In this document: one piece after another, positions 1-64,000 of the stretch | How the letters are laid out: every line of letters starts with the position of its first letter | Position numbering within the stretch: position 1 is the stretch's first letter | From: Paremcibacter congregatus | GTDB lineage: Bacteria > Pseudomonadota > Alphaproteobacteria > Sphingomonadales > Emcibacteraceae | Assembly: GCF_006385135.1 (NCBI RefSeq) | Contig: NZ_CP041025.1 | Span: forward strand, 2,263,501 to 2,327,500 | Reading direction: 5' to 3' | DNA length: 64,000 nt | Translations under genes and position numbers: made by a program | The notes under the pieces: model-generated | The model's input: the letters and a program-made list of their open reading frames with translations, nothing else | Told to the model about the DNA's origin: nothing | The model's database searches: none

Positions 1-1432
1 GATAGGCCGCCTTAGACGTTGTCCGGCCCTTTGGCGGGGCCACGAAAAACGGAATATGTTCGATAAAGTCCCCATGCTTCAGGCGTACAGCATATATACC
101 ACTTGGTAGCCCCTTGGGGACTTTATAAGAAAAGTCCGTCTCCCACTGGGCGTCATAAAGATCATCATCATGAAACGCACAGGCACCGTAATGATCCGGC
201 TTCACCGTCCACTCCGTAATACTGCCATCAAACCGTACCCCCGTAACGCCTCTGTCAGGCAGATTTATGGTCTCACCGTGCAGATTATTCTTTGATAGGT
301 CATGCACCTTGGTGGTGCCAATGTCTTTGCCAAAGTCCCAAAAGCCTATAACTTTTAAGGCTCTCTTCTTTGGCACGACCAGCCCAGAAACCTCCTGAAC
401 TTCTTTAGGCGACAACGCCCCATGGGTCAGCCGGACAGAATCCAGCTTGCCATTTAATACCTGTGCCGGCGCACGGTAATATTTACCGCGCTTGCGGCCT
501 GTCGTCGCCCCAAATCGCAGCACGCCTTTTTGCCTCGGCTTGGCTCCTGCTGGCAAGGCCAAGGTAGCACTTTGGGGACGCACCGCATATTCATTGGCAA
601 AATAGCCATCTATATGTTCGCTTGAGATTTTAAGACTACCGCTATCAGCATCATAGCTGGCCGCGACCAGAAACCAACGTTTTTTCAATAATGGCCGTCC
701 GAGTATAATCTTATGGGTTTTACCATTACTGCCGGCTATCTTAAAAGACGGTCTGCCCTGCCGGTCCAGATACAAGGACCAGCCAGTACCAGCTTCCTCG
801 TCCCAGCGCGCAACGAGTGTTTGCTCGTCAATAACCTCTTCAGTCTCTTCAATACCTAAACCCTCATGGCCAATATAAGTATCCGGATAATGGTGAAGCT
901 TCTCACCCTTCTTCAGTATGAGGGAGGGAAAGACATAGCTTTGCACCGTAAAGCTTTTGATATTATTCAGGCCCCTGGATTCAGGAACTTCCACACAAGA
1001 GCCGGGGGCTGAAATCTGATGCCGTCCCGGATATTGGCGCGCAAAAGGCGCTTCAAGCTCAAGCTCCTTCTGCATCTTCTGCGCTGGCCAGATATTCCCG
1101 TGTATCACACGCACCAGATCAGCCTCATAGGGACCACCAGCATAGGTGCTGACCTTAAAATCCAGCGTATCACCAGGCCGAGCATGCCAGGGCCAGCAAT
1201 AACCAAGGATCGTACGCTTTGGAAGCGCACGCCAGTCTTCTTGCTCCCAGTAGTTCCCAGCGGCTGATGATACAACTGCCGTTTCAGCCTTCGCTTCTCC
1301 AGCAAATATACGTGAGCCCACGGCAGCCATTATACCGGCCGCCCCTGACGCCTTCATAAAATCACGGCGACCGGGGCTCTTCGATTCAGGCGCACTATCC
1401 TTGGGCTTACTTCTATTAAGATCATCTGTCAT
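1..1432 (-). CDS. N,N-dimethylformamidase beta-subunit-like protein, Tat-exported, partial
   Basis: The reading frame opens at the ATG at 1432-1430 and stays open to the left edge; I checked the frame near 1430-1340, 1320-1260, 940-900 and 95-62. The first ~40 residues form a twin-arginine signal (RRDFMK followed by an Ala/Gly-rich stretch), so the protein is probably exported folded. The next part has the family segments ARPGDTLDFKVS and YEADLVRVIHG. A LamG-like beta-sandwich follows, and then HDDDLYDAQWETDF and LPSGIYAVRL, all typical of the large subunit of dimethylformamidase (about 760 aa, so roughly 60% is present). That enzyme hydrolyses formamides; the substrate here is unknown, and an exported form is unusual. 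It lies downstream of the receptor at 1656-4286 on the same strand, separated by a hairpin. Family is fairly sure, function is inference. Confidence 0.72.
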   Translation of the reverse strand, partial: MTDDLNRSKPKDSAPESKSPGRRDFMKASGAAGIMAAVGSRIFAGEAKAETAVVSSAAGNYWEQEDWRALPKRTILGYCWPWHARPGDTLDFKVSTYAGGPYEADLVRVIHGNIWPAQKMQKELELEAPFARQYPGRHQISAPGSCVEVPESRGLNNIKSFTVQSYVFPSLILKKGEKLHHYPDTYIGHEGLGIEETEEVIDEQTLVARWDEEAGTGWSLYLDRQGRPSFKIAGSNGKTHKIILGRPLLKKRWFLVAASYDADSGSLKISSEHIDGYFANEYAVRPQSATLALPAGAKPRQKGVLRFGATTGRKRGKYYRAPAQVLNGKLDSVRLTHGALSPKEVQEVSGLVVPKKRALKVIGFWDFGKDIGTTKVHDLSKNNLHGETINLPDRGVTGVRFDGSITEWTVKPDHYGACAFHDDDLYDAQWETDFSYKVPKGLPSGIYAVRLKHGDFIEHIPFFVAPPKGRTTSKAAY

Positions 1433-1592
1433 GGCTTTTCCACTCCGCTCCTATGTAAAATTTATAATAATTTGCACGTTCATTAAAGAGGTCGCCCACA
1501 AACAACCGCTCAACAACCCTGCTACTATGAGCCGCTGCCGCATTGAGGTTTCCGACCTGATAGCTGGAACTAAACCTGTTATTGACTTGTAA

Positions 1593-1628
1593 AGTATCAG
1601 GGCGAGCATAAAAGCCCGCCCTGATACT
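1593..1628. terminator. Hairpin between receptor gene and dimethylformamidase-like gene
   Basis: A perfect 12-bp stem (AGTATCAGGGCG at 1593-1604 with its complement at 1617-1628) encloses a 12-nt loop. On the minus strand only a short T run follows, so it is a weak intrinsic terminator or an mRNA-stabilising hairpin just downstream of the receptor stop codon. Confidence 0.6.
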
Positions 1629-1655
1629 ATTGGAACATCTTTTTGAAGTTCAGCT

Positions 1656-4286
1656 TTAGAAGTTATAGCCCACATTGATCCCAATCGTGCGGGGCCGCAA
1701 ACGATAGGCCCTGTCATCAAGTGCCACCGTATCTGCGTGTGTTAGCGCATTCTCATTGGTAAGGTTATGCACAAAGAGACCAATATCCAACTGACCCGTG
1801 TAGAGGGAAACACCTGCACTTATATTGAGCTGGCTATACCCCCCCGTTCTGGTGCCGACTTCCCCAAGCTTGTTGTAAAATTCATTGACATAAGAATAAT
1901 CACCGCGCACATAGGATGGATTATCTCCTAGATCATATTCGTACTGCAATCCGATATTTACGGTAAAATCAGCGGCACCGGGCAAGCGGTCACCAGCAAA
2001 AGCCCCCAAGCCAGGCGCATCTTCTGTCAATTTGGCATTGGTATAAGCACCGCCCAGGTTTACGCGAAGGCTTTCTGTAAGCTGGTACATCGTTTCGAAT
2101 TCAAAGCCGCGTGAACGCGCCTTACCCACGTTAGCCGTTATGGCTTGAAGGCATACTCTTGGATCCTGATCCAGCCCCCCGAACACACTTACAGGAATGC
2201 CAACCCAGTTCACTTGATACACAGCAATATTGGTTTGCAGCCTGTTATCAAGCAATGTCATTTTTGCCCCAAGTTCAAAGTTTTCCGATGTGTCAGAGTC
2301 AAACCCACCCTTCAAAGGAACCGAAGTGCCATCCAGAATACCGTCATTATTAACATCACATGTTTCAGCTAACACCGGGAAGCTAGCGTCGCCCAAACGA
2401 AACCCTTCCGCCCACTCTGCATACAGCAACGTATCATCATTTGGCGTGTAAGACAGGCTGGCCTTGAAATTAGTTCCTGTTTCATCAAAAACGCCCAAAT
2501 TATCAGAGTTACCAAGGATACCCGCTTGAATAGTATGAGAATTTTTTTCATAGTCAAAACGACGCGCGCCGACCGACACTTTCAACTGCTCAGTGATGTC
2601 ATAGGAAAGCTCGCCGTAAAAAGACAGTTGATCTGCGGACTTTTGCGCAGAGTTTGCGATAAGTAAGCGGGTTGCAGTGCCAAAGAAGGCCGCCAACTCG
2701 TCAGTTGTCGACCACGTGTCCACTAAGAGGTCAACCTCTACTTCTTCATAATAGACCCCCGCGACAAACTGCAAAGGTCCATCCAGTTGAGAGACAAACC
2801 GCAGCTCCTGGGAAAAAAACTCCGCAGAACTGTTTACATATTGAATACCCGGAAAACCGCCAAAAGAGGTTGCATCCTGAACACGCTCACCCTTGTCATC
2901 AACCCAGGATGAAGACGACAATACACTGGCCCAGCCAAAGTCATATTCAGCTACCACATTGGTAATATGAATCTCGTCCCCATGGCCAATTTGTCGACCG
3001 GCAGTTTCCGGCCCATCGCCCAACTGAAGCGTGACTTGTGTATAAGGGGCGGCCCCCAGCCCCAGCTCCACATAGGGTTGCCCTTTTTGCTCTGCTTTCT
3101 GATAGGCATGCTGAAATGTTATGCTGAGATCATCTACAGGCTTCCACAAGACCGAAACACGTCCTCCTGTATAGTCGGTAGCACCTAAATTGCTTTCATC
3201 TTGGTAAAGTTCCGCGCCTCCCCAAAGGGCAACAGCTGTTGCTGCGGGAAAGCCAGGAACAATCGTGCCATCGTTTGCCAACTGCGTGCCAGCAATATTA
3301 TTGATATAGCCACTGGTATCGTGTCTGTAGGCAACAACCCGAGCCGCCAGCTTATCTTCCACCAAAGGTACATTAATGACTGCTTCAAATTTGGTATTAT
3401 CGCCACCTGATTTGGCTGTATTAGAGTATCCAGCTTTAACACTGCCTTCAAATTCATCCAGGTTTGGCGCTTTTGGAATATTACGCACAGCCCCTGCAAG
3501 AGTGCCAGAGCCGAATAATGTGCCTTGAGGACCACGCAGTACTTCCACCCGCTCAAGGTCAATCATCTTAAGGTCAGAACCTGAACCTTGTGCCGTCAAA
3601 CCAGACAGTGATACCTCACCAAAATAGATTCCCGTCGTCGCACTTGAGGTGATACCCTCGTTTTGCGGGTCAACCCCAAGACCACGGACAATGACTGCGT
3701 TGTTGCCTAAACCCACTTCAATAAAATTAACACCAGGTACCGTACGCAGATAATCATTCATTTCAGAAAAATTTCTACGGGTTATTTCTTTGCTGCCAAT
3801 AGCAGAGATACTGCCAACCGTATCATTCAGTCCCGTTTCCCGCCGGGTCGCCGTTACGACGACCTCTTCAAGCGCAAAACCTTCAACCTCGTCAGCCCTT
3901 TCATCATCTTCATAAACAGCCATATCCTCTTGATAGTCAGCGGTTGTATTATATGAAATCTTCTGAAAACCTGATGATTCTGTCACCAGGTAAGCGCCGG
4001 TCGATGCTTGTGATAATTTGAGACCTGAGCCGCTTAATATCTGAATTAATGCTTCTTCAGGCCCCATCTCACCCCTGACGGCGACCCCTTTTTTACCCAC
4101 GATCAAATCACTAGGCGCCGCAACTGTCAGGCCAGATTGTTGATTAAATTCCAAAAGAGCTTTGGCTAAAGGTTGTGCGGAAATATTAAAATTTTCTTCT
4201 GCCTGTGCCGTGCCAGCTGTCATCAACAGCGCAACTACTGATACCGTACTTGTTAAAATATTTTTGCAAAATATATTTTTCTTCAT
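1656..4286 (-). CDS. TonB-dependent receptor with STN signalling domain (FecA-like)
   Basis: This 876-aa outer-membrane receptor begins with a signal peptide (hydrophobic core, then AQAEE at ~30). An STN (secretin/TonB N-terminal) domain covers ~residues 35-105 and is the part that touches a FecR anti-sigma protein. After an acidic linker, the TonB-box-like segment EEVVVTATRRE (~145) leads into the plug (VPGVNFIEVG, RGLGVDP, VLRGPQGTLFGSG). The rest is a 22-strand-type barrel ending in aromatic NF. It imports an unknown ligand using TonB energy. FecR (4535-5587) and an ECF sigma gene (5584-6183) lie directly upstream on the same strand, the classical surface-signalling arrangement, so ligand binding probably induces this gene. 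Family is certain; the ligand is unknown, although the neighbouring amidase-like gene hints at an amide compound. Confidence 0.93.
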   Translation of the reverse strand: MKKNIFCKNILTSTVSVVALLMTAGTAQAEENFNISAQPLAKALLEFNQQSGLTVAAPSDLIVGKKGVAVRGEMGPEEALIQILSGSGLKLSQASTGAYLVTESSGFQKISYNTTADYQEDMAVYEDDERADEVEGFALEEVVVTATRRETGLNDTVGSISAIGSKEITRRNFSEMNDYLRTVPGVNFIEVGLGNNAVIVRGLGVDPQNEGITSSATTGIYFGEVSLSGLTAQGSGSDLKMIDLERVEVLRGPQGTLFGSGTLAGAVRNIPKAPNLDEFEGSVKAGYSNTAKSGGDNTKFEAVINVPLVEDKLAARVVAYRHDTSGYINNIAGTQLANDGTIVPGFPAATAVALWGGAELYQDESNLGATDYTGGRVSVLWKPVDDLSITFQHAYQKAEQKGQPYVELGLGAAPYTQVTLQLGDGPETAGRQIGHGDEIHITNVVAEYDFGWASVLSSSSWVDDKGERVQDATSFGGFPGIQYVNSSAEFFSQELRFVSQLDGPLQFVAGVYYEEVEVDLLVDTWSTTDELAAFFGTATRLLIANSAQKSADQLSFYGELSYDITEQLKVSVGARRFDYEKNSHTIQAGILGNSDNLGVFDETGTNFKASLSYTPNDDTLLYAEWAEGFRLGDASFPVLAETCDVNNDGILDGTSVPLKGGFDSDTSENFELGAKMTLLDNRLQTNIAVYQVNWVGIPVSVFGGLDQDPRVCLQAITANVGKARSRGFEFETMYQLTESLRVNLGGAYTNAKLTEDAPGLGAFAGDRLPGAADFTVNIGLQYEYDLGDNPSYVRGDYSYVNEFYNKLGEVGTRTGGYSQLNISAGVSLYTGQLDIGLFVHNLTNENALTHADTVALDDRAYRLRPRTIGINVGYNF

Positions 4287-4534
4287 TAGATACTCCTCCC
4301 GAGCTTTTTAAGTGTCATTCACCTTGAACGGCTAATATCAACCGTATAGCTACGACGAAGACTTTCAGGATTTGTTTCAGGAAAAATTTATAAAGGCATA
4401 TTTTCTATGTTTCTAATATATTTCTGCTGTATTTTTAAGAATATGAAACAAAGACTTCCGCCCCATTAAATGAATTTAAAAAAAACTATTTTTTTATGAC
4501 AAATTTAAAAAATAAAATATTCAGCTAAAGATAA

Positions 4535-5587
4535 TCACTGTTCCTGGCGCAGTAAAATCTGGGATCCGGAGGATCTATCCACGTCAATCGAATGTACTTC
4601 CGAGATCACATCCAGGAACTGTTCAATCTCAGTCGCTTTAAAAGCTATCGTCGTACGTAATCTTCCAATATCTGAAGTTGCCAACCGAATAGGGCGCGTA
4701 GAATATCGGTTCACGTCTGCTATAATTTCATTCAAACTGGCGTCGTCATAGGCAAGGTTGCCAAGACGCCAAGAGCCCGGCTGCGAATTCTTAATCTGTA
4801 CGACTTCCGGCAAACTCACGCGTCTTTCTGCGGTAATCATTTCACCAGCGATAAGGCGTTTTTTTGCCAGATTACGCAGTTGTTCTTCTACCACTTTTTC
4901 TGATAATTCAAAGGGCTTCATAACCTCAACAACTCCTTCAGTTACCGCCACATGGACAATATCTGCGCTGCTTCTGACATTAAATCTTGTACCAACAACG
5001 CGAACAAGTGTATCATTAACAGAAACATAAAAAGGCCGGTCAGCGTTTTTCGCTATTTCAAAAAAGGCCTCTCCCGAGCGTAATGTTATCTGACGAGAGG
5101 CTTTCGAAAAGGTTGCCACCAGTTTCGATTTGGCTCCCAAAGTAACAATAGACCCGTCTTCTAAAGTAATCTCCCTGATCTCTGCAATCCCCGTAATATA
5201 ATCCAAAGAACTTGAGGGCGTATTAAATGTTGGCAACACCACAACGAATAAAACTGCAACTGCGGCAATGGTCACAATGCCTTTGGCAAAACTCGGGGAC
5301 CTCATCCAATCAAAAAACCATGTTCGCCAATTTATATGGCTCCACCAATTTGTCCCAGAACGACCAAGTTCTTTATCAATATTAACTCCCGCCGCAACAG
5401 AAACAAAATCAAGGTCACAATAAACCTGTTCAAACTCTCTGTAAGCGCGCTTGTTCTCTCGATCACCATGCAGCCACGCTTCAAATTCAAGCCGTGTTTC
5501 ATTATCGACCTCACCGGCATGCATGATCACATGCCACTCACCAGCACGGCTCATCAACATATCTTCATTTGTTTCCAATGCGGTCAT
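4535..5587 (-). CDS. FecR-family anti-sigma factor
   Basis: A 350-aa inner-membrane regulator. The cytoplasmic N-terminal domain (DUF4880 type, FEAWLHGDRENKRAYREFE at ~34-53) holds the sigma factor. One transmembrane helix sits at ~100-120 (IVTIAAVAVLFVVVLPTF). A periplasmic FecR beta-domain follows (EITLEDGSIVTLGAKSKL, GEAFFEIAKNADRPF, VVGTRFNVR). A C-terminal DUF4974-like domain (NRYSTRPIRL, then FLDVISEV) would contact the receptor's STN domain. The start overlaps the sigma stop codon by four bases (ATGA, 5584-5587), implying translational coupling. It relays receptor occupancy to the sigma factor. The partner receptor is 248 bp downstream across an AT-rich gap that probably carries the sigma-dependent promoter. 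Confidence 0.93.
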   Translation of the reverse strand: MTALETNEDMLMSRAGEWHVIMHAGEVDNETRLEFEAWLHGDRENKRAYREFEQVYCDLDFVSVAAGVNIDKELGRSGTNWWSHINWRTWFFDWMRSPSFAKGIVTIAAVAVLFVVVLPTFNTPSSSLDYITGIAEIREITLEDGSIVTLGAKSKLVATFSKASRQITLRSGEAFFEIAKNADRPFYVSVNDTLVRVVGTRFNVRSSADIVHVAVTEGVVEVMKPFELSEKVVEEQLRNLAKKRLIAGEMITAERRVSLPEVVQIKNSQPGSWRLGNLAYDDASLNEIIADVNRYSTRPIRLATSDIGRLRTTIAFKATEIEQFLDVISEVHSIDVDRSSGSQILLRQEQ

Positions 5588-6183
5588 TTTTTTGTCTCAA
5601 TTTGATTTTCTGCTTTAGTATTCTTCAAACCCTTCACAAGGGTGATCATCCCCTCAGACATCTGCCTGCTAATATCGGCCGGAGACCAACCCGTTTCCTG
5701 ACAAATTTCACGGTATGTTTTGCCTTCCAACCTACTCATGGTCAGAATAATTTGCTGTTTTCTGGGCAAAGATTTCATCACCTTCACCAGAATTTCAAAA
5801 CGTTCCCTTGCTATTACGACGCGTTCAGGCGTTATTTTTTCCAAATCCAGTTCGTGATCGGTGGCAATTTGTTCCTGAATATATGAATCTGACAGCTTTG
5901 TACGGCGTTTAAAGTCCAAAACAATATTACGTGCCGTGATATATAAGAAAGCCCTAGGGTCTTTAATTTTTGATGGTTTCGCGATATTGGCATATTTGGT
6001 AAATGCAGCCTGAACAACGTCTTCAGGTTCAGGTGGGCCTGAGCCAAAAGATTTACGAATATTAGCACATAGACTTGGAAAGTGACTGCGGTAAAGGCTA
6101 TCCAGTATTGTATCGGCACCTTGCTTGTTTGGTTCCGATACAGATATATCCCTGATCCCGGTTTTTGCCTTAATTTCTGACAT
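5584..6183 (-). CDS. ECF RNA polymerase sigma factor (FecI-like)
   Basis: This 199-aa protein has sigma region 2 at ~25-95 (PEPEDVVQAAFTKY, DPRAFLYITARNIVLDF) and region 4 at ~130-190 (LPRKQQIILTMSRLEGKTY, then a helix-turn-helix GWSPADISRQM). It lacks regions 1 and 3, as ECF factors do. It is the first gene of a sigma-FecR-receptor unit and should direct RNA polymerase to the receptor promoter when FecR signals. The 180 bp upstream are AT-rich with no recognised motif. Confidence 0.92.
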   Translation of the reverse strand: MSEIKAKTGIRDISVSEPNKQGADTILDSLYRSHFPSLCANIRKSFGSGPPEPEDVVQAAFTKYANIAKPSKIKDPRAFLYITARNIVLDFKRRTKLSDSYIQEQIATDHELDLEKITPERVVIARERFEILVKVMKSLPRKQQIILTMSRLEGKTYREICQETGWSPADISRQMSEGMITLVKGLKNTKAENQIETKK

Positions 6184-6372
6184 TTGAAACTTCTATCCTG
6201 AATTTTATAACGCATCACCATAGAATAAAATGGTCTTTGAAGCAATAATCATGCACCAGATTCAAATATTGCTTCTAGAGAAGCTATATATAATGACATA
6301 TATTATTTCCTTGAAAAACGGAATATTTTCTTATGAAAACTCCTGATTATTATTGTTTTTCACATTTCTTTC

Positions 6373-6591
6373 TCATGAAGTTCCCGCCGCGCCTTTATTA
6401 AAGCTGCTGTCACCTTTGATATACGCCTCAACAATGTAGGGGATTAAATTCTCACAGCTTTCTTTAGCGCCATATGTTTGTTCAAACACCCTCGCGTAAT
6501 CCGTAAGAAGCTCAAATATCTCCGCCGGTAAACTCACCGTTAGTTTCACAGGTGTACGATTAGGCAAAGGCCCGAGTTTCAGTTTATGCAT
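6373..6591 (-). CDS. DUF2274 family protein (conjugation-associated)
   Basis: This 72-aa protein has the DUF2274 signature at its start (KLKLGPLPNRTPVKLTVSLP) followed by a helical segment (EIFELLTDYARVFEQ). In alphaproteobacterial trb conjugation clusters this small gene follows trbI. Here it sits 14 bp behind the trbI-derived end of the chimeric gene, so the old order is preserved. The biochemical role is unknown. With the rest of the trb operon gone it is probably a relic. Confidence 0.75.
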   Translation of the reverse strand: MHKLKLGPLPNRTPVKLTVSLPAEIFELLTDYARVFEQTYGAKESCENLIPYIVEAYIKGDSSFNKGAAGTS

Positions 6592-6605
6592 TGTATGATC
6601 CCTTC

Positions 6606-7721
6606 CTAAGCCCCGTAAGGCCGGAGTATAATATCCTTGCTCACCAAAACCCGAACAGACCAGCCGGGCCGAATGATGTTGGTGGGTTTAATATTGAGGT
6701 TCCGATCGACAATCTTTTGCCCCGTGCGCCCGATGGTATCCTGCGTGCCGCGCTCAAACGCCCGTGCAAGATCACTGCCTGTATTATTAAAGGCCAGCTC
6801 CGTGCCCACATTCAAGAGTGTTGAAAGAGCCGCCACCTTAAACAAACGAGACGTATGATAATCGGTTTTATCGGACAGCCCCGCATAGCCCTCTGTATCG
6901 GCAGCGGGCAGATTATCAATCAGAATGGAAGCACCATTAGGCATAATAATCCTCTGCCAGATCACCAGTATCCGGCCCTGGCCTTCCATGATCTCACTGT
7001 CATATTTGCCGATGAGACGCGAGTCTTGAGGGATTAAGATATGCTGCACGTCCCTCACCTCATGGCGACCTTTGCGGACTCCCATCAGGGGATTGAACTT
7101 TGAAGAGTTTGAATCCGTAGGGTTAAACAGGATCACATGGGAGAAGGTGCCGCGCCAGCCTGCGGTCAGTTGCCAGTTCTCGCCCTTGATATCATGGATC
7201 AGCGCAGACCCTGTCCAACTGAGCAAGGTCGGGATCACAAGTCCCACCCCTTTGCCGGACCGGGTCGGGGCAAAACACATCACATGTTCCGGGCCGTCGT
7301 GCCGGATATAACGACCTTTCTTTTGACCGAGCACCAAACCCTTGTCACAAAACAAGCCTGCTTGGCTGATATCCTTCACCGTCGCCCAGCGGGAAGAACC
7401 GTAGGTGGTGACCGTCTTCGCCTGCCTAGCCCGCCATAAGGATCCTATAATTGCGACAACAATTGAAAGCAGTCCCCCAGCGGCGGCAATCAAACCCGCC
7501 TGGAAAAACACATCAGGGGCGTAGCCCTCATATGCAATCCACCATTGATAAAGCCGCCAGGGGACATAGACCTGTGTGCCGCCAACATTAAACCACACAG
7601 GTCCGAGAGCGTTCTGAAATCCAAGTTCATGCGCCGCATATTGTGTGCCCGTCCAGCTGGCGAGAACAACAATGAAGAAAACGACAAACATTTGGCCGAT
7701 CAGAAATTTTGTTGGAGTCAT
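6606..7721 (-). pseudogene. Chimeric traG'-'trbI gene made by deletion of a trb conjugation operon
   Basis: One uninterrupted 371-aa frame joins two conjugation proteins. Residues 1-~228 are the N-terminal part of the coupling ATPase TraG/VirD4: two membrane segments (7-25, 75-95), then YGSSRWAT, the Walker A motif PTRSGKGVG at ~152-160, HDIKGENW and FNPLMGVRKGRHEVRDVQ. From residue ~229 the sequence is the C-terminal beta-barrel of the VirB10-like channel protein TrbI (LIPQDSRLIGKYDSE, WQRIIMPNGASI, NLPAADTEGYAG, and a RPGW ending). The join lies near 7038. In intact clusters traG and trbI are separated by trbB-trbG (several kb), so a deletion most simply explains the fusion. The TraG part lacks Walker B and the rest of its motor domain, and the TrbI part lacks its membrane anchor. 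No working conjugation protein is expected. Confidence 0.85.
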
Positions 7722-8020
7722 CTTAACTTTCCTAAAGACGCCTCAAGGGTAAATAATGGCGTCTGCTTGGGCATAAGAAAGCAGGAAAAAGAGGACGTTC
7801 GTCAAGTGTAATTTTTACGTCAACCAATTGGAATAAAACAGTTATTCAACAATATACACTCACATAAAATGAACAACAAAGAAGGTCAACCAAAGACAAT
7901 TAAATGCCACTGCATTTTTTTGGGATTTAACTTGAGAAAAGATCAGGAATTGTGGAAAGGTATGGTTCAGGATACAGAAAAAACCCGAATCATTCTACAG
8001 ATAAGAATAAACAGGGCTAC

Positions 8021-8112
8021 AATTTTAGCCACAACACAACTACAAATTTGACCACTAATTCACTCCAATTTTAACCACCAAGCTACTACAAAATTCACCA
8101 CTGACCACTTGC
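8021..8112 (+). repeat. Four tandem 23-bp degenerate repeats (iteron-like)
   Basis: Units start at 8021, 8044, 8067 and 8090, with exactly 23-bp spacing measured on the shared CCAC core (8029, 8052, 8075, 8098). Each begins AA(A/T)(A/T)T and carries CCAC at the same offset; three of them end near an ACTNC. A fixed period close to two helical turns is typical of iterons or stacked protein-binding sites. No Rep gene is visible nearby. Confidence 0.65.
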
Positions 8113-8305
8113 AGTCATATCATTTATGATCGTTTATTATGATTAATGCTATATTTACTATCATATATGATATTTTTAAATTTCCTTTCATTTGGTACTG
8201 AAAAAACGACTAGAAGCTTTTCTTTCTTGTAAATAGTATCTAAAATGGTATCTTAGTGTTTACTGGTATCTTTTTAGATATTATATTGACTTTCTTCTAG
8301 TAATT

Positions 8306-8323
8306 AGTATTATATTTGATACT
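8306..8323 (+). promoter_or_regulatory. Candidate HipB operator upstream of hipA
   Basis: AGTAT and ATACT arms (8306-8310, 8319-8323) are separated by 8 bp, the geometry known for E. coli HipB operators (TATCC-N8-GGATA), although the arms differ. Related GTATC/GATAC elements recur between about 8238 and 8352, in front of the hipA start. Autoregulation by HipB is likely; the precise sites are inference. Confidence 0.45.
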
Positions 8324-8366
8324 TAAATATCAATAGATACTGAGAACGATACCCAGCAGGTAATAA

Positions 8367-9569
8367 ATGGCAAATTTAAGATATGGCATCGTGACCTTTA
8401 AAGGGTCAAAGGTGGGGACCCTCACCGAACGGGCTGAAGGCGGAACCTCATTTAAATATGATATCAGCTCTCCAGAGATTGCCTGTGCTTTGCCACGCTC
8501 AGAAGGCGAACATATCTATCCTACAGCAATACATCCTGCATTTGCCCACCTTGCTCCTGAAGGTTGGCTGCGGGCCAGGCAATCCTCCATTGCTGATGCG
8601 GGCGAAGGTGATGATTTTGGTCTTCTGTTGGAGTTTGGCCGGGATTGCATCGGCGCCATCGGCATTGAAGACCCGGAAGGTCAAGGAAGCCGTGCGGCTT
8701 TCATTCAAGGAAAAGATGCCGAGACCCGCGCCATTGCCTCAAACCACCGGACGATTTCAGGGGTACAGGCCAAAATCCTCTGTCAGAAAATAGACGGCCA
8801 GTATGTGCCGGCCGATGACACGGGGCCTGCCCCTTATATTGCAAAATTTCCCAGAGAGGACTTGAACGATCTTGTGGGCAATGAAGCTATTAGTTTAGAG
8901 CTTGTTCAAAAACTGCTCCCAGATGATGCGGTTACCAAATTTGAAAAATCCTTTATAAAAGATATCCCACAACTTGGCTTGCTTGTTGAGCGGTTTGACC
9001 GAATAGAGAACTCTCAGGGTACAGAAAAATTACGTTGTGAAGATTTTGCTCAAATTCTCGCCCATCCACCGGGACGGGATAGAGGCAATAAATATAATGT
9101 AGAATATAGCAGCTTGAAAGAGGCCCTCCAATATTCAGCCGCCCCTAAAATTGATACTTATAGAATTTTTAAAAGACTGATTGCTTTTGTAATTTTAGGT
9201 AATACCGACTGCCATTTGAAAAACTGGAGCCTTTTAGAAACATCAGGCGAACTTCGGTTATCACCAATTTATGATGTCTTGAATACCTACATCTACGGAG
9301 CACAAGGCTATAGCACAATATTTGGTTTGAAATTTAACGACCGGAAATATAACTGGCAGGAATATGACCGGAAGTTACTGGAAGAAATCGGTACAACGAC
9401 ACTCACACTCGGAGAGAAAGCAATCAGCAGAGCCTTCTCTGAAATAGAGAGCTGTCAGGGCGCATTATTCACACGGTTAAATCAACCTTTGCCTTTGAGT
9501 GAGGATCGCACCTATCACTACCGCGCCGCCATCAATGAAAAATGGGAGCAGATTTATGGATCACGATAA
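8367..9569 (+). CDS. hipA: HipA-family serine/threonine kinase toxin
   Basis: This 400-aa protein has the HipA layout. An N-terminal couple_hipA-type domain (~1-105, with FAHLAPEGWLRAR) precedes the kinase domain. TISGVQAKI at ~130 is the nucleotide-loop region; YIAKFPRE and GLLVERFDR follow; GNTDCHLKNWSLL at ~275 holds the catalytic Asp/Asn; PIYDV at ~300 is the metal-binding motif. E. coli HipA phosphorylates glutamyl-tRNA synthetase and causes persistence; the target here is unknown. The length is slightly below that of E. coli HipA (440 aa) but all motifs are present, so it is probably active. It overlaps hipB by 14 bp. The toxin-first order differs from the E. coli hipBA order. Confidence 0.88.
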   Translation: MANLRYGIVTFKGSKVGTLTERAEGGTSFKYDISSPEIACALPRSEGEHIYPTAIHPAFAHLAPEGWLRARQSSIADAGEGDDFGLLLEFGRDCIGAIGIEDPEGQGSRAAFIQGKDAETRAIASNHRTISGVQAKILCQKIDGQYVPADDTGPAPYIAKFPREDLNDLVGNEAISLELVQKLLPDDAVTKFEKSFIKDIPQLGLLVERFDRIENSQGTEKLRCEDFAQILAHPPGRDRGNKYNVEYSSLKEALQYSAAPKIDTYRIFKRLIAFVILGNTDCHLKNWSLLETSGELRLSPIYDVLNTYIYGAQGYSTIFGLKFNDRKYNWQEYDRKLLEEIGTTTLTLGEKAISRAFSEIESCQGALFTRLNQPLPLSEDRTYHYRAAINEKWEQIYGSR

Positions 9570-9768
9570 GAACCTGTCTTTACCGTCCCTTGAAGAACTT
9601 GGTAGACAAGTTCGTCTCATACGGAAAAATGAAAAACTATCCCAAAAAAAACTTGCCGATCTCTGCGAATGTTCTCATGTGGCCATTATCCAACTGGAAA
9701 AAGGCACGGGTAAACTGAATATCAGCACAGCCTGGCGGATTATGAACACACTTGGGCTTATTAAATAA
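9556..9768 (+). CDS. hipB: HipB-like antitoxin, XRE-type HTH
   Basis: I choose the ATG at 9556, inside the end of hipA, because the helix-turn-helix protein starts there; upstream codons are only hipA read in another frame. The resulting 70-aa protein has one XRE HTH domain (LGRQVRLIRKNEKLSQKKLA, then ADLCECSHVAIIQLEKGTG). It lacks the long C-terminal tail of some HipB proteins. It should bind HipA, neutralise it, and repress the operon through the upstream palindromes. Confidence 0.85.
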   Translation: MDHDKNLSLPSLEELGRQVRLIRKNEKLSQKKLADLCECSHVAIIQLEKGTGKLNISTAWRIMNTLGLIK

Positions 9769-9820
9769 ACCGTCAAATATTATCTTATAATACCCTGCTT
9801 TAAACACATATACTACTTGT

Positions 9821-10489
9821 AGAGGTGGTCCCACTTGGTTGGACAGGTTTGCGGCGATGCTAAGCTTTGTTATGTTGTTTAATGCTATGCCGCGACTTTC
9901 TTAATGTCAGGGGCATGCCCCTGATTTTCGATTTTCTGAGTATAGATCTCGTCGGGAGTTTGTCCATTAAAAGTGGAATGGGGTCGAGTTCGATTATAAT
10001 GGGTCAGCCAAGAGCCAATATTCTGCCGGGCCTGCAGGCCATTTTCAAAGGCATTAAGATAGACACATTCATACTTCAGGCTGCGCCACAGACGTTCGAT
10101 GAACACATTGTCCATCCATCTGCCCTTACCATCCATAGAGATTTTAATACCCCTATCCTTCAGCGCAGAAGTGAAATCAAAGGAGGTAAATTGCGACCCC
10201 TGATCTGTATTGAATATTTTGCTGCTCCGCGCTGACCTTCGGTTCTGGTTGGCCATAGCGGTTGAAAGCCTCTTCGAGGGCCTCCAGACAAAAACTCACA
10301 TCCATGCTTGTCAATAAGCGTTTAAAATTGACCCCCCTATTTAGTAGTAAGGCCAACATGATATCTGCCCATATATAGCGAGATATCCGGTTGGCCTTGC
10401 GTGTATTCAGGCTTGTTTTATTTTCCTGTTTTTACTTTGTGCAAAACGGAAAGAATTGTTTCCAGTTTCAATGATTGAGCAATGATGGG
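9821..10489 (-). repeat. Inverted repeat copy A (669 bp): IS21 right end plus IS3 remnant
   Basis: Read on the minus strand this segment is nearly identical to 16095-16762. It comprises the last ~27 codons of istB, the IS21-type right end (to 10309), an IS3 orfB remnant and the IS3 outer end (AGAGGTGGTCCCAC at 9821). One extra base near 10216 and a few substitutions separate the copies. Together they flank 5.6 kb in inverted orientation. Confidence 0.85.
9885..10308 (-). pseudogene. IS3-family transposase OrfB remnant, frameshifted
   Basis: This is the C-terminal third of a DDE integrase-type transposase. Visible motifs are TDQGSQFTS with the second catalytic Asp, GRWMDNVFIERLWRSLKYE with the catalytic Glu, and HYNRTRPHSTFNGQTP. 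Compared with the copy at 16275-16698 there is one extra base near 10216, which splits the frame (EQQN|IQYRSG). The 5' part of the gene is missing because the IS21-type element abuts it at 10309. Confidence 0.85.
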
Positions 10490-11157
10490 TGACCCTGTCG
10501 AGGAGTGCCGTCGTCATTTTGGCGTCACCAAAGACCGATACCCATTCACCGAACTCCAGATTGGTGGTCATGATGACACTGGTCTTCTCATAAAGTTTAC
10601 TGATCAGATGGAAGAGCAGAGCTCCGCCAGACTTGGGGAATGGGATATAGCCTAGTTCATCGATGATGACACAATCTGTCTGACTAAGCTGGCGGATGAG
10701 TTTACCGGTATTGCCTTCAGCCTGTTCCTTGATCAGGGCATTGATAAGGTCAACGGCATTGTGGAACCTAACTTTCTTGCCCTGTGTGATGAGTGAGGTT
10801 CCTCCCCAAAATTTAAAAGGCAATGGCAATATGGGTTTTACCGGTTCCGGTGCCGCCCACCAGGATCAAGTTATGCGCATCCTTTGTAAACTGTCCAGTA
10901 CACAGCTGTTGTATCTCAGCCTGCTTTACAGCGGAGAGTTCATAATCGAATGTGGCAAAGTCCTTATGATGGGGAAAGCGGGCAATCCGCATCTGGTATT
11001 CAATGGACCGCACCCGTCTTTCCGTAACTTCCGCCTCAATCAGCTGTTTGAGTGCCGTCGTCAAATTAGGTGGCGTTCTTGCGGTCATCAAGTCCTGTGC
11101 ACATCCGGCCATACCATGCAGGCGCAGGGCGGCGAGCTGTTCAATCAGAGCATTCAT
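10407..11157 (-). pseudogene. istB: istB, IS21 helper ATPase, frameshifted
   Basis: The N-terminal part (10813-11157) has the IstB start (LAALRLHGMA) and Walker [10 protein letters not shown] at ~100-108. The C-terminal part (10407-10829) has VDLINAL, Walker [13 protein letters not shown], and [10 protein letters not shown] with the sensor region. A short insertion around 10810-10828 (AT-rich, TTTTAAATTTTGGG) introduces a stop and changes frame just after Walker A. An intact IstB would be ~245 aa and would load the transposase onto target DNA. The last 27 codons also occur at 16095-16177. Confidence 0.85.
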
Positions 11158-12702
11158 GGTCTGGCCTCCTGCGTTGCATAAAGTAGCTCATAGCGTTTGC
11201 AATCGGCTTGCGGGATTACCCTCAGCTGTGGATAGCAATGGGTATCAGGCAGTGGTTCGATCACTGGTTCCACAAGCTGGTTGATCAGGTTGATGATGGC
11301 AGGCAGACGCATTGTCTTTTGCTCAACCGCCAAATCACAAGCCATTGCCACAGTCTCCATTCCATGTTGCTGAGCCTGCATCAGCAATTCAACAAAATCC
11401 CGATCGCCGCCCTTACTGTCCATATAGAGATCTTTGATCTTGTTCATGGCAGCAGGAAGTTGCCACTCAACAAAAGGCGCACCATCACGCAGAGCACCGG
11501 GCTTACGTGTCAGAAGGGGGACATAATGCCATGGTTCGAAGTAGCTGATGTTTTTGGTAAAACGACGTTTGTGTTCAGCGATTACTTCATGATCAGAGAT
11601 AATAACAATCCGGTCCGCATAAGCCCGTAGCGATATAGCGCAACCAGCATAGCGCGCAGGAACGCTGTAACGATTACTGTCATATTGCACAAGGCAGGTG
11701 GAACATACCCGTACCGCTTTCTCTACATAACCATCAAAAGTCTGACCTAAAGGGGCCAGCTCAGATCGTTCCAGTTCAAACATCTCGTCAATCGTTTGGT
11801 CCCGCCGTTCGGGATGGCGGCGTGATCCCAGTTCATTACAGCGCAGGTAAAGCCAGTCATTCAAACTAGCAAGATCATTAAAGCTGAGTTTGGGGGTAAA
11901 CAATTGGCGGCGTATATCTTGGACCTGCCGCTCAACCTGACCTTTCTCCCATCCCGCCGCGGGGGTGCAGGCAACCGGTTCCATAACATAGTGGTTCATA
12001 AGCGCTAGAAATCGGGGGTGGAATATTCTGTCTTTTGAACGCGATACATAGGTCACCATCGTCTTGTTCGTTGGGAAAACGATTCACTGGATCGTTTTCT
12101 GATCCACCTCACTATCAATGATAACTCGGCGAGGCACACCGTCATAAAAGCTCAAAGCTCGCACAAAGGCAGATAAAACCATCTCCTGGGATTCACATGG
12201 GTAGGCTACAATGAACGCTTTGCGACTGTGAGACAGTCTGAAGTGCGCTACCTTGACCTTTTGCTCCACACCACCGAGCACAACATGTTCTTCACTCCAG
12301 TCAAACTGTAGCGCGTCCCCCGCCTTGAAACGCAAGGGAATAAAGGCTTGGGATAGCGCGGAGCCATCCTCTTTTAACCGTTTGATAAACCGACAAACAG
12401 GGGAATAAGAACCGCTATAGCCTTCCCCTAAAAGCTGCTCAAAAAAGTTTCTGCGCTGTGCGCCGCTCTCGCTTGGGGCGCTTTAAATCCTGTTCAAAAT
12501 AGAGCGTCAGGCGCTCCTCAAAAGCGGCAAGCTTATGGCGGATCGGCTCCTGTCCGCGATGATAATGCGGCGGGGAACTATCTTTGAGGTACTTCTTGAT
12601 TGTATTGCGCGACAGACCTGTGTTGCGACTAACTGATCTGACGCTGTCGCCGTCTCGCAGCACGAGACGTCGTATCTTGGCTGCACTTTCCATTAAAATC
12701 AC
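11154..12702 (-). pseudogene. istA: istA, IS21 transposase, broken twice
   Basis: Three frames together make one IstA. The N-terminus (12439-12702) has the HTH segment SVRSVSRNTGLSRNTIKKYL. The middle (12084-12335) has FDWSEEHV, which holds a catalytic Asp, and FYDGVPRRVIIDS. The C-terminus (11154-12059) has GWEKGQVERQVQDIRRQLF with the catalytic Glu, and a zinc/Mu-like tail. The first break is an extra T in a run of six (12441-12446); removing it restores QKLFEQLLGEGY. The second is an insertion of roughly 45 bp containing a palindrome (12075-12099). The istA stop overlaps the istB start, as usual in the family. Confidence 0.85.
12075..12099. repeat. Palindromic insert inside istA
   Basis: GAAAACGAT (12075-12083) and ATCGTTTTC (12091-12099) form a perfect 9-bp stem with a 7-nt loop. 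It lies in an extra ~45 bp that interrupts istA between VIIDS and TMVTYVS, where the family normally runs on directly. It may be a small palindromic repeat element or a recombination scar. Confidence 0.6.
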
Positions 12703-12776
12703 CCTTCTTATCCTCCTCGCTTAATCCGCGAGGATGTTAACAGATAAGGTGGGTCAATTTTAAATGCCAATTAACA

Positions 12777-13093
12777 CAGCGGGCATATAATCTGCCAAAC
12801 AGGTCTTCATAAAAGCCGGAGGGGAGCGTTTGGTTCACACGGCTGAGTGTGGTGCGCCGGACCGACCCACTGCCCAGATGATAGGATAAATGTTTTTGAG
12901 AGGCGATGGTGCTTTCAATATCCCGAAGGCTGGAGCGCCCTGAAAGCTGGGCTGTGGACATAGCGACGAACTGCGTCCAGCGGTTCATGGCATCTCTGCG
13001 ACGCGCTCCATCATGCTTTTTTGCCAGCTGATTAAATTCATGTCGAGGAATGAGTTTTAGGATTTGGGAGAAGATCGTGTTATGATGGGTCAT
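12777..13093 (-). pseudogene. IS4-family transposase N-terminus (DUF4372), cut by IS21
   Basis: The first ~105 residues match the DUF4372 head of IS4-type transposases (NTIFSQILKLIPRHEF, RWTQFVAMSTAQLSGRSSLR, LSYHLGSGSVRRTTLSRVNQ). The frame then runs into the IS21 end at 12776, adding a meaningless tail. The DDE catalytic domain is absent, so this is an inactive leftover. Confidence 0.85.
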
Positions 13094-13695
13094 GGCTTAG
13101 ATCTCTTTGTTATTACTAGGTTTTTTGCAATTCCAGTATAACATATTATAGAGATTTAAGCCGCTTTATTTACGCGCTAAGTGGGACAGCAATGACTCCA
13201 GCCCCCAGACCCTAGCTTTATGATCATGAGGTTCAGGTTGGTAAAAGATCAAATTTCTATTTTTAACCTCTAACGTTTTGGAATTTTTCTCTGCCTGCTT
13301 TCCGTCTGAGAAAAGCCCAGGCAAAATCCTTAGGCGTATGAAGATCATCCCCGACCAGAGCGAGTTTGTCTTTTTGACTTGGTTTGTTGTCCCGCATCAT
13401 AATACCCACCATTCATAATCCGCACGTCATCACAGCCCCCTGCCTGTTTAATTATCTATCCCTGAATTATTATGTAGAGCCCTGCGCATTGAAACCGAAA
13501 ATATCTATTTTCAGGAATCATCTGCATTATGGAAATTATATATTAAAAGTGGCAATTTTATGTTGTCGCTCAACCTATCATTCAATGGAAACTTTCTGAG
13601 CATTAGGGATGAGCAAGAGGGTTCCCTTGATCCCTTAAAAACAGTAAAATAAGTGAAAATATAAAGAAGAATATTACGTTTTAGGGACGAAACCC
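13094..13695. other. AT-rich gap with a possible gene remnant
   Basis: This stretch follows the IS4 remnant and precedes the TPR protein gene. Apart from a short minus-strand frame (13263-13400) I see no gene, RNA or clear repeat. Confidence 0.5.
13263..13400 (-). pseudogene. Short frame, possibly a broken 'transcriptional regulator-like' ORF
   Basis: A 45-codon frame from an ATG at 13400 reads DKLALVGDDLHTPKDFAWAF followed by LRRKAGREKF. The AWAFLRR pattern resembles the head of small helical proteins found near integrative elements in alphaproteobacteria. A second frame (13166-13348) continues with HDHKARVWGLESLL, as if one base had been lost. Identity is uncertain. Confidence 0.3.
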
Positions 13696-14403
13696 ATGGA
13701 AAGAAGATCATTATATCTTCCTTTTTGTATCGTATTTTTGTGTAACATAATGGTTGTTGCGCCGGCATTTTCGGATCAAACCAGTTGGACAGAAGAAAAG
13801 ATTGGAAAGCTTGCTGTAAGAGCAGATAAAGCCGCCGCCCGCCAAGAATGGACGCGCGCTATTAAGTATGGCGAGAAAATGCTGGAAGGCAGCAAAGCCT
13901 TTTATGGACCAGAAGCCCCTTATACGGTCACTCGTCTTAAGGCATTGAACAGATATTATGACAAGGCGGGACGCCTTGACGAAATATCGGGACGGGTTAA
14001 AAAAGCCTACCACTTATCAAAAGAACATTTTAGGCCCTCCCATACCACGATGGTAACCAGTCGGCTTCTCTATTATAAAACATTACTTGCCCAGAAAGAT
14101 TTTAAGGGGGCAATACCTTTGGTGCTGGAGAATATATCCATACTTAGGGACAATCGTGATGATGCCTTCAAACGGCTTCATTACTTGGGACAACTTCACG
14201 GGCTATACGGCGCAACAAGTCAACCTGCTAAGCAAGAAACGACCCTTCTGGAATTACTTGAGCTCAATAAAAAACTTGTTGGCACGGATATAGAGAGCAA
14301 TATGAAGATCATTATGAACCTCGCCAAAAGCTATTGTCTGCAAAATAAACCCGAAGAATTTAAGAAATTAATGCAGACTTATGATCTGAAGTTTGAGTGC
14401 TGA
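13696..14403 (+). CDS. Exported TPR-like protein of unknown function
   Basis: This 235-aa protein has a signal peptide (ERRSLYLPFCIVFLCNIMVV, cleavage after ~AFS at 28). The mature part is all helical, with degenerate tetratricopeptide units (WTRAIKYGEKMLEGSKAFYG, ALNRYYDKAGRLDEI, ILRDNRDDAFKRLHYLGQLH, LLELLELNKKLVG). TPR solenoids bind partner proteins; this one would act in the periplasm. No partner is encoded next to it. It is one of the few intact genes between the inverted repeats. The GGGACGAAACCC upstream gives only a weak ribosome binding site. Confidence 0.6.
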   Translation: MERRSLYLPFCIVFLCNIMVVAPAFSDQTSWTEEKIGKLAVRADKAAARQEWTRAIKYGEKMLEGSKAFYGPEAPYTVTRLKALNRYYDKAGRLDEISGRVKKAYHLSKEHFRPSHTTMVTSRLLYYKTLLAQKDFKGAIPLVLENISILRDNRDDAFKRLHYLGQLHGLYGATSQPAKQETTLLELLELNKKLVGTDIESNMKIIMNLAKSYCLQNKPEEFKKLMQTYDLKFEC

Positions 14404-14417
14404 CATCGCAAATTTGA

Positions 14418-15002
14418 ATTCTTTTTGTAGAAAATAGGTTCTTTTCTGATGAACGTCCCGCGCCTTATGTGAATTTACTTCCTGAACTCACATTTTTCAT
14501 TGCAGGTTTATCAAAAGCAGTTTGCGGGGGGCTAAGAGTTGCTTATGTTGTTCCCCCAGCGGCCTTATTCAAAACATTAAAACGAAGAATTCTTGCCACT
14601 CACTGGACATTGCCTCCGTTGATGGCAGAAATTGCCACACGCTGGATTAATGATGGCACGGCGATGACAACATTAAGCACTAAGAAAACAGAAGCCGAAA
14701 TTCGGCATCGCTTGGCTTATAAAATAATTGGCGCCCCATTTATCAAAGAAAAAGCCGCAAGTTCTTATGTCTGGATTGATCTTCCATCAGAATGGACTGC
14801 TGAAATATTCATTAATGAAGCCTTTGAAAATAGGGTCGCAGTTTTGGGAGATGGGAGTTTCCGCGTAACACCTGAAGCTTTAAAACCGGGTATTCGTTTG
14901 TGTCTGGGCGCCGCACCTGACAGACAAAGACTGGAAACTGGTTTGATAAAAATAGCGGCAATGCTGAAAGATGGCCCTGGGGGAAGCTTCGGCATTATTT
15001 AA
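14418..15002 (+). pseudogene. C-terminal fragment of a MocR-type PLP aminotransferase/regulator
   Basis: The open frame begins directly after a stop at 14415 without a start codon and reads DERPAPYVNLLPELTFFIAG. LSKAVCGGLRVAYVVPP contains the PLP-binding Lys of fold-type I aminotransferases. PLMAEIATRWINDGTA and IRLCLGAAPDRQRL follow. These are the second half of MocR/PdxR-type regulators, which carry a GntR HTH followed by an aminotransferase domain. The HTH and large domain are missing. A GTG at 14469 could start a 177-aa peptide but not a functional enzyme. It may once have controlled the neighbouring PLP enzyme gene (15095). Confidence 0.7.
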
Positions 15003-15094
15003 TAAATAACAAGATGAAATTCCATTGCAAAATTCACTAATTGAGTTTTGCTTAACGGGCGACCTACGCCTTCTGAACAAAAGGATGTTAAATT

Positions 15095-16177
15095 ATGACA
15101 GAAATAAATGATATAAACCAATATACGGCTTCTACAAGGTTGCTTTATGCAGATGAAGGTTTTTCAGATGAATGGAGCAGTTCTCCCCCCATTCACCAAT
15201 CTGTAAGCGGGATTGCAAAAGACGCCGAAGAATTCGCGAAAATTTCATCTGCCCCTTTGGAAGAGCGCTTTTATGCGCGTCACGGCAACCCGACCAGCTC
15301 GAGGTTAGCAAAAGTCATTACTAATCTGGAAGGGGGAGAATGCGGCATTGCTTTTGCGGCTGGACAAGGGGCGACAACAACGGCCCTTATGACTTTTCTG
15401 AAAGCTGGGGATCATGTTATTGCCCAAAAAAATCATTATATGGGAACCTCTAAAATGGTCACTCAAATATTGCCAAAATACGGTGTTGAGGCAACAGTGG
15501 TTGATCAAAGGTCGGTACAAAATTTTGAAGAAGCCGTTAGGCCAAATACCAAACTTATTCTTCTGGAAACACCTGTTAATCCTTTAATGTATATTACGGA
15601 TATCAAGGGAGTTTGTGATATTGCGCGGTCAAAGAATATCCTGACATTTTGTGATAATACTTTTGCGACCCCAATTAATCAGAGACCCATAGAACAGGGT
15701 GTCGATATTGTCATGCACAGTACGACCAAATATATCGGGGGGCATCATGATCTTTTGGGTGGTAGTCTTACTGCGTCAAGAGAACTTTGTGAGCAGATTT
15801 GGGATATGAGTATGAATATAGGGGCTATTCCTGCCCCGTTTAATTCATGGCTTGCACTTCGGGGCATTCGAACTTTGGGCCTACGTGTCAAACAACAAAA
15901 TGCTAGTGCTCAAGCCATTTCAGAATTTTTGGAAAATCATACAGCGGTGAGCCAAGTTTTTTATCCCGGCCTAGAAACTCACCCCCAACATCAATTGGCA
16001 AAAAGCCAAATGTCGGGCTTTGGAGGGGTACTCACATTTGTTTTAAAGGGGGGGTATGATGCAGGACGTAAATTTATTGAAAGAGTAAAATTAGCCCATC
16101 ATTGCTCAATCATTGAAACTGGAAACAATTCTTTCCGTTTTGCACAAAGTAAAAACAGGAAAATAAAACAAGCCTGA
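15095..16177 (+). pseudogene. Cys/Met-metabolism PLP enzyme with C-terminus replaced by IstB tail
   Basis: Residues 1-~333 are a gamma-lyase/cystathionine gamma-synthase family enzyme: RHGNPTSSRL, AFAAGQGATT, PLP-stacking NHYMGTSKM, LLETPVNPLM, and STTKYIGGHHDLLGG with the Schiff-base Lys. The family normally continues ~50 residues with the active-site segment SLGG.ES. Here the DNA switches at 16095 into inverted repeat copy B, and the frame ends with the 27-residue tail of IstB ([17 protein letters not shown]). The lost segment includes substrate-binding residues, so activity is doubtful. The original enzyme may have been methionine gamma-lyase or cystathionine lyase; the sequence does not decide. 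Confidence 0.82.
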
Positions 16178-16762
16178 ATACACGCAAGGCCAACCGGATA
16201 TCTCGCTATATATGGGCAGATATCATGTTGGCCTTACTACTAAATAGGGGGGTCAATTTTAAACGCTTATTGACAAGCATGGATGTGAGTTTTTGTCTGG
16301 AGGACCTCGAAGAGGCTTTCAACCGCTATGGCCAACCAGAACCGAAGGTCAGCGCGGAGCAGCAAAATATTCATACAGATCAGGGGTCGCAATTTACCTC
16401 CTTTGATTTCACTTCTGCGCTGAAGGATAGGGGTATTAAAATCTCTATGGATGGTAAGGGCAGATGGATGGACAATGTGTTCATCGAACGTCTGTGGCGC
16501 AGCCTGAAGTATGAATGTGTCTATCTTAATGCCTTTGAAAATGGCCTGCAGGCCCGGCAGAATATTGGCTCTTGGCTGACCCATTATAATCGAACTCGAC
16601 CCCATTCCACTTTTAATGGACAAACTCCCGACGAGATCTATACTCAGAAAATCGAAAATCAGGGGCATGCCCCTGACATTAAGAAAGTCGCGGCATAGCA
16701 TTAAACAACATAACAAAGCTTAGCATCGCCCCAAACCTGTCCAACCAAGTGGGACCACCTCT
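16095..16762 (+). repeat. Inverted repeat copy B (668 bp)
   Basis: This is the same sequence as 9821-10489 in opposite orientation: 180 bp of IS21 right end (16095-16274), then the IS3 remnant to AGAGGTGG at 16762. Its left edge cuts a PLP-enzyme gene and its right edge cuts an esterase gene. It appears to be the residue of a second IS3::IS21 composite, most of whose IS21 was deleted. Confidence 0.85.
16275..16698 (+). pseudogene. IS3-family transposase OrfB C-terminus (copy B)
   Basis: Here the C-terminal part of the transposase is in one frame (MDVSFCLEDLEEAFNRYG, TDQGSQFTSFDF, the Glu motif in ERLWRSLKYE). The first catalytic Asp domain and OrfA are missing. A frame can be read from the IS21 end at 16225, but those first residues are IS21 DNA. 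Confidence 0.85.
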
Positions 16763-17175
16763 GTCATCAGTAATTAGTTGCGTCGGCGTAAGGTCTCGTC
16801 GCCTTATTAATCCTGCCTGCAGATCCGACTCTACTGGATAGCCTATGCCTACAATAATGAATCGGGAAACTTCGCCGCTACCCTGTACGTGATTGAGCCC
16901 GTTTACTTCCATAGGCCCATTAACATCAGGCATGTAAAGAACAGGAAATTTTTCTGTTCCATCTTCCAGTGACAAAGGGACCTTTACCTGAATCACGTAA
17001 GTCTGATCGATAAATTTTTTGATTTGATAAAATATGTATCAATTTTAGGGTTGTGATAGACCTTATCATTCGCATGGACTTGGCTAGCGAATGCCAAGAC
17101 TAGAAACCCAAAAATCTGAATTTTTACAAGACCCCATGGGCGGATCAATTTGTGAGCAACTGCATTGTTAAGCAT
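16763..17175 (-). pseudogene. Exported esterase-family gene, truncated and frameshifted
   Basis: An ATG at 17175 opens a signal peptide (IFGFLVLAFASQVHAND) and ~25 mature residues. One base change in an A/T-rich run near 17015-17040 then shifts the frame. The other frame continues with YVIQVKVPLSLEDGTEKFPV and LYMPDVNG, then FIIVGIGYP and RRRDLTPT, typical of the putative-esterase (EstA/D-like alpha/beta hydrolase) family. The gene is cut at 16762 by repeat copy B, before the catalytic Ser. Confidence 0.7.
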
Positions 17176-17520
17176 GAATGCCTCTCCTATTTTAATTATT
17201 ATTATTCATTTCCTATTTCCATATTGGCTCAATTCTATTGCATCCATTAGAACATACCGTTTAATTAAAACCACTACCTCTGAGGTAACAGTTAATCTGG
17301 AATATCGACTAACCGATACTCAGACTACATGCATTAACCGCCTATTTAAATTTACCCTTATGCAAGACCTCTGAATTCTTGATATATGATTATAATTTTC
17401 TTTTTGTTGAGGTCTAATTTTATATATTGATACTTTAATAAGATTTATCTATTAAAATACCACTCAAACTCGCATATCTGATTTAGGAATACGGCACAAA
17501 GTTCGATACGTATCCACGAA
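17176..17520. other. Gene-free AT-rich stretch
   Basis: No supported gene, RNA or repeat is visible between the esterase remnant and direct repeat copy 1. Confidence 0.5.
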
Positions 17521-17716
17521 GGGGAGCCACCTCTTTTCAAGGACTTAGCTCCTATCCCTGTGATAACATTATCCCATTTTTAACAAGCCGGTAAGCAGGC
17601 TGACGCAAGGCGAACGTTCAAAGACGCTCCTCTCCTTAAAGAAAACCTACATAAAACCTACATAATTTTCGTTTCTAAAGCGCCCGACTTTTGGCTCTTG
17701 TTATGAAACGGAAACT
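17521..17716 (+). repeat. Direct repeat copy 1 (196 bp), downstream flank of tRNA-Asn type att
   Basis: This segment is identical to 21870-22076 except that the latter has one more 11-bp AAAACCTACAT unit. It starts with GGGGAGCCA, the last nine bases of a tRNA gene including CCA, and ends with ATGAAACGGAAACT, the first codons of the integrase remnant in copy 2. Only the extreme tRNA end is kept here. Confidence 0.8.
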
Positions 17717-17835
17717 ATTGGATTTTTCCTCAACTTTGAATCAATTATTGCATCAAACAACTCATCGCCGGTTAGGCCGCCTATTGTAAGATCAAAGTTA
17801 AACGGAACTGGGCCATTGTGAATTTCTTGTGACAT
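17701..17835 (-). CDS. Small hypothetical protein (44 aa)
   Basis: An ATG at 17835, 12 bp after the stop of the SUMF1-type gene on the same strand, opens a frame reading IHNGPVPFNFDLTIGGLTGD then ELFDAIIDSKLRKNP. Its last codons lie in direct repeat copy 1, so its 3' end was probably created by that junction. No family is recognised; it may be the truncated head of a longer protein. Confidence 0.4.
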   Translation of the reverse strand: MSQEIHNGPVPFNFDLTIGGLTGDELFDAIIDSKLRKNPIVSVS

Positions 17836-17847
17836 AATGCTTCCTTA

Positions 17848-18708
17848 TTATTCTATTTCTCTGACAACACGAAAACCATGAGGATATGCATATATTGACG
17901 GGCGCACGCCCCCCCTGAATGATGGCAATAGGGATCTTGCCCCTTCAAAACCATAGTTACCGCCCCGCACACTTCTCAATTTACAATCCGGTATTTCATA
18001 ACTTTTTGAAGAGTTGGAGCTGGCAACATGGTCATAACCCCGGACGAAACAATCCTGAACCAATTCACTGACATTCCCCAACATGTCATAAAGACCAAAG
18101 GGATTCGGACGAAAGTTACCAATGGGAACAGGGGCTTCCAAATAATAACTGACATGGTGTAGACAAGCCTTGCATTTGGCATTCATTTCACCTACCCCAT
18201 CCCCCCACCAAAATACCGTTTCTGTCCCGGCTCTTGCACCATATTCCCATTCAGCTTCACTGGGCAGCCGATATTTCTCATCTGTTTTTCTACTCAACCA
18301 TTTCACGTATTCCTGGGCTTGATCCCAGCTTGCATTCATCAAAGGCTGTTTCACACCACCCCACCCAAATGCGCCTGGTTTTTTGCTGCAACCACCGTCT
18401 TCAAAACACGTCAAATATTGAGCATAGGTAATCTCAAATCGTCCCATTGCGAATTTCCTGGGGATAATGATCTGGCGCGCAGGAACTTGAAACTTTGTGT
18501 AGACCGCCGGCATTTTGACCTTTGGATTTAATCCCATAACAAACTTACCAGAAGGGATCACAACCATTTCGGGGCAATCATCACATTCCTTAAATACTTG
18601 ACCGGTTTCTAACTCTTTTGTGCTCACGCTTTCATTTGCACACGCATTTAAAGCCAGACAGGAGAAAAGCAAACCGGCAATCGTTAATATTATTTTGCTC
18701 ATATTCAT
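17848..18708 (-). CDS. SUMF1/formylglycine-generating-enzyme-like lipoprotein
   Basis: This 286-aa protein has a lipoprotein signal with lipobox LALNAC (cleavage before Cys ~23). The rest is the FGE-sulfatase (SUMF1) fold: MVVIPSGKFVMG, RKFAMGRFEITYAQYLTCF, NASWDQAQEYVKWLS, YRLPSEAEWEYGARAG, FGLYDMLGNVSELVQDC, SVRGGNY, and HGFRVVRE at the end. Family members oxidise a Cys in sulfatases or act as non-catalytic binding modules. The catalytic Cys pair of true formylglycine-generating enzymes is not evident near the C-terminus, so this is more likely a structural or toxin-associated module. The start overlaps the end of the RTX-acyltransferase fragment by four bases (ATGA), pointing to a former operon. 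Confidence 0.85.
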   Translation of the reverse strand: MNMSKIILTIAGLLFSCLALNACANESVSTKELETGQVFKECDDCPEMVVIPSGKFVMGLNPKVKMPAVYTKFQVPARQIIIPRKFAMGRFEITYAQYLTCFEDGGCSKKPGAFGWGGVKQPLMNASWDQAQEYVKWLSRKTDEKYRLPSEAEWEYGARAGTETVFWWGDGVGEMNAKCKACLHHVSYYLEAPVPIGNFRPNPFGLYDMLGNVSELVQDCFVRGYDHVASSNSSKSYEIPDCKLRSVRGGNYGFEGARSLLPSFRGGVRPSIYAYPHGFRVVREIE

Positions 18709-18971
18709 CCCCCCAACTCCATGACTTTGCGCGTGCCTGTCGCGGGGTCGGTATGGTGGAATTTGAACTTTTTGCCTTTGAAGGGGCCGGTGATTATGTC
18801 GGCGCGGATCTGGTTAGCCATCTTGTTCTCCGTTGTGTGGAACGGGCAGATCAGATCGACCAGCCACAGCCCGCCGCGGCGCTCGGCCTGCGGCATTCTT
18901 CTCATTCGACGGTTCACTAAACTCGGGAAAGGGTACTTCCACATCACACGCGCCCCCAAACTCTCTGCCAA
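18705..18971 (-). pseudogene. RTX toxin-activating lysine acyltransferase, C-terminal fragment
   Basis: The last ~60 residues match the HlyC/CyaC family: GGLWLVDLICPFHTTENKMA, then GKKFKFHHTDPATGTRKVME and LGG. HlyC-type enzymes acylate lysines of RTX toxins. The N-terminal two-thirds with the catalytic His is missing, and the first residues of the frame look scrambled. No RTX toxin gene is in the window. Composition is GC-richer than the surrounding spacers. Confidence 0.6.
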
Positions 18972-19116
18972 TATATATTTCTGTTAGTCAAATATTAACC
19001 ACAGGACAGCGACCTTGGCAAATCCTAATTCCCGCTCTAGTCCATATGGACCAGATAATCAGGCCCCCGGCTCTGGAAGACGCACGAAACAGGTAAGCCA
19101 TTCCATATATTAACGG

Positions 19117-19557
19117 TCACGGAAACTGGCCCCGCGTCGCCAGAGCCCGATATCGGGCCGCGAGCTCTGGATCGGGCGCCCCGCCGAGCCCCGCCGCATA
19201 AATCTCCGCCAGCAGTAGCTGCGCCCTCCGATGTCCCGCGCTGGCGCTGCCGGTATCCATCATCATCACCGTGCCATAGGTCTGCCCGCCCACCGGCGGC
19301 ATATAGATCGGTGTCCGGCCACTGTGCGGCGTCGCCGCCAGCTTCAGCCAGCGCCGCGCCGTGGCGTAATCCTGCGCATCAAACGCCGCGCGCCCCATCT
19401 CATACTGCGCCTGGGCGTCGCCCTGCCCGGCCTGACAGGCCCGGTAGGCCACCGGATCAGCGGCAAGCGTCGCGCAGTCCCGCACAAACATGCTGCAGCC
19501 CGGCAGGGTCAGGACCAGCAGGCCGACAAGGCAGAATTTTGTGTGTAGGGTCATCAT
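19117..19557 (-). CDS. Sel1/TPR-like lipoprotein
   Basis: This 146-aa protein has a lipoprotein signal (LVGLLVLTLPGC, Cys ~21). Two Sel1-like helical repeats follow (GDAQAQYEMGRAAFDAQDYA then ARRWLKLAA; HRRAQLLLAEIYAAGLGG). Such repeats mediate protein contacts. The gene is markedly GC-rich (many CGC/GCC codons) against AT-rich surroundings, which suggests a separate origin. Function unknown. Confidence 0.65.
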   Translation of the reverse strand: MMTLHTKFCLVGLLVLTLPGCSMFVRDCATLAADPVAYRACQAGQGDAQAQYEMGRAAFDAQDYATARRWLKLAATPHSGRTPIYMPPVGGQTYGTVMMMDTGSASAGHRRAQLLLAEIYAAGLGGAPDPELAARYRALATRGQFP

Positions 19558-19745
19558 GGCTTCCCCAAGAGAAATAAATTACGGCGACAGAATTATGGTG
19601 ACCTGCGTAATTAGCCGTAATTCCGGCGAAGTCACATATGTTTTATACTGTGGTGCGTCCGGTTTACTGATAAATGTATAGTCTGTCATTGATAGTCCCC
19701 TTTTGATCCCCGTTTTTAACTTCGCTTAAAATCAGAATAGTGTGG

Positions 19746-20369
19746 TTAAATTTCAGCCCAATATGTCATTTTTTCCCATCCTTCCATACCTTCTGCTTCC
19801 AGCCTGTTCAACAGGGCATCTGCGTAAAAGGGACTGCTAGGATAACGCACATCATACCAGACCGCATGGCCGGCAATCTTATCTTTATACACCGCCAGAT
19901 GATCATCCCCTCCCGACTTGATCACCCAGCTATAACGATCCGGATGATTGGCAAAATCCCACCCTTCGGCTTTATAAACCCCCCCGAGATCGGGACTGAT
20001 GGCGTCAAGAAAGCTGCAAATTATAAAAAACCAATATTGCCCGCCGTAAGGCGCACCGTCCCGGCCCAGCACGTCTACCGACACAAACTGATGCACCCCC
20101 GGTTCAATATCTTCGATCGCCCGTTTGAGACGATCACTGACCATGGGAAAATGGGCTCCGTCATAATCAAAGACCTCTTTCCCCTTGATCAACTGCACCT
20201 GTTTCGGAAAGTACTCCTCCGGCATCGGGCGGCCAAAATCCCATAGTGTGTCATTGCTGTCCAGACAATCCTTATAAAACCTCTTTGCCTTTTCCCGTTC
20301 CGCCGGGTCTGTGGCGACAATCTCATTATGGTATTTACTTTTAACTGACGTTGATACTTGTGCAGCCAT
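19746..20369 (-). CDS. Imm11-family (DUF1629) immunity-like protein 1
   Basis: I choose the ATG at 20369 because GAAGGAAA lies eight bases upstream; the in-frame ATG at 20408 has no such site. The ~207-aa protein carries the core segment RLKRAIEDIEPGVHQFVSVD and a later WFIICSFLDAISPD, as in Imm11/DUF1629 proteins, which neutralise polymorphic toxins. It resembles the next gene throughout (EPGVHQF, ...GHxxWxDxxY...), so the two are paralogues. No matching toxin is visible. Confidence 0.65.
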   Translation of the reverse strand: MAAQVSTSVKSKYHNEIVATDPAEREKAKRFYKDCLDSNDTLWDFGRPMPEEYFPKQVQLIKGKEVFDYDGAHFPMVSDRLKRAIEDIEPGVHQFVSVDVLGRDGAPYGGQYWFFIICSFLDAISPDLGGVYKAEGWDFANHPDRYSWVIKSGGDDHLAVYKDKIAGHAVWYDVRYPSSPFYADALLNRLEAEGMEGWEKMTYWAEI

Positions 20370-20534
20370 AGAAAATTTCCTTCTTTTGTACTTTTCCGGA
20401 TTGCCCACAACCGGATCGTCTAAAAGCGATTATGCAAGATCACGGACATCTTGAGCTAATGTTTTATTTGTGTGTATGTTCATTATTTAGCCCCTTTTAA
20501 TGTGATCAAATAAAATACATTTTAAAAATTCAAT

Positions 20535-21149
20535 TCATGCTTCGTCATAATGTATGGAGGAAAAATTGGTCAGCCCCGCCGTCCTCAGGGCCGCCACCAG
20601 ATCATCGGAAACATAACGACCTCGAAAATATTTATCATGCCAGGCATGATGGCCCACGATGGCCTTCTTATCAAAAACCTGTTTTATATCATCCTGCATA
20701 GGCAGAAATAGCGTCCCCGGTTCGGTTTTCGGGATTGAATGCGCCCGGTTCAAACTGTCCAGACGGTTCCCAATGACAAAAAGATAGCGTTTGCCAAGAT
20801 ATTTACCGCGCTGTTCAATCTCCATGGGGAAAAATTGATGCACCCCAGGCTCCAACCCTTCCAGGATTTCCTTGAATTGTTCCGGCACCAACAATCCTGC
20901 CGCGAGAAAGCCATCAATTTCCAGCAAGGGCTGTTTTGAGGGAGATGGGCCGCCCCGCTTCAGTCGGGTCGGCACATAGGTGGGATCGACCGGACGACCC
21001 GTCGTAAAAGGTTCGATATGTGAAATTCGCAATCCGCCATCCTGGCTGCAATCTATAGGCGCAACCTTCTTCATGTCCCCATCCAGAGGGGTATAGGGAT
21101 TCATAAAAGTCCCATTTTCCTGTTTGCCGCCATGAAAACTATAAGCCAT
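20535..21149 (-). CDS. Imm11-family (DUF1629) immunity-like protein 2
   Basis: The start at 21149 (MAYSFHGGKQ) follows AAGGAAAA at the right distance; an upstream ATG at 21173 is less likely. The ~204-aa protein contains PLLEIDGFLAAGLLVPEQFK, EGLEPGVHQFFPMEI, and YLFVIGNRLDSLNRAHS, typical of Imm11. The tail GHHAWHDKYFRGRYVSDDL parallels the neighbour at 19746. Tandem immunity genes often collect at toxin loci; here the toxin appears to be lost. Confidence 0.7.
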   Translation of the reverse strand: MAYSFHGGKQENGTFMNPYTPLDGDMKKVAPIDCSQDGGLRISHIEPFTTGRPVDPTYVPTRLKRGGPSPSKQPLLEIDGFLAAGLLVPEQFKEILEGLEPGVHQFFPMEIEQRGKYLGKRYLFVIGNRLDSLNRAHSIPKTEPGTLFLPMQDDIKQVFDKKAIVGHHAWHDKYFRGRYVSDDLVAALRTAGLTNFSSIHYDEA

Positions 21150-21173
21150 ACTATTTTCCTTAATTTGATGCAC

Positions 21174-21833
21174 GCAATTATGTTACCTCCGCCTGCCGTC
21201 GGTAAAAAATGAAATTGGTCAAGTTCCGTAAATAAAGTGATTTTCTAGCCATTGCGGCCAGTCAAGCATGACAACACCCCCGCCGATAGCTAAAATACGA
21301 CACTGCCATCATGCGACCAGCGTCATCGTACTTTCTCTTTATTGGCGAAGAATAGAATCTATTTTGTGTAATTAAATAAATACAGATAATACCCCCCATT
21401 TATAGGCTTCCTTCTCCGGCGTTTAAGAAGAAAATTTGTTAATTTCTCAACGTTAACCTGCTTTTCGTTGGGCGACAATAGTCTATTTCTATTAGTTGTG
21501 GGCAGCGCAATCTACATTTCTCATAAAGTGTATCATTCATCTACGACTTGTCGAATGCCACAAGACACGCCCAGGTTTCTAAGGATCTATATTTACTGGA
21601 GATATTATTGCGGCAGATAGATACAGTTCTCTCAATTGAACGGCCCAGAATTTACTCCTTTTTCACCTACATAAAACCTACATAATGGCATAAAAGTCGA
21701 ATTTTTCTTGAAATACGTCCCACCCTCCGGCAAGCTAGTCTAGCTTTAAAAACGCCAATTATCTTGTTAAATTATGATGTTATCGAAAAGGCATATCAAG
21801 CGGATTTCAAACGACAAAATCATGGTCGTAAAC
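21174..21833. other. Gene-free stretch before the tRNA remnant
   Basis: No supported gene. It contains one further copy of ACCTACATAAAACCTACATA at about 21666-21685, also found twice in the direct repeats. Confidence 0.5.
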
Positions 21834-21878
21834 CTGTTAATCTATTTGTCGCAGGTTCGAGTCCTGCTCGGGGAGCCA
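21834..21878 (+). other. tRNA-Asn 3' remnant, probable attachment site
   Basis: Reading from CTGTTAATC (the GUU anticodon loop) the segment continues to the T-arm GCAGGTTCGAGTCCTGC, the acceptor strand TCGGGGA, discriminator G and CCA at 21876-21878. No matching 5' half (TCCCCGA plus D-arm) occurs upstream. A fragment running from anticodon loop to 3' end is the usual crossover block of tRNA-targeting integrases. Confidence 0.7.
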
Positions 21879-22076
21879 CCTCTTTTCAAGGACTTAGCTC
21901 CTATCCCTGTGATAACATTATCCCATTTTTAACAAGCCGGTAAGCAGGCTGACGCAAGGCGAACGTTCAAAGACGCTCCTCTCCTTAAAGAAAACCTACA
22001 TAAAACCTACATAAAACCTACATAATTTTCGTTTCTAAAGCGCCCGACTTTTGGCTCTTGTTATGAAACGGAAACT
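21870..22076 (+). repeat. Direct repeat copy 2 (207 bp)
   Basis: This repeats 17521-17716 and holds three AAAACCTACAT units (about 22001-22024) where copy 1 has two. It joins the tRNA-Asn 3' end to the first codons of the integrase remnant, so it is probably the att-int spacer of an integrated element. The period-11 units could be integrase arm-binding sites. Confidence 0.8.
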
Positions 22077-22257
22077 GGTTTTTCCCCTCAAATTGTCAGA
22101 TAATTCCATCAAGGATCTGGAACCCGGCGCCTTACTTAAAAAGGCCTCGCGTCCGCAATATGAAATTCGCAATTCCCGTATTGGCGGCTTTTTTGTCATC
22201 GTCGGCAAGAAAACAACCAGCTTCGCCATCCAGGCGGACCTGCTTCACTTCCTGTAA
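22063..22257 (+). pseudogene. N-terminal remnant of a tyrosine integrase
   Basis: The ATG at 22063 opens a frame reading LKLSDNSIKDLEPGALLKK, then YEIRNSRIGGFFVIVGKK and TTSFAIQADL. It resembles the arm-binding head of island/phage tyrosine recombinases (start, S/TdxxIxxL, then yxDxxxxGfxlxVxxxGxKsF). A stop after 64 residues removes the catalytic domain. Its place ~185 bp behind the tRNA 3' end fits an integrase gene. Confidence 0.55.
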
Positions 22258-22307
22258 GATCATACTGAGTAATGCCCGGAGTTCAGTTTATTGAGTTTCT
22301 CTATTAG

Positions 22308-22342
22308 GTAAAAAAAGCTGGCTGGATTTCTCCAGCCAGCTT
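22308..22342 (-). terminator. Intrinsic terminator of receptor gene 22384-24927
   Basis: On the minus strand, AAGCTGGCTGGA pairs with TCCAGCCAGCTT around a 4-nt loop (22315-22342) and is followed by seven T residues. Confidence 0.88.
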
Positions 22343-22383
22343 AAAGTGACCCTTCTTAACTTAAAGAGCCATGGGGGCAGAAA

Positions 22384-24927
22384 TTAGAAATTATAGGTCG
22401 CTTTAACGTAGTAATAGCCTCCGTTGAAGCCAAATGGCGCAGACCGTCTGGAATATTTAAACACGCCGGGAGAGTCGATGATCCCCGCGATTGAACCGCT
22501 CCGAGACTGACCGATCAGGTTAAGGTCTGGCTTGACATCGAACAGGTTATTGACCCCTGCAGTCAACCGCAGACCGGATTCTTCAAAGTCATAATTCACG
22601 GTGATATCCGTGAGCCATTTCGCGCCAAACTTTTGCGTGTTGCTCTCTGAATCACAAGCGCCCTCACATACGGTGTAGGTGCCAAACATGCTCGCGCGGG
22701 TTTGCACCGACCAAGCACCAGACGCGTAATCCGCCGACAGATTGATGCGGGTTTTCGGCTGCCATTCCTCGATGATGGAAATATCCTGTGGGGTAAACAA
22801 AGGTCCCACATCAATGCCCCCGATGGAGCTGACGACCGTGCCGCTTTTGACCTTTGTCTCGGTCCAGTTTGCCGCCGCAACCAGTTTCAGGGATTGATCG
22901 CCGGAAAGCTCCACATCATAAGAGGCGACGAAATCCACCCCCTGCGTTCTGGTATCCGCCGCATTGATGAAGAACTGACCAGACGTCGCGCCGGTTGCGG
23001 CCGCCACATCCGGGAAGTCCGCAACGATATCGACGGAAGATGAAATGCCGATCCGGTCATCAATATCAATGTGATAATAGTCCGCTGTGACCGTCAGATT
23101 ATCAAAGGACGCCACAAACCCGGCGCTAAAGTTCAGGGATGTTTCTTCCTTCAGTTCCGGCACGCCAATTGCCTGAGCCAGCGGGCTGTCATTGGTAAAG
23201 GTTCCCCGTTCCTGCTGAACGGTTTCCGTACCGATGGTCACGAATTGCGTGCTGGTGTTGTTGGAATATTTTTGCTGCATGGAGGGCGCCCGGAAGCCGG
23301 TACTGACGGAACCGCGCAGCGCAAAGCTCTCCGTCACGTCATAGCGCGCCGCGCCTTTAGCCGTAAATGTGCTGCCGAAATCGCTATAATCTTCAAAGCG
23401 GGCGGCGACATCCACGGTAAAATCGTCCGTAAGCGTGGCTTCTATATCTGCATAGGCCGCGATGTTATGCCGCCCCTCGTCGCGTTCATTCGCCGGCGAA
23501 AATCCGCGGAACACTTGAAAGCCGGATGCATAGGAAACAGGATCCACATCACATCCCGGACAATTGGTATTCAAGGCGCCACCATCGGCATAGGAGACCG
23601 GCTCACCTGCAAGAATTTTATATTTCTCATCGCGATATTCCGCGCCGAAGGCCACATTGACCTCGGTGCCACCAACATCGACCGCGCGCGACGCATCCAC
23701 ATTCAGAGTAGTTTGACCAATTTTCAATGTACCGGCTCTGGCCGTTGTCGGGCTGGCGGTTCCAAAGGACGCATTGGCGGAATTGCTGATGATAAATTCA
23801 AAGGAGTTGCCCCCGGTGGAAACGCTGGTGTCCAACGTCCATTCCCCCAATGTCCAGTCAATCCCCGCCGCAAGGGAGTAATCCTTGATGGTCGAATTGA
23901 TTTGCGGCAGAAAGCCATCCGGATAGAGTTCGATAACCGTATTGGCGTGCTGGTTGGCGCGACGATAAAAGCCCCAGTTGGAATTACGCCGATCGGAATA
24001 GGTGCCGAACATATAAAATTCCGCATTATCGCTCAACGGAATCCCCGCGTTCAACACAGCCGCTTTCTGTTCGGAATTGCCGTCCCCGATGCGGAAGACG
24101 TCACGGTCGAAGGTAGATTCTCGAGGATCAATAGCCACGTTCCCAACGCCGCAGGGTGACTGACCGCCCGTCTCATATTGCAGGCAACCGGTCAGGCCGG
24201 AACGGTCCGTGCGTTCACGGTCACGATATTCAACACTCAATGTCACGAAGCCATCGTTGCCAACGTTCATGCCATAGCTGCCATTGGCGACAAATGTGGC
24301 GCCGTCACCTTCATAAGTTTGCCCCCAGGATGTGGAGACGTCACCGCCTTCGCTTTGATCGCGCAGTTCGAGATTGATCACACCGGCAATGGCGTCAGAG
24401 CCGTATTGCGCCGCCGCGCCATCGCGCAGAATTTCGATGCGTTTAATGGCAACACCCGGAATGGCATTCATATCCACACCCGCCGTGCCGCGTCCCACAG
24501 AGGTATTCACATGCACCAGAGCGCTGGAATGACGACGTTTGCCGTTAATCAGCACCAGAGTCTGATCCGGCCCCAACCCGCGCAAGGTCGCGGGGCGCAA
24601 GGCGTCCGTGCCGTCAGAGATACTGGAACTTGAAAAGTTAAAGCTCGGTGCCAGTGTCTGCAGCATCCGCCCGACTTCGGTGGCACCGGTATTTCTCATA
24701 TCCGCGCCGCTCAGGACGTCAACAGGAACAACGGTTTCAAGGGCTGTGCGTCCCTTGGCCCGCGTCCCGAGGGAAACAATTTCTTCCAATTCTGCTGATT
24801 TATCTACGGCAGGGTTCTCTTGAGCCATTCCGGCTGATATGGACACCGCCATAAAGAGGGTGGAGCATAGGGCGGTAGCGCCCATGATCTTACCCGCTTG
24901 GGTGAGTGTAGTATGTAGCTGTGACAT
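22384..24927 (-). CDS. TonB-dependent receptor without STN domain
   Basis: This 847-aa receptor has a signal peptide (ending ~SAGMAQEN at 37), then EEIVSLGTRAKGRTALETVV, the plug (GRMLQTLAPSFNFS, RGLGPDQTLVLINGKRRH, IEILRDGAAAQYGSDAIAGV) and a long barrel ending YNF. It is the STN-less paralogue of the receptor at 27148-30009; the two align along most of their length, including the NCPGCD extracellular motif. It faces away from the sigma/FecR pair. The ligand is unknown. It may share the ligand, or be controlled by the same sigma factor. Confidence 0.93.
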   Translation of the reverse strand: MSQLHTTLTQAGKIMGATALCSTLFMAVSISAGMAQENPAVDKSAELEEIVSLGTRAKGRTALETVVPVDVLSGADMRNTGATEVGRMLQTLAPSFNFSSSSISDGTDALRPATLRGLGPDQTLVLINGKRRHSSALVHVNTSVGRGTAGVDMNAIPGVAIKRIEILRDGAAAQYGSDAIAGVINLELRDQSEGGDVSTSWGQTYEGDGATFVANGSYGMNVGNDGFVTLSVEYRDRERTDRSGLTGCLQYETGGQSPCGVGNVAIDPRESTFDRDVFRIGDGNSEQKAAVLNAGIPLSDNAEFYMFGTYSDRRNSNWGFYRRANQHANTVIELYPDGFLPQINSTIKDYSLAAGIDWTLGEWTLDTSVSTGGNSFEFIISNSANASFGTASPTTARAGTLKIGQTTLNVDASRAVDVGGTEVNVAFGAEYRDEKYKILAGEPVSYADGGALNTNCPGCDVDPVSYASGFQVFRGFSPANERDEGRHNIAAYADIEATLTDDFTVDVAARFEDYSDFGSTFTAKGAARYDVTESFALRGSVSTGFRAPSMQQKYSNNTSTQFVTIGTETVQQERGTFTNDSPLAQAIGVPELKEETSLNFSAGFVASFDNLTVTADYYHIDIDDRIGISSSVDIVADFPDVAAATGATSGQFFINAADTRTQGVDFVASYDVELSGDQSLKLVAAANWTETKVKSGTVVSSIGGIDVGPLFTPQDISIIEEWQPKTRINLSADYASGAWSVQTRASMFGTYTVCEGACDSESNTQKFGAKWLTDITVNYDFEESGLRLTAGVNNLFDVKPDLNLIGQSRSGSIAGIIDSPGVFKYSRRSAPFGFNGGYYYVKATYNF

Positions 24928-25093
24928 CTGTTGTCTCCCTTGAGATGTGATATTTTCAATATTTTATGTGTCGATCAAAGCGTGTAACTTGCACCAACCT
25001 TCGCCCGATAAGAGTGAAGACGACTTGACGGAAGGAAAGTGGAATAAAAAATGAAAAAATGTTAAACTCCCGGGATAACTCAGGAGAATTCAA

Positions 25094-25339
25094 GTGGATA
25101 TACAGGCAGTAACGGCATTTTTCATGTGGTGCAGTATCATAAACGGTGGCCTGCTGGTTTTCTGGTTGATGTTTCTTCTGCTGGCCCCTGACTTTACCTT
25201 CCGGCTGCAAACCAGGTTCTTCCCCATGCCCCGCGAGACCTATAACCGGATAATTTATGGCTTCCTCGGTCTGTTTAAGGTCTTCTTTCTAATTTTCAAC
25301 CTAACACCTTTGATCAGCCTGTGGATTATCGCCACATGA
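25094..25339 (+). CDS. DUF6868 inner-membrane protein
   Basis: This 81-aa protein starts with GTG at 25094, eight bases after AGGAGAA. Two transmembrane helices are evident (FFMWCSIINGGLLVFWLMF at ~9-30 and FLGLFKVFFLIFNLTPLISL at ~57-78), with a short basic stretch between them (RLQTRFFPMPRETY). This matches the DUF6868 pattern. Function is unknown. It lies divergently from the receptor and upstream of the sigma gene. Confidence 0.75.
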   Translation: MDIQAVTAFFMWCSIINGGLLVFWLMFLLLAPDFTFRLQTRFFPMPRETYNRIIYGFLGLFKVFFLIFNLTPLISLWIIAT

Positions 25340-25460
25340 ACCGCCGCCGCCCGGATTGCGGCCCGACATATTGTGACCAGATAGTGTTTCATGACTTTAT
25401 TTATAAAAATTCTTCCACAATCCCGACGCGGTATCGTCTTAACCCTCGAAAGAGGTATGT

Positions 25461-26039
25461 ATGATGCTCAAACACCGGTTCAGACTGATAAAGAATAGCG
25501 ACCATGAGACAGCACAGCTGGCACCGGCGGAGCCTGTGAGCGGCGTCTTCCATGCGGAAATTACCAGACTGTTTCAGGACTATAACGACCCCCTGATCCG
25601 CTATCTCACCATCCGTTTGCGCAGCCGTCAGGATGCTGATGAAGTGGCTCAGGAAGCCTACATTCGGTTATTACGCCGCGACAATCTCGACGACATTGAC
25701 TGTTTCCAATCGTTCCTGTTCAGAACTGCCACCAATATCTCCATTGACCTGCAACGCCAGCGCGCCCGCCAGAACAACAACCACGAGCAAAGCAAAAACC
25801 TGTTTCAGACCACCGACGATATTACGCCGGAGCGGGATTTGCGCGGCCGCCAGAAACTGACCGCTTTAAAAACAGCGGTTGAGAAGCTGCCCCCCAAATG
25901 CCGCGAAGCATTCATGCTCTATAAATTTAACCATATGGAGTATACGGAAATAGCCCTTGAGATGGGCCTGTCGACAAGTTCGATCCGGAAATATATCACA
26001 CGCGCCCTCGCCTTTTGTGTGCGGGAGATGAACAAATGA
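25461..26039 (+). CDS. ECF RNA polymerase sigma factor (FecI-like)
   Basis: A 192-aa sigma factor. Region 2 is at ~35-100 (DYNDPLIRYLTIRLRSRQDA, then DEVAQEAYIRLLRR, FLFRTATNISID). Region 4 is at ~135-185 (LPPKCREAFMLYKFNHMEYT then EIALEMGLSTSSIRKYI). Its stop overlaps the FecR start (ATGA, 26036-26039). It should transcribe the receptor at 27148, possibly also that at 22384. Confidence 0.93.
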   Translation: MMLKHRFRLIKNSDHETAQLAPAEPVSGVFHAEITRLFQDYNDPLIRYLTIRLRSRQDADEVAQEAYIRLLRRDNLDDIDCFQSFLFRTATNISIDLQRQRARQNNNHEQSKNLFQTTDDITPERDLRGRQKLTALKTAVEKLPPKCREAFMLYKFNHMEYTEIALEMGLSTSSIRKYITRALAFCVREMNK

Positions 26040-27067
26040 CCAAATTCAAAAATACAAATGACAAAACAATGAAAAATAAAGATACCTTAGACCATATTGA
26101 CGACATCGCACAGGACGCCTCTGTCTGGTTCTTCCGGCTGCAGGACCAGGAGCCCTCGGAAAAACTCTTTCTCGAATGGCAGGCCTGGCTGGCTGAAAGC
26201 GACACCAATGCCGCCGCCTTCGCAGAGGTCGAAGCCTGCTGGACCGCCCTTGATGAGATCAGGGAGACCTCCATGACAAATCAGACACAGGTCAACCGCA
26301 CAGGACATTCCCGGATATGGGCCTACGCGGGCGCCATGGCGGCGTCTGTGGCGCTGTTGGTCTCCGCTGCCCTGTTCACTATATATGGTGGCGGGTCTGA
26401 CGTGCCGACCGCCACTTACCAAACCGCCTTGTCAGACCATAAAACCGTCACTCTTGAAGACGGCTCGAAAATCACCCTCGGTGCGCGCAGCATCGTCAAT
26501 GTCAATTACACCGAAGCGCAACGGCAATTGACTCTCGTGCGCGGCGAAGCAATTTTCGATGTCGCCAAGAACAAAGCCCGGCCTTTTATCGTTCAGGTCG
26601 GTAAAGGGGCCGTCACGGCGGTGGGCACAAAATTCAACATCCACGCCACAGAACGGGATGTCACGGTAACCGTGCTCGAAGGCACTGTCGAAGTGACGCC
26701 ATTGATGCAGATGGCCTCAAACACCAGAGCCCGTCTTCCTCGCGTGACGGTGGGAGAAACCATGTCCTACGCCCAGGATGGCACCATGACCGACGTGACA
26801 CCGGCAAATGTTGACGCCGTCACCTCCTGGGAACAGGGATTGCTGGTGCGTGTGGACACGGCTCTGTCCAGTGTTATCGCCGATGTGAACCGCTACTCCT
26901 CTCGTGAGATCATCATTGGCGACCCCGAACTTAAAGACATCAAATTTACCGGCACCGTGTTGAACAATGGCGTTGATGACTGGCTTCAGGGCCTGTCTCT
27001 GGCTTACCCAATAAAAATAGTCGACACGGGGCATGACGCTATATTACTGTTAAAGAAGGACGAATAA
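26036..27067 (+). CDS. FecR-family anti-sigma factor
   Basis: The ATG at 26036 overlaps the sigma stop codon and is preferred over an upstream frame inside the sigma gene. The 343-aa protein has the DUF4880-type head (FLEWQAWLAESDTNAAAFAE), a membrane helix at ~95-115 (AGAMAASVALLVSAALFTIY), the FecR domain (VTLEDGSKITLGARSIVNV, GEAIFDVAKNKARPFIV, AVGTKFNIHA), and a C-terminal receptor-contact domain (VNRYSSREIIIGD). It transmits ligand occupancy of the STN receptor 80 bp downstream. Confidence 0.93.
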   Translation: MTKFKNTNDKTMKNKDTLDHIDDIAQDASVWFFRLQDQEPSEKLFLEWQAWLAESDTNAAAFAEVEACWTALDEIRETSMTNQTQVNRTGHSRIWAYAGAMAASVALLVSAALFTIYGGGSDVPTATYQTALSDHKTVTLEDGSKITLGARSIVNVNYTEAQRQLTLVRGEAIFDVAKNKARPFIVQVGKGAVTAVGTKFNIHATERDVTVTVLEGTVEVTPLMQMASNTRARLPRVTVGETMSYAQDGTMTDVTPANVDAVTSWEQGLLVRVDTALSSVIADVNRYSSREIIIGDPELKDIKFTGTVLNNGVDDWLQGLSLAYPIKIVDTGHDAILLLKKDE

Positions 27068-27147
27068 AACCAATCCGCCACTTCTCAAAAAGGGCGTCTA
27101 CAATGAGAGGGTCCATTTTAAGGGCCGTCCGCTAGAGAGAGGACAGA

Positions 27148-30009
27148 ATGATTAGCACTGGCGCGCGTCTGCCCTGGGTGAGACGCCATATGGCCCTGTT
27201 CGCCATATGCGCTATAATGCTGAGCTTTTTTATCCCTTTGCCTGGCGCACAGGCCGCCAGTAACCAAGCCGGTAACGCCCCGCTTCTCCTGCATTTTTCT
27301 CTCAGGAAACAGCCCCTGCGCGCCGCACTTCTGGCCTTCTCTCAACAAGCCGGAATTCAGTTGATCTATGTGGAAGAGGTCGAGACCGAAAAAGAAATCG
27401 ATCCGCTCGACGGTCAATACACTGTTGAAGACGCGCTCAGCCTGTTGCTGCGGGACAGTGGATTCGAGTATGAATTTTCCAAGGAAAATACCGTTACCGT
27501 CAGACGCGTCACCCCGCGTGAAGCCACCCCGCCTGCGCAGGAAACCCTACCCCTGAATTCCACCCCCGCCTCATCATCAGAAAACGCGGAAGCCTTCATT
27601 GATGAAGTGATATCCGTCGGTACCCGTGGCCGGGGACGCACGGCGCTTCAAACCCCTGTGCCGGTCGATACCATTGGCGGGCGAGACATGATGACCACTG
27701 GCGAGACGGAGACAGGGCGGATATTACAATTTCTCAATCCAAGTTTCAATTTCTCCACCTCGAGCATTTCAGATGGCACCGACGCCGTGAAGCCCGCCAC
27801 CCTGCGCGGTCTGAACCCGGATCAGACGCTTGTGCTGGTCAATGGCAAACGCCGGCATTCCAGCGCCCTTGTGCATGTCAATACCTCGGTCGGACGCGGC
27901 GCCACCGGTGTCGACATGAACGCCATTCCGCCGAGCTCAATTAAACAAATCGAAATTCTCCGTGATGGCGCGTCGGCTCAATATGGTTCAAGCGCCATTG
28001 CCGGTGTGATCAATATCATCCTGAAAGATCAGCAGGAAGGCGGATCCCTCACCTCATCCTGGGGCCAAACCTATAAGGGCGATGGCGACATTTTCGTTGT
28101 CAGCGCCAATTACGGCTTTGCGCCCTTGCCCCGGGCGCGTCTCACCCTGTCCGCCGAATATCGTAACAAGCAACATAGCAACCGGGCCGGTTTGAGCGGC
28201 TGCCTGCAATATGATCCGGGCGATCAGGAGCCCTGCAGCTTCGGCAATCTGGCCGTTGATCCCCGTGAGGAAAGTTTTGACCGGCGCAATTTCCGTATCG
28301 GTGAGTCCGACAGCGAACAAAAAACCCTTCTGCTCAATCTCAGCCTGCCCTATCACGATAATTCAGAGCTTTATCTGTTCGGCACCTATTCCGACCGCAA
28401 CAATCAGTCCACAGGATTTTTCCGCCGCGCCAATGAATATAGCCGCACGGTGATCGAGATATTTCCCGATGGCTATCTACCGCTACTTAATGCCGGGATC
28501 CGAGATTTTTCCGTCACCGCGGGTGGACGCTGGGACCTGGGGGATGATTTTTACCTCGACAGCAGTCTGACCACCGGCGGCAACCGATTTCAGTTTCTCA
28601 TCGATAATTCCCTCAATGCTTCCTTCGGGGTGAATAGTCCGACGTCCGCCAACGCGGGCGCGCTCAAGCTTCACCAGTCCACCGTCAATCTGGATGTCTC
28701 AAAATATCTCGACACGACCCATTTTGCCTTCGGTCTGGAATGGCACAGGGAACATTATCAAATTGTTCCCGGCGAACCGGTGTCCTATGCAGACGGTGGC
28801 ACCCTGAATTATACCTGCCCCGGATGCGATATAAATCCAGTGCCTTACGCTGCCGGCTTTCAACTTTTCAAGGGCCTGTCCCCCGCCAACAGTGCCGATG
28901 AAAGTAGGACAAACATTGCCATATATGCGGATATGGAAATTGATGTTTCGCCCTCGCTGCTACTCAATCTGGCGACCCGCTTTGAAGACTATAGTGATTT
29001 CGGCAACAAGCTGATCGCCAAACTCGCCACCCGCTATCAGATCAGCCCCGGCCTGGCGGCCCGTGGATCGGTCAGCACCGGATTCCGCGCCCCCTCCATG
29101 CAGCAGAAATTTTTCAACAGCACCAATACCCAGTTCATTGAGGTGAATGGCCGGTCGGTCTCTCAGGAGCGCGGCACCTTCCGCACCGACAGCGCCGTCG
29201 CCCGCGCCTTGGGCATTCCGGCCCTCAAACCGGAGACCTCCACCAACCTCAGTCTTGGTTTTATCGCCACCCCGCTGAAAAACCTGACCATCACGGCCGA
29301 CTATTACCTCATCACGATCCGCGACCGGATCGCCATCACCGGCAGCATCCCGATTGAGGAAAATTTCCCCGAGGTCACTGAGGCAACGGGCGCCACCGAC
29401 GGTCAGTTTTTCACCAATATGGCCGATACCAAAACCGAAGGCGTCGACCTTGTGGTGCATTACGACATCCCGCTCGCACCCGGCCAAAAGTTACGCCTCA
29501 GCCTCGCCGCCAACAAGACCCGCACCCGGATCAAGGAAGGCTCGATCGCATCCCCCCTGGAAGGCGTCGATAATCTGCAACTCTTCAGCCTGCAGGATCG
29601 CGCCATCATTGAAGACTGGCAACCCTCTTCGCGGGTCAATATCGCGCTTGATTACACCAATGGCCCCTGGTCTCTGGTGCTGCGCAACAATATGCATGGC
29701 GCCTATACTGTTTGTGAAGGGAGCTGCACGATCTTATCAGGGCCGGATCAAAATATTCAGGAATTTTCCCACAAATGGCTCACCGATATACAGCTGTCCT
29801 ACTCTCTCGAAAAGCTATCATCGAAAATCACCTTGGGCGTGAACAACCTGTTCAATGTCTACCCCGACATTAATCTGATCGGACAGGCGCGCGCAGGCTC
29901 CATTGCGGGCATCGTCGAGTCTCCCGGCATTTTTACCTATCCCCGCCGCTCCGCCCCCTTCGGCATCAACGGCGGCAGCTATTACCTCCGTCTGGTGAAA
30001 AACTTCTAA
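27148..30009 (+). CDS. TonB-dependent receptor with STN signalling domain
   Basis: This 953-aa receptor has an extended signal peptide (core FAICAIMLSFFIPLPGAQA, cleavage ~37). The STN domain is at ~50-120 (LHFSLRKQPLRAALLAFSQQ; YTVEDALSLLLRDSGFEYEF). After a Pro-rich linker come the TonB box region EVISVGTRGRGRTALQ, the plug (RGLNPDQTLVLVNGKRRH; IEILRDGASAQYGSSAIAGV) and a barrel ending KNF. It completes a sigma-FecR-receptor unit and is a paralogue of 22384-24927. Extra cysteines in YTCPGCD and CEGSC suggest disulphide-bonded loops in both. Ligand unknown. Confidence 0.94.
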   Translation: MISTGARLPWVRRHMALFAICAIMLSFFIPLPGAQAASNQAGNAPLLLHFSLRKQPLRAALLAFSQQAGIQLIYVEEVETEKEIDPLDGQYTVEDALSLLLRDSGFEYEFSKENTVTVRRVTPREATPPAQETLPLNSTPASSSENAEAFIDEVISVGTRGRGRTALQTPVPVDTIGGRDMMTTGETETGRILQFLNPSFNFSTSSISDGTDAVKPATLRGLNPDQTLVLVNGKRRHSSALVHVNTSVGRGATGVDMNAIPPSSIKQIEILRDGASAQYGSSAIAGVINIILKDQQEGGSLTSSWGQTYKGDGDIFVVSANYGFAPLPRARLTLSAEYRNKQHSNRAGLSGCLQYDPGDQEPCSFGNLAVDPREESFDRRNFRIGESDSEQKTLLLNLSLPYHDNSELYLFGTYSDRNNQSTGFFRRANEYSRTVIEIFPDGYLPLLNAGIRDFSVTAGGRWDLGDDFYLDSSLTTGGNRFQFLIDNSLNASFGVNSPTSANAGALKLHQSTVNLDVSKYLDTTHFAFGLEWHREHYQIVPGEPVSYADGGTLNYTCPGCDINPVPYAAGFQLFKGLSPANSADESRTNIAIYADMEIDVSPSLLLNLATRFEDYSDFGNKLIAKLATRYQISPGLAARGSVSTGFRAPSMQQKFFNSTNTQFIEVNGRSVSQERGTFRTDSAVARALGIPALKPETSTNLSLGFIATPLKNLTITADYYLITIRDRIAITGSIPIEENFPEVTEATGATDGQFFTNMADTKTEGVDLVVHYDIPLAPGQKLRLSLAANKTRTRIKEGSIASPLEGVDNLQLFSLQDRAIIEDWQPSSRVNIALDYTNGPWSLVLRNNMHGAYTVCEGSCTILSGPDQNIQEFSHKWLTDIQLSYSLEKLSSKITLGVNNLFNVYPDINLIGQARAGSIAGIVESPGIFTYPRRSAPFGINGGSYYLRLVKNF

Positions 30010-30032
30010 CATTGATCTCGAACCGCACACGG

Positions 30033-30052
30033 ACGTTCAAAGACGCTCCTCT
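30033..30052 (+). repeat. 20-bp sequence shared with the att-flanking direct repeats
   Basis: ACGTTCAAAGACGCTCCTCT occurs here and inside both direct repeat copies (about 17614-17633 and 21963-21982). Such a match is not expected by chance in 64 kb. Confidence 0.7.
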
Positions 30053-30125
30053 ACCTTGTTAAAACCATCACAAGATCAACATATAGACAAGTTGGTGCTC
30101 GCTCCAGAAAGCGGCCTGCGGGAAG

Positions 30126-30236
30126 GATGTCGCTACAGAATGGCTCTGGACTTATAACCATGAACAGCCCAATATAGCTGTCGGCGGCATAACGCTACTA
30201 CAGAAACTGGCCCAAGGTACAGGAATACTCCCCTGA
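30126..30236 (+). pseudogene. IS3-family transposase C-terminal remnant
   Basis: One frame reads KDVATEWLWTYNHEQPN then IAVGGITLLQKLA before a stop. This is the standard end of IS3-type OrfB (WLWTYNxERPNxALGGITPxQKL). It differs from the IS3 remnants at 9.9 and 16.3 kb, so a second IS3 subgroup has passed through this locus. Confidence 0.65.
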
Positions 30237-30532
30237 CTGCCTAGCAGCTCTGCGCCTTAAACCCCTTAAAAAGGGGAGTATTATATAACAAGGACAAAGT
30301 TTGCCATTTCTTTCTGTACATGACTTCGTTGAGGAAAAATTCTTGATTGGAATTTCGGTAACGTAAACATTCTGCAATCAGCAATAAATAGTCCTTTATT
30401 GCGAGGCCAGGATAGCTACAACTGAATAAAAACCTCTCCCCTAAACAAGGGCGTATCCAACAGCGATAGACCGCCGGATCATCGGCTCCCTTTGCACCAT
30501 TCTGGCCAAATCGCTCACTTCTATTTTTATTT

Positions 30533-30564
30533 AACTTGCATAATAAGACTTAAGAATTTATACT
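30533..30564 (+). promoter_or_regulatory. Regulon promoter upstream of acyl-CoA ligase operon
   Basis: TTGCAT (30536-30541), a 17-bp spacer and TATACT (30559-30564) form a sigma-70-type promoter about 95 bp ahead of the gene at 30667. The stretch ACTTGCATAATAAGACTTA recurs with few changes at four other places (38954, 40763, 42685, 43733), so an operator overlaps the -35 box and spacer. Confidence 0.7.
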
Positions 30565-30666
30565 TTTGCCTCGAAAGGAAAATATCCTTTCTCAAGAACA
30601 TGAAAACAGAATATAGAGAAAATTCGGACGAGAAAACTCGCCGTTTGAAGTATAAGGGCAACACTG

Positions 30667-32367
30667 ATGATATTAACCTCTGCGGATAAAATTTCCTCTT
30701 ATACGAGCCGGGGATGGTGGGGAGAACGTACACTGGATGATGTATTTCAGGCGGCTTGCGACACTGCTGCGGACAGAACAGCCCTCGTCGACGCCCCGAA
30801 CCGCACCAGTTTTTCCGATGGTTCCCCCCTGCGGCTCACTTACCAAGAGCTCGCCGACCGGGTGGATCATATGGCGGCACGTTTTATTCAGGATGGTTTG
30901 CAGCAGGATGACATCATCTGCACCCAACTCCCCAATATCGTCGAAGGCGTGATCGTCATCCTTGCCGCCGCCCGTCTGGGCCTGATTATTAGCCCAATCC
31001 CTGTACAATATCGTGAACATGAGATCAGCCACATACTCACCCACACCAGGGCTAAAGCGATCGTCACCGTAACCCGTTTCAAGGATCATGCACCGGCGCA
31101 GATGATACAGGCCCTGTCCCCCGACCTGCCGGACCTTGAGATCATCTACAGTTTTGGCGACACTTCTTCAAATGGATGTCACCCTCTTACACTAGAACCC
31201 GCCTGTGACACGGACAGGCAAATCCTAACAAGGTATCGAGACAGTCATGTGCTGACCGCCAATGATATTTTAACCATCTGCTGGACTTCCGGCACCGAAG
31301 CCAATCCAAAAGGAGTGCCGCGCAGTCATAACCACTGGTTTGCCACCGGCACTGTCTGTTCGGAAGCCGGCGCACTTGACATCGGCGACGTGTTGCTCAA
31401 TCCCTTCCCCATGGTCAATATGGCGGCCATCGGCAGCATGCTGTTCCCCTGGTTGATGTGTCAGGGCACTCTGGTGCAGCATCATCCCTTTGACCTCCAG
31501 ACTTTCCTGCAGCAAGTGCCCGAAGAAAAAGTCAATTACACCATTGCCGCCCCGGCGATCCTCAATCTTCTTTTAAAAAATGAAGACCTTCTCGCCAAAA
31601 GCGATTTCAGCAGCCTTAAATGTCTGGGCTCGGGCTCTGCCCCCCTCTCCCCCTGGATGGTTGCCGGTTGGCAGGAAAAACATAATCTGGGGGTGATGAA
31701 TTTTTTTGGGTCCAACGAAGGCGCCAGCCTGTTCAGCAGCCCGCAGGATATTCCCGACCCGGAACAACGGGCCCAGTATTTCCCCCGCTTCGGTGTTGAT
31801 GGCTTTCACTGGACCGCGAAATCCGCCGGATGGATGAAAAGCCGCCTGGTAGATCTCGACACAGAAGAAGAAATTACAGAACCCGGCAGGTCCGGGGAAC
31901 TGCGCCTGACCGGCGCCACCATTTTTGACGGATATTTCCGCTCTGATACAGACAATGCCGGCATATTTGACGATCAGGGATACTATAAAACCGGTGATAC
32001 CTTCCAGATCGCCGGCGACGGAAAACTGGCACGTTTTTATAAATATGTTGGCCGCAGCAAAGAACTAATCATCCGCGGCGGCATGAATATTTCCCCCGGT
32101 GAACTGGATGGCCTGATCGACAGCCACCCTCATGTCAAGGAAGCCGCCGTTGTCGGCTATCCCGACGAAGGATTTGGTGAACGGGTCTGTGCCATGGTGG
32201 TTCTTCACCCAGACACATCCCTCACCCTGACGGAACTCACCGACCATCTGCGGCACCAGAAAATCGCCTCCTTCAAGCTACCGGAAAAGCTTTGCCTCAT
32301 CGACGCCCTGCCCCGCAACCCAATGGGCAAGGTTGTGCGTCGTGATCTTGTAAAATATATGACATAA
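30667..32367 (+). CDS. AMP-binding acyl-CoA ligase
   Basis: This 566-aa class I adenylate-forming enzyme has the core motifs: TICWTSGTEANPKGVPRSHN (P-loop, ~197), the ATP/acyl motif FFGSNEGAS (~340), YKTGDTFQI with the ribose-binding Asp (~440), GRSKELIIRGG (hinge, ~460) and the C-terminal catalytic Lys in NPMGKVVRRDL. It would activate a carboxylic acid to an acyl-CoA. It lies 13 bp before an acyl-CoA dehydrogenase gene and behind the regulon promoter at 30533, so it probably starts a beta-oxidation-like sequence. The exact acid is unknown; cyclohexanecarboxylate- or acyl-type ligases are closest in pattern. Confidence 0.85.
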   Translation: MILTSADKISSYTSRGWWGERTLDDVFQAACDTAADRTALVDAPNRTSFSDGSPLRLTYQELADRVDHMAARFIQDGLQQDDIICTQLPNIVEGVIVILAAARLGLIISPIPVQYREHEISHILTHTRAKAIVTVTRFKDHAPAQMIQALSPDLPDLEIIYSFGDTSSNGCHPLTLEPACDTDRQILTRYRDSHVLTANDILTICWTSGTEANPKGVPRSHNHWFATGTVCSEAGALDIGDVLLNPFPMVNMAAIGSMLFPWLMCQGTLVQHHPFDLQTFLQQVPEEKVNYTIAAPAILNLLLKNEDLLAKSDFSSLKCLGSGSAPLSPWMVAGWQEKHNLGVMNFFGSNEGASLFSSPQDIPDPEQRAQYFPRFGVDGFHWTAKSAGWMKSRLVDLDTEEEITEPGRSGELRLTGATIFDGYFRSDTDNAGIFDDQGYYKTGDTFQIAGDGKLARFYKYVGRSKELIIRGGMNISPGELDGLIDSHPHVKEAAVVGYPDEGFGERVCAMVVLHPDTSLTLTELTDHLRHQKIASFKLPEKLCLIDALPRNPMGKVVRRDLVKYMT

Positions 32368-32380
32368 AAGGGTTCTCGCT

Positions 32381-34171
32381 ATGACCACATATACTGCTCC
32401 CGTCGTGGATATGGAATTTATCTTCCAGGATATTCTGGATCTCTATCAGTACAAAAATTTACCTGGTTTTCAGGACACCTCCCCGGATATCGTCTCCGCC
32501 ATATTGCGCGAGGGCGCGAAAGTTACCGAAGAAGTTTTTCATCCCTTAAACCAGTCCGGCGATGCGGAAGGCTGCCAGTGGCAGAACGGAGAGGTGACAA
32601 CTCCTCAAGGATTCAAGCAGGCCTACAAGACTTATGTTGATGGCGGCTGGAACGGCCTTACTGCCGATCCCGAATATGGCGGGCAAGGCATGCCCTATGT
32701 TCTGGGGCTCGCCATCAACGAAATGCTGGTCTCCGCCAATCATGGCCTCGCCGCCTATCCCGGATTGACCCAGGGTGCCATCGAGGCCCTGCAAGCCCAT
32801 GCATCCGATGTTCTTAAACAGACCTACCTGCCAAAATTAATCAGCGGCGAATGGTCCGGCACCATGAATTTGACCGAGCCCCAATGCGGAACAGATCTCA
32901 ATCTCATGCGCACCCGGGCGACAAAAAGCACCGATGGCAGTTACCGGCTCACCGGCACCAAGATATTTATCTCCTCCGGTGAACATGACATCACCGATAA
33001 TATCATTCATCTGGTGATCGCAAAAACCGAAGGCGGGCCGGATAACCTCAAAGGCGTCTCCCTGTTTCTGGTTCCCAAGTTTCTGCCGAATGGCGCTGGC
33101 GCCCCGGGAGAGCGCAACGGGGTACGCTGCGGGTCCATCGAACATAAAATGGGCATCCACGGCAACTCCACCTGTGAAATGATATATGAAGACGCCGTCG
33201 GCTATTTGGTCGGTCATGAATTCAAGGGCATGCGCGCCATGTTCACCATGATGAATGCGGCGCGGCTCGGCGTCTCTGTCCAGGGCATCTGCCATTCGGA
33301 AGCCTCCTACCAGAATGCGGCCATTTATGCCCGTGAACGGTTACAAGGTCGATCGGTCAGCGGCGTGAAAAATCAGGATCAAGCCGCTGATCCAATCATT
33401 GTTCACCCCGATGTGCGCCGCATGCTGATGACCTCCCGGGCGTTCAACGAAGGCGCACGGGCACTGGCGTTATGGATCGCGTTGCAGGTAGATCTGGCGG
33501 AAAAATTACCCGATGAAAAAGCCCGTCAGGACGCCCATGATCTTCTTGATCTTCTGACCCCGGTGATCAAGGCTTTCTTCACGGACAAGGGCTATGAATA
33601 TACCAATACCAACATGCAAATCTTTGGCGGACATGGCTATGTGGTCGAAACCGGTATGGAGCAATATGTCCGTGACTGTCGCATCACACAGATTTATGAG
33701 GGGGCCAACGGCATTCACGGCCTGGATCTGGTCGGGCGCAAATTACCCGCCAACGGAGGCCGTGCGGCCCAGTTGTTCCTCAGTACGCTGCAATCTTTTA
33801 TTGAAACACATCGAAACAATGCGGCGATGGCTGAATTCATCGGCCCGCTCGGTCAGGCGATGGATCATTTGCAACAGGCGACCTTATGGCTGATGGAGAA
33901 TGCAGCAAAATCACCGGACCATGCCGCAGCCTCTTCAATGGAATATCTCAGTTTGATGGCCCATACGGCAATGGCTTATATGTGGAACCGCATGGCGCTG
34001 GCGGCACTCAACGGAATGGACAGCGGCAAAGGCAATCAGAAGTTCTATCGCAATAAACTGATCACGGCCCGTTTCTATATGGCGCGGATGCTGCCTGATA
34101 TTCTGTCTCATCTGGAAAGACTGAAAAGCGGCGCCGATTGCATGATGGCGCTGGATGCGGAGGACTTCTAA
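32381..34171 (+). CDS. Acyl-CoA dehydrogenase (DmdC-like, with extra C-terminal domain)
   Basis: A 596-aa flavoprotein with the long DmdC/FadE-type architecture: YTAPVVDMEFIFQDILDL start, GGWNGLTADPEYGGQGMPYV, MNLTEPQCGTDL (FAD site), KIFISSGEHD, SIEHKMGIHGNSTCEM, and QIFGGHGYVVETGMEQYVRD followed by ITQIYEGANGIHGLDLVGRK with the catalytic Glu. The ~120-aa C-terminal helical domain is typical of this subgroup. It oxidises an acyl-CoA to the enoyl-CoA and passes electrons to ETF. It resembles 3-methylmercaptopropionyl-CoA dehydrogenases, but the subgroup also includes enzymes for other acyl-CoAs; the upstream ligase suggests it works on that ligase's product. Confidence 0.88.
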   Translation: MTTYTAPVVDMEFIFQDILDLYQYKNLPGFQDTSPDIVSAILREGAKVTEEVFHPLNQSGDAEGCQWQNGEVTTPQGFKQAYKTYVDGGWNGLTADPEYGGQGMPYVLGLAINEMLVSANHGLAAYPGLTQGAIEALQAHASDVLKQTYLPKLISGEWSGTMNLTEPQCGTDLNLMRTRATKSTDGSYRLTGTKIFISSGEHDITDNIIHLVIAKTEGGPDNLKGVSLFLVPKFLPNGAGAPGERNGVRCGSIEHKMGIHGNSTCEMIYEDAVGYLVGHEFKGMRAMFTMMNAARLGVSVQGICHSEASYQNAAIYARERLQGRSVSGVKNQDQAADPIIVHPDVRRMLMTSRAFNEGARALALWIALQVDLAEKLPDEKARQDAHDLLDLLTPVIKAFFTDKGYEYTNTNMQIFGGHGYVVETGMEQYVRDCRITQIYEGANGIHGLDLVGRKLPANGGRAAQLFLSTLQSFIETHRNNAAMAEFIGPLGQAMDHLQQATLWLMENAAKSPDHAAASSMEYLSLMAHTAMAYMWNRMALAALNGMDSGKGNQKFYRNKLITARFYMARMLPDILSHLERLKSGADCMMALDAEDF

Positions 34172-34210
34172 CGCAGAACAAAGCCTCTCGCTACTCGTGC
34201 GCAACCTAAT

Positions 34211-34247
34211 GCCCTGCCCTCCCTTATGGAAGGCGGGGCTTTTTTTA
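34211..34247 (+). terminator. Intrinsic terminator of the ligase-dehydrogenase operon
   Basis: A GC-rich stem (34211-34222 with 34228-34239; 11 of 12 positions pair, counting one G-T) has a 5-nt loop and is followed by seven T residues on the plus strand. It separates convergent operons. Confidence 0.88.
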
Positions 34248-34249
34248 CA

Positions 34250-35926
34250 TCAGGACATCGGATAGCGGATCTGAACAATCCTGAAACGATCCGCCACGAA
34301 AGCCAGGTCCGCAAGACAGGCGTTTCCCGCCGGATTAAGTCCTGTAACGTGATAATCACTATAAGCGGCGGCAAAGTTAAGCGGCATATTACCCGTCAAA
34401 TTACACGTCAGAGACGCCCCCGCCTCGGCAAAGGCATTTTGCCCGGACGATAAAAAGTCCGGATCAGAAGAATAGAAATAACTTGCGATCGCCCCATGGG
34501 TTTGCACATCAGACGTCGCCTGCGCCAGGGCCTGCTCCCGGTTTTTTGCCTTGATGACAAAAGCTACCGGCGCGAACACCTCCTCCTGATAAAAATCCCG
34601 ATCAGAAATATCGAGTTCTATCATCAGGGGAGTCGCTGTCCGGGCCTGGGGAAAATCGGGATGATCGTAGGCATGATGTGCTTTCAATATTGTCCCCCGC
34701 TCTGCCCCCCGTTTTTCTAAATCCTCCAAGAGCTTTAGCGAGACATCAGACTGCAAGGCTCCGAACAAATTGGGAGCAATCTTGATATTCTCTGACAGAG
34801 ATTTCACCTCTGCGACCAACCTTTCAACGACCTCTTCATAAGGCACCAGACGATCTCCGTCTCGCACGCCCTGCGCCGGAATATAGATATTTTGCGGACT
34901 GGTGCACATCTGGGCCGAAAAAAGACAAAGGGTCCTGGCGACAGACGTGATCACCGCTGTCAGGTCATGGGCGGATTCCACAATGACACTGTTCACCCCG
35001 GCGGTTTCCGTATAGACGAGCGACCGGCCGGAATTCTCCTCAACCCATTGGCCAAAGCGCGCACTTCCGGTAAAATCAACAATAGCGCAGCCGGGATGGT
35101 GGATCAGTTGTTTGGTGACCGGCGCAGATATCTCATCCGCCGCCAGCAGCACCAGATTGGGATCAAACCCACAGTCGTTTAAAATCTCCCTAAACCGCCG
35201 CACCGCGATGGCCATGGGCAATATGCCGTTGGGGTGCGGTTTCACGATCACCGGATTGCCGGTGGCCAGGCTCGCGACCATCGCCGGATAGGCATTCCAG
35301 GCTGGAAAGGTCGCGCAACAAATCACCAGGCCAACACCACGCGGCATTAAACGGTAATCCTTTTGCAGGCGAATGGTGTCCTTGCCAAAATTCTTTTCCC
35401 AGAGGGCATTTTCCGGCACTTCACGCTGGGCAATCATCGCATGGGCCAGGGCCTCCATTCCCCGGTCCAGCGCGTTGGAGCCACTGCCTGCGAAAGCCAT
35501 GGGAAAGCTCTGCCCGGCCGTATGCATGGTGGCAAAGGCATTTTCGAATGTTTCCTGCGACAGGCGCGTGAGGATTTCAATAATCACACCGGCGCGCGCA
35601 GCAGGCCCGGCATCACGCCAAGCTGGCAAGGCGGCTTTGGCGGCACTAAAAAGCTGATCCACATCCGCTTTGGGGTAATCAATGTTCAGCGGCGCCTGAG
35701 TATAGGGCGATATCTCATGCCCTACGCGGCCAATGGTTCCCGGTTGGTCAAGGTCAAAACTTCTTCCCAGATGAGCCTCAAAGGCCGCCTTGCCATTTTT
35801 TAACGCCTCTTCTCCATGAATTTTTGCGCTGGGATTATCGATAAACGGGCTCCAGCTATAGCGCTTGCGGCAGACCTCTATGGCTTTTTCTAAAGTCCCT
35901 TTATGTTTTTTATATAGCTCAGTCAT
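34250..35926 (-). CDS. paaN: PaaN-type aldehyde dehydrogenase
   Basis: This 558-aa protein is an aldehyde dehydrogenase of the second PaaN type. It has ISPYTQAPLNIDYP, RAGVIIEILTRL, VGLVICCATFPAWNAYPAMV, NPVIVKPHPNGILPMAIAVR and VDFTGSARFGQWVEE. The catalytic-Cys region is LCLFSAQMCTSPQNIYIP, and EVFAPVAFVIKA follows. PaaN was first linked to phenylacetate degradation; no other paa gene is here, so it probably oxidises another aldehyde, for example one made by the carotenoid-oxygenase-like enzyme at 39117. The start overlaps the lipocalin-like gene by eight bases. Confidence 0.82.
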   Translation of the reverse strand: MTELYKKHKGTLEKAIEVCRKRYSWSPFIDNPSAKIHGEEALKNGKAAFEAHLGRSFDLDQPGTIGRVGHEISPYTQAPLNIDYPKADVDQLFSAAKAALPAWRDAGPAARAGVIIEILTRLSQETFENAFATMHTAGQSFPMAFAGSGSNALDRGMEALAHAMIAQREVPENALWEKNFGKDTIRLQKDYRLMPRGVGLVICCATFPAWNAYPAMVASLATGNPVIVKPHPNGILPMAIAVRRFREILNDCGFDPNLVLLAADEISAPVTKQLIHHPGCAIVDFTGSARFGQWVEENSGRSLVYTETAGVNSVIVESAHDLTAVITSVARTLCLFSAQMCTSPQNIYIPAQGVRDGDRLVPYEEVVERLVAEVKSLSENIKIAPNLFGALQSDVSLKLLEDLEKRGAERGTILKAHHAYDHPDFPQARTATPLMIELDISDRDFYQEEVFAPVAFVIKAKNREQALAQATSDVQTHGAIASYFYSSDPDFLSSGQNAFAEAGASLTCNLTGNMPLNFAAAYSDYHVTGLNPAGNACLADLAFVADRFRIVQIRYPMS

Positions 35927-36362
35927 GGTTTGGCTCCGCTTTTACCCAGTGCAGGCGATGACGACGGCTCTTCTCTCCCAGGGTTTCCGACGCAGACAAA
36001 ACAAGACTTCGATCAATGAATTCCATATGCCGGCGCTGAATGGTGCCGACCATCATCGGATTAAGGGAGTGATCAACCCGATGGACCACATGATCCCCTT
36101 CAATAGTAAAAGGGCCCGCGTAACTGAAATTACTTTCAAAGGCCATGCATTTTTCGACCTCGGATGCCTTACGCACACTGGCGCTATTGAACCGGGACCT
36201 GTCCGCCTGGCTGATATTGGCAGACATATAACCGTCCGGGCTATATATCAGTATCCCTTCAGGATTCTGACCAAAGGGACAGGTGACGGCCCCATCCGGT
36301 GAATAGCTGATTTCCCAACTCACCAGCTTCCAGGTGCCAATTAGTTTTTCTCGAGCCGCCAT
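35919..36362 (-). CDS. Lipocalin-like domain protein
   Basis: This 147-aa protein has the Lipocalin_5 pattern: start LIGTWKLVSWEISYSPDGAV, then NPEGILIYSPDGYMSANIS, SYAGPFTIEGDHVVHRVDHS and a closing RLHWVKAE. Such small barrels bind hydrophobic ligands or act as isomerase/hydratase-like accessory proteins in catabolic clusters. No signal peptide is present, so it is cytoplasmic. It is co-transcribed with paaN (8-bp overlap). Confidence 0.8.
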   Translation of the reverse strand: MAAREKLIGTWKLVSWEISYSPDGAVTCPFGQNPEGILIYSPDGYMSANISQADRSRFNSASVRKASEVEKCMAFESNFSYAGPFTIEGDHVVHRVDHSLNPMMVGTIQRRHMEFIDRSLVLSASETLGEKSRRHRLHWVKAEPNHD

Positions 36363-36374
36363 TGCATTCTCCTG

Positions 36375-36409
36375 ATAAAAATCAGGCGGCAGATATACCG
36401 CCGCCTGAT
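36375..36409 (-). terminator. Intrinsic terminator downstream of receptor 36429-38723
   Basis: ATCAGGCGGC (36381-36390) pairs with GCCGCCTGAT (36400-36409). On the minus strand a run of five T follows. The lipocalin-paaN pair downstream then depends on read-through or its own promoter. Confidence 0.8.
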
Positions 36410-36428
36410 AGGTAAATTTTATGTCGCC

Positions 36429-38723
36429 CTAATTAAATTCCCACGTCAGGGTCACACCGTAAGTGCGCGGCATGCCATAGACCACCGCCGCATTCTCCGT
36501 TAGATCGAAGGGCCCCGACCCATCAATGCCGTGAGTACGGTAAAGCGCATCGGTGAGGTTTTTACCCCATAATTTAATCTGCATGCCCTGATCCACAAGG
36601 TCCAGTGCAATATGCGCATCAACCATGTGACGTGAATCGTCACCGATCCAGACCTCTCCGGTGCTGAAGTGTTTATTGGCACCATCAAAATAGATCTTGT
36701 CGCGATAAGACCAGTTGGCGGCGATCGTCAGTTGCCCCCAGTCCGCGATATCCGTCACATTACTCGCGCCCAGATTAAAACTGTTGCGCGGCGCCCGGGT
36801 CAGATCATTTCCGGAATAATCCACCCCGGTTTCAGTAATATAATCTTTGTATTTGGTATCCAGATAAGCATAGTTGGCCGTCACGGTCAGGCTTTCCGTT
36901 ACCGCAGCTGTCAACTCTGCCTCAAAGCCCTGACTGCTGGCATTGGCCGCATTCTCGATCACCAGAGTTGAGCCATTGACCAGCTTGAATATCTGCAGAT
37001 CCGTATAGTCAATGTAGAAAGCAGTCAGGTTAAGGCGCAGTTTATCGTCCAGCATCATGGACTTCAGCCCCACTTCCCACTGTTTGGCCTTTTCCGGATC
37101 AAACCCTTGCAGCGCCGCTGCCTCGGACGCGGCGGAACCGTTGAAACCACCGCTTTTAAACCCTTGGGAATAGCTGACATAAACCATTGCATCTTCTGTC
37201 ATGCGGTAATTCAGACTGGCCTTCGGAATAAAGCTATTCCAGCTTTTACTCGGATTGACATCATAGGTTCCCGCAAGAAATCCACCTGTCGGGTCAAAGC
37301 CATAACCGTTGATATTCGCATCCTTGCTTTCATGGGTATACCGTCCGCCGAGGGTCAGGGTTACCTGATCCACGATGTCATAACTTGCCTGGGCAAATCC
37401 GGCATAACTTTTGGTGACATTTTTCTGATCAAAGAAAATATCAAACGGCGCCAGCCCCCAGCCCGTCTGCCCTATCAGAGGCAGGAATTGCCCCCAACTC
37501 AGGCCCGGCACCGGCGACGGGGTGGCAAAGACCGCCGTATCGTTACCGGTAAAGTCATTATTATCCAGCCGGTTCACTGTTTCGGTAAAATAATACAACC
37601 CGACAACCCATTTCAGCCGTCCATCTTCCGAGACATCCCCAAGGCGGAATTCCTGTGAAAACTGGTGGGCTTTCTCGTCAACATTATTGATCACAAGATT
37701 GGCGTCTGAACCGTCGAAATCTTCCTGATAGTCAAATTCACTGTCCCGATAAGCGGTAATGGAGGTAAATTCTCCGATCGCCGTTTCCGCAGTCACTTTC
37801 GCCGACAAACCCCAGACATCGCGGTTCTGGTAGCCGTTCACCGTTTTTTCATTCAAACGCCGGTCTTCGCTGCACGGACTGGCGCCATAAGGTGCGCCCG
37901 GCGCCAGCCAAGGGAAAAAGATAAACTGTTCCCCCAGACATTCCCGACTGTTCCCCGCCAGACGATCACGGGAATAATCAGCGGTCAGCAGTATTTCCAT
38001 GGTGTCATTAGGCGTGAAGAGCATCTGTCCCCGGGCCGAAAAATTATTGGCGTCACCAAGTTTCGTACCATCTATCGCGCTGACGCTATGCCCGTCACGT
38101 TCGACCTTCGACAGGCTAAGCTTCGCCGCCACATTATCGGACAGAGCCCCGTTTACCAGCCCCCGCAGCTCATAACGGTTAAAATTACCATAAGAGCCTT
38201 TCAGTTTTACCTGAGTGTCAGAAGAGGGTTTTTTTGTTAAAATATTCACCGCCCCACCGGCGACATTCTTGCCGTACAATGTGCCTTGCGGGCCGCGCAA
38301 AACCTCGATCCGCTCCAAGTCCATTAAATCAAAGTCCGCTCCCCCGGCCCGGCCGATATAGACCTCGTCCAGGAAAATCCCCACCGACTGGTCCCCAAAG
38401 GCGGAATCGTCCGTCGAGCCAATGCCACGAATATAGAGCTGCGGCTGGGCCATATTATAGCGAGACATGGTGAAGCCCGGCGTCCGCATGGAGACCTCAT
38501 CAACAGCGGTTATGCCCGCTTGTTCCAGAAAATCGCCCGACATGGCCGTAATCGCCAGCGGAATATCCTGCAAATTCTCTGCGCGCTTCTGAGCGGTCAC
38601 CACGATCTCTTCCAGAGAAAATGCCTCCTCTGCGGCAAACCCGACACTCGACATACTTCCCAGGGACATCACTGACAAAATGACTCCCGTAACATTATTT
38701 AGTAGGTGATTATTATATTTCAT
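36429..38723 (-). CDS. TonB-dependent receptor of the catabolic regulon
   Basis: The ATG at 38723 is preferred: AGGGAACG lies just upstream and a proper signal peptide follows (NNVTGVILSVMSLGSMSSVG, cleavage before EEAFS). The 764-aa protein has the TonB box EEIVVTAQKRAENLQDIPLA, the plug (RTPGFTMSRYNMAQPQLYIRG; LERIEVLRGPQGTLYGKNVA then GGAVNILTKKP) and a barrel ending LTWEFN. This subgroup is common in sphingomonads for plant- or lignin-derived aromatics and hydrophobic compounds. It is preceded by a copy of the regulon promoter, with a ~210-nt leader. The ligand is inferred to be the substrate of the carotenoid-oxygenase-like and ligase enzymes nearby. Confidence 0.93.
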   Translation of the reverse strand: MKYNNHLLNNVTGVILSVMSLGSMSSVGFAAEEAFSLEEIVVTAQKRAENLQDIPLAITAMSGDFLEQAGITAVDEVSMRTPGFTMSRYNMAQPQLYIRGIGSTDDSAFGDQSVGIFLDEVYIGRAGGADFDLMDLERIEVLRGPQGTLYGKNVAGGAVNILTKKPSSDTQVKLKGSYGNFNRYELRGLVNGALSDNVAAKLSLSKVERDGHSVSAIDGTKLGDANNFSARGQMLFTPNDTMEILLTADYSRDRLAGNSRECLGEQFIFFPWLAPGAPYGASPCSEDRRLNEKTVNGYQNRDVWGLSAKVTAETAIGEFTSITAYRDSEFDYQEDFDGSDANLVINNVDEKAHQFSQEFRLGDVSEDGRLKWVVGLYYFTETVNRLDNNDFTGNDTAVFATPSPVPGLSWGQFLPLIGQTGWGLAPFDIFFDQKNVTKSYAGFAQASYDIVDQVTLTLGGRYTHESKDANINGYGFDPTGGFLAGTYDVNPSKSWNSFIPKASLNYRMTEDAMVYVSYSQGFKSGGFNGSAASEAAALQGFDPEKAKQWEVGLKSMMLDDKLRLNLTAFYIDYTDLQIFKLVNGSTLVIENAANASSQGFEAELTAAVTESLTVTANYAYLDTKYKDYITETGVDYSGNDLTRAPRNSFNLGASNVTDIADWGQLTIAANWSYRDKIYFDGANKHFSTGEVWIGDDSRHMVDAHIALDLVDQGMQIKLWGKNLTDALYRTHGIDGSGPFDLTENAAVVYGMPRTYGVTLTWEFN

Positions 38724-39116
38724 ATTGCGTTCCCTGTGTATTTTGCTCTTTTTGGCGTAAGTGTCTCCGTCCTCCCGACGAAGAAAGTAAAATAATTTAT
38801 GGGGTGTTACGCAACGATGTCGGCCCTTCAACATGAGAAGCATGCTGTTCATCCGAATACCCTGCTTTCTGGCCTCCTTGTCCTTCCCCGCTTTACGGAA
38901 ACCAGGACTTGGCCACCCTGAATTATTGATATCTTTTCTTATTATATTTTTATAAGTCTTGTTATGCAATTTAATGTGTGAAGGATTGCAAAAATTGTTG
39001 GTCTTGTCAAGCAAGTAACTAATTATTTCGCAACCCGATATTTTATTTAGAAAATTGATTCATGAGGGACTTAACGGGAGCGGCACTAAAGCCGCTCGCA
39101 CGTTCCGGTGTTACGA
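38724..39116. other. Long leader and promoter region of the receptor gene
   Basis: No gene is supported. It holds the regulon promoter at 38941-38969 and a ~210-nt untranslated leader of the receptor mRNA. Confidence 0.55.
38941..38969 (-). promoter_or_regulatory. Regulon promoter upstream of receptor 36429-38723
   Basis: On the minus strand TTGCAT (38964-38969), a 17-bp spacer containing AACAAGACTTA, and a perfect TATAAT -10 box (38941-38946). It shares its -35 and spacer sequence with the sites at 30533, 40763 and 42685. Confidence 0.75.
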
Positions 39117-40652
39117 TTAATCTCGCCAGATATCCTCGCCCCTCGCCCAGTTGGCGTGGAATCCATAAGGCAGGCGATGCGGCATCTTGACCCGGGCAAT
39201 GGGTCCTTTTGAAATACATTTTCCGTCAAAGATCAGGCATTCTGATTGCCAGGTATGGCTGTTGGTGACATAGGTGATGACATAGCCACCGTCTTCCTGA
39301 TCATGCCGTGTGGCCCCGCGGCGCGGACAGAAAGGCGCTTCACTGCCGTAAATGCCATCCCCATAATCCCAGCGCTCATAACCGCCGCTTTCCAAATCAT
39401 ATTTTACCAATCCCCCAAACGCCAAAGTGGTAGCCCCATCTTCTTTGGTCATGATATACTGGTTATAGCTGTAGCGGTTCTTGAAGCCGCCATAAAGCGG
39501 GTTGATCCGGCAGAACTCTGTGTTCATCTTGTCGAAATCACCCTCGACAACCTCGCCGGTTTTCATATTGAACTTCCAAATATACATATTGGCTTCAAGG
39601 CGCATATAGGCCATCATATGCGACAATTCACCCTCTTCCGGATTGGCCTTTGGCATGGGATTGGTGGAGCGGCAACCTACCTGAATAACCCAATCCCCCT
39701 CTTCCCAGCAATTAACAACATGCAGGATATAACAGGGTTCACAATCGAACCATTTCACCTCACTGCCTTTACCATAGCGCGGCTGAACCCCGAAACGGGT
39801 CGGCATATCCCGATGGAAAGTAACGATGCGCTTTTTCGTGCGCTGCAAAATATCCATATCATGGAAAAAGGGCAAATCATGTAACAGGACATAATTTTCC
39901 GTAAAGCCAATGTCATGGGGTAGCCGCGGACCGGGCAGTTCAATATTTTCCTGATGAATCACATTTCCGTTGCTGTCAGCAATGCCATAGAGCATATAGG
40001 GTGGTTCATCCCAGTAATCGAAGAAAATCAGCTCATTCTTTTCCAGATCAATCTTGGCATGCGCCGACAGAGCGCGTTTTAACTGGCCGTTAAAAGTCTC
40101 GCGGCCCTTGGTTTTCAATGTATGACGGTCGAGGGTATAAGGAATGCCCGCATTATACCATAATGTAACGATGTCATCGTTGAAATACAGCAGATCCGTA
40201 TTCGAGGTATCCTTGACCGGGAAACCTTCAAGAGAATAATCATGCTCCCCCATCATTCCCGGCCAGATGGCCTTGCCCGCCTCGGCTTCTTTCTGAAAGG
40301 CATCCGTACGCACCCAGCGGTTTTTATAGGACGCCTTGCCATCCTTGAAATAAATCGCATAAACCATCCCGTCTCCATCGAAAGGATGATATTTGCAGTT
40401 AGGTTCAAACACCGGATTCGGGCCGTTGCGCATGTAAACCCCATATAGATCGTCCGGCAACTCTCCGATCACCTCCAGATCCGCCACATCGATTTCCTCT
40501 GTGGTCGGGGCATAAACCCCATGCAGATATGGATTGTCTATCTTCTGGGTCCAAGCGGGAGAATCCGGCGCCGGGCGCCCGTCATCTGCTCGGGTACGGA
40601 TTGACCTCTCACTCAAAGGCAAGTCACGATCCTGATCAAAAACATCACTCAT
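39117..40652 (-). CDS. Carotenoid oxygenase family (RPE65/lignostilbene dioxygenase-like)
   Basis: The ATG at 40652 lies ~90 bp behind the predicted promoter; an ATG at 40754 would lie at or before the transcription start. The 511-aa enzyme has the seven-bladed propeller pattern (NGPNPVFEPNCKYHPFDGDG, VRTDAFQKE). Four His would bind Fe(II): H198 in SAHAKIDLE, H246 in RLPHDIGFTE, H311 in CYILHVVNCW, and the last in LPYGFHANW near the C-terminus. Family members cleave a C=C bond in carotenoids, apocarotenoids or stilbenes using O2, giving two aldehydes. A nearby PaaN-type dehydrogenase and a feruloyl-CoA-synthase-like ligase would suit an aromatic or stilbenoid substrate, but an apocarotenoid is possible. 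Confidence 0.9.
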   Translation of the reverse strand: MSDVFDQDRDLPLSERSIRTRADDGRPAPDSPAWTQKIDNPYLHGVYAPTTEEIDVADLEVIGELPDDLYGVYMRNGPNPVFEPNCKYHPFDGDGMVYAIYFKDGKASYKNRWVRTDAFQKEAEAGKAIWPGMMGEHDYSLEGFPVKDTSNTDLLYFNDDIVTLWYNAGIPYTLDRHTLKTKGRETFNGQLKRALSAHAKIDLEKNELIFFDYWDEPPYMLYGIADSNGNVIHQENIELPGPRLPHDIGFTENYVLLHDLPFFHDMDILQRTKKRIVTFHRDMPTRFGVQPRYGKGSEVKWFDCEPCYILHVVNCWEEGDWVIQVGCRSTNPMPKANPEEGELSHMMAYMRLEANMYIWKFNMKTGEVVEGDFDKMNTEFCRINPLYGGFKNRYSYNQYIMTKEDGATTLAFGGLVKYDLESGGYERWDYGDGIYGSEAPFCPRRGATRHDQEDGGYVITYVTNSHTWQSECLIFDGKCISKGPIARVKMPHRLPYGFHANWARGEDIWRD

Positions 40653-40749
40653 ATGTATTTTCCCAATTTTGTCGGAACCTTCCGTCAGGTCCCGTTTAAA
40701 ATATGTCTGAAGCCGCCTTGGCCACATCATTTTCGACAACATTAACTTC

Positions 40750-40778
40750 AGCATAAATTAGTAAGTCTTTTTATGCAA
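40750..40778 (-). promoter_or_regulatory. Regulon promoter upstream of carotenoid oxygenase gene
   Basis: On the minus strand: TTGCAT (40773-40778), 17-bp spacer with AAAAAGACTTA, and TATGCT (40750-40755). Confidence 0.72.
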
Positions 40779-40821
40779 GTAATTTAATAAACGTCTAAAC
40801 ATTCATAATAAAAACAACATG

Positions 40822-42639
40822 TTAGATCAGAATAACCTGTTGATTTTCATCATCATAAAGCCGCTCGACATCCTCTGCGCGATTGTTCAACAACGCTGCC
40901 GAATTAACAGTTCCCTTGTCGGTCAACTCCCCCTTGCCCGCATCTGGCGGACTAAGCAGGAATCGCAAACCTGCGATCCGACGGCTGCTGGTCGTGCTCG
41001 TGCGATTATGGTCGGCCAACGCCTGCTGGATAGACCGGACCACCATCGGATGATCACTCAAATCCACAACCGACGCCTTTGGCTCCCCGGTGAGTTCCGC
41101 CAAAGCTTTGCTGTTTGGCCAGGCCAGAATCCTGACCCCTTCCCGGTTAGCGCCGCAGAGGATAAAATCATTCACCAAATGCCCGATATGCGGCCGGACA
41201 GACTCTTTCAAACTATGGGCATTCACCCAGGTGCCCGACGCCAGCTTAAATTCATCGCTCAGACGGCCAATGAATTTCAAGCCCTTCTCCGGCTGGTCTG
41301 GATCGACCCAATCCACCACATCCCCCATACTGTAATAACCTTCATCATCCAGAAGCGTTTCGTTCAAGTCAGGACGCTTAAAATAACCCGGGGTCAATGT
41401 CGGCCCCGCCACCCTGATTTCGAATCCATTATAGATCGGCACCAGTTTCAGTTTAACACCGGGTTGCGGCAGCCCGACGCCAGGCCCCTCACTTTCAAAG
41501 TAGGTCGCGAGCACACCGGACGCTGTTTCCGTCGCGCCATACCCCGCGCCAAACAGAAGCCTATGCCCGGTTTCCGCTACCGCCATTTTTTGAAATCTCT
41601 CATAGAGCTTGCTGGAAATTCCCGCCCCGCCATAGACCATATGGCGCATGCTGCGGAAGAAATTTTGGCGCAGAACCTTATCCTTCTCCAGAGCAGTGGC
41701 AAGTAATTCATATGCCAGCGGAATGTTGGTCTGAAAACTGGTCTTCAGTTCAGCCATATTGCGGAGACTTTTTTCAAACAACCCTGGCAAGGGCTTACCG
41801 TCATCAATATATAACGTCCCGCCATTGAGCATCACGCAGGTCTGAACCAGCGCCCCCGACACATGATTCCAAGGCAGCCAGTCGAGCGTCTCTTGCCGCC
41901 AGCTGGTCGCCTTAGCCATAACGGCGCTGCAAAAGGCCGCATTGGCCGCCTGCATACGGCTGGTTTGCATAACGGCCTTAGGCAAGCCGGTCGATCCAGA
42001 AGTCAGCATCAATTTATGCAGCTTATCCGGATCAAGGTTTCCGACCTGTTGATACATATCGTCAGAAACAGGTGTCCTGCAAATGTCCAAATAGGCCAGA
42101 CAGCCTTCCACCCCGTTTCTGGTGATGATTTTCATGTCAGTTTTGCGAATATGGTCCAAGGCCAGCCGATACCGGTCAGCGTCATCAGCATACACCACCG
42201 CCGGGGCAATCAAATCAACCACATAATCCAGCCTGGCATAAATCTTAAGCAAGGAATAGTTGGGGCTGATCGGGCACACAGGCACCCCGGCGACAAGCCC
42301 GGCCAACGTCAATATCGCATGTTCAATGGCGTTTTCCGACAGCAACAGCATTGACTGATCCGCCGCCAGATTCTGGTTGATAAGCCATTGCCCGACCGCC
42401 AAAACCTGTTCCCACGCCTCCCCATAGGAAATCCGGTCCCACCCCTCCTCCCCGTCCCGCCGCATAGCCAGAAAGGTTTTTTCTGGCTGACGTGATGCCT
42501 GATCCATCAAAATCTTGATCAAATTAGGCTCATAGACCGGGGTCGGGGAAGCCGATTCCAGATAAATCTCCCCTCCTGCCCCTCGATCAAGGGTAAGTTC
42601 AACTGGTGGAAAATCAACTTTTTTAAAAGACGCCTTCAT
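40822..42639 (-). CDS. Feruloyl-CoA-synthase-like AMP-dependent ligase
   Basis: I choose the ATG at 42639 (MKASFKK) because GAGG precedes it at a good distance; the ATG at 42654 lies too near the predicted transcription start. The 605-aa protein has LMLTSGSTGLPKAVMQTSRM (P-loop), DWLPWNHVSG, the YGATETASGVLATYF motif, GYYSMGDVVDWVDP and GRLSDEFKLASGTWVN (hinge). The C-terminal end has GELTDKGTVN, the position of the catalytic Lys. Length and motifs fit feruloyl-CoA synthases, which activate hydroxycinnamates. It is transcribed alone from a regulon promoter 40 bp upstream. Other aryl-acids are possible substrates. Confidence 0.85.
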   Translation of the reverse strand: MKASFKKVDFPPVELTLDRGAGGEIYLESASPTPVYEPNLIKILMDQASRQPEKTFLAMRRDGEEGWDRISYGEAWEQVLAVGQWLINQNLAADQSMLLLSENAIEHAILTLAGLVAGVPVCPISPNYSLLKIYARLDYVVDLIAPAVVYADDADRYRLALDHIRKTDMKIITRNGVEGCLAYLDICRTPVSDDMYQQVGNLDPDKLHKLMLTSGSTGLPKAVMQTSRMQAANAAFCSAVMAKATSWRQETLDWLPWNHVSGALVQTCVMLNGGTLYIDDGKPLPGLFEKSLRNMAELKTSFQTNIPLAYELLATALEKDKVLRQNFFRSMRHMVYGGAGISSKLYERFQKMAVAETGHRLLFGAGYGATETASGVLATYFESEGPGVGLPQPGVKLKLVPIYNGFEIRVAGPTLTPGYFKRPDLNETLLDDEGYYSMGDVVDWVDPDQPEKGLKFIGRLSDEFKLASGTWVNAHSLKESVRPHIGHLVNDFILCGANREGVRILAWPNSKALAELTGEPKASVVDLSDHPMVVRSIQQALADHNRTSTTSSRRIAGLRFLLSPPDAGKGELTDKGTVNSAALLNNRAEDVERLYDDENQQVILI

Positions 42640-42671
42640 TAAAAACCTCATCATCCTGATACGGAAAAATC

Positions 42672-42700
42672 AAGCTTAACATTAAAGTCTTTTTATGCAA
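42672..42700 (-). promoter_or_regulatory. Regulon promoter upstream of feruloyl-CoA-synthase-like gene
   Basis: On the minus strand the conserved ACTTGCATAAAAAGACTT block is at 42685-42702, with TTGCAT at 42695-42700. The best -10 candidate is TAAGCT at 16-bp spacing, weaker than in the other copies, so activation may be needed. Confidence 0.65.
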
Positions 42701-42739
42701 GTCAATTTCAAAAATAGACGGCCAAAACTAAGCCACCCT

Positions 42740-43666
42740 CTAATCGAAGCTGAATTGCACGTCACTGGATATGAGTTCTTTGCTGCATTGGGCGCATTTT
42801 ACTTGCGGATGAGATTCAGCGCCGCATGTCGTATGAATAATCAGGAAAGGAACCCCCCTGCCTTCGCATAGCCAGTCATCACCCCAGGTCATCATCGCAA
42901 GCATAACCGGAAACAGATCGCGTCCTTTATCGGTCAGACGATATTCATACCGCGCGGGCTTGTCGGAATAAAGCACCTTCTGTAAAAGACCACTGTCCAC
43001 CAAATGGCTTAACCGGTTGGACAGAATATTTGTTGCGATCTTAAGTTCCGACTGAATATCATCAAAACGACGTATGCCAAGATAAGCCGCCGACAGGGCA
43101 AGATTGCTCCAACGGTCTCCAATGATATCGGCGGCCCGTTCCATCATCATGGCCTCGTCCTTATTCTTCACACTTATACGGCTGCGGCGCTGATGACGCG
43201 GCGCAACCTGGCAATCCTGACCGGCTCCCGGCCCATCTTTATAGCTGATATTCTTAAGGGTGATTTCCCCGTCACATACATCGCATTTCATCACAGGCTG
43301 AAGCGTGTGACCACAAGGTTTATGGATCAATTTAGCAGGAATATCCGCATCACGCGTATACCACGTTTCTTCCCACTTCCAGATCAGAATGGCAATAGGG
43401 TACAGCCTTTTGCCCTGCTCCGTCAGTTGATATTCATGCCGCGCTGGCCGTTCCTGATAGAGCACTTTTTTAAAACAACCGACCTCTACCAACTTGTTCA
43501 GGCGGTTGATCAGAATACTGCGGGCCATGTTGTTTTTCGCCTGCCAATCGCGAAAACGCGTGACACCAAGAAAAGCATCCCGCAGGATAATAAGGGTCCA
43601 GCGGTCCCCGATAATATTCAGGGTCCGGGTGATAGAGCTGGCTCTGACATGTTCCAAGACTGACAT
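42740..43666 (-). CDS. Tandem HxlR-family transcription regulator
   Basis: The start at 43666 (MSVLEHVRASS) fits the domain border; the longer upstream frame lies in the divergent promoter region. The ~308-aa protein has two HxlR winged-helix domains in tandem. The first (~5-105) has IIGDRWTLIILRDAFLGVTR and LINRLNKLVEVG; the second (~170-270) has IIGDRWSNLALSAAYLGIRR and LSNRLSHLVDSG. Each is followed by a Cys-rich patch (PCGHT...CDVC; TCGAE...CAQC) that could bind metal or sense redox state. HxlR proteins normally act as dimers of a single domain; this one is a built-in dimer. It sits in the middle of the regulon and is the prime candidate to bind the repeated promoter motif. Confidence 0.88.
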   Translation of the reverse strand: MSVLEHVRASSITRTLNIIGDRWTLIILRDAFLGVTRFRDWQAKNNMARSILINRLNKLVEVGCFKKVLYQERPARHEYQLTEQGKRLYPIAILIWKWEETWYTRDADIPAKLIHKPCGHTLQPVMKCDVCDGEITLKNISYKDGPGAGQDCQVAPRHQRRSRISVKNKDEAMMMERAADIIGDRWSNLALSAAYLGIRRFDDIQSELKIATNILSNRLSHLVDSGLLQKVLYSDKPARYEYRLTDKGRDLFPVMLAMMTWGDDWLCEGRGVPFLIIHTTCGAESHPQVKCAQCSKELISSDVQFSFD

Positions 43667-43732
43667 ATGACCAGAAGATAACGATATTTTGCGGAGATGC
43701 AAATAACACTTGCTTAAAGGGACTTTTTTATT

Positions 43733-43748
43733 TAGTCTTTTTATGAAA
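43733..43748. promoter_or_regulatory. Fifth copy of the regulon motif in the divergent HxlR / nitronate monooxygenase gap
   Basis: TAGTCTTTTTATGAAA matches 14 of 16 bases of the other sites. It lies 57 bp ahead of the plus-strand gene at 43805 and 67 bp ahead of the HxlR gene, so one site could serve both directions, including autoregulation. No good -10 box is visible on the minus strand. Confidence 0.6.
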
Positions 43749-43804
43749 GTTACTATCTTCAGGCAAAATATATTACAGTTGCTAAAATTACAGGAAATCA
43801 TTTC

Positions 43805-44758
43805 ATGCCAATACCAGATCCTCTTAAAAACCACCTTCGTCTGCCGTTGATTTCGGCTCCTATGTTTCTGGTTTCAGGTCCGGATCTGGTAATTGCATCC
43901 TGTAAGGCGGGCGTGGTGGGATCCTTTCCCACATTAAACGCCCGCACCATTGATATCCTTGATCAATGGATGTCCCGCATTACCACGGAACTGGATCAGG
44001 CGCGGATGGAAAACCCATCGGCAAAGATCGGCCCCTGGGCCGCCAACCTCATCGTCCACAGTTCCAACCGCCGTCTCAAGGACGATATGGAACTGGTGCT
44101 GAAATACAAACCGCCAATCGTCATCACCGCCTTGGGGGGGCCTGCCAAAATCATCGAAGCTGTTCACAATTACGGTGGGCAGGTTTATGCGGATGTGAAC
44201 AGCATTTCATACGCTAAAAAAGCCGCCGCCACGGGAGTGGACGGGCTGGTTCTGGTGTGTTCCGGCGCCGGTGGCCATACGGGCCAGACATCCAATTTCG
44301 CCTTTGTTACGGCGGTTCGGGAATTCTTCGATGGCACGATTATCCTGGCGGGCGGCATATCTCAGGGCGGGGCCATCCGGGCGGCGGAAATGGCCGGGGC
44401 TGACTTCGCCTATATGGGCACCAGCTTTATCGCGGCAGAGGAAAGTATGGCCGACGCCGCTTACAAACAGATGCTGATCGATAGCACTGTAGATGATATC
44501 ACCTGCACCAACGCCTTCACTGGCGCATGGGCCAATATGCTACAGCCCAGCATTGACGCGGCAGGCATTGACCTCGCCACTTTTGAAAAAACCAAAGAGA
44601 TCAACACCAATGACGCACAGGGGGAAAGCAAGGCCTGGAAAAACATCTGGTCCGCCGGTCATGGGGTCGGGGTCATCGCCAAAACCGAACCCGCCCAGAA
44701 TATTGTTGATCGCCTTTATGACGAATATCAGGCGGCTTGTCAGATTCCAGCATTTTAG
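43805..44758 (+). CDS. Nitronate monooxygenase family flavoprotein
   Basis: This 317-aa FMN-dependent TIM-barrel has the family segments LPLISAPMFLVSGPDLVIAS, GPWAANLIVH, VYADVNSISYAKKAAATGVD, LVLVCSGAGGHTGQ with the active-site His, and ILAGGISQGGAIRAAEMAGA then DFAYMGTSF. Members oxidise alkyl nitronates, or act as enoyl reductase-like flavoproteins in catabolic clusters. No nitro-compound genes are nearby, so the latter kind of role is more likely. It is the first gene of a four-gene operon. Confidence 0.85.
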   Translation: MPIPDPLKNHLRLPLISAPMFLVSGPDLVIASCKAGVVGSFPTLNARTIDILDQWMSRITTELDQARMENPSAKIGPWAANLIVHSSNRRLKDDMELVLKYKPPIVITALGGPAKIIEAVHNYGGQVYADVNSISYAKKAAATGVDGLVLVCSGAGGHTGQTSNFAFVTAVREFFDGTIILAGGISQGGAIRAAEMAGADFAYMGTSFIAAEESMADAAYKQMLIDSTVDDITCTNAFTGAWANMLQPSIDAAGIDLATFEKTKEINTNDAQGESKAWKNIWSAGHGVGVIAKTEPAQNIVDRLYDEYQAACQIPAF

Positions 44759-44800
44759 ATTAAGGCCCTGCTTCCTCATAAGCCAGACAAGGATTTTTTA

Positions 44801-45403
44801 ATGTCAGACGTTATTGATTTTTATTTTGATTTTTCCTCCACTTATTCTTATGTGGCCCATCAGGACATCATGTCTCTCGCCAGAAAGCATGACCTGACAC
44901 TGAGTTGGCGCCCAATCTCACTCGGGGCCATTTTCCATCAGCAAGGCCATAACCTACCTAAATTGGGGTCGCCGAAACAAAAATACCTCTGGCATGATGT
45001 CCAGCGCGCCGCCGATCAGGCTGGCCTGCCCTTTCGCTGGCCGGATATATTTCCTGTCAACAGCATCCCGGCCGCGCGGGGCGCCTACTGGATACAGGAC
45101 ATAATGCCGGAAAAGCTGGAGGCCTATATCGCCACCGTTTTCACCACCACCTTTGCCACGGACCATGATATTGGCCAGCCCGAGACGCTACAGGACATCG
45201 CGAAAAATCTTGGCCTTGACGTCGCGGCCTACATGGCCGCCCTAAAAGATGACGTCTATAAAGATCGCTTGAAGCAGGAAACCGCCACCGCTCAGACCCG
45301 GGGTGTTTTTGGGGCGCCAACTTTCTGTTTTGGCGACGAGATGTTCTGGGGGGCGGACCGTCTCGCGGCGCTGGATAGCTTTATCACAAAACAAAAGGCC
45401 TGA
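44801..45403 (+). CDS. 2-hydroxychromene-2-carboxylate isomerase-like (DsbA/kappa-GST fold)
   Basis: This 200-aa thioredoxin-fold protein has the HCCA-isomerase pattern: IDFYFDFSSTYSYVAHQDIM, then FHQQGHNLPK, IQDIMPEKLEAYIATVF, RGVFGAPTFCFGDEMFWGAD and a closing LAALDSF. These glutathione-dependent enzymes isomerise a hydroxychromene acid in naphthalene degradation, and relatives act on other ring-opened aromatics. The stop is two bases before the thiolase start region, so translation is coupled. Confidence 0.85.
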   Translation: MSDVIDFYFDFSSTYSYVAHQDIMSLARKHDLTLSWRPISLGAIFHQQGHNLPKLGSPKQKYLWHDVQRAADQAGLPFRWPDIFPVNSIPAARGAYWIQDIMPEKLEAYIATVFTTTFATDHDIGQPETLQDIAKNLGLDVAAYMAALKDDVYKDRLKQETATAQTRGVFGAPTFCFGDEMFWGADRLAALDSFITKQKA

Positions 45404-45405
45404 TC

Positions 45406-46638
45406 ATGTCTGGAAAAATATATCTCCTCGGGGGCCATCAAACAGATTTTGCCACGAACTGGTTACGGCAAGATCGGGAAATTTTTGATGTCTTCCGCGA
45501 TACGTTAAATCAGGGCCTGAACAACTGCGGTCTTGACTATGACGATCTCGACTGCGGCCATGTTGGTAACTTCAACGGCGAACTGTTCAATCACCAAGGG
45601 ATCATGGGCGGGTATTTCGGCATGGTCGATACCAAACTATCCGGTCTGCCCACAGGACGTCATGAAGCCGCCTGCGCCTCGGGCTCCATTGCCCTGCTCG
45701 CCGCCACGGCGGAACTGGAAGCGGGCCGATATGGCCTTGCCTGCGTCATGGGTATTGAACAGATGCGGAATGTATCGGGCGCAGAAGCCGCCGCCCACCT
45801 CGGCAGCGCCACATGGTTCGGCCATGAATGCCAGAACGTAAAATACCCCTGGCCACATATGTTCGGCAAATTGGGCGATGAATATGACAAACGCTATGGG
45901 CTGAAACACGAACATCTGGCGGGCATTGCGAAAATCAACTTTGCCAACGGTCGCCGCAACCCGAATGCCCAGACCAGGGGCTGGCAGTTTAGTGACAACA
46001 GCTTTACGGAAGATGATGACCTCAATCCGGTCATTGATGGCCGTATCCGCAAACAGGATTGCGGTCAGGTAACCGATGGCGCAGCGGTTCTTTTCCTCGC
46101 CACAGAAGAACGCGCCTGCGCCTATGCCGATCGACGGGGAATATCCGTCAGCACGATTCCCTATATCGAAGGCTGGGGTCACCGTTCGGCGCCACTGGCG
46201 CTCGATCAGAAAATGGCCGAAAGCGCCGGGGCCGACTATGTCTTTCCTCACATTCGCGGGACCATCACAGATGCTTACCAGCGGGCCGGTCTGACTGATG
46301 TCAGCGCCATAGATGTGATCGAAACCCACGATTGTTTCACCACCACCGAATATATGGCCATTGACCATTTCGGCATCACGGCCCCGGGGGAAAGCTGGAA
46401 AGCCATTGAGGACGGCCGTATCGCGATGGACGGCGAAATTCCAATCAATCCCAGCGGCGGCCTCATTGGCTGCGGCCATCCGGTGGGCGCCACCGGCGTA
46501 CGGATGCTGTTGGACGCCTGCAAGCAGGTCAGCGACACGGCGGGAAATTATCAGGTGGCCGGCGCGCGACGCGTCCAGACCCTTAATATCGGCGGCAGCG
46601 GCACCACGTCTGTCAGCTTTATTGTCAGCAAAGATTAA
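45406..46638 (+). CDS. Thiolase-family protein (SCP-x type acetyl-CoA acetyltransferase)
   Basis: This 410-aa protein has the SCP-x/thiolase-like layout: KIYLLGGHQTDFATNW, the nucleophile Cys in RHEAACASGSIALLAATAEL, QVTDGAAVLFLA, VIETHDCFTTTEYMAIDHFG, and the end GGLIGCGHPVGATGVRMLLD with the catalytic His. It would cleave a 3-ketoacyl-CoA, often one with a side chain on a ring (steroid or aromatic). It is immediately followed by a second, classical thiolase. Confidence 0.88.
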   Translation: MSGKIYLLGGHQTDFATNWLRQDREIFDVFRDTLNQGLNNCGLDYDDLDCGHVGNFNGELFNHQGIMGGYFGMVDTKLSGLPTGRHEAACASGSIALLAATAELEAGRYGLACVMGIEQMRNVSGAEAAAHLGSATWFGHECQNVKYPWPHMFGKLGDEYDKRYGLKHEHLAGIAKINFANGRRNPNAQTRGWQFSDNSFTEDDDLNPVIDGRIRKQDCGQVTDGAAVLFLATEERACAYADRRGISVSTIPYIEGWGHRSAPLALDQKMAESAGADYVFPHIRGTITDAYQRAGLTDVSAIDVIETHDCFTTTEYMAIDHFGITAPGESWKAIEDGRIAMDGEIPINPSGGLIGCGHPVGATGVRMLLDACKQVSDTAGNYQVAGARRVQTLNIGGSGTTSVSFIVSKD

Positions 46639-46657
46639 TCTTCAGGAAGTACACCTT

Positions 46658-47863
<1,206 letters not shown>

Positions 47864-47903
47864 GAAATACCGGCACCTCCTTGCCCTCTTCAATAAAGAA
47901 ACC

Positions 47904-47930
47904 CGGCCCGGCGATTAAATCACCGGACCG
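47904..47930. terminator. Hairpin between convergent thiolase and M14 peptidase genes
   Basis: CGGCCCGGCGAT pairs with ATCACCGGACCG (10 of 12 pairs) around a 3-nt loop. On the minus strand TTTCTTTATT follows, so it mainly terminates the peptidase transcript. Confidence 0.65.
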
Positions 47931-47966
47931 AGCTAAAATGTTCACAAAGGTATATTTGAGCTTTGC

Positions 47967-50606
47967 TTATTTGGCCTTTCGCGGCTTATCAAACACTTTC
48001 GAGAAAAACAAACTGTTCATAAACAGTTTATTGGTGCCATAAAAGTAAGCCCGGAAATTGGGATTGTCCGTAAACAGAACAACACTTCCCTTGCCATGGC
48101 GTTCCGCCAGCAGCATGGTCTTACCCGCCAGCTTCTTCTGGTTCTTCTCAGAAGCATAGCCGCTCAACAGGGCGTTCTCCTTAATCCGCACCACCGTCGC
48201 ATACGGGTTTTTCGGCGCATCAAATGCAAGCAGCGTATTACGGTGACTGGCGATATCGCGATCCGATACACCATAGCCAATCGGGTGAGTAATATCGAGA
48301 TCACCGGCCATAACCGCGCCGCCAATGATGTCCTGAACCTCGTTCATGACCTTGTCACCATACAACAGACGCTCTGGTGCTGTTGATGTTTTGTCAGCCG
48401 CCTCTTTCTTCGCATCTTTCTTGGCGTCCTTTTTGTCCGCCAGCAGACTGTCATAGGCCCATTTCGCCCCCTGACGATGGGCCACCAATGTGCCGCCCTG
48501 CTTGACCCAGTTGTTGATCTGATCGGCGACTTTGCCTTTCAGGTCTTTGTGATTGCCGCCCACCAGAATGACATGGGTGAAATTTGCAAGATTGATCTTG
48601 GCAAGATTCTGCTTGTCAATCATCGTGACCGGCATTTTCATACGCTTGTCAAGCAAATGCCAGACTTCACCGGCATCATATGATGCAATGCCTTCCCCGG
48701 TCAGAAGCAGAACTTTTGGTGCTTTCAGCACTGAAAAAGACAAGCTGCCGAGATCCATGCCTTGGGTCGGCGTATGGACACTGCCGACGCTGTGTATCTT
48801 GACACCGTCTTCCTGGGCGATCTGCGTCATGATTTTATGCAGGTCCTGATCAGAATGACCGCCTTGTCTGCCGACCGGCACCATAATGCTGCCCCGGTCC
48901 ATTTTCTGAATGCCCTCGGCGGTTTCTATTTCAAACGGTTTTGTCGCGACCCGGGGCAGATAACCGGCATTTTGCAAGCGATAAAGCGCTTTGGGCGCAT
49001 AGTAGTTATGCCAGGAGAAAAGATAACCCGAACCGGCCTTCTCGGGCACAGGCGCCGCCACCGGTTTTGGTGTTCCCAATATCTCTCCGGCGATGTTCTT
49101 GCCTGAAACTTCTGCGTAATCCAGATCGAACGCCAGAGGCAAGGTCCAGCCGGACACATCGTAGAAAGTATTATTTTCAAACGTCGTGATTTTACCAAAC
49201 AGGCCTTTGATCAACCGATACTGCGCCTGATTGGTTTCCACCAGATAGGATTGGCCGGCCCTGAACAGTTTCTTATTAACTGTGACATCTTTCGTGGTGC
49301 GTTTCACCGCAATCTGATGCCGGTTCAATAGGTCAAGCGCATGATAAATCCGCGCCGGGTCTTTCGGTGCCGCAAAAATATACCCTTTCACCTTGTCCTT
49401 TGCCGCAAGTTCCCGGGTTTCCGCCCCAAAACTCTTTTGAAATTTCAGTAATTCCGGCCGTAATTCTACCCCGGCGCGCACAATTTCAAGACTGGTGCGA
49501 TAATGGGTGCGAATATTGTCCCGGAAAGAGACCACACCGTAATCGCTGTCCTTAAAGCCATCACTATGAGCCTGCTCGAACAGAACCCCGACAGTTCCGT
49601 GCACATGCGGATAAGTAGAGCCCTTGCCGAGATAGAAATTATCATAGCCTTCTTCACTGAAGTACAGCCGCTGTTCGCCGTCCATAAAGGCCCGCGGACG
49701 GTCCGCGACCTTATCCAGCAGCGCCATTGATTTTTGTGGAATCAGCGGGTGGGTGCGATCCGCCGCCCCGGGGTGGAAATAATAGGTTTTATCCGTCGCC
49801 ATCTCATGATAATCGGCGTTGATATTCGGCCGCCATTGGTGAAATTTTTCTACCCAACCCTTGGCTTCCGGATGCTGCAACAACAACCACTGACGATTCA
49901 GATCGAACCAGTAATGATTGGTACGCCCGCCCGGCCAGAAGGTGTTATGCAGACGATGATCCGGATTGGTCACCGGTACATCCGCGCCATGCATATGGTT
50001 CCAGGCCGACTGGCGGCTGCTGCCATCGGGATTAAAGGAGGCAATCACAAGAATTACCGATTTCTTCAGTGTTTTTTCAATCTCAGGCCCTTCGGCCGCC
50101 GCAAGGTGATATACGACCGGCAAAACGGCGTCGGTGGAACTGACTTCCGCCCCATGCACCCCGTAATTGAGCCATGTCACCACCGGCATGTCATCAGGAA
50201 TACTCGCCGGGGCATCTTTACCGCGCAAGGCGTTGTGAGCCTCGCGAATATCGTCAATGCGCGCATGGTTTTCCGGTGATGTGATGGTTAGCATCACAAT
50301 CGGGCGACCCTCATGGCTATAGGCGATAACTTCCGAGGTAACCCTGTCCGAGATATTGGCCACATCCGTCAAGTAGCGTACCAGCAAATCGTTGCGGGCG
50401 ACCCGATGGCCGAGTGGATGACCGATCATCGTCGCCGGCTTCGGAATGGCGGCATTGAATTTTACCGTTTCCGGATAGAAGGGTTTATCAAAATCCGCCT
50501 GCGCCTGAAGCTGACCTGGGACAATGCCCGAGAAAGTACCACACATCAGGCCTAAAATGGCCAGTTTCCTGAGTCCAAAATGTTTCCTGAGACCAAAATC
50601 CTTCAT
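47967..50606 (-). CDS. M14-family zinc carboxypeptidase, exported
   Basis: The ATG at 50606 has AAGGA just upstream and gives a good signal peptide (LAILGLMCGTFSGIVPG, then LQAQA). The mature ~840-aa protein has an N-terminal M14 catalytic domain: HGAE (first zinc ligands) in NYGVHGAEVSSTDAVLP, NPDGSSR with the substrate-binding region, HYWFDLNRQW, and DYHEMATD with the third ligand. A long C-terminal part contains a flavodoxin/GATase-like unit (LLLTGEGIASYDAGEVWHLL) typical of this large bacterial subgroup. It trims C-terminal residues of peptides in the periplasm. It leads a peptide/acyl-amino-acid block on the minus strand. Confidence 0.88.
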   Translation of the reverse strand: MKDFGLRKHFGLRKLAILGLMCGTFSGIVPGQLQAQADFDKPFYPETVKFNAAIPKPATMIGHPLGHRVARNDLLVRYLTDVANISDRVTSEVIAYSHEGRPIVMLTITSPENHARIDDIREAHNALRGKDAPASIPDDMPVVTWLNYGVHGAEVSSTDAVLPVVYHLAAAEGPEIEKTLKKSVILVIASFNPDGSSRQSAWNHMHGADVPVTNPDHRLHNTFWPGGRTNHYWFDLNRQWLLLQHPEAKGWVEKFHQWRPNINADYHEMATDKTYYFHPGAADRTHPLIPQKSMALLDKVADRPRAFMDGEQRLYFSEEGYDNFYLGKGSTYPHVHGTVGVLFEQAHSDGFKDSDYGVVSFRDNIRTHYRTSLEIVRAGVELRPELLKFQKSFGAETRELAAKDKVKGYIFAAPKDPARIYHALDLLNRHQIAVKRTTKDVTVNKKLFRAGQSYLVETNQAQYRLIKGLFGKITTFENNTFYDVSGWTLPLAFDLDYAEVSGKNIAGEILGTPKPVAAPVPEKAGSGYLFSWHNYYAPKALYRLQNAGYLPRVATKPFEIETAEGIQKMDRGSIMVPVGRQGGHSDQDLHKIMTQIAQEDGVKIHSVGSVHTPTQGMDLGSLSFSVLKAPKVLLLTGEGIASYDAGEVWHLLDKRMKMPVTMIDKQNLAKINLANFTHVILVGGNHKDLKGKVADQINNWVKQGGTLVAHRQGAKWAYDSLLADKKDAKKDAKKEAADKTSTAPERLLYGDKVMNEVQDIIGGAVMAGDLDITHPIGYGVSDRDIASHRNTLLAFDAPKNPYATVVRIKENALLSGYASEKNQKKLAGKTMLLAERHGKGSVVLFTDNPNFRAYFYGTNKLFMNSLFFSKVFDKPRKAK

Positions 50607-50647
50607 AATATTCCTTTTCATTTTTGACTTTATTTCACCAACCACTC

Positions 50648-52258
50648 TTAGTGATTTTTACGTAGAGCTTTCCCAGCCAAATCACCGGTAAAACGACCCT
50701 CCTCTATGACGACCTTGCCGCCCAAAAGGACCCACTGCATACCTTCTGTCAGCTGTTCCGGATGCGCAAAATCTGCTTTTGGCCGGTATTTTTCCGGATC
50801 AAGAATAATCACATCCGCAACATATCCCGGACGCAAATAGCCGCGCCCCTTCAGACCGAAAACATCCGCCACCTGCCCGGCGCTATGGTAGACAAACTCA
50901 GACAGAGTTAAAAGTTTTTCTCCCACGACATAATCGGCGTATTTCTTTGGATAGCTGGCAAATTTTCGCGGGTGTCCCGTACTGCCATCCGACGACGTCA
51001 TCACCCAGGGCTGGGTCATAAAGCGCCTGATATCCTCAGGCGCCATATTGAAAGACGCCACCCGGGCATTTCCCTCCTGAATGATCCATAACGCCGTATC
51101 TATGGCTGACTCATCGCGGGTCTTGGCGATTTCCGCCAATGTCCTGTTTACCAGATCCGGCTTTTCCTTATCCGTGATCAACACGGCTTCGGCCCCGCCG
51201 CGACGGCGAAGATTCTCGGTCATTTCTTCCCGTATCCGCTTGCTCAAAGAGGGATCCTGAAGGCGCGCCTGATATGCATCCTTGGACCCCGCCATCACCC
51301 AGCGTGGCATCAGGGCACCGGCAACGCTGGTGCCTGAGGCACGCCAGGGATATTGGTCCGCCGTGACTTTCAGCCCCTCTGCCTGCGCCTTTTCAACCAG
51401 TTGAACAATATCACGGCTCTGACCCCAGACATCAACGCCCAGCGCCTTGATATGGGCAACATGCACCGCGATACCTGTCTGGCGGGCGATATCGATCACC
51501 TCAGAAACCGCCGCCTTCAAGCCGATGGAATAACTGCTTTCATCGCGGATATGGCTGTCATACATCCCGCCGTGATCCGCTGCCACCTGGGCCAGGGCCA
51601 CAACTTCATCGGTTGCGGCATAAGACCCGGGGACATAATACAACCCTGTTGACAAACCCAGGGCGCCATCCTGCATCGCGCGGGCGACATATGACTTCAT
51701 TTGCGCCAGTTCTTCGGAAGTCGGCGCACGATCCGCCCGTCCCATAACCGCCGCGCGCACCGCCCCGTGACCAACATAGGTCGCCACATTGGTGCCGATG
51801 CCGTCGCTTTCGAAGCGGCTCAGTTTCTCACCAACATCAACGGCACCGCCCCCGTCGTTGCCGATAAACACAGTTGTAACCCCCTGGGTCAGGTAATTCA
51901 GGTTGGCTTTCCGTTCGGGGCTGCTCAATTCGGCGCCCGCATGGGTATGGGGATCAATAAAACCGGGGGCGACAACCATGCCGGTTGCGTCAATTACTTT
52001 GTCCGCCTGCAGCGTCTCATCCAGATGCGGCCCGACTGCATGAATACGACCATCTTTGATGGCCACCTGAAGAAGAGCCGCTTTTTCTTGCCCCCCTTCA
52101 ACAAACAATCCGCCTTTGATAAGAGTATCGACAGTTTCCCGCGCCTGCGCCGCCGGTACTGAACTCAGGCAGAAAAGACACATAACACATAATGTCCACA
52201 GGACGGATGCCCGTCTCTGGGTCAGGAGAAAATTCGAAAATCGGGATCGTTCAATCAC
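50648..52258 (-). CDS. D-aminoacylase / N-acyl-D-amino-acid deacylase family, exported
   Basis: A 536-aa amidohydrolase starting with GTG at 52258 (GGAAAG upstream), with a signal peptide (WTLCVMCLFCLSSVPAAQA). Family motifs: VIDATGMVVAPGFIDPHTHA (metal ligands), YLTQGVTTVFIGNDGGG, GLSTGLYYVPGSYA, YDSHIRDESS, HVAHIKALG (metal His), and MTSSDGSTGHPRKFASYPKK. It removes acyl groups from N-acyl (often D-) amino acids or cleaves dipeptide-like amides. Gene order with the M14 and M20 peptidases supports a joint role outside the cytoplasm. Confidence 0.9.
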   Translation of the reverse strand: MIERSRFSNFLLTQRRASVLWTLCVMCLFCLSSVPAAQARETVDTLIKGGLFVEGGQEKAALLQVAIKDGRIHAVGPHLDETLQADKVIDATGMVVAPGFIDPHTHAGAELSSPERKANLNYLTQGVTTVFIGNDGGGAVDVGEKLSRFESDGIGTNVATYVGHGAVRAAVMGRADRAPTSEELAQMKSYVARAMQDGALGLSTGLYYVPGSYAATDEVVALAQVAADHGGMYDSHIRDESSYSIGLKAAVSEVIDIARQTGIAVHVAHIKALGVDVWGQSRDIVQLVEKAQAEGLKVTADQYPWRASGTSVAGALMPRWVMAGSKDAYQARLQDPSLSKRIREEMTENLRRRGGAEAVLITDKEKPDLVNRTLAEIAKTRDESAIDTALWIIQEGNARVASFNMAPEDIRRFMTQPWVMTSSDGSTGHPRKFASYPKKYADYVVGEKLLTLSEFVYHSAGQVADVFGLKGRGYLRPGYVADVIILDPEKYRPKADFAHPEQLTEGMQWVLLGGKVVIEEGRFTGDLAGKALRKNH

Positions 52259-52462
52259 TATAAATACTTTCCGGTTAAGAGAGCTCTGGCAGGGATGACG
52301 TCACAGTCTGAATATTTATGATGTGGGAACGTGGTTCCCGTCACACGTGATCGTTTCCCTATTCATGGCATCGGTTTCGTCGGGGATGAACAATGGAGTG
52401 TAAGGGCAATATAAAATTCTGTCGAATATATTAAAATAGGTACGCCATAACAAAAAGTTATA

Positions 52463-52503
52463 CTCTGGGGGAAGGCTGCGGCTCGTCAGCCTCATCCCCA
52501 GAG
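52463..52503 (-). terminator. Hairpin downstream of M20 peptidase gene
   Basis: CTCTGGGG/CCCCAGAG (52463-52470 with 52496-52503) encloses AGGCTG/CAGCCT (52473-52478 with 52487-52492), giving a long stem directly after the stop of 52511-53980. No strong T run follows. Confidence 0.65.
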
Positions 52504-52510
52504 GTAAGTT

Positions 52511-53980
52511 CTATTTCTTACGATAATCAAGAGGTGGTTTACGGTCCCCCAGCAAAGCCTTGTAGGTAAAGCCAGGCCCGCGGCGTTTTTCCATTTCCGC
52601 CTTGGCAGCGGCCACAAGTGTCGGCGTCTGGAAAAGTTCAATGGCGCTCAATGCCATGACTTTCGACGCCACCCGCATTCCCTTCAGGCCAATACTCATG
52701 TTTCCCGCCGCCACAGCTTGCCAGCTATGGGCCGATGTTCCCGGCACCCAGGTTGCCGTAGACAGCCAGTTGGTCGGCGCAATCCAGGAAAGATCCCCCA
52801 CATCAGATGAGGCTGACAGAACACGGTCTCCGGTTTCCAAATCCTGAATTTGTTCGGCACGCTTGAGAGAAACCGGCCCCAGCGCGTAACTTTCCATGAC
52901 TTTATTGGCGAATTTGGTTTCTTCAGCCGTATAAGACACACCGCCGACCCGCGTCAGATTGCGATGTACCAGACGGCTCATCACATCATTGGGCAGAACG
53001 GGGTAAACTGCATTCAGGATTTCGCTTTCAACCCGGGTACCGGTCCCCAATGCAGCACCTTCGGCCGCGTTTTTAATCCAGGCCCATGTTCTTTTTACCT
53101 CTGCCGGATCCGGATGGCGGGCGTAGTAATAGACTTCGGCGAATTTAGGGACCACATTCGGCGCATCGCCGCCGGCGGTAATGACATAATGCACTCTGGT
53201 TTTTTCCGACAGATGTTCACGCATCATATTGACCATATGATTCATGGCCTCTACCCCGTCAAGGGCGCTGCGGCCTTTCTCAGGGGCAGCAGCGGCATGG
53301 GACGGCGTACCGTAAAAGCGGAATTTACCGTTATAGTTAGACAACGTACTGAGCGAATTAGAAGCATTCTGGTCCCAAGGATGCCAGTTCAAAAGCGCAT
53401 CAACATCATCCAGGTGTCCCTCACGGGCAAGATAGACTTTCCCGCCCCCGCCTTCTTCTGCTGGTGCGCCATAAACACGAATGGTGCCTTTGTGACCTGA
53501 CTTTTTCAACCAGTCCTTAACCGCAACCGCGGCCTCTATTGCGCCAGTCCCGAGCAGGTGATGACCGCAGGCATGACCGGCGCTGTTATGAGAGTTGACT
53601 GTCCTGACCGGATCCGTGGTTTGCGACAAGCCCGGTAAGGCATCAAATTCAGCCACAATCCCGATCACCGGCTTTCCCGAGCCGTAACTTGCAACAAAAG
53701 CCGTCGGCATCCCTGCGACGCCCGCCGCAATGGAAAACCCCTTCTGTTTAAGATGTTTTTGCAACAGAGCGCTGCTTTGAACTTCCTGATGTCCAATTTC
53801 TGCCAACGCCCCGATACGCAGGGCAATGTCATCATAGACCTTGCCCTGACGGTCCATCTTTACCAAGAGGCTATCTTGCCAGTCCTTACCATCCTGCGCC
53901 AGGCTTGTCTGGCTGCATACTATGAAGGCGGCACCTGTCACAACTCCCCCAAATACCTGCTTAATCTGCCTGATCTTCAT
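52511..53980 (-). CDS. M20-family peptidase (AbgB-like), exported
   Basis: The ATG at 53980 follows AGGAGG by eight bases and opens a signal peptide (VVTGAAFIVCSQTSLAQD). The 489-aa protein has the M20 metal motifs VIGIVAEFDALPGL, NSAGHACGHHLLGTGAI, YGAPAEEGGGGK with the catalytic Glu, and NWHPWDQNAS. A dimerisation domain (YGTPSHAAAAPEKGRSALDG) follows. Its closest named relative is the p-aminobenzoyl-glutamate hydrolase subunit AbgB; other members are exported amidohydrolases for N-acyl amino acids. Confidence 0.9.
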   Translation of the reverse strand: MKIRQIKQVFGGVVTGAAFIVCSQTSLAQDGKDWQDSLLVKMDRQGKVYDDIALRIGALAEIGHQEVQSSALLQKHLKQKGFSIAAGVAGMPTAFVASYGSGKPVIGIVAEFDALPGLSQTTDPVRTVNSHNSAGHACGHHLLGTGAIEAAVAVKDWLKKSGHKGTIRVYGAPAEEGGGGKVYLAREGHLDDVDALLNWHPWDQNASNSLSTLSNYNGKFRFYGTPSHAAAAPEKGRSALDGVEAMNHMVNMMREHLSEKTRVHYVITAGGDAPNVVPKFAEVYYYARHPDPAEVKRTWAWIKNAAEGAALGTGTRVESEILNAVYPVLPNDVMSRLVHRNLTRVGGVSYTAEETKFANKVMESYALGPVSLKRAEQIQDLETGDRVLSASSDVGDLSWIAPTNWLSTATWVPGTSAHSWQAVAAGNMSIGLKGMRVASKVMALSAIELFQTPTLVAAAKAEMEKRRGPGFTYKALLGDRKPPLDYRKK

Positions 53981-54109
53981 AATATGTCTCCTCCTGAAAA
54001 TAACCATGCCTACCCTATGTCCGATAAGCGTAAATATCAATCCGCCTGAGCTTAAGTCATTTTCCAGACAAAACATAATTCCATTTTAGGGGCCAGGTAT
54101 AAGGCAAAG

Positions 54110-54985
54110 CTATGGCTTATGCGCCGCCATTCTGGAGATATGCTGATCCAGATGCTGCAAAAATTTCTGCCTGTGACTTAGCAGGTTTTCAAGAGAAAAA
54201 CTGTTGCCCATGATATCTTTTAAATGGCCCCCTTGCGGGTCACTGGCCCAGTCATTATGAGGAAATGCGATATCGACCCGATGCGGCGTGATCGCAAGGT
54301 CAACCTGTCCCTGAGTCAAATCTTTCAGTGTCGCAGACAATTTCTCGAGCACGCGTCTGTCATGATCAACCGAAGATAATGGCACCAAAGTTGAGAACAC
54401 CCCGCGGCTGGCATAATAGGTATACCCCAGATCCTGAGGGCCGTTAAACATGCCGATCATCATCCCAAAAAACAGCTGGGCGTTTTCCGCGCTCAAAAAC
54501 TGCTTTCCCCCCTGATCGTGAAGATCAAAACTATACGAATCCGTTTCCGTGATTTTGCCATCATCGGGACAAATTACCAGAACACTGTCCTGAATAAAGA
54601 AGAAAGCCATTGCCGCGGCAATTTTCTGCATGGCCTGCATCTTGTCGGTCACCCTGTCATCAAGAGCCACCGTCATACTGATCGACGGCGTAGTTATGCC
54701 CTCATAACCACCGGAAACCAGTTTATGGCTCTTCACTTCTGAGATTATGTTTTCTACGTAAGGTGATGAAGAAAAAAAAGAATCCGTGACTGTGACAAGT
54801 GACTTGAACAGGTCTTCTTGTTGCCGGGTATTTAACTTGAAAACCCCTTCCAACCTGTCTTCACCCGTCGCAACTGCCGCATTGATATGCGGGATCGGGG
54901 AATAAATAATCTCACATACATCTTCCGCCATGACGGTGTGCGTCTGAAAAGAAAAAAGACAAATCAATAACAGTCGCTTCATCAT
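54110..54985 (-). CDS. Periplasmic protein of unknown function
   Basis: This 291-aa protein has a signal peptide (RLLLICLFSFQTHTVMAED). The mature part shows two Cys (DVCEIIYSP; LVICPDDGK) that may form a disulphide, a hydrophobic helix (IAAAMAFFFIQDSVLVI) and otherwise no recognisable domain. It lies five bases from the cyclase-family gene and within the peptidase block, so it probably shares a transcript with them. Confidence 0.65.
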   Translation of the reverse strand: MMKRLLLICLFSFQTHTVMAEDVCEIIYSPIPHINAAVATGEDRLEGVFKLNTRQQEDLFKSLVTVTDSFFSSSPYVENIISEVKSHKLVSGGYEGITTPSISMTVALDDRVTDKMQAMQKIAAAMAFFFIQDSVLVICPDDGKITETDSYSFDLHDQGGKQFLSAENAQLFFGMMIGMFNGPQDLGYTYYASRGVFSTLVPLSSVDHDRRVLEKLSATLKDLTQGQVDLAITPHRVDIAFPHNDWASDPQGGHLKDIMGNSFSLENLLSHRQKFLQHLDQHISRMAAHKP

Positions 54986-54989
54986 ATCC

Positions 54990-55964
54990 TCAGTCCTTCA
55001 TATCCATATTCTGACGACGCATTACGCCATGTTCATCCCGACTTACAGGGGTTTTAAAAGCCGGCAGGCTACGTTCCTTCAGCGCCTCGATAGAAACGCC
55101 GTAAGGCCAGTCCGACGGCGCGATGGCGACATAACGGGCATACCCGCCCGTTCCACCTTCCGGTTTAGCGTATCCGATCGCCAGCAGCGCCCCCTGTTCC
55201 GGCACCTGATCAAGATTAGCCACTCCTTCAGCTTGTGCATGATTGTTATGCATCAGCCAATATTCTCCTTCCAGATTCGGTGTTGTATCCGTATCCAGAG
55301 GTTCATGCCCATGAAACAGGATATGACGTTCCTGATGCAGGAATTTCAAAGCCGCCAAGCCCACGCCGGGAAAAGGTTTCTTGTTAAACCGTTCTATATC
55401 ACGCCATTTTTTATGCCAGTCAGAGCGCACCATCACGACAGACCCTTCCGGGATTCTGCCATATTTGTCTTCCCACGCCTTAATATCGGAAACCTGCAGA
55501 TGATATCCGGCATCTTCCGCCACCTGTGGTGCGATATTAATCACCACAAGCGGTCTGATGGCATAAGTCGCCGGAATCTCGCTGATCGTGGCGCCCATCG
55601 GATTCCAATGGGCCGGTGGGTCAAGCTGCGTCCCGTACTGATCCGTCGGCAGGACATAAGCCGTCGCAACAACCCCGTGTTTCTCATAAGAAAAAATTTC
55701 ACCCTTACCTATAAACCCCGGAACGTCATTTTTTGCCTTCGCCGGTGCAAATTGAGCGTGATCAAATCCGTTCCAGACCGCCTGTTGCGGCTCAAAAGCA
55801 TGAGTCAGGTCGATATATTTCGCCGTTTTCAGAGTAGAGTTGTAAACCTGCCACAGGGATATGGGCTTTGCAGGCTCTTCCGTTATCGGAGCGCAGGCAG
55901 AAAGAGCAAGCAAACTTGCTGTTAAAATAAACCGGCGTGTTGAAGTTGCAAAACAAAAGAACAT
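54990..55964 (-). CDS. Cyclase-family (kynurenine formamidase-like) lipoprotein with altered metal motif
   Basis: This 324-aa protein has a lipobox (LLALSAC, Cys ~24). The domain matches the cyclase family: YIDLTHAFEPQQAVWNGFDH, then PLVVINI, GSVVMVRSDW, FPGVGLAALKFL and HEPLDTDTTPNLEGEYWLMH. In the family the metal site is HxGTHxDxxxH; here the segment reads DQYGTQLDPPAHW, so both ligand His are Gln and only the Asp and last His are kept. It may bind metal differently or have lost hydrolase activity. Relatives hydrolyse amides such as N-formylkynurenine or isatin. Confidence 0.82.
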   Translation of the reverse strand: MFFCFATSTRRFILTASLLALSACAPITEEPAKPISLWQVYNSTLKTAKYIDLTHAFEPQQAVWNGFDHAQFAPAKAKNDVPGFIGKGEIFSYEKHGVVATAYVLPTDQYGTQLDPPAHWNPMGATISEIPATYAIRPLVVINIAPQVAEDAGYHLQVSDIKAWEDKYGRIPEGSVVMVRSDWHKKWRDIERFNKKPFPGVGLAALKFLHQERHILFHGHEPLDTDTTPNLEGEYWLMHNNHAQAEGVANLDQVPEQGALLAIGYAKPEGGTGGYARYVAIAPSDWPYGVSIEALKERSLPAFKTPVSRDEHGVMRRQNMDMKD

Positions 55965-56054
55965 CTGGTCCCCTTTCCCGTGGAGTGTTTCAGATCAAGC
56001 CGGGCCACAAGAAATCAATCTTGCATGCCCGGCTCACACTGTATCAGTCAGCCC

Positions 56055-58421
56055 TTAGAAGCTATATTTCGCCCGGGCATATAAGTAGCGGCCATTAGAC
56101 CCGATCGGTGACAAAACATCATAGGGCAGATTGCCAAAATAGTTAAGCAACTCATCAGACTGGTCCGGGTAAGTGTCCAGAATGTTGTTCGCCCCCACCG
56201 CCATTGAGATCGCTTCGTTCAAGGTATATTCAACCTCAAGGTCAATCGACCATTTGGCGCCATAAGTCTGTTCCGGCTCAAATCCCCCACCAAAATCAAA
56301 CACCCGCGTGGTTTCCCCAAAACGGGTCGCCCGGGTCATCAGGCTGATGCTGTCATTATGCCAGATGGCGGACAAGATCACCTTGTTGCGGGGAGCCGCC
56401 GTTTCAAGCGTGTTCCGCTCTTCCACACCAATAACGTCACTGGCATTCAGACCGGCAATCGGATGGATCGCCAAAACGTCGGTTTTTGAATAGTTATAGG
56501 CCGCCATCAGATCCAGCTGGCTGTCTCCCAGATCGTGAGTATAAGTGGCGATCACGTCGACGCCCTTGGTTCTTGTATCGACAGCATTGGTGAAGAAGGT
56601 AATCGCGCCACCATCATCGGTGCCCATGCTTTCCGATAAGGTAATCCGGTCATCAACATCAATCATGAAGAAGTCAACGGTGACATTCAATCCTTCTGTC
56701 AGATCCGCCACAAAACCGGCGCTTAGATTAAAGGCCTTTTCTTCCGTCAGTTCCGGTGCGCGCGGATCGCTCACCGGCAACTGGGTGACCGGGATCAGAG
56801 CGCCGCCATCACCAAAGCTGAAATTGGTCTGGCGGAAATGCGATTGCGCCAACGCCGGTGCACGGAAACTGTTGCTGATCGCGCCGCGCAGGGCAAATCC
56901 ATCGCTCAGTTCAAAACGGCTACTGGCCTTGCCGGTGAAGGCGCTACCAAAATCATCGTAATGTTCGTACCGGGTGGCCAGACCAACCATAAAGGCTTCC
57001 GTGACGTTCATTTCCACGTCGGCATACAAGCTGAACACATCCCGTCCGACGCTGGCGACATCCGATGCCGGAATACCGGGTCCCGCCTGGGCTCCAATAG
57101 CTTTACTGTTATCATCTCCGGCCTGGTAGGACGCCGGATCGCCAGCTTTGGTCGAGAAGCTCTCATGGCGATATTCCGCCCCGAAAGCGACACTCATTGG
57201 TCCTTCGAAAGCCGAAACCTCATACTCATTCACCACATCGAGATTAATCATGAACTGCGCATTGGTATATTCCGCCAGATCAAACTCTGTCGGGCTGGCC
57301 GCGCCAAGCGACGCGTTCAGGGAATTCTTCACCCCGTAATCAAAATTATTGCGGCCATAGCTCACACCCAAATCCCAGTCCCATCCGGACACTTCCCCGC
57401 GTCCCCCGAAAGACAGAGACAGGTCATTATTGACCCCGGTGGTAATCGGGCGGAAGCCCTCTGGGTAGATTGACTTTACGTTCTGATAACTGTCCGGATA
57501 ACGGAAGAAACCTGTCCCGTCCGTATCGGAATAGGCATAGGTACCAAAGGAATATAATTCCATCTCGCCCACCGACATGCCCATGTTATAAAACCCGTTG
57601 AACGACTGGCTTTCCGGATCACCGGCATAGTAATTTATCTTGCCAGCCCGGGCGGCATTATCCGGGGTATCTTCCTCAAAGAAAGGCACCAGATCAAAAC
57701 CGGCGCGATTTGTACCATTGCGGTCCCGGAATTCGCCCCCGACATGCAGAAACCCATCCGTGCCGATCTTGAATCCTGCATCAGCCATAATCAACAATGT
57801 TTCACCATCCGTGATATTACGGTCTGTCGCTTCATGATGGGTGGCGTGAAATCCGTAAGACGCGGAAATCTGCCCGCCTTCATCACTGTCTTTAAGCACC
57901 ATGTTGATCACACCGGCAATGGCATCCGACCCATATTGCGCCCCGGCGCCATCCCGCAACACTTCGGCCCGTTTCAGGGCAATCACCGGGATAGCATTAA
58001 AATCTACCGGCGCAGTACCCCGGCCAATCTTGGTATCAAGCTGCACCACAGCCGAGGTGTGACGGCGTTTGCCATTGACCAGAACCAAAACCTGGTCCGG
58101 GCTCATGCCCCGTAATTGCGCGGCGCGTACGTGATCGGATCCACTTGAATTTGATTGACGCGGGAAACTGAAGGCCGGCACCAACGTCTGCAGCGCCTGT
58201 CCCAATTCACCCCCGATTGTCGCGGCTTTCTCAAACGCCTGAGCATTAATAACATCTACCGGTACCGGACTGTCAGCCAGGCTGCGGCCTTTACTGCGGG
58301 TCCCGACGGTGACCACTTCCTCTATCTCCAGCGGAGCGACCTCATCGGCGGCAGTGGCCAGCACGGCCGGGGTCAGAGATAAAGCAAAAATACTGCTGCT
58401 TATCATTAACTTGGTCATCAT
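56055..58421 (-). CDS. TonB-dependent receptor, linked to nucleoside operon by operator
   Basis: This 788-aa receptor has a signal peptide (SSSIFALSLTPAVLATAAD), then EEVVTVGTRSKGRSLADSPV, the plug (LQTLVPAFSFPRQSNSSG, RGMSPDQVLVLVNGKRRH, AEVLRDGAGAQYGSDAIAGV) and a barrel ending KYSF. It has no STN domain and no sigma/FecR beside it. A perfect 12-bp palindrome (58478-58489) 57 bp ahead of the start resembles the sites in front of the nucleoside phosphorylase operon, suggesting joint control. Its ligand could be a nucleoside, nucleotide or oligonucleotide breakdown product. The alternative is a peptide-like ligand, given the downstream peptidases. Confidence 0.92.
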   Translation of the reverse strand: MMTKLMISSSIFALSLTPAVLATAADEVAPLEIEEVVTVGTRSKGRSLADSPVPVDVINAQAFEKAATIGGELGQALQTLVPAFSFPRQSNSSGSDHVRAAQLRGMSPDQVLVLVNGKRRHTSAVVQLDTKIGRGTAPVDFNAIPVIALKRAEVLRDGAGAQYGSDAIAGVINMVLKDSDEGGQISASYGFHATHHEATDRNITDGETLLIMADAGFKIGTDGFLHVGGEFRDRNGTNRAGFDLVPFFEEDTPDNAARAGKINYYAGDPESQSFNGFYNMGMSVGEMELYSFGTYAYSDTDGTGFFRYPDSYQNVKSIYPEGFRPITTGVNNDLSLSFGGRGEVSGWDWDLGVSYGRNNFDYGVKNSLNASLGAASPTEFDLAEYTNAQFMINLDVVNEYEVSAFEGPMSVAFGAEYRHESFSTKAGDPASYQAGDDNSKAIGAQAGPGIPASDVASVGRDVFSLYADVEMNVTEAFMVGLATRYEHYDDFGSAFTGKASSRFELSDGFALRGAISNSFRAPALAQSHFRQTNFSFGDGGALIPVTQLPVSDPRAPELTEEKAFNLSAGFVADLTEGLNVTVDFFMIDVDDRITLSESMGTDDGGAITFFTNAVDTRTKGVDVIATYTHDLGDSQLDLMAAYNYSKTDVLAIHPIAGLNASDVIGVEERNTLETAAPRNKVILSAIWHNDSISLMTRATRFGETTRVFDFGGGFEPEQTYGAKWSIDLEVEYTLNEAISMAVGANNILDTYPDQSDELLNYFGNLPYDVLSPIGSNGRYLYARAKYSF

Positions 58422-58477
58422 TCGGTTTTCTCCCTTGAACTTAACATTATGTGATGTCTAGAATAAATAGCGTAATT

Positions 58478-58489
58478 GAACATATGTTC
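58478..58489. promoter_or_regulatory. Palindromic operator upstream of receptor gene
   Basis: GAACATATGTTC is a perfect palindrome. A near-copy, GAACATATGATC (63660-63671), and a third, TTAACATATGTAA (63678-63690), lie in front of the nucleoside operon. Confidence 0.6.
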
Positions 58490-58529
58490 ATAAATAATAC
58501 TATTGTAGCCATACTGACATAAAATAGCA

Positions 58530-58560
58530 ATCCCCCTCCGCATATTCTGCGGAGGGGGAT
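58530..58560 (-). terminator. Terminator of the nucleoside/RLP operon
   Basis: ATCCCCCTCCGCA (58530-58542) pairs with TGCGGAGGGGGAT (58548-58560), a perfect 13-bp GC-rich stem with 5-nt loop, 21 bp after the RLP stop. On the minus strand a T-rich stretch follows. Confidence 0.85.
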
Positions 58561-58581
58561 CGGAAAACCAAAAGAAACAAA

Positions 58582-59733
58582 TTATCTACGCAACAAGGCG
58601 GCGACCTGGGCTTTGAACGCACGGCAATTTTCAGGAACCGTCGCATCCCCTTTATGCAACGCCCCGCCAATGAGGAACATTATATCTTTCCCGTAGGCGT
58701 CGACCATGTCCTGAACATTTGAAAAGTTCATGCCCCCTCCGGGAGACGCAACGATCGGCTTCAGGATGGCCATGGGATCAGTGCAGCCCTTGACAATTTC
58801 CAGACACTGATCGCGGGTGAAGGAAAAACGTCCGCCAAAATTGGGATAAATACTGACATCCGCCCCGGCCAGACGCGCCAGTTGTCCAAACAGCGCGTAA
58901 AAGGAAAGGCCATTATCGGGGCTGGCGACATAACTGCCCAGATGGGATGGATGACACAGGATGGGCAGGCCGATCCGGTCATCATCCGCCAGACGACGCA
59001 TCATGTCAAATCCGACGATGCCTGGCGGGACCAGCAGACCGCCAACGCCCTGCTCTTTCGCCCAGATCGCATCTTCGACAATCTGCTCCGCCGGAGAATT
59101 CAGGCTTACCACGTAGCGGCTGCTGCCTCCGGTCTGTTGATTGGCTTTTGCCACTTGTTCCACACACCGGGACACCCGCTCACGGAAAGGCGCAAAAGGC
59201 TGATCAGCAAGACCATGATCATCCTTGATAAAGTGAAACTCGCCCAACGCCAGTTGATAAGCCTGCTGCGCCAGTTGGTCTGCGGACAGCCCCATCGGTT
59301 TCAACGCGGAACAATAGAGCTGTTGATGTTTTTCGCCAACCAGGTCGCGCAATCCCTGAAGACCAAAACGCGGCCCTTTGAAACGGGACAGAAAACTGTC
59401 AGGAAATTCAAGACGATCGACCCGCACGCCCGGCATCAGGCTGACATTACCAAAAATGACATTCATGGTCTGGGTCAGGCTAAACCCGGTAATTTCAACG
59501 GCATAGGAAATCACCACCCGCCAGCTGTGGTCGTCCAACGGCGCCAGAGAGACAACCTGTCCCATCACGTGACGGCGAATATCGTCATCCCCGATCAGTT
59601 CCGCCGGGAATTCAATGGTCTGTTCGACACAAATGTGGCGGGCAAACGCCTCCACATCCTGCGCCTCGCAGCGCAAACGGTAAAATACCTGGAACCGTTC
59701 CCCGGATATATCAAGCGTTACATTCTCAATCAT
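58582..59733 (-). CDS. RuBisCO-like protein (form IV RLP), putative pentulose-1-phosphate isomerase
   Basis: The ATG at 59733 is one base behind the transketolase stop (TGAGATG), so I prefer it to the ATG at 59805 inside that gene. The 383-aa protein is a RuBisCO large-subunit homologue: LYCSALKPMGLS (K145 at the position of Rubisco K175), FHFIKDDHGLADQPFAPFRE (K170 and D172 kept; His replaces the metal-binding Glu204), GGLLVPPGIVGFD, LPILCHPSHLGS, VSIYPNFGGRFSF, SPGGGMNF and LIGGALHKGD. It cannot be a carboxylase in the usual sense. R. rubrum RLP converts 5-methylthioribulose-1-P into 1-methylthioxylulose-5-P by shifting the carbonyl along the chain. The same reaction on ribulose-1-P would give xylulose-5-P, the donor of the adjacent transketolase. 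Confidence 0.88.
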   Translation of the reverse strand: MIENVTLDISGERFQVFYRLRCEAQDVEAFARHICVEQTIEFPAELIGDDDIRRHVMGQVVSLAPLDDHSWRVVISYAVEITGFSLTQTMNVIFGNVSLMPGVRVDRLEFPDSFLSRFKGPRFGLQGLRDLVGEKHQQLYCSALKPMGLSADQLAQQAYQLALGEFHFIKDDHGLADQPFAPFRERVSRCVEQVAKANQQTGGSSRYVVSLNSPAEQIVEDAIWAKEQGVGGLLVPPGIVGFDMMRRLADDDRIGLPILCHPSHLGSYVASPDNGLSFYALFGQLARLAGADVSIYPNFGGRFSFTRDQCLEIVKGCTDPMAILKPIVASPGGGMNFSNVQDMVDAYGKDIMFLIGGALHKGDATVPENCRAFKAQVAALLRR

Positions 59734-59734
59734 C

Positions 59735-60742
59735 TCACAAGGCCTCGGCTTTGGCGTCGCTATGGACAGCTTCGATCCGGTGCTGATCCAGATCTTCCTG
59801 GGCAATATTCAACCTAACTTTCATCATTTTTTCCACATTACGCACCAGCGCCATGGCGTCCAGCTCATGTTCCGCCATCAGATAGCCTTTGCTTGCCCCA
59901 TGAGAATAGGTGTCCTGCAGGCCGAGCCGCACCAGTGGTTTCCCCACCCCATGCTCCGCCATCATTTCGGCCACGGCAGAGCCCAATCCACCGGTCACCA
60001 AATGATTTTCCATGGTGATAACCCCATGCTTTGCGGCGCGAATGGCGTCGAGCACAGTCGGGTCGGTAAAAGGCTTCAGGGTTGAAATATGCAAATGGCT
60101 GACCGACACGCCCTTGGCCTCTAGCGCCGCCCCGGCCCGCAAAGCCTCCTCGGTGATAATGCCGGAGGTCAGCAAGGCGACATCACCGCCCCGCCGGATC
60201 ACCCGGGCCCGGTTCAGCACCATCGGCTCCGATTTTGGAAACAGTCGCGGCATTTCCCCGCGCAGAAAGCGGACATAAACTGGTCCGTCAATGGCCTGGG
60301 CGACATCAAGCACAGATTCGACCTCTGTCGCATCACCGGTTTCCAACACGGTCATATTGGGGGTCGCCCGCATGATGGCGATATCCTCAATTGCCTGATG
60401 GGTCACCCCGCCCGGCGTGACAATTCCCGGCAGGAACCCCATCAGGCGCACCTTCAGATTGGGATAGGCCACCGACATGGCAAGCTGATCATAGGCCCGA
60501 CGGTAGATAAAGACCGCAAAGGTATGAATGAAGGGCGTGAAGCCCTCCCGCGCCAAACCAGCGGCAAAACCCATCATATTCTGTTCCGCCATACCCATGG
60601 AAAAAAAACGGTCCGGATAGGTATCGCGCCATTTTCCAACTTCACAGGAATTGGTGAGATCCGCTGACAAAACAAGCACTTCCGGCTTGTCTTGCGACCA
60701 GGTGATAAAATTCTCCACATGAGGTCGTGATACAATTTCCAT
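59735..60742 (-). CDS. Transketolase, C-terminal subunit (split enzyme)
   Basis: This 335-aa protein supplies the pyrimidine-binding and C-terminal domains of a transketolase. It has SADLTNSCEVGKWRDTYPDR, then FFSMGMAEQNMMGFAAGLAR with the Glu that activates thiamine diphosphate. Further segments are FIHTFAVFIYRRAYDQL, LPGIVTPGGVTHQAIEDIAI and MENHLVTGGLGSAVAEMMAE. Together with the N-subunit (311 aa) it gives ~646 residues, like a full transketolase. Split pairs are common in dedicated catabolic operons. It is one base from each neighbour, so co-translation is likely. It would transfer the two-carbon unit of a ketose-5-phosphate, presumably made by the RLP. Confidence 0.92.
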   Translation of the reverse strand: MEIVSRPHVENFITWSQDKPEVLVLSADLTNSCEVGKWRDTYPDRFFSMGMAEQNMMGFAAGLAREGFTPFIHTFAVFIYRRAYDQLAMSVAYPNLKVRLMGFLPGIVTPGGVTHQAIEDIAIMRATPNMTVLETGDATEVESVLDVAQAIDGPVYVRFLRGEMPRLFPKSEPMVLNRARVIRRGGDVALLTSGIITEEALRAGAALEAKGVSVSHLHISTLKPFTDPTVLDAIRAAKHGVITMENHLVTGGLGSAVAEMMAEHGVGKPLVRLGLQDTYSHGASKGYLMAEHELDAMALVRNVEKMMKVRLNIAQEDLDQHRIEAVHSDAKAEAL

Positions 60743-60743
60743 A

Positions 60744-61679
60744 TTATGATCCTTCCCCGCACATCATGTCGCAGGCGGCTTGATATTTTTCTTTCTCTTC
60801 CACAGACCCGAATCGCAGATAATGCAACGCCGCACCGCGTTCCTTCAGCAACGGCACCCCGCGGGTTGGGTCGGTCCGGGCCAGCAGGAATAAGGGCTTT
60901 CCGGGTTGCCGGGCACTTAAGGCCCGCTCCATCGCCGCCAGATCATGCCCCGGAACGTCAATCGCCACCCCGCCAAACGCATTAATCTTGGCCGCCAGAG
61001 GGTCAATGCTCATCACCCCGTCCATCGGACCATCGCATTGCTGACCGTTGACATCGACAATTACACTGACATTATCCAGCTTATGATGCGACAAGGCCTG
61101 AATGGCTTCCCAGGTCTGACCTTCCTGAAATTCACCGTCGGACATCATGACCCAGACCTGCCCCGCCTCAGCCTTGAGCCGACGCCCGAGCGCGATACCG
61201 CCGGCCTGACTGAGCGCCTGAGCCAATGATCCGGTGGTGGTTTCCACCCCCGGTGAATGTTCCGCCCCGATCAGTTCGACCGTGCTACCGTCTTTATTGA
61301 AGGCTTCCAGCCCTTCGGGGGCCATACGACCGACCTCGATCAGAGCCATATAGAGCACCAGCGCATAATGGGCCGGTGAAAAAATAAACCGGTCCTGATC
61401 CGGGCCGGGGATGCCATTATAGGCCCCGCCACTGACATAGGCCTTATTGTCCTTTCCCGGCACACCGGGAAAAGCCACCGGGACCATGGGGGCCTGAGAC
61501 GGCCCCAAATTCATCGCCCGGGTATAGAGAAAGGCGAAAATTTCAGCGGAAGAGCATATCTGGCTCAGATAACCGCCGTTATTGCGCATGACATAATCAA
61601 AGCCCCGCACCCGCATGGCATCCGCCACATCCTGTGCCCGGGAGATCCAGTCATCCTTATAGAATTTGGTCTCGGTCAT
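60744..61679 (-). CDS. Transketolase, N-terminal subunit (split enzyme)
   Basis: This 311-aa subunit binds the diphosphate of thiamine diphosphate: VMMSDGEFQEGQTWEAIQAL with the DG...N metal motif (Ser replaces the usual first Gly), then LDNVSVIVDVNGQQ. Also visible are FSPAHYALVLYMALIEVGRM, HSPGVETTTGSLAQALSQAG and a Pro/Gly-rich loop. It starts directly after the mtnA stop (TAG, then ATG, no spacer). Confidence 0.92.
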   Translation of the reverse strand: MTETKFYKDDWISRAQDVADAMRVRGFDYVMRNNGGYLSQICSSAEIFAFLYTRAMNLGPSQAPMVPVAFPGVPGKDNKAYVSGGAYNGIPGPDQDRFIFSPAHYALVLYMALIEVGRMAPEGLEAFNKDGSTVELIGAEHSPGVETTTGSLAQALSQAGGIALGRRLKAEAGQVWVMMSDGEFQEGQTWEAIQALSHHKLDNVSVIVDVNGQQCDGPMDGVMSIDPLAAKINAFGGVAIDVPGHDLAAMERALSARQPGKPLFLLARTDPTRGVPLLKERGAALHYLRFGSVEEKEKYQAACDMMCGEGS

Positions 61680-62747
61680 CTATTCGTGATCCTGTTCATT
61701 GGAGAGAAAAAGTGTCTTGAGGGTTTCGTCGAAAGGCGGATAGATAATCCCCTTCTCGGTGATAATGCCGCTGATCAGATGGGCCGGGGTAACATCAAAG
61801 GCGGGATTGAATACTTCTGCACCTTCCGGCGCCACCTTGACACCGTCAATTTCGGTAATTTCAGACGCCGGACGTTCTTCAATCTCGATCTGGTCACCGG
61901 ACGGCATTTCAGGATCAATGGTCGAGATTGGCGCCGCCACAAAAAACGGCACCCCATGCGCCTTGGCGACAAGCGCCAGATTATAGGTCCCGATCTTGTT
62001 CGCGACATCACCATTCATCGCCACCCGGTCGCAACCGACAACACACATGTCCACAGACTTGTTTTTCATCACAAAACCGGATGCGCCGTCCACAATAATC
62101 TGATGTGAAATGCCCAGTTGCTGCAATTCCCATGAGGTCAGCCGCCCCCCTTGCAGACGCGGTCGGGTTTCATCGACATAAACATGAACCTTGCGTCCCG
62201 CTTCATGGGCGATGCGGATAATGCCGAGCGCCGTGCCGTAATCCACCGTGGCGATGCCGCCGGTATTGCAGTGGTGAATGAATGTCGCCTCCTGCGGCAC
62301 GATGTCCAATGCGGCATGGCCGATCGCTTTGTTTATTTCAACATCTTCCCGCGCCAGTGCATGTGCCGCGTCAACCAGGGCCGCACGATAGGCCACAAGC
62401 GAGGTCGGTTGCTGTCGCGCGACCCGATTATGCATCTGATCCAGCGCCCAACAGAGATTTACCGCCGTCGGCCGGGACGCCCGCAGGATCGCATCCGCGT
62501 CCGCCACCCGCGTCATCGTCGCTGATAACAGGTCACTTTCTTCCTGCCAGGCGGCAACGGCCAGACCATAGGCCGCCGTTACCCCGATCGCCGGTGCGCC
62601 CCGCACCACCATATCGGTGATCGCCGCCGCGATATCCTCGACACGGGACAGGGTGACATATTTCAGCTCTGCCGGAATTTTGGTCTGATCAAGAAGACGC
62701 AGGGCTTTTTGATCTTCCAGCCATTCGATACTTTTATAGGCAGGCAT
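61680..62747 (-). CDS. mtnA: MtnA-family aldose-1-phosphate isomerase (methylthioribose-1-P isomerase-like)
   Basis: This 355-aa protein has the MtnA pattern: RGAPAIGVTAAYGLAVA, the catalytic Cys at 160 in HHCNTGGIATVDYGTALG, VDETRPRLQGGRLTSWEL, and the catalytic Asp at 240 in GCDRVAMNGDVANKIGTYNL. Both positions equal the B. subtilis numbering. MtnA converts 5-methylthioribose-1-P to 5-methylthioribulose-1-P; relatives act on ribose-1,5-bisphosphate or 5-deoxyribose-1-P. The loop CNTGG differs from the CNAGA/CNSG forms I know from MtnA. Beside a 6-oxopurine-type phosphorylase its substrate may be plain ribose-1-P, giving ribulose-1-P. Gap to the phosphorylase gene is three bases. Confidence 0.9.
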   Translation of the reverse strand: MPAYKSIEWLEDQKALRLLDQTKIPAELKYVTLSRVEDIAAAITDMVVRGAPAIGVTAAYGLAVAAWQEESDLLSATMTRVADADAILRASRPTAVNLCWALDQMHNRVARQQPTSLVAYRAALVDAAHALAREDVEINKAIGHAALDIVPQEATFIHHCNTGGIATVDYGTALGIIRIAHEAGRKVHVYVDETRPRLQGGRLTSWELQQLGISHQIIVDGASGFVMKNKSVDMCVVGCDRVAMNGDVANKIGTYNLALVAKAHGVPFFVAAPISTIDPEMPSGDQIEIEERPASEITEIDGVKVAPEGAEVFNPAFDVTPAHLISGIITEKGIIYPPFDETLKTLFLSNEQDHE

Positions 62748-62750
62748 GGG

Positions 62751-63623
62751 TTACTCCTCAAGCGTTTGAATAAAATTTTGTACCAGAAGGCGCAGACGCG
62801 GAATGATCTGCTCTACATTCTCCCACACCTCTTCTTCTGTCGTAATTGCCGCCGCGTCAGGGTCATCAATAGCCATATTGGTAATGGCGCTGACCGCCAC
62901 CACCCGAATTCCGGCATTGCGGGCCACGATGACCTCAGGCACTGTCGACATACCAACAGCGTCCACGCCCAGCTGGCGTAACAGTCTGATTTCCGCCGGT
63001 GATTCAAACGACGGCCCCACCAAAAAGCTATAGACACCTTTATGCAGCCGAACATCATGCGCCACCGCGCTCTGCTGCATCTTGATGATATGTGGTCGGT
63101 GATAGGCCTGATTCAGCGGTGTAAAGCGTGGACCAAGGTCTGGCAGATGCCGCCCCCGCGTCGGGTCAAGCCCTGTCATGCCCGCCAGATCAATATGGTC
63201 GTCAATAAGCATCAGATCGCCAACGGCATAGTCCCGGTTAATCCCCCCCGCCGCATTGGTGATCACCAGATCCTCGACACCGAGCATTTTCATGATCCGC
63301 ACCGGGAAAGTCACCTGTTGTGGCGTGTAGCCTTCATACATATGCACCCGCCCCTGCATGATTACCGCAGGCTGCCCCAGCAACATGCCTATATGCAGAC
63401 AGCCCGCATGGCCTGGCGCGCTGGAGGTCGGAAAATGCGGCAGTTGATCATATGGAATTGCCACCGCATCACTCATCAAGGCCGCAATATCGCCCAGACC
63501 GGACCCCAGAATCAGGCCCACTTTCGGGCGTAACGGCGTCAGGCCGGCAATCGCCGCGCAAGTTTCTTCATACTGCGCCAAACTGTAATCAGTCATCATG
63601 GAATCAGAGGTCTTTGTGCACAT
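62751..63623 (-). CDS. punA: Purine nucleoside phosphorylase, trimeric (type I)
   Basis: This 290-aa protein has GLILGSGLGDIAALM (phosphate site), HFPTSSAPGHAGCLHIGMLL, MQGRVHMYEGYTPQQVTFPV, ITNAAGGINRDYAVGDLMLI, GPSFESPAEIRLLRQLGVDA then VGMSTVPEVIVAR, and VSAITNMA. Glu207 and Asn249 correspond to Glu201/Asn243 of human PNP, which select inosine and guanosine. Methylthioadenosine phosphorylases carry an Asp-containing segment instead. It would split nucleoside plus phosphate into base and ribose-1-P. It is the first gene of the five-gene operon. Start could also be at the MM pair ten codons later. Palindromic sites lie 37-70 bp upstream. Confidence 0.9.
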   Translation of the reverse strand: MCTKTSDSMMTDYSLAQYEETCAAIAGLTPLRPKVGLILGSGLGDIAALMSDAVAIPYDQLPHFPTSSAPGHAGCLHIGMLLGQPAVIMQGRVHMYEGYTPQQVTFPVRIMKMLGVEDLVITNAAGGINRDYAVGDLMLIDDHIDLAGMTGLDPTRGRHLPDLGPRFTPLNQAYHRPHIIKMQQSAVAHDVRLHKGVYSFLVGPSFESPAEIRLLRQLGVDAVGMSTVPEVIVARNAGIRVVAVSAITNMAIDDPDAAAITTEEEVWENVEQIIPRLRLLVQNFIQTLEE

Positions 63624-63648
63624 CAGATAAATATCCGGTTTTTTGACT

Positions 63649-63690
63649 TATGAACTTATGAACATATGATCATAGTATTAACATATGTAA
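63649..63690. promoter_or_regulatory. Cluster of palindromic operators upstream of nucleoside operon
   Basis: GAACATATGATC (63660-63671) is preceded by TATGAACTTATGAAC and followed by TTAACATATGTAA (63678-63690, core ACATATGT). These resemble the perfect palindrome at 58478-58489. The cluster lies between the phosphorylase start and the transporter stop, so the operon has its own regulated promoter. Confidence 0.6.
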
Positions 63691-63725
63691 ATAATGTCGT
63701 CAAGAGTGGCCAAGTAGCGAGTATA

Positions 63726-64000
63726 TCACAAACTTAACAACAGGCTTACCAGAGCGGCACTCATCATATTGGACAGGAAGCCAGCCACGACAGCTTTAAA
63801 TCCCATCCGGGCGATTTCCGCCTTACGGGCTGGTGCCATCGCCCCTAGCCCGCCGAGAAGAATAGCGATGGAACTTAAATTGGCAAAACCGCAAAGCGCA
63901 AATGTCGAAACAATGACCGTATGAGGGTCCAGGCTATCCTTGATCTGCTGCAGTTGAGCATAGGCAACGAATTCATTGAGGATAAATTTCTGCCCCACCA
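63726..64000 (-). CDS. nupC: NupC-type concentrative nucleoside transporter, C-terminal part
   Basis: The frame runs off the right edge, so only the last ~91 residues are seen. They match the CNT family end: GQKFILNEFVAYAQL, VIVSTFALCGFANLSSIAIL then LGGLGAMAP, and a final membrane helix (GFLSNMMSAALVSLLLSL). The apparent ATG at 63998 is internal. It would carry nucleosides across the inner membrane with Na+ or H+, feeding the phosphorylase encoded 103 bp downstream on the same strand. Confidence 0.87.
   Translation of the reverse strand, partial: VGQKFILNEFVAYAQLQQIKDSLDPHTVIVSTFALCGFANLSSIAILLGGLGAMAPARKAEIARMGFKAVVAGFLSNMMSAALVSLLLSL

Follow-up and report, generated by a model that had tools for sequence, protein, structure and literature searches.

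The 64,000-nucleotide window analysed here (positions 2263501-2327500 of NZ_CP041025.1, the one contig of the 4.19 Mb Paremcibacter congregatus genome, completeness 98.8%) carries on its minus strand, at 7721..6606, a reading frame of 371 codons that is stop-free inside. Its first part, about 228 codons, resembles the N-terminal third of an IncP-type TraG coupling protein and its last part the C-terminal domain of the transfer protein TrbI, and a DUF2274 gene follows (Table 1).

Table 1. Parts of the hybrid TraG-TrbI locus (window coordinates)
Feature	Position	Strand	Description and basis
TraG-derived 5' part, codons 1-228	7038..7721	-	Membrane N-terminus and P-loop segment; NCBIfam PRK13876
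Putative deletion junction, codons 227-229	7035..7043	-	Located by comparing codons across TraG and TrbI homologues; exact base not definable
TrbI-derived 3' part, codons 229-371 and stop	6606..7037	-	C-terminal TrbI/VirB10 domain; Pfam TrbI
DUF2274 gene, last of the presumed parental cluster, apparently intact	~6591..6373	-	Pfam DUF2274, E 1.6e-21; stop codon read

Judged by profile comparison, both halves match their families far above chance level. Pfam T4SS-DNA_transf aligned with residues 111-226 (profile positions 1-129 of 468, E 7.2e-27) and Pfam TrbI with residues 225-366 (38-188 of 188, E 1.1e-39). The NCBIfam models PRK13876 (TraG) and PRK13831 (TrbI) aligned with residues 1-228 (profile 1-228 of 667) and 226-366 (profile 282-427 of 433), respectively, with scores below the whole-protein cut-offs, as partial proteins should have. 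Each half is collinear with the corresponding stretch of a whole gene. The membrane segment and the P-loop of TraG/VirD4 proteins are present, the latter as APTRSGKGVG, which we take to be the P-loop, and the complete ATPase is absent; the TrbI/VirB10 C-terminal domain is present and the N-terminal part missing. These results, with the profiles splitting at residues 225-228, bear out an earlier note on this DNA, which described a single stop-free frame uniting TraG and TrbI parts and a P-loop kept in an incomplete motor. The TraG half is 67% identical to the nearest TraG of its own genome and 70% to the nearest homologue found (G058), and the TrbI half is at most 62% identical to homologues, the nearest being G034.

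TraG and TrbI matches were found at three further places in the genome. One cluster (L008, 2225-2237 kb) lies 33 kb from the hybrid, and the other two, at 603-614 kb and 2804-2812 kb, are closely related (L010 is the one at 2804-2812 kb and L009 its sister copy). Each of the genome's four trbI ends is followed by one Pfam DUF2274 match, in agreement with the previous observation that this gene follows the hybrid as in complete clusters. In L008, the interval separating the joined points comprises the remainder of traG, a 159-aa ORF, trbB, trbC, an 84-aa ORF, trbE, trbJ, trbL, trbF and trbG. TraG, TrbB, TrbE, TrbJ, TrbL, TrbF and TrbG of this cluster exceeded the cut-off of at least one NCBIfam model; TrbC (a weak match) and TrbI scored below the cut-offs, and neither the 159-aa ORF after traG nor the 84-aa ORF at the place of trbD had an NCBIfam match. 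The ORF sizes and order of L009 are consistent with a complete cluster.

The distance separating TraG codon 228 and the TrbI equivalent of codon 229 was measured in nine clusters whose two ends share a contig; two of them are from this genome and seven from others, and in all nine traG and trbI are co-oriented. It was 9,945-10,582 bp in eight of them, and L059, the ninth, had 17,328 bp. In a tenth, the broken cluster L010, the same points are 7,174 bp apart. Compared with L009, this cluster lacks 4.4 kb between the ORFs sized and placed as trbE and trbF, the gap being filled by a 1.2 kb IS3-like element (L010 6226-7470), and an IS110-like element lies behind its DUF2274 gene (both elements named by reading translations). 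Flanking the break, L010 matches L009 at 99.97% identity to one side and, to the other, at 97.5% until the IS110-like element is reached; past that element the identity is 100%. The trb clusters are undergoing erosion in the P. congregatus genome, in L010 with an insertion sequence and in the hybrid without a visible one.

The I of VRDVQHI is encoded by 7040-7038. Hybrid codons 227-229 are CAT ATC TTA; at these codons close TraG homologues mostly have AAT or AAC, ATY and GCN, and YAT CTN YTN prevails in close TrbI homologues. At the protein level the former read VRDVQN (T in one) followed by I or V and the latter Y/H/F-L-L, the H of the hybrid not being the usual TraG residue. From this comparison, the join lies in codons 227-229 and is not placeable to the base. 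The breakpoint near 7038 with zero residues between the homologies, as first proposed, was correct in location, but the exact border between VRDVQHI and LIPQ can be placed only somewhere within the three codons. The suggested alignment to intact traG and trbI for micro-homology left room only for short, interrupted identity: judged from homologue codons rather than parental sequence, A-T is permitted in codon 227 and T or T-C in codon 228, and a long direct repeat at the junction is not indicated. Repeats in 5500-10500 were two-copy direct ones of 14-20 nt and inverted pairs of 14-25 nt. An insertion sequence as the cause of the deletion was rejected, with none at the junction and 7722-8366 single-copy in the genome.

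Taken together, it is very probable that the hybrid remains from a fourth ICE-type traG-trb cluster, in which one deletion of ~10.3 kb took place, and that the relic is most likely inactive. A deletion of this length in a fourth, diverged cluster would explain the hybrid, because the joined points are 9.9-10.6 kb apart in eight of the nine clusters. One internal deletion would account for the surviving DUF2274 gene as well. A single, illegitimate event would have joined traG codon ~228 to a trbI codon about two thirds in, sparing DUF2274 in place; other ICE genes are also missing. Read in either of its other frames, the TrbI half would run into a stop at codon 0 or 11, so the same-frame join can be regarded as a 1-in-3 accident for which selection is unnecessary. 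An undeleted parent was not found, and the event is reconstructed from homologues at most 70% (TraG half) and 62% (TrbI half) identical. The earlier note had attributed the fusion of two genes to deletion of trbB-trbG; this is supported, and the loss would have been larger, taking also roughly two thirds of both traG and trbI.

The surroundings were compared with the ORFs (≥50 aa, E ≤ 1e-4) of L008, L009 and L011, whose counterparts in window 1-17500 were found only at 6391-7748, that is, at the hybrid and DUF2274. No trbB-trbG genes, which a functional transfer cluster would have, lie between the hybrid halves. The nearest match to the integrase family PF00589 is ~498 kb from the remnant. Cluster L008/L011 (2225-2245 kb) has no Phage_integrase match within ~520 kb; such a match lies near each of the other two clusters. 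The G+C content of 6500-7499 (51-55%) exceeds that of the blocks 5000-6499 and 7500-8499 (34-44%); in the hipA block 8500-8999 it is 50%. The remnant is bordered on one side by a FecI/FecR/TonB-receptor-like group (names from reading translations) and on the other by hipA-like and helix-turn-helix genes. A hipA-like gene followed by an overlapping helix-turn-helix ORF occupies 8367-9768, adjoining the remnant, and transposase-like ORFs, named by reading translations, continue from this pair up to ~13100. A 669 bp inverted repeat of 99.55% identity occurs at 9821-10489 and 16095-16762. At its second copy lies the end of a cystathionine gamma-synthase-like ORF (15095-16177), the final residues of which are the same as the tail of an IstB-like ORF (10407-10829); both names again come from translations.

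It is unlikely that the two halves come from different trb clusters and that recombination between elements brought them together. Such an origin could draw on the three further clusters of the genome, and the two halves have different nearest homologues, G058 for TraG and G034 for TrbI. However, neither half closely matches any cluster of its own genome, and the identities of the two halves to ten clusters covary (Spearman 0.77, p 0.01, n=10; in G058 the two halves are on separate contigs). Trees built for each half position the hybrid differently, but the forks that hold it are weak in both, and the trees are no proof of one parent.

For a deletion within one cluster, the sequence also bears on the age. 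Over codons 1-226 the hybrid differs at 4 of the 78 residues invariant in 20 other TraG rows (0 to 7 for the others, leave-one-out), and over codons 230-367 at 2 of the 34 that are unchanged across 12 TrbI rows, where the other rows score 0 to 2. When changes at codon positions 1 and 2 are divided by those at position 3, the ratio averages 0.44 for the TraG half (0.41 for other pairs) and 0.50 for the TrbI half (0.44), slightly raised values within the single-row ranges of 0.38-0.51 and 0.37-0.55. Identical codon rows were dropped from these statistics, as were rows of <50% (TraG) or <45% (TrbI) identity and rows covering <200 (TraG) or <120 (TrbI) residues; one retained TraG row, L051, is itself cut short further on. 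In this locus (L051 1279-2202, G717:C13) the TraG frame stops near residue 300 and the sequence behind shows no more TraG matches; this is perhaps an independent truncated coupling-protein gene. The end branches of the hybrid are above the median (0.43 vs 0.28 in the TraG tree, 0.58 vs 0.34 in the TrbI tree), and neither is the longest. Had the frame drifted freely since the deletion, its lack of stops would put a 95% upper bound of ~0.08 substitutions per site on that drift, with indels disregarded. Because of this bound, most of the divergence would be older than the deletion, or else the hybrid is still constrained. The codon statistics resemble those of other homologues, which favours a deletion that is probably young; present constraint on the frame would be compatible with the same comparison. 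The term "fossil" overstates the age, since the sequence is hardly decayed and has no stop in 371 codons.

In order to find further hybrids, several genome and plasmid sets were searched. The same architecture in many genomes, named beforehand as the finding that would argue for a real fused protein, was not found within the scope of these searches. Among 60 near genomes (own included, several incomplete) 27 had a match, with a single match spanning both halves only in the own genome. At E ≤ 1e-95, a limit estimated to overlook hybrids diverged much beyond ~50% identity, 11 of 385 class genomes (own included; up to five candidates scored per genome in the rows shown) had a match, and all 13 non-hybrid matches stop at residue 229. 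The junction pattern, which detects only hybrids with a nearly identical junction, occurred once in 396 genomes of the order (own included), in the own genome. Two such scans of a genome contig collection, possibly without the window's own genome, gave 0 matches and 1 chance match in an 11-codon frame. In the plasmid collection, the DNA search returned 293 records, none with one place covering >80% of the query. The protein searches gave at least 9 and at least 13 records with such a place; the 6 listed of the at least 13 are separate neighbouring traG and trbI genes in two pieces each, not hybrids. The junction peptide matched 2715 records, 109 with >80% covered, and the 12 listed of these (10 annotated TrbI/VirB10, 2 hypothetical) each match in one piece and show no hybrid. 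In the literature search, a TraG-TrbI hybrid was absent among the matches listed.

The product, if made, would be a membrane-anchored coupling-protein fragment with a P-loop, without a complete ATPase, plus a TrbI domain, and would most likely be inert. In the structure model, helices span residues 3-33 and 69-103. The pLDDT is at least 91 for residues 11-90, 68-77 for 1-10 and 91-100 and mostly <50 for the remainder; MAFFT aligned segments of TrbI rows to TraG columns, so the model is uninformative on the TrbI half. The VirB10-type C-terminal domain acts in the periplasm and outer membrane, and the N-terminal part of TrbI/VirB10 carries it to the periplasm. In the hybrid the domain comes after a segment that the two long N-terminal helices would place in the cytosol, and would probably be on the wrong, cytosolic side. 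A working hybrid protein is unlikely because most of the TraG ATPase is gone, though the P-loop is kept.

A real, functional fusion gene, for example for a membrane protein interfering with the TraG of a resident ICE, is very improbable. The open frame and a codon constraint like that of other homologues would suit it, but the codon statistics are also explained by a recent deletion. The motif AGGAAA precedes the start codon and the membrane part is confident in the model; against this, the ATPase ends at profile position 228 of 667 and the TrbI domain would be misplaced as described. A consensus scan counted 11 promoter-like sites in 6200-8400 against 4.8 (sd 2.5) in shuffles; on the minus strand none is close before the hybrid, the upstream sites there beginning at 8164 or farther, >400 bp from the start. 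A functional fusion family was rejected, with no second hybrid in the 60 near, 385 class and 396 order genomes. It is likewise very doubtful that the hybrid is expressed and that its TraG membrane part joins resident-ICE TraG complexes, as an accidental dominant-negative brake on transfer. An assembly error collapsing a real whole cluster is hardly credible, since the three other trb clusters, as potential repeats, are too unlike the hybrid for collapse (54-67% protein identity) and the genome is one contig, 98.8% complete.

The hybrid is ordinary mobile-element decay of a known type and settles no open question. One deletion in a mobile element can yield a hybrid frame, which automatic annotation may label a TraG or a TrbI gene. 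A single genome here combines trb clusters that appear complete with one interrupted by an insertion sequence and one that has collapsed, three states in all. In the part of the description of Tn4371-like ICEs considered here (PMC2789088), traG is followed by trbBCDEJLFGI, a gene order like that proposed for the parent and also present in L008. Compared with that transfer region, the hybrid locus is without the interior from the first third of traG to the last third of trbI, and of the other genes of the compared clusters only DUF2274 remains beside it. Decayed or partly deleted ICEs are alike in losing transfer-related genes and leaving a stump, as in the ~100 bp traR1 remnant of Mesorhizobium ICEs, according to the section of the source consulted (PMC8627217). 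The P. congregatus hybrid differs from such decayed elements, as far as these excerpts describe them, in that its stumps would have been fused in frame by chance.
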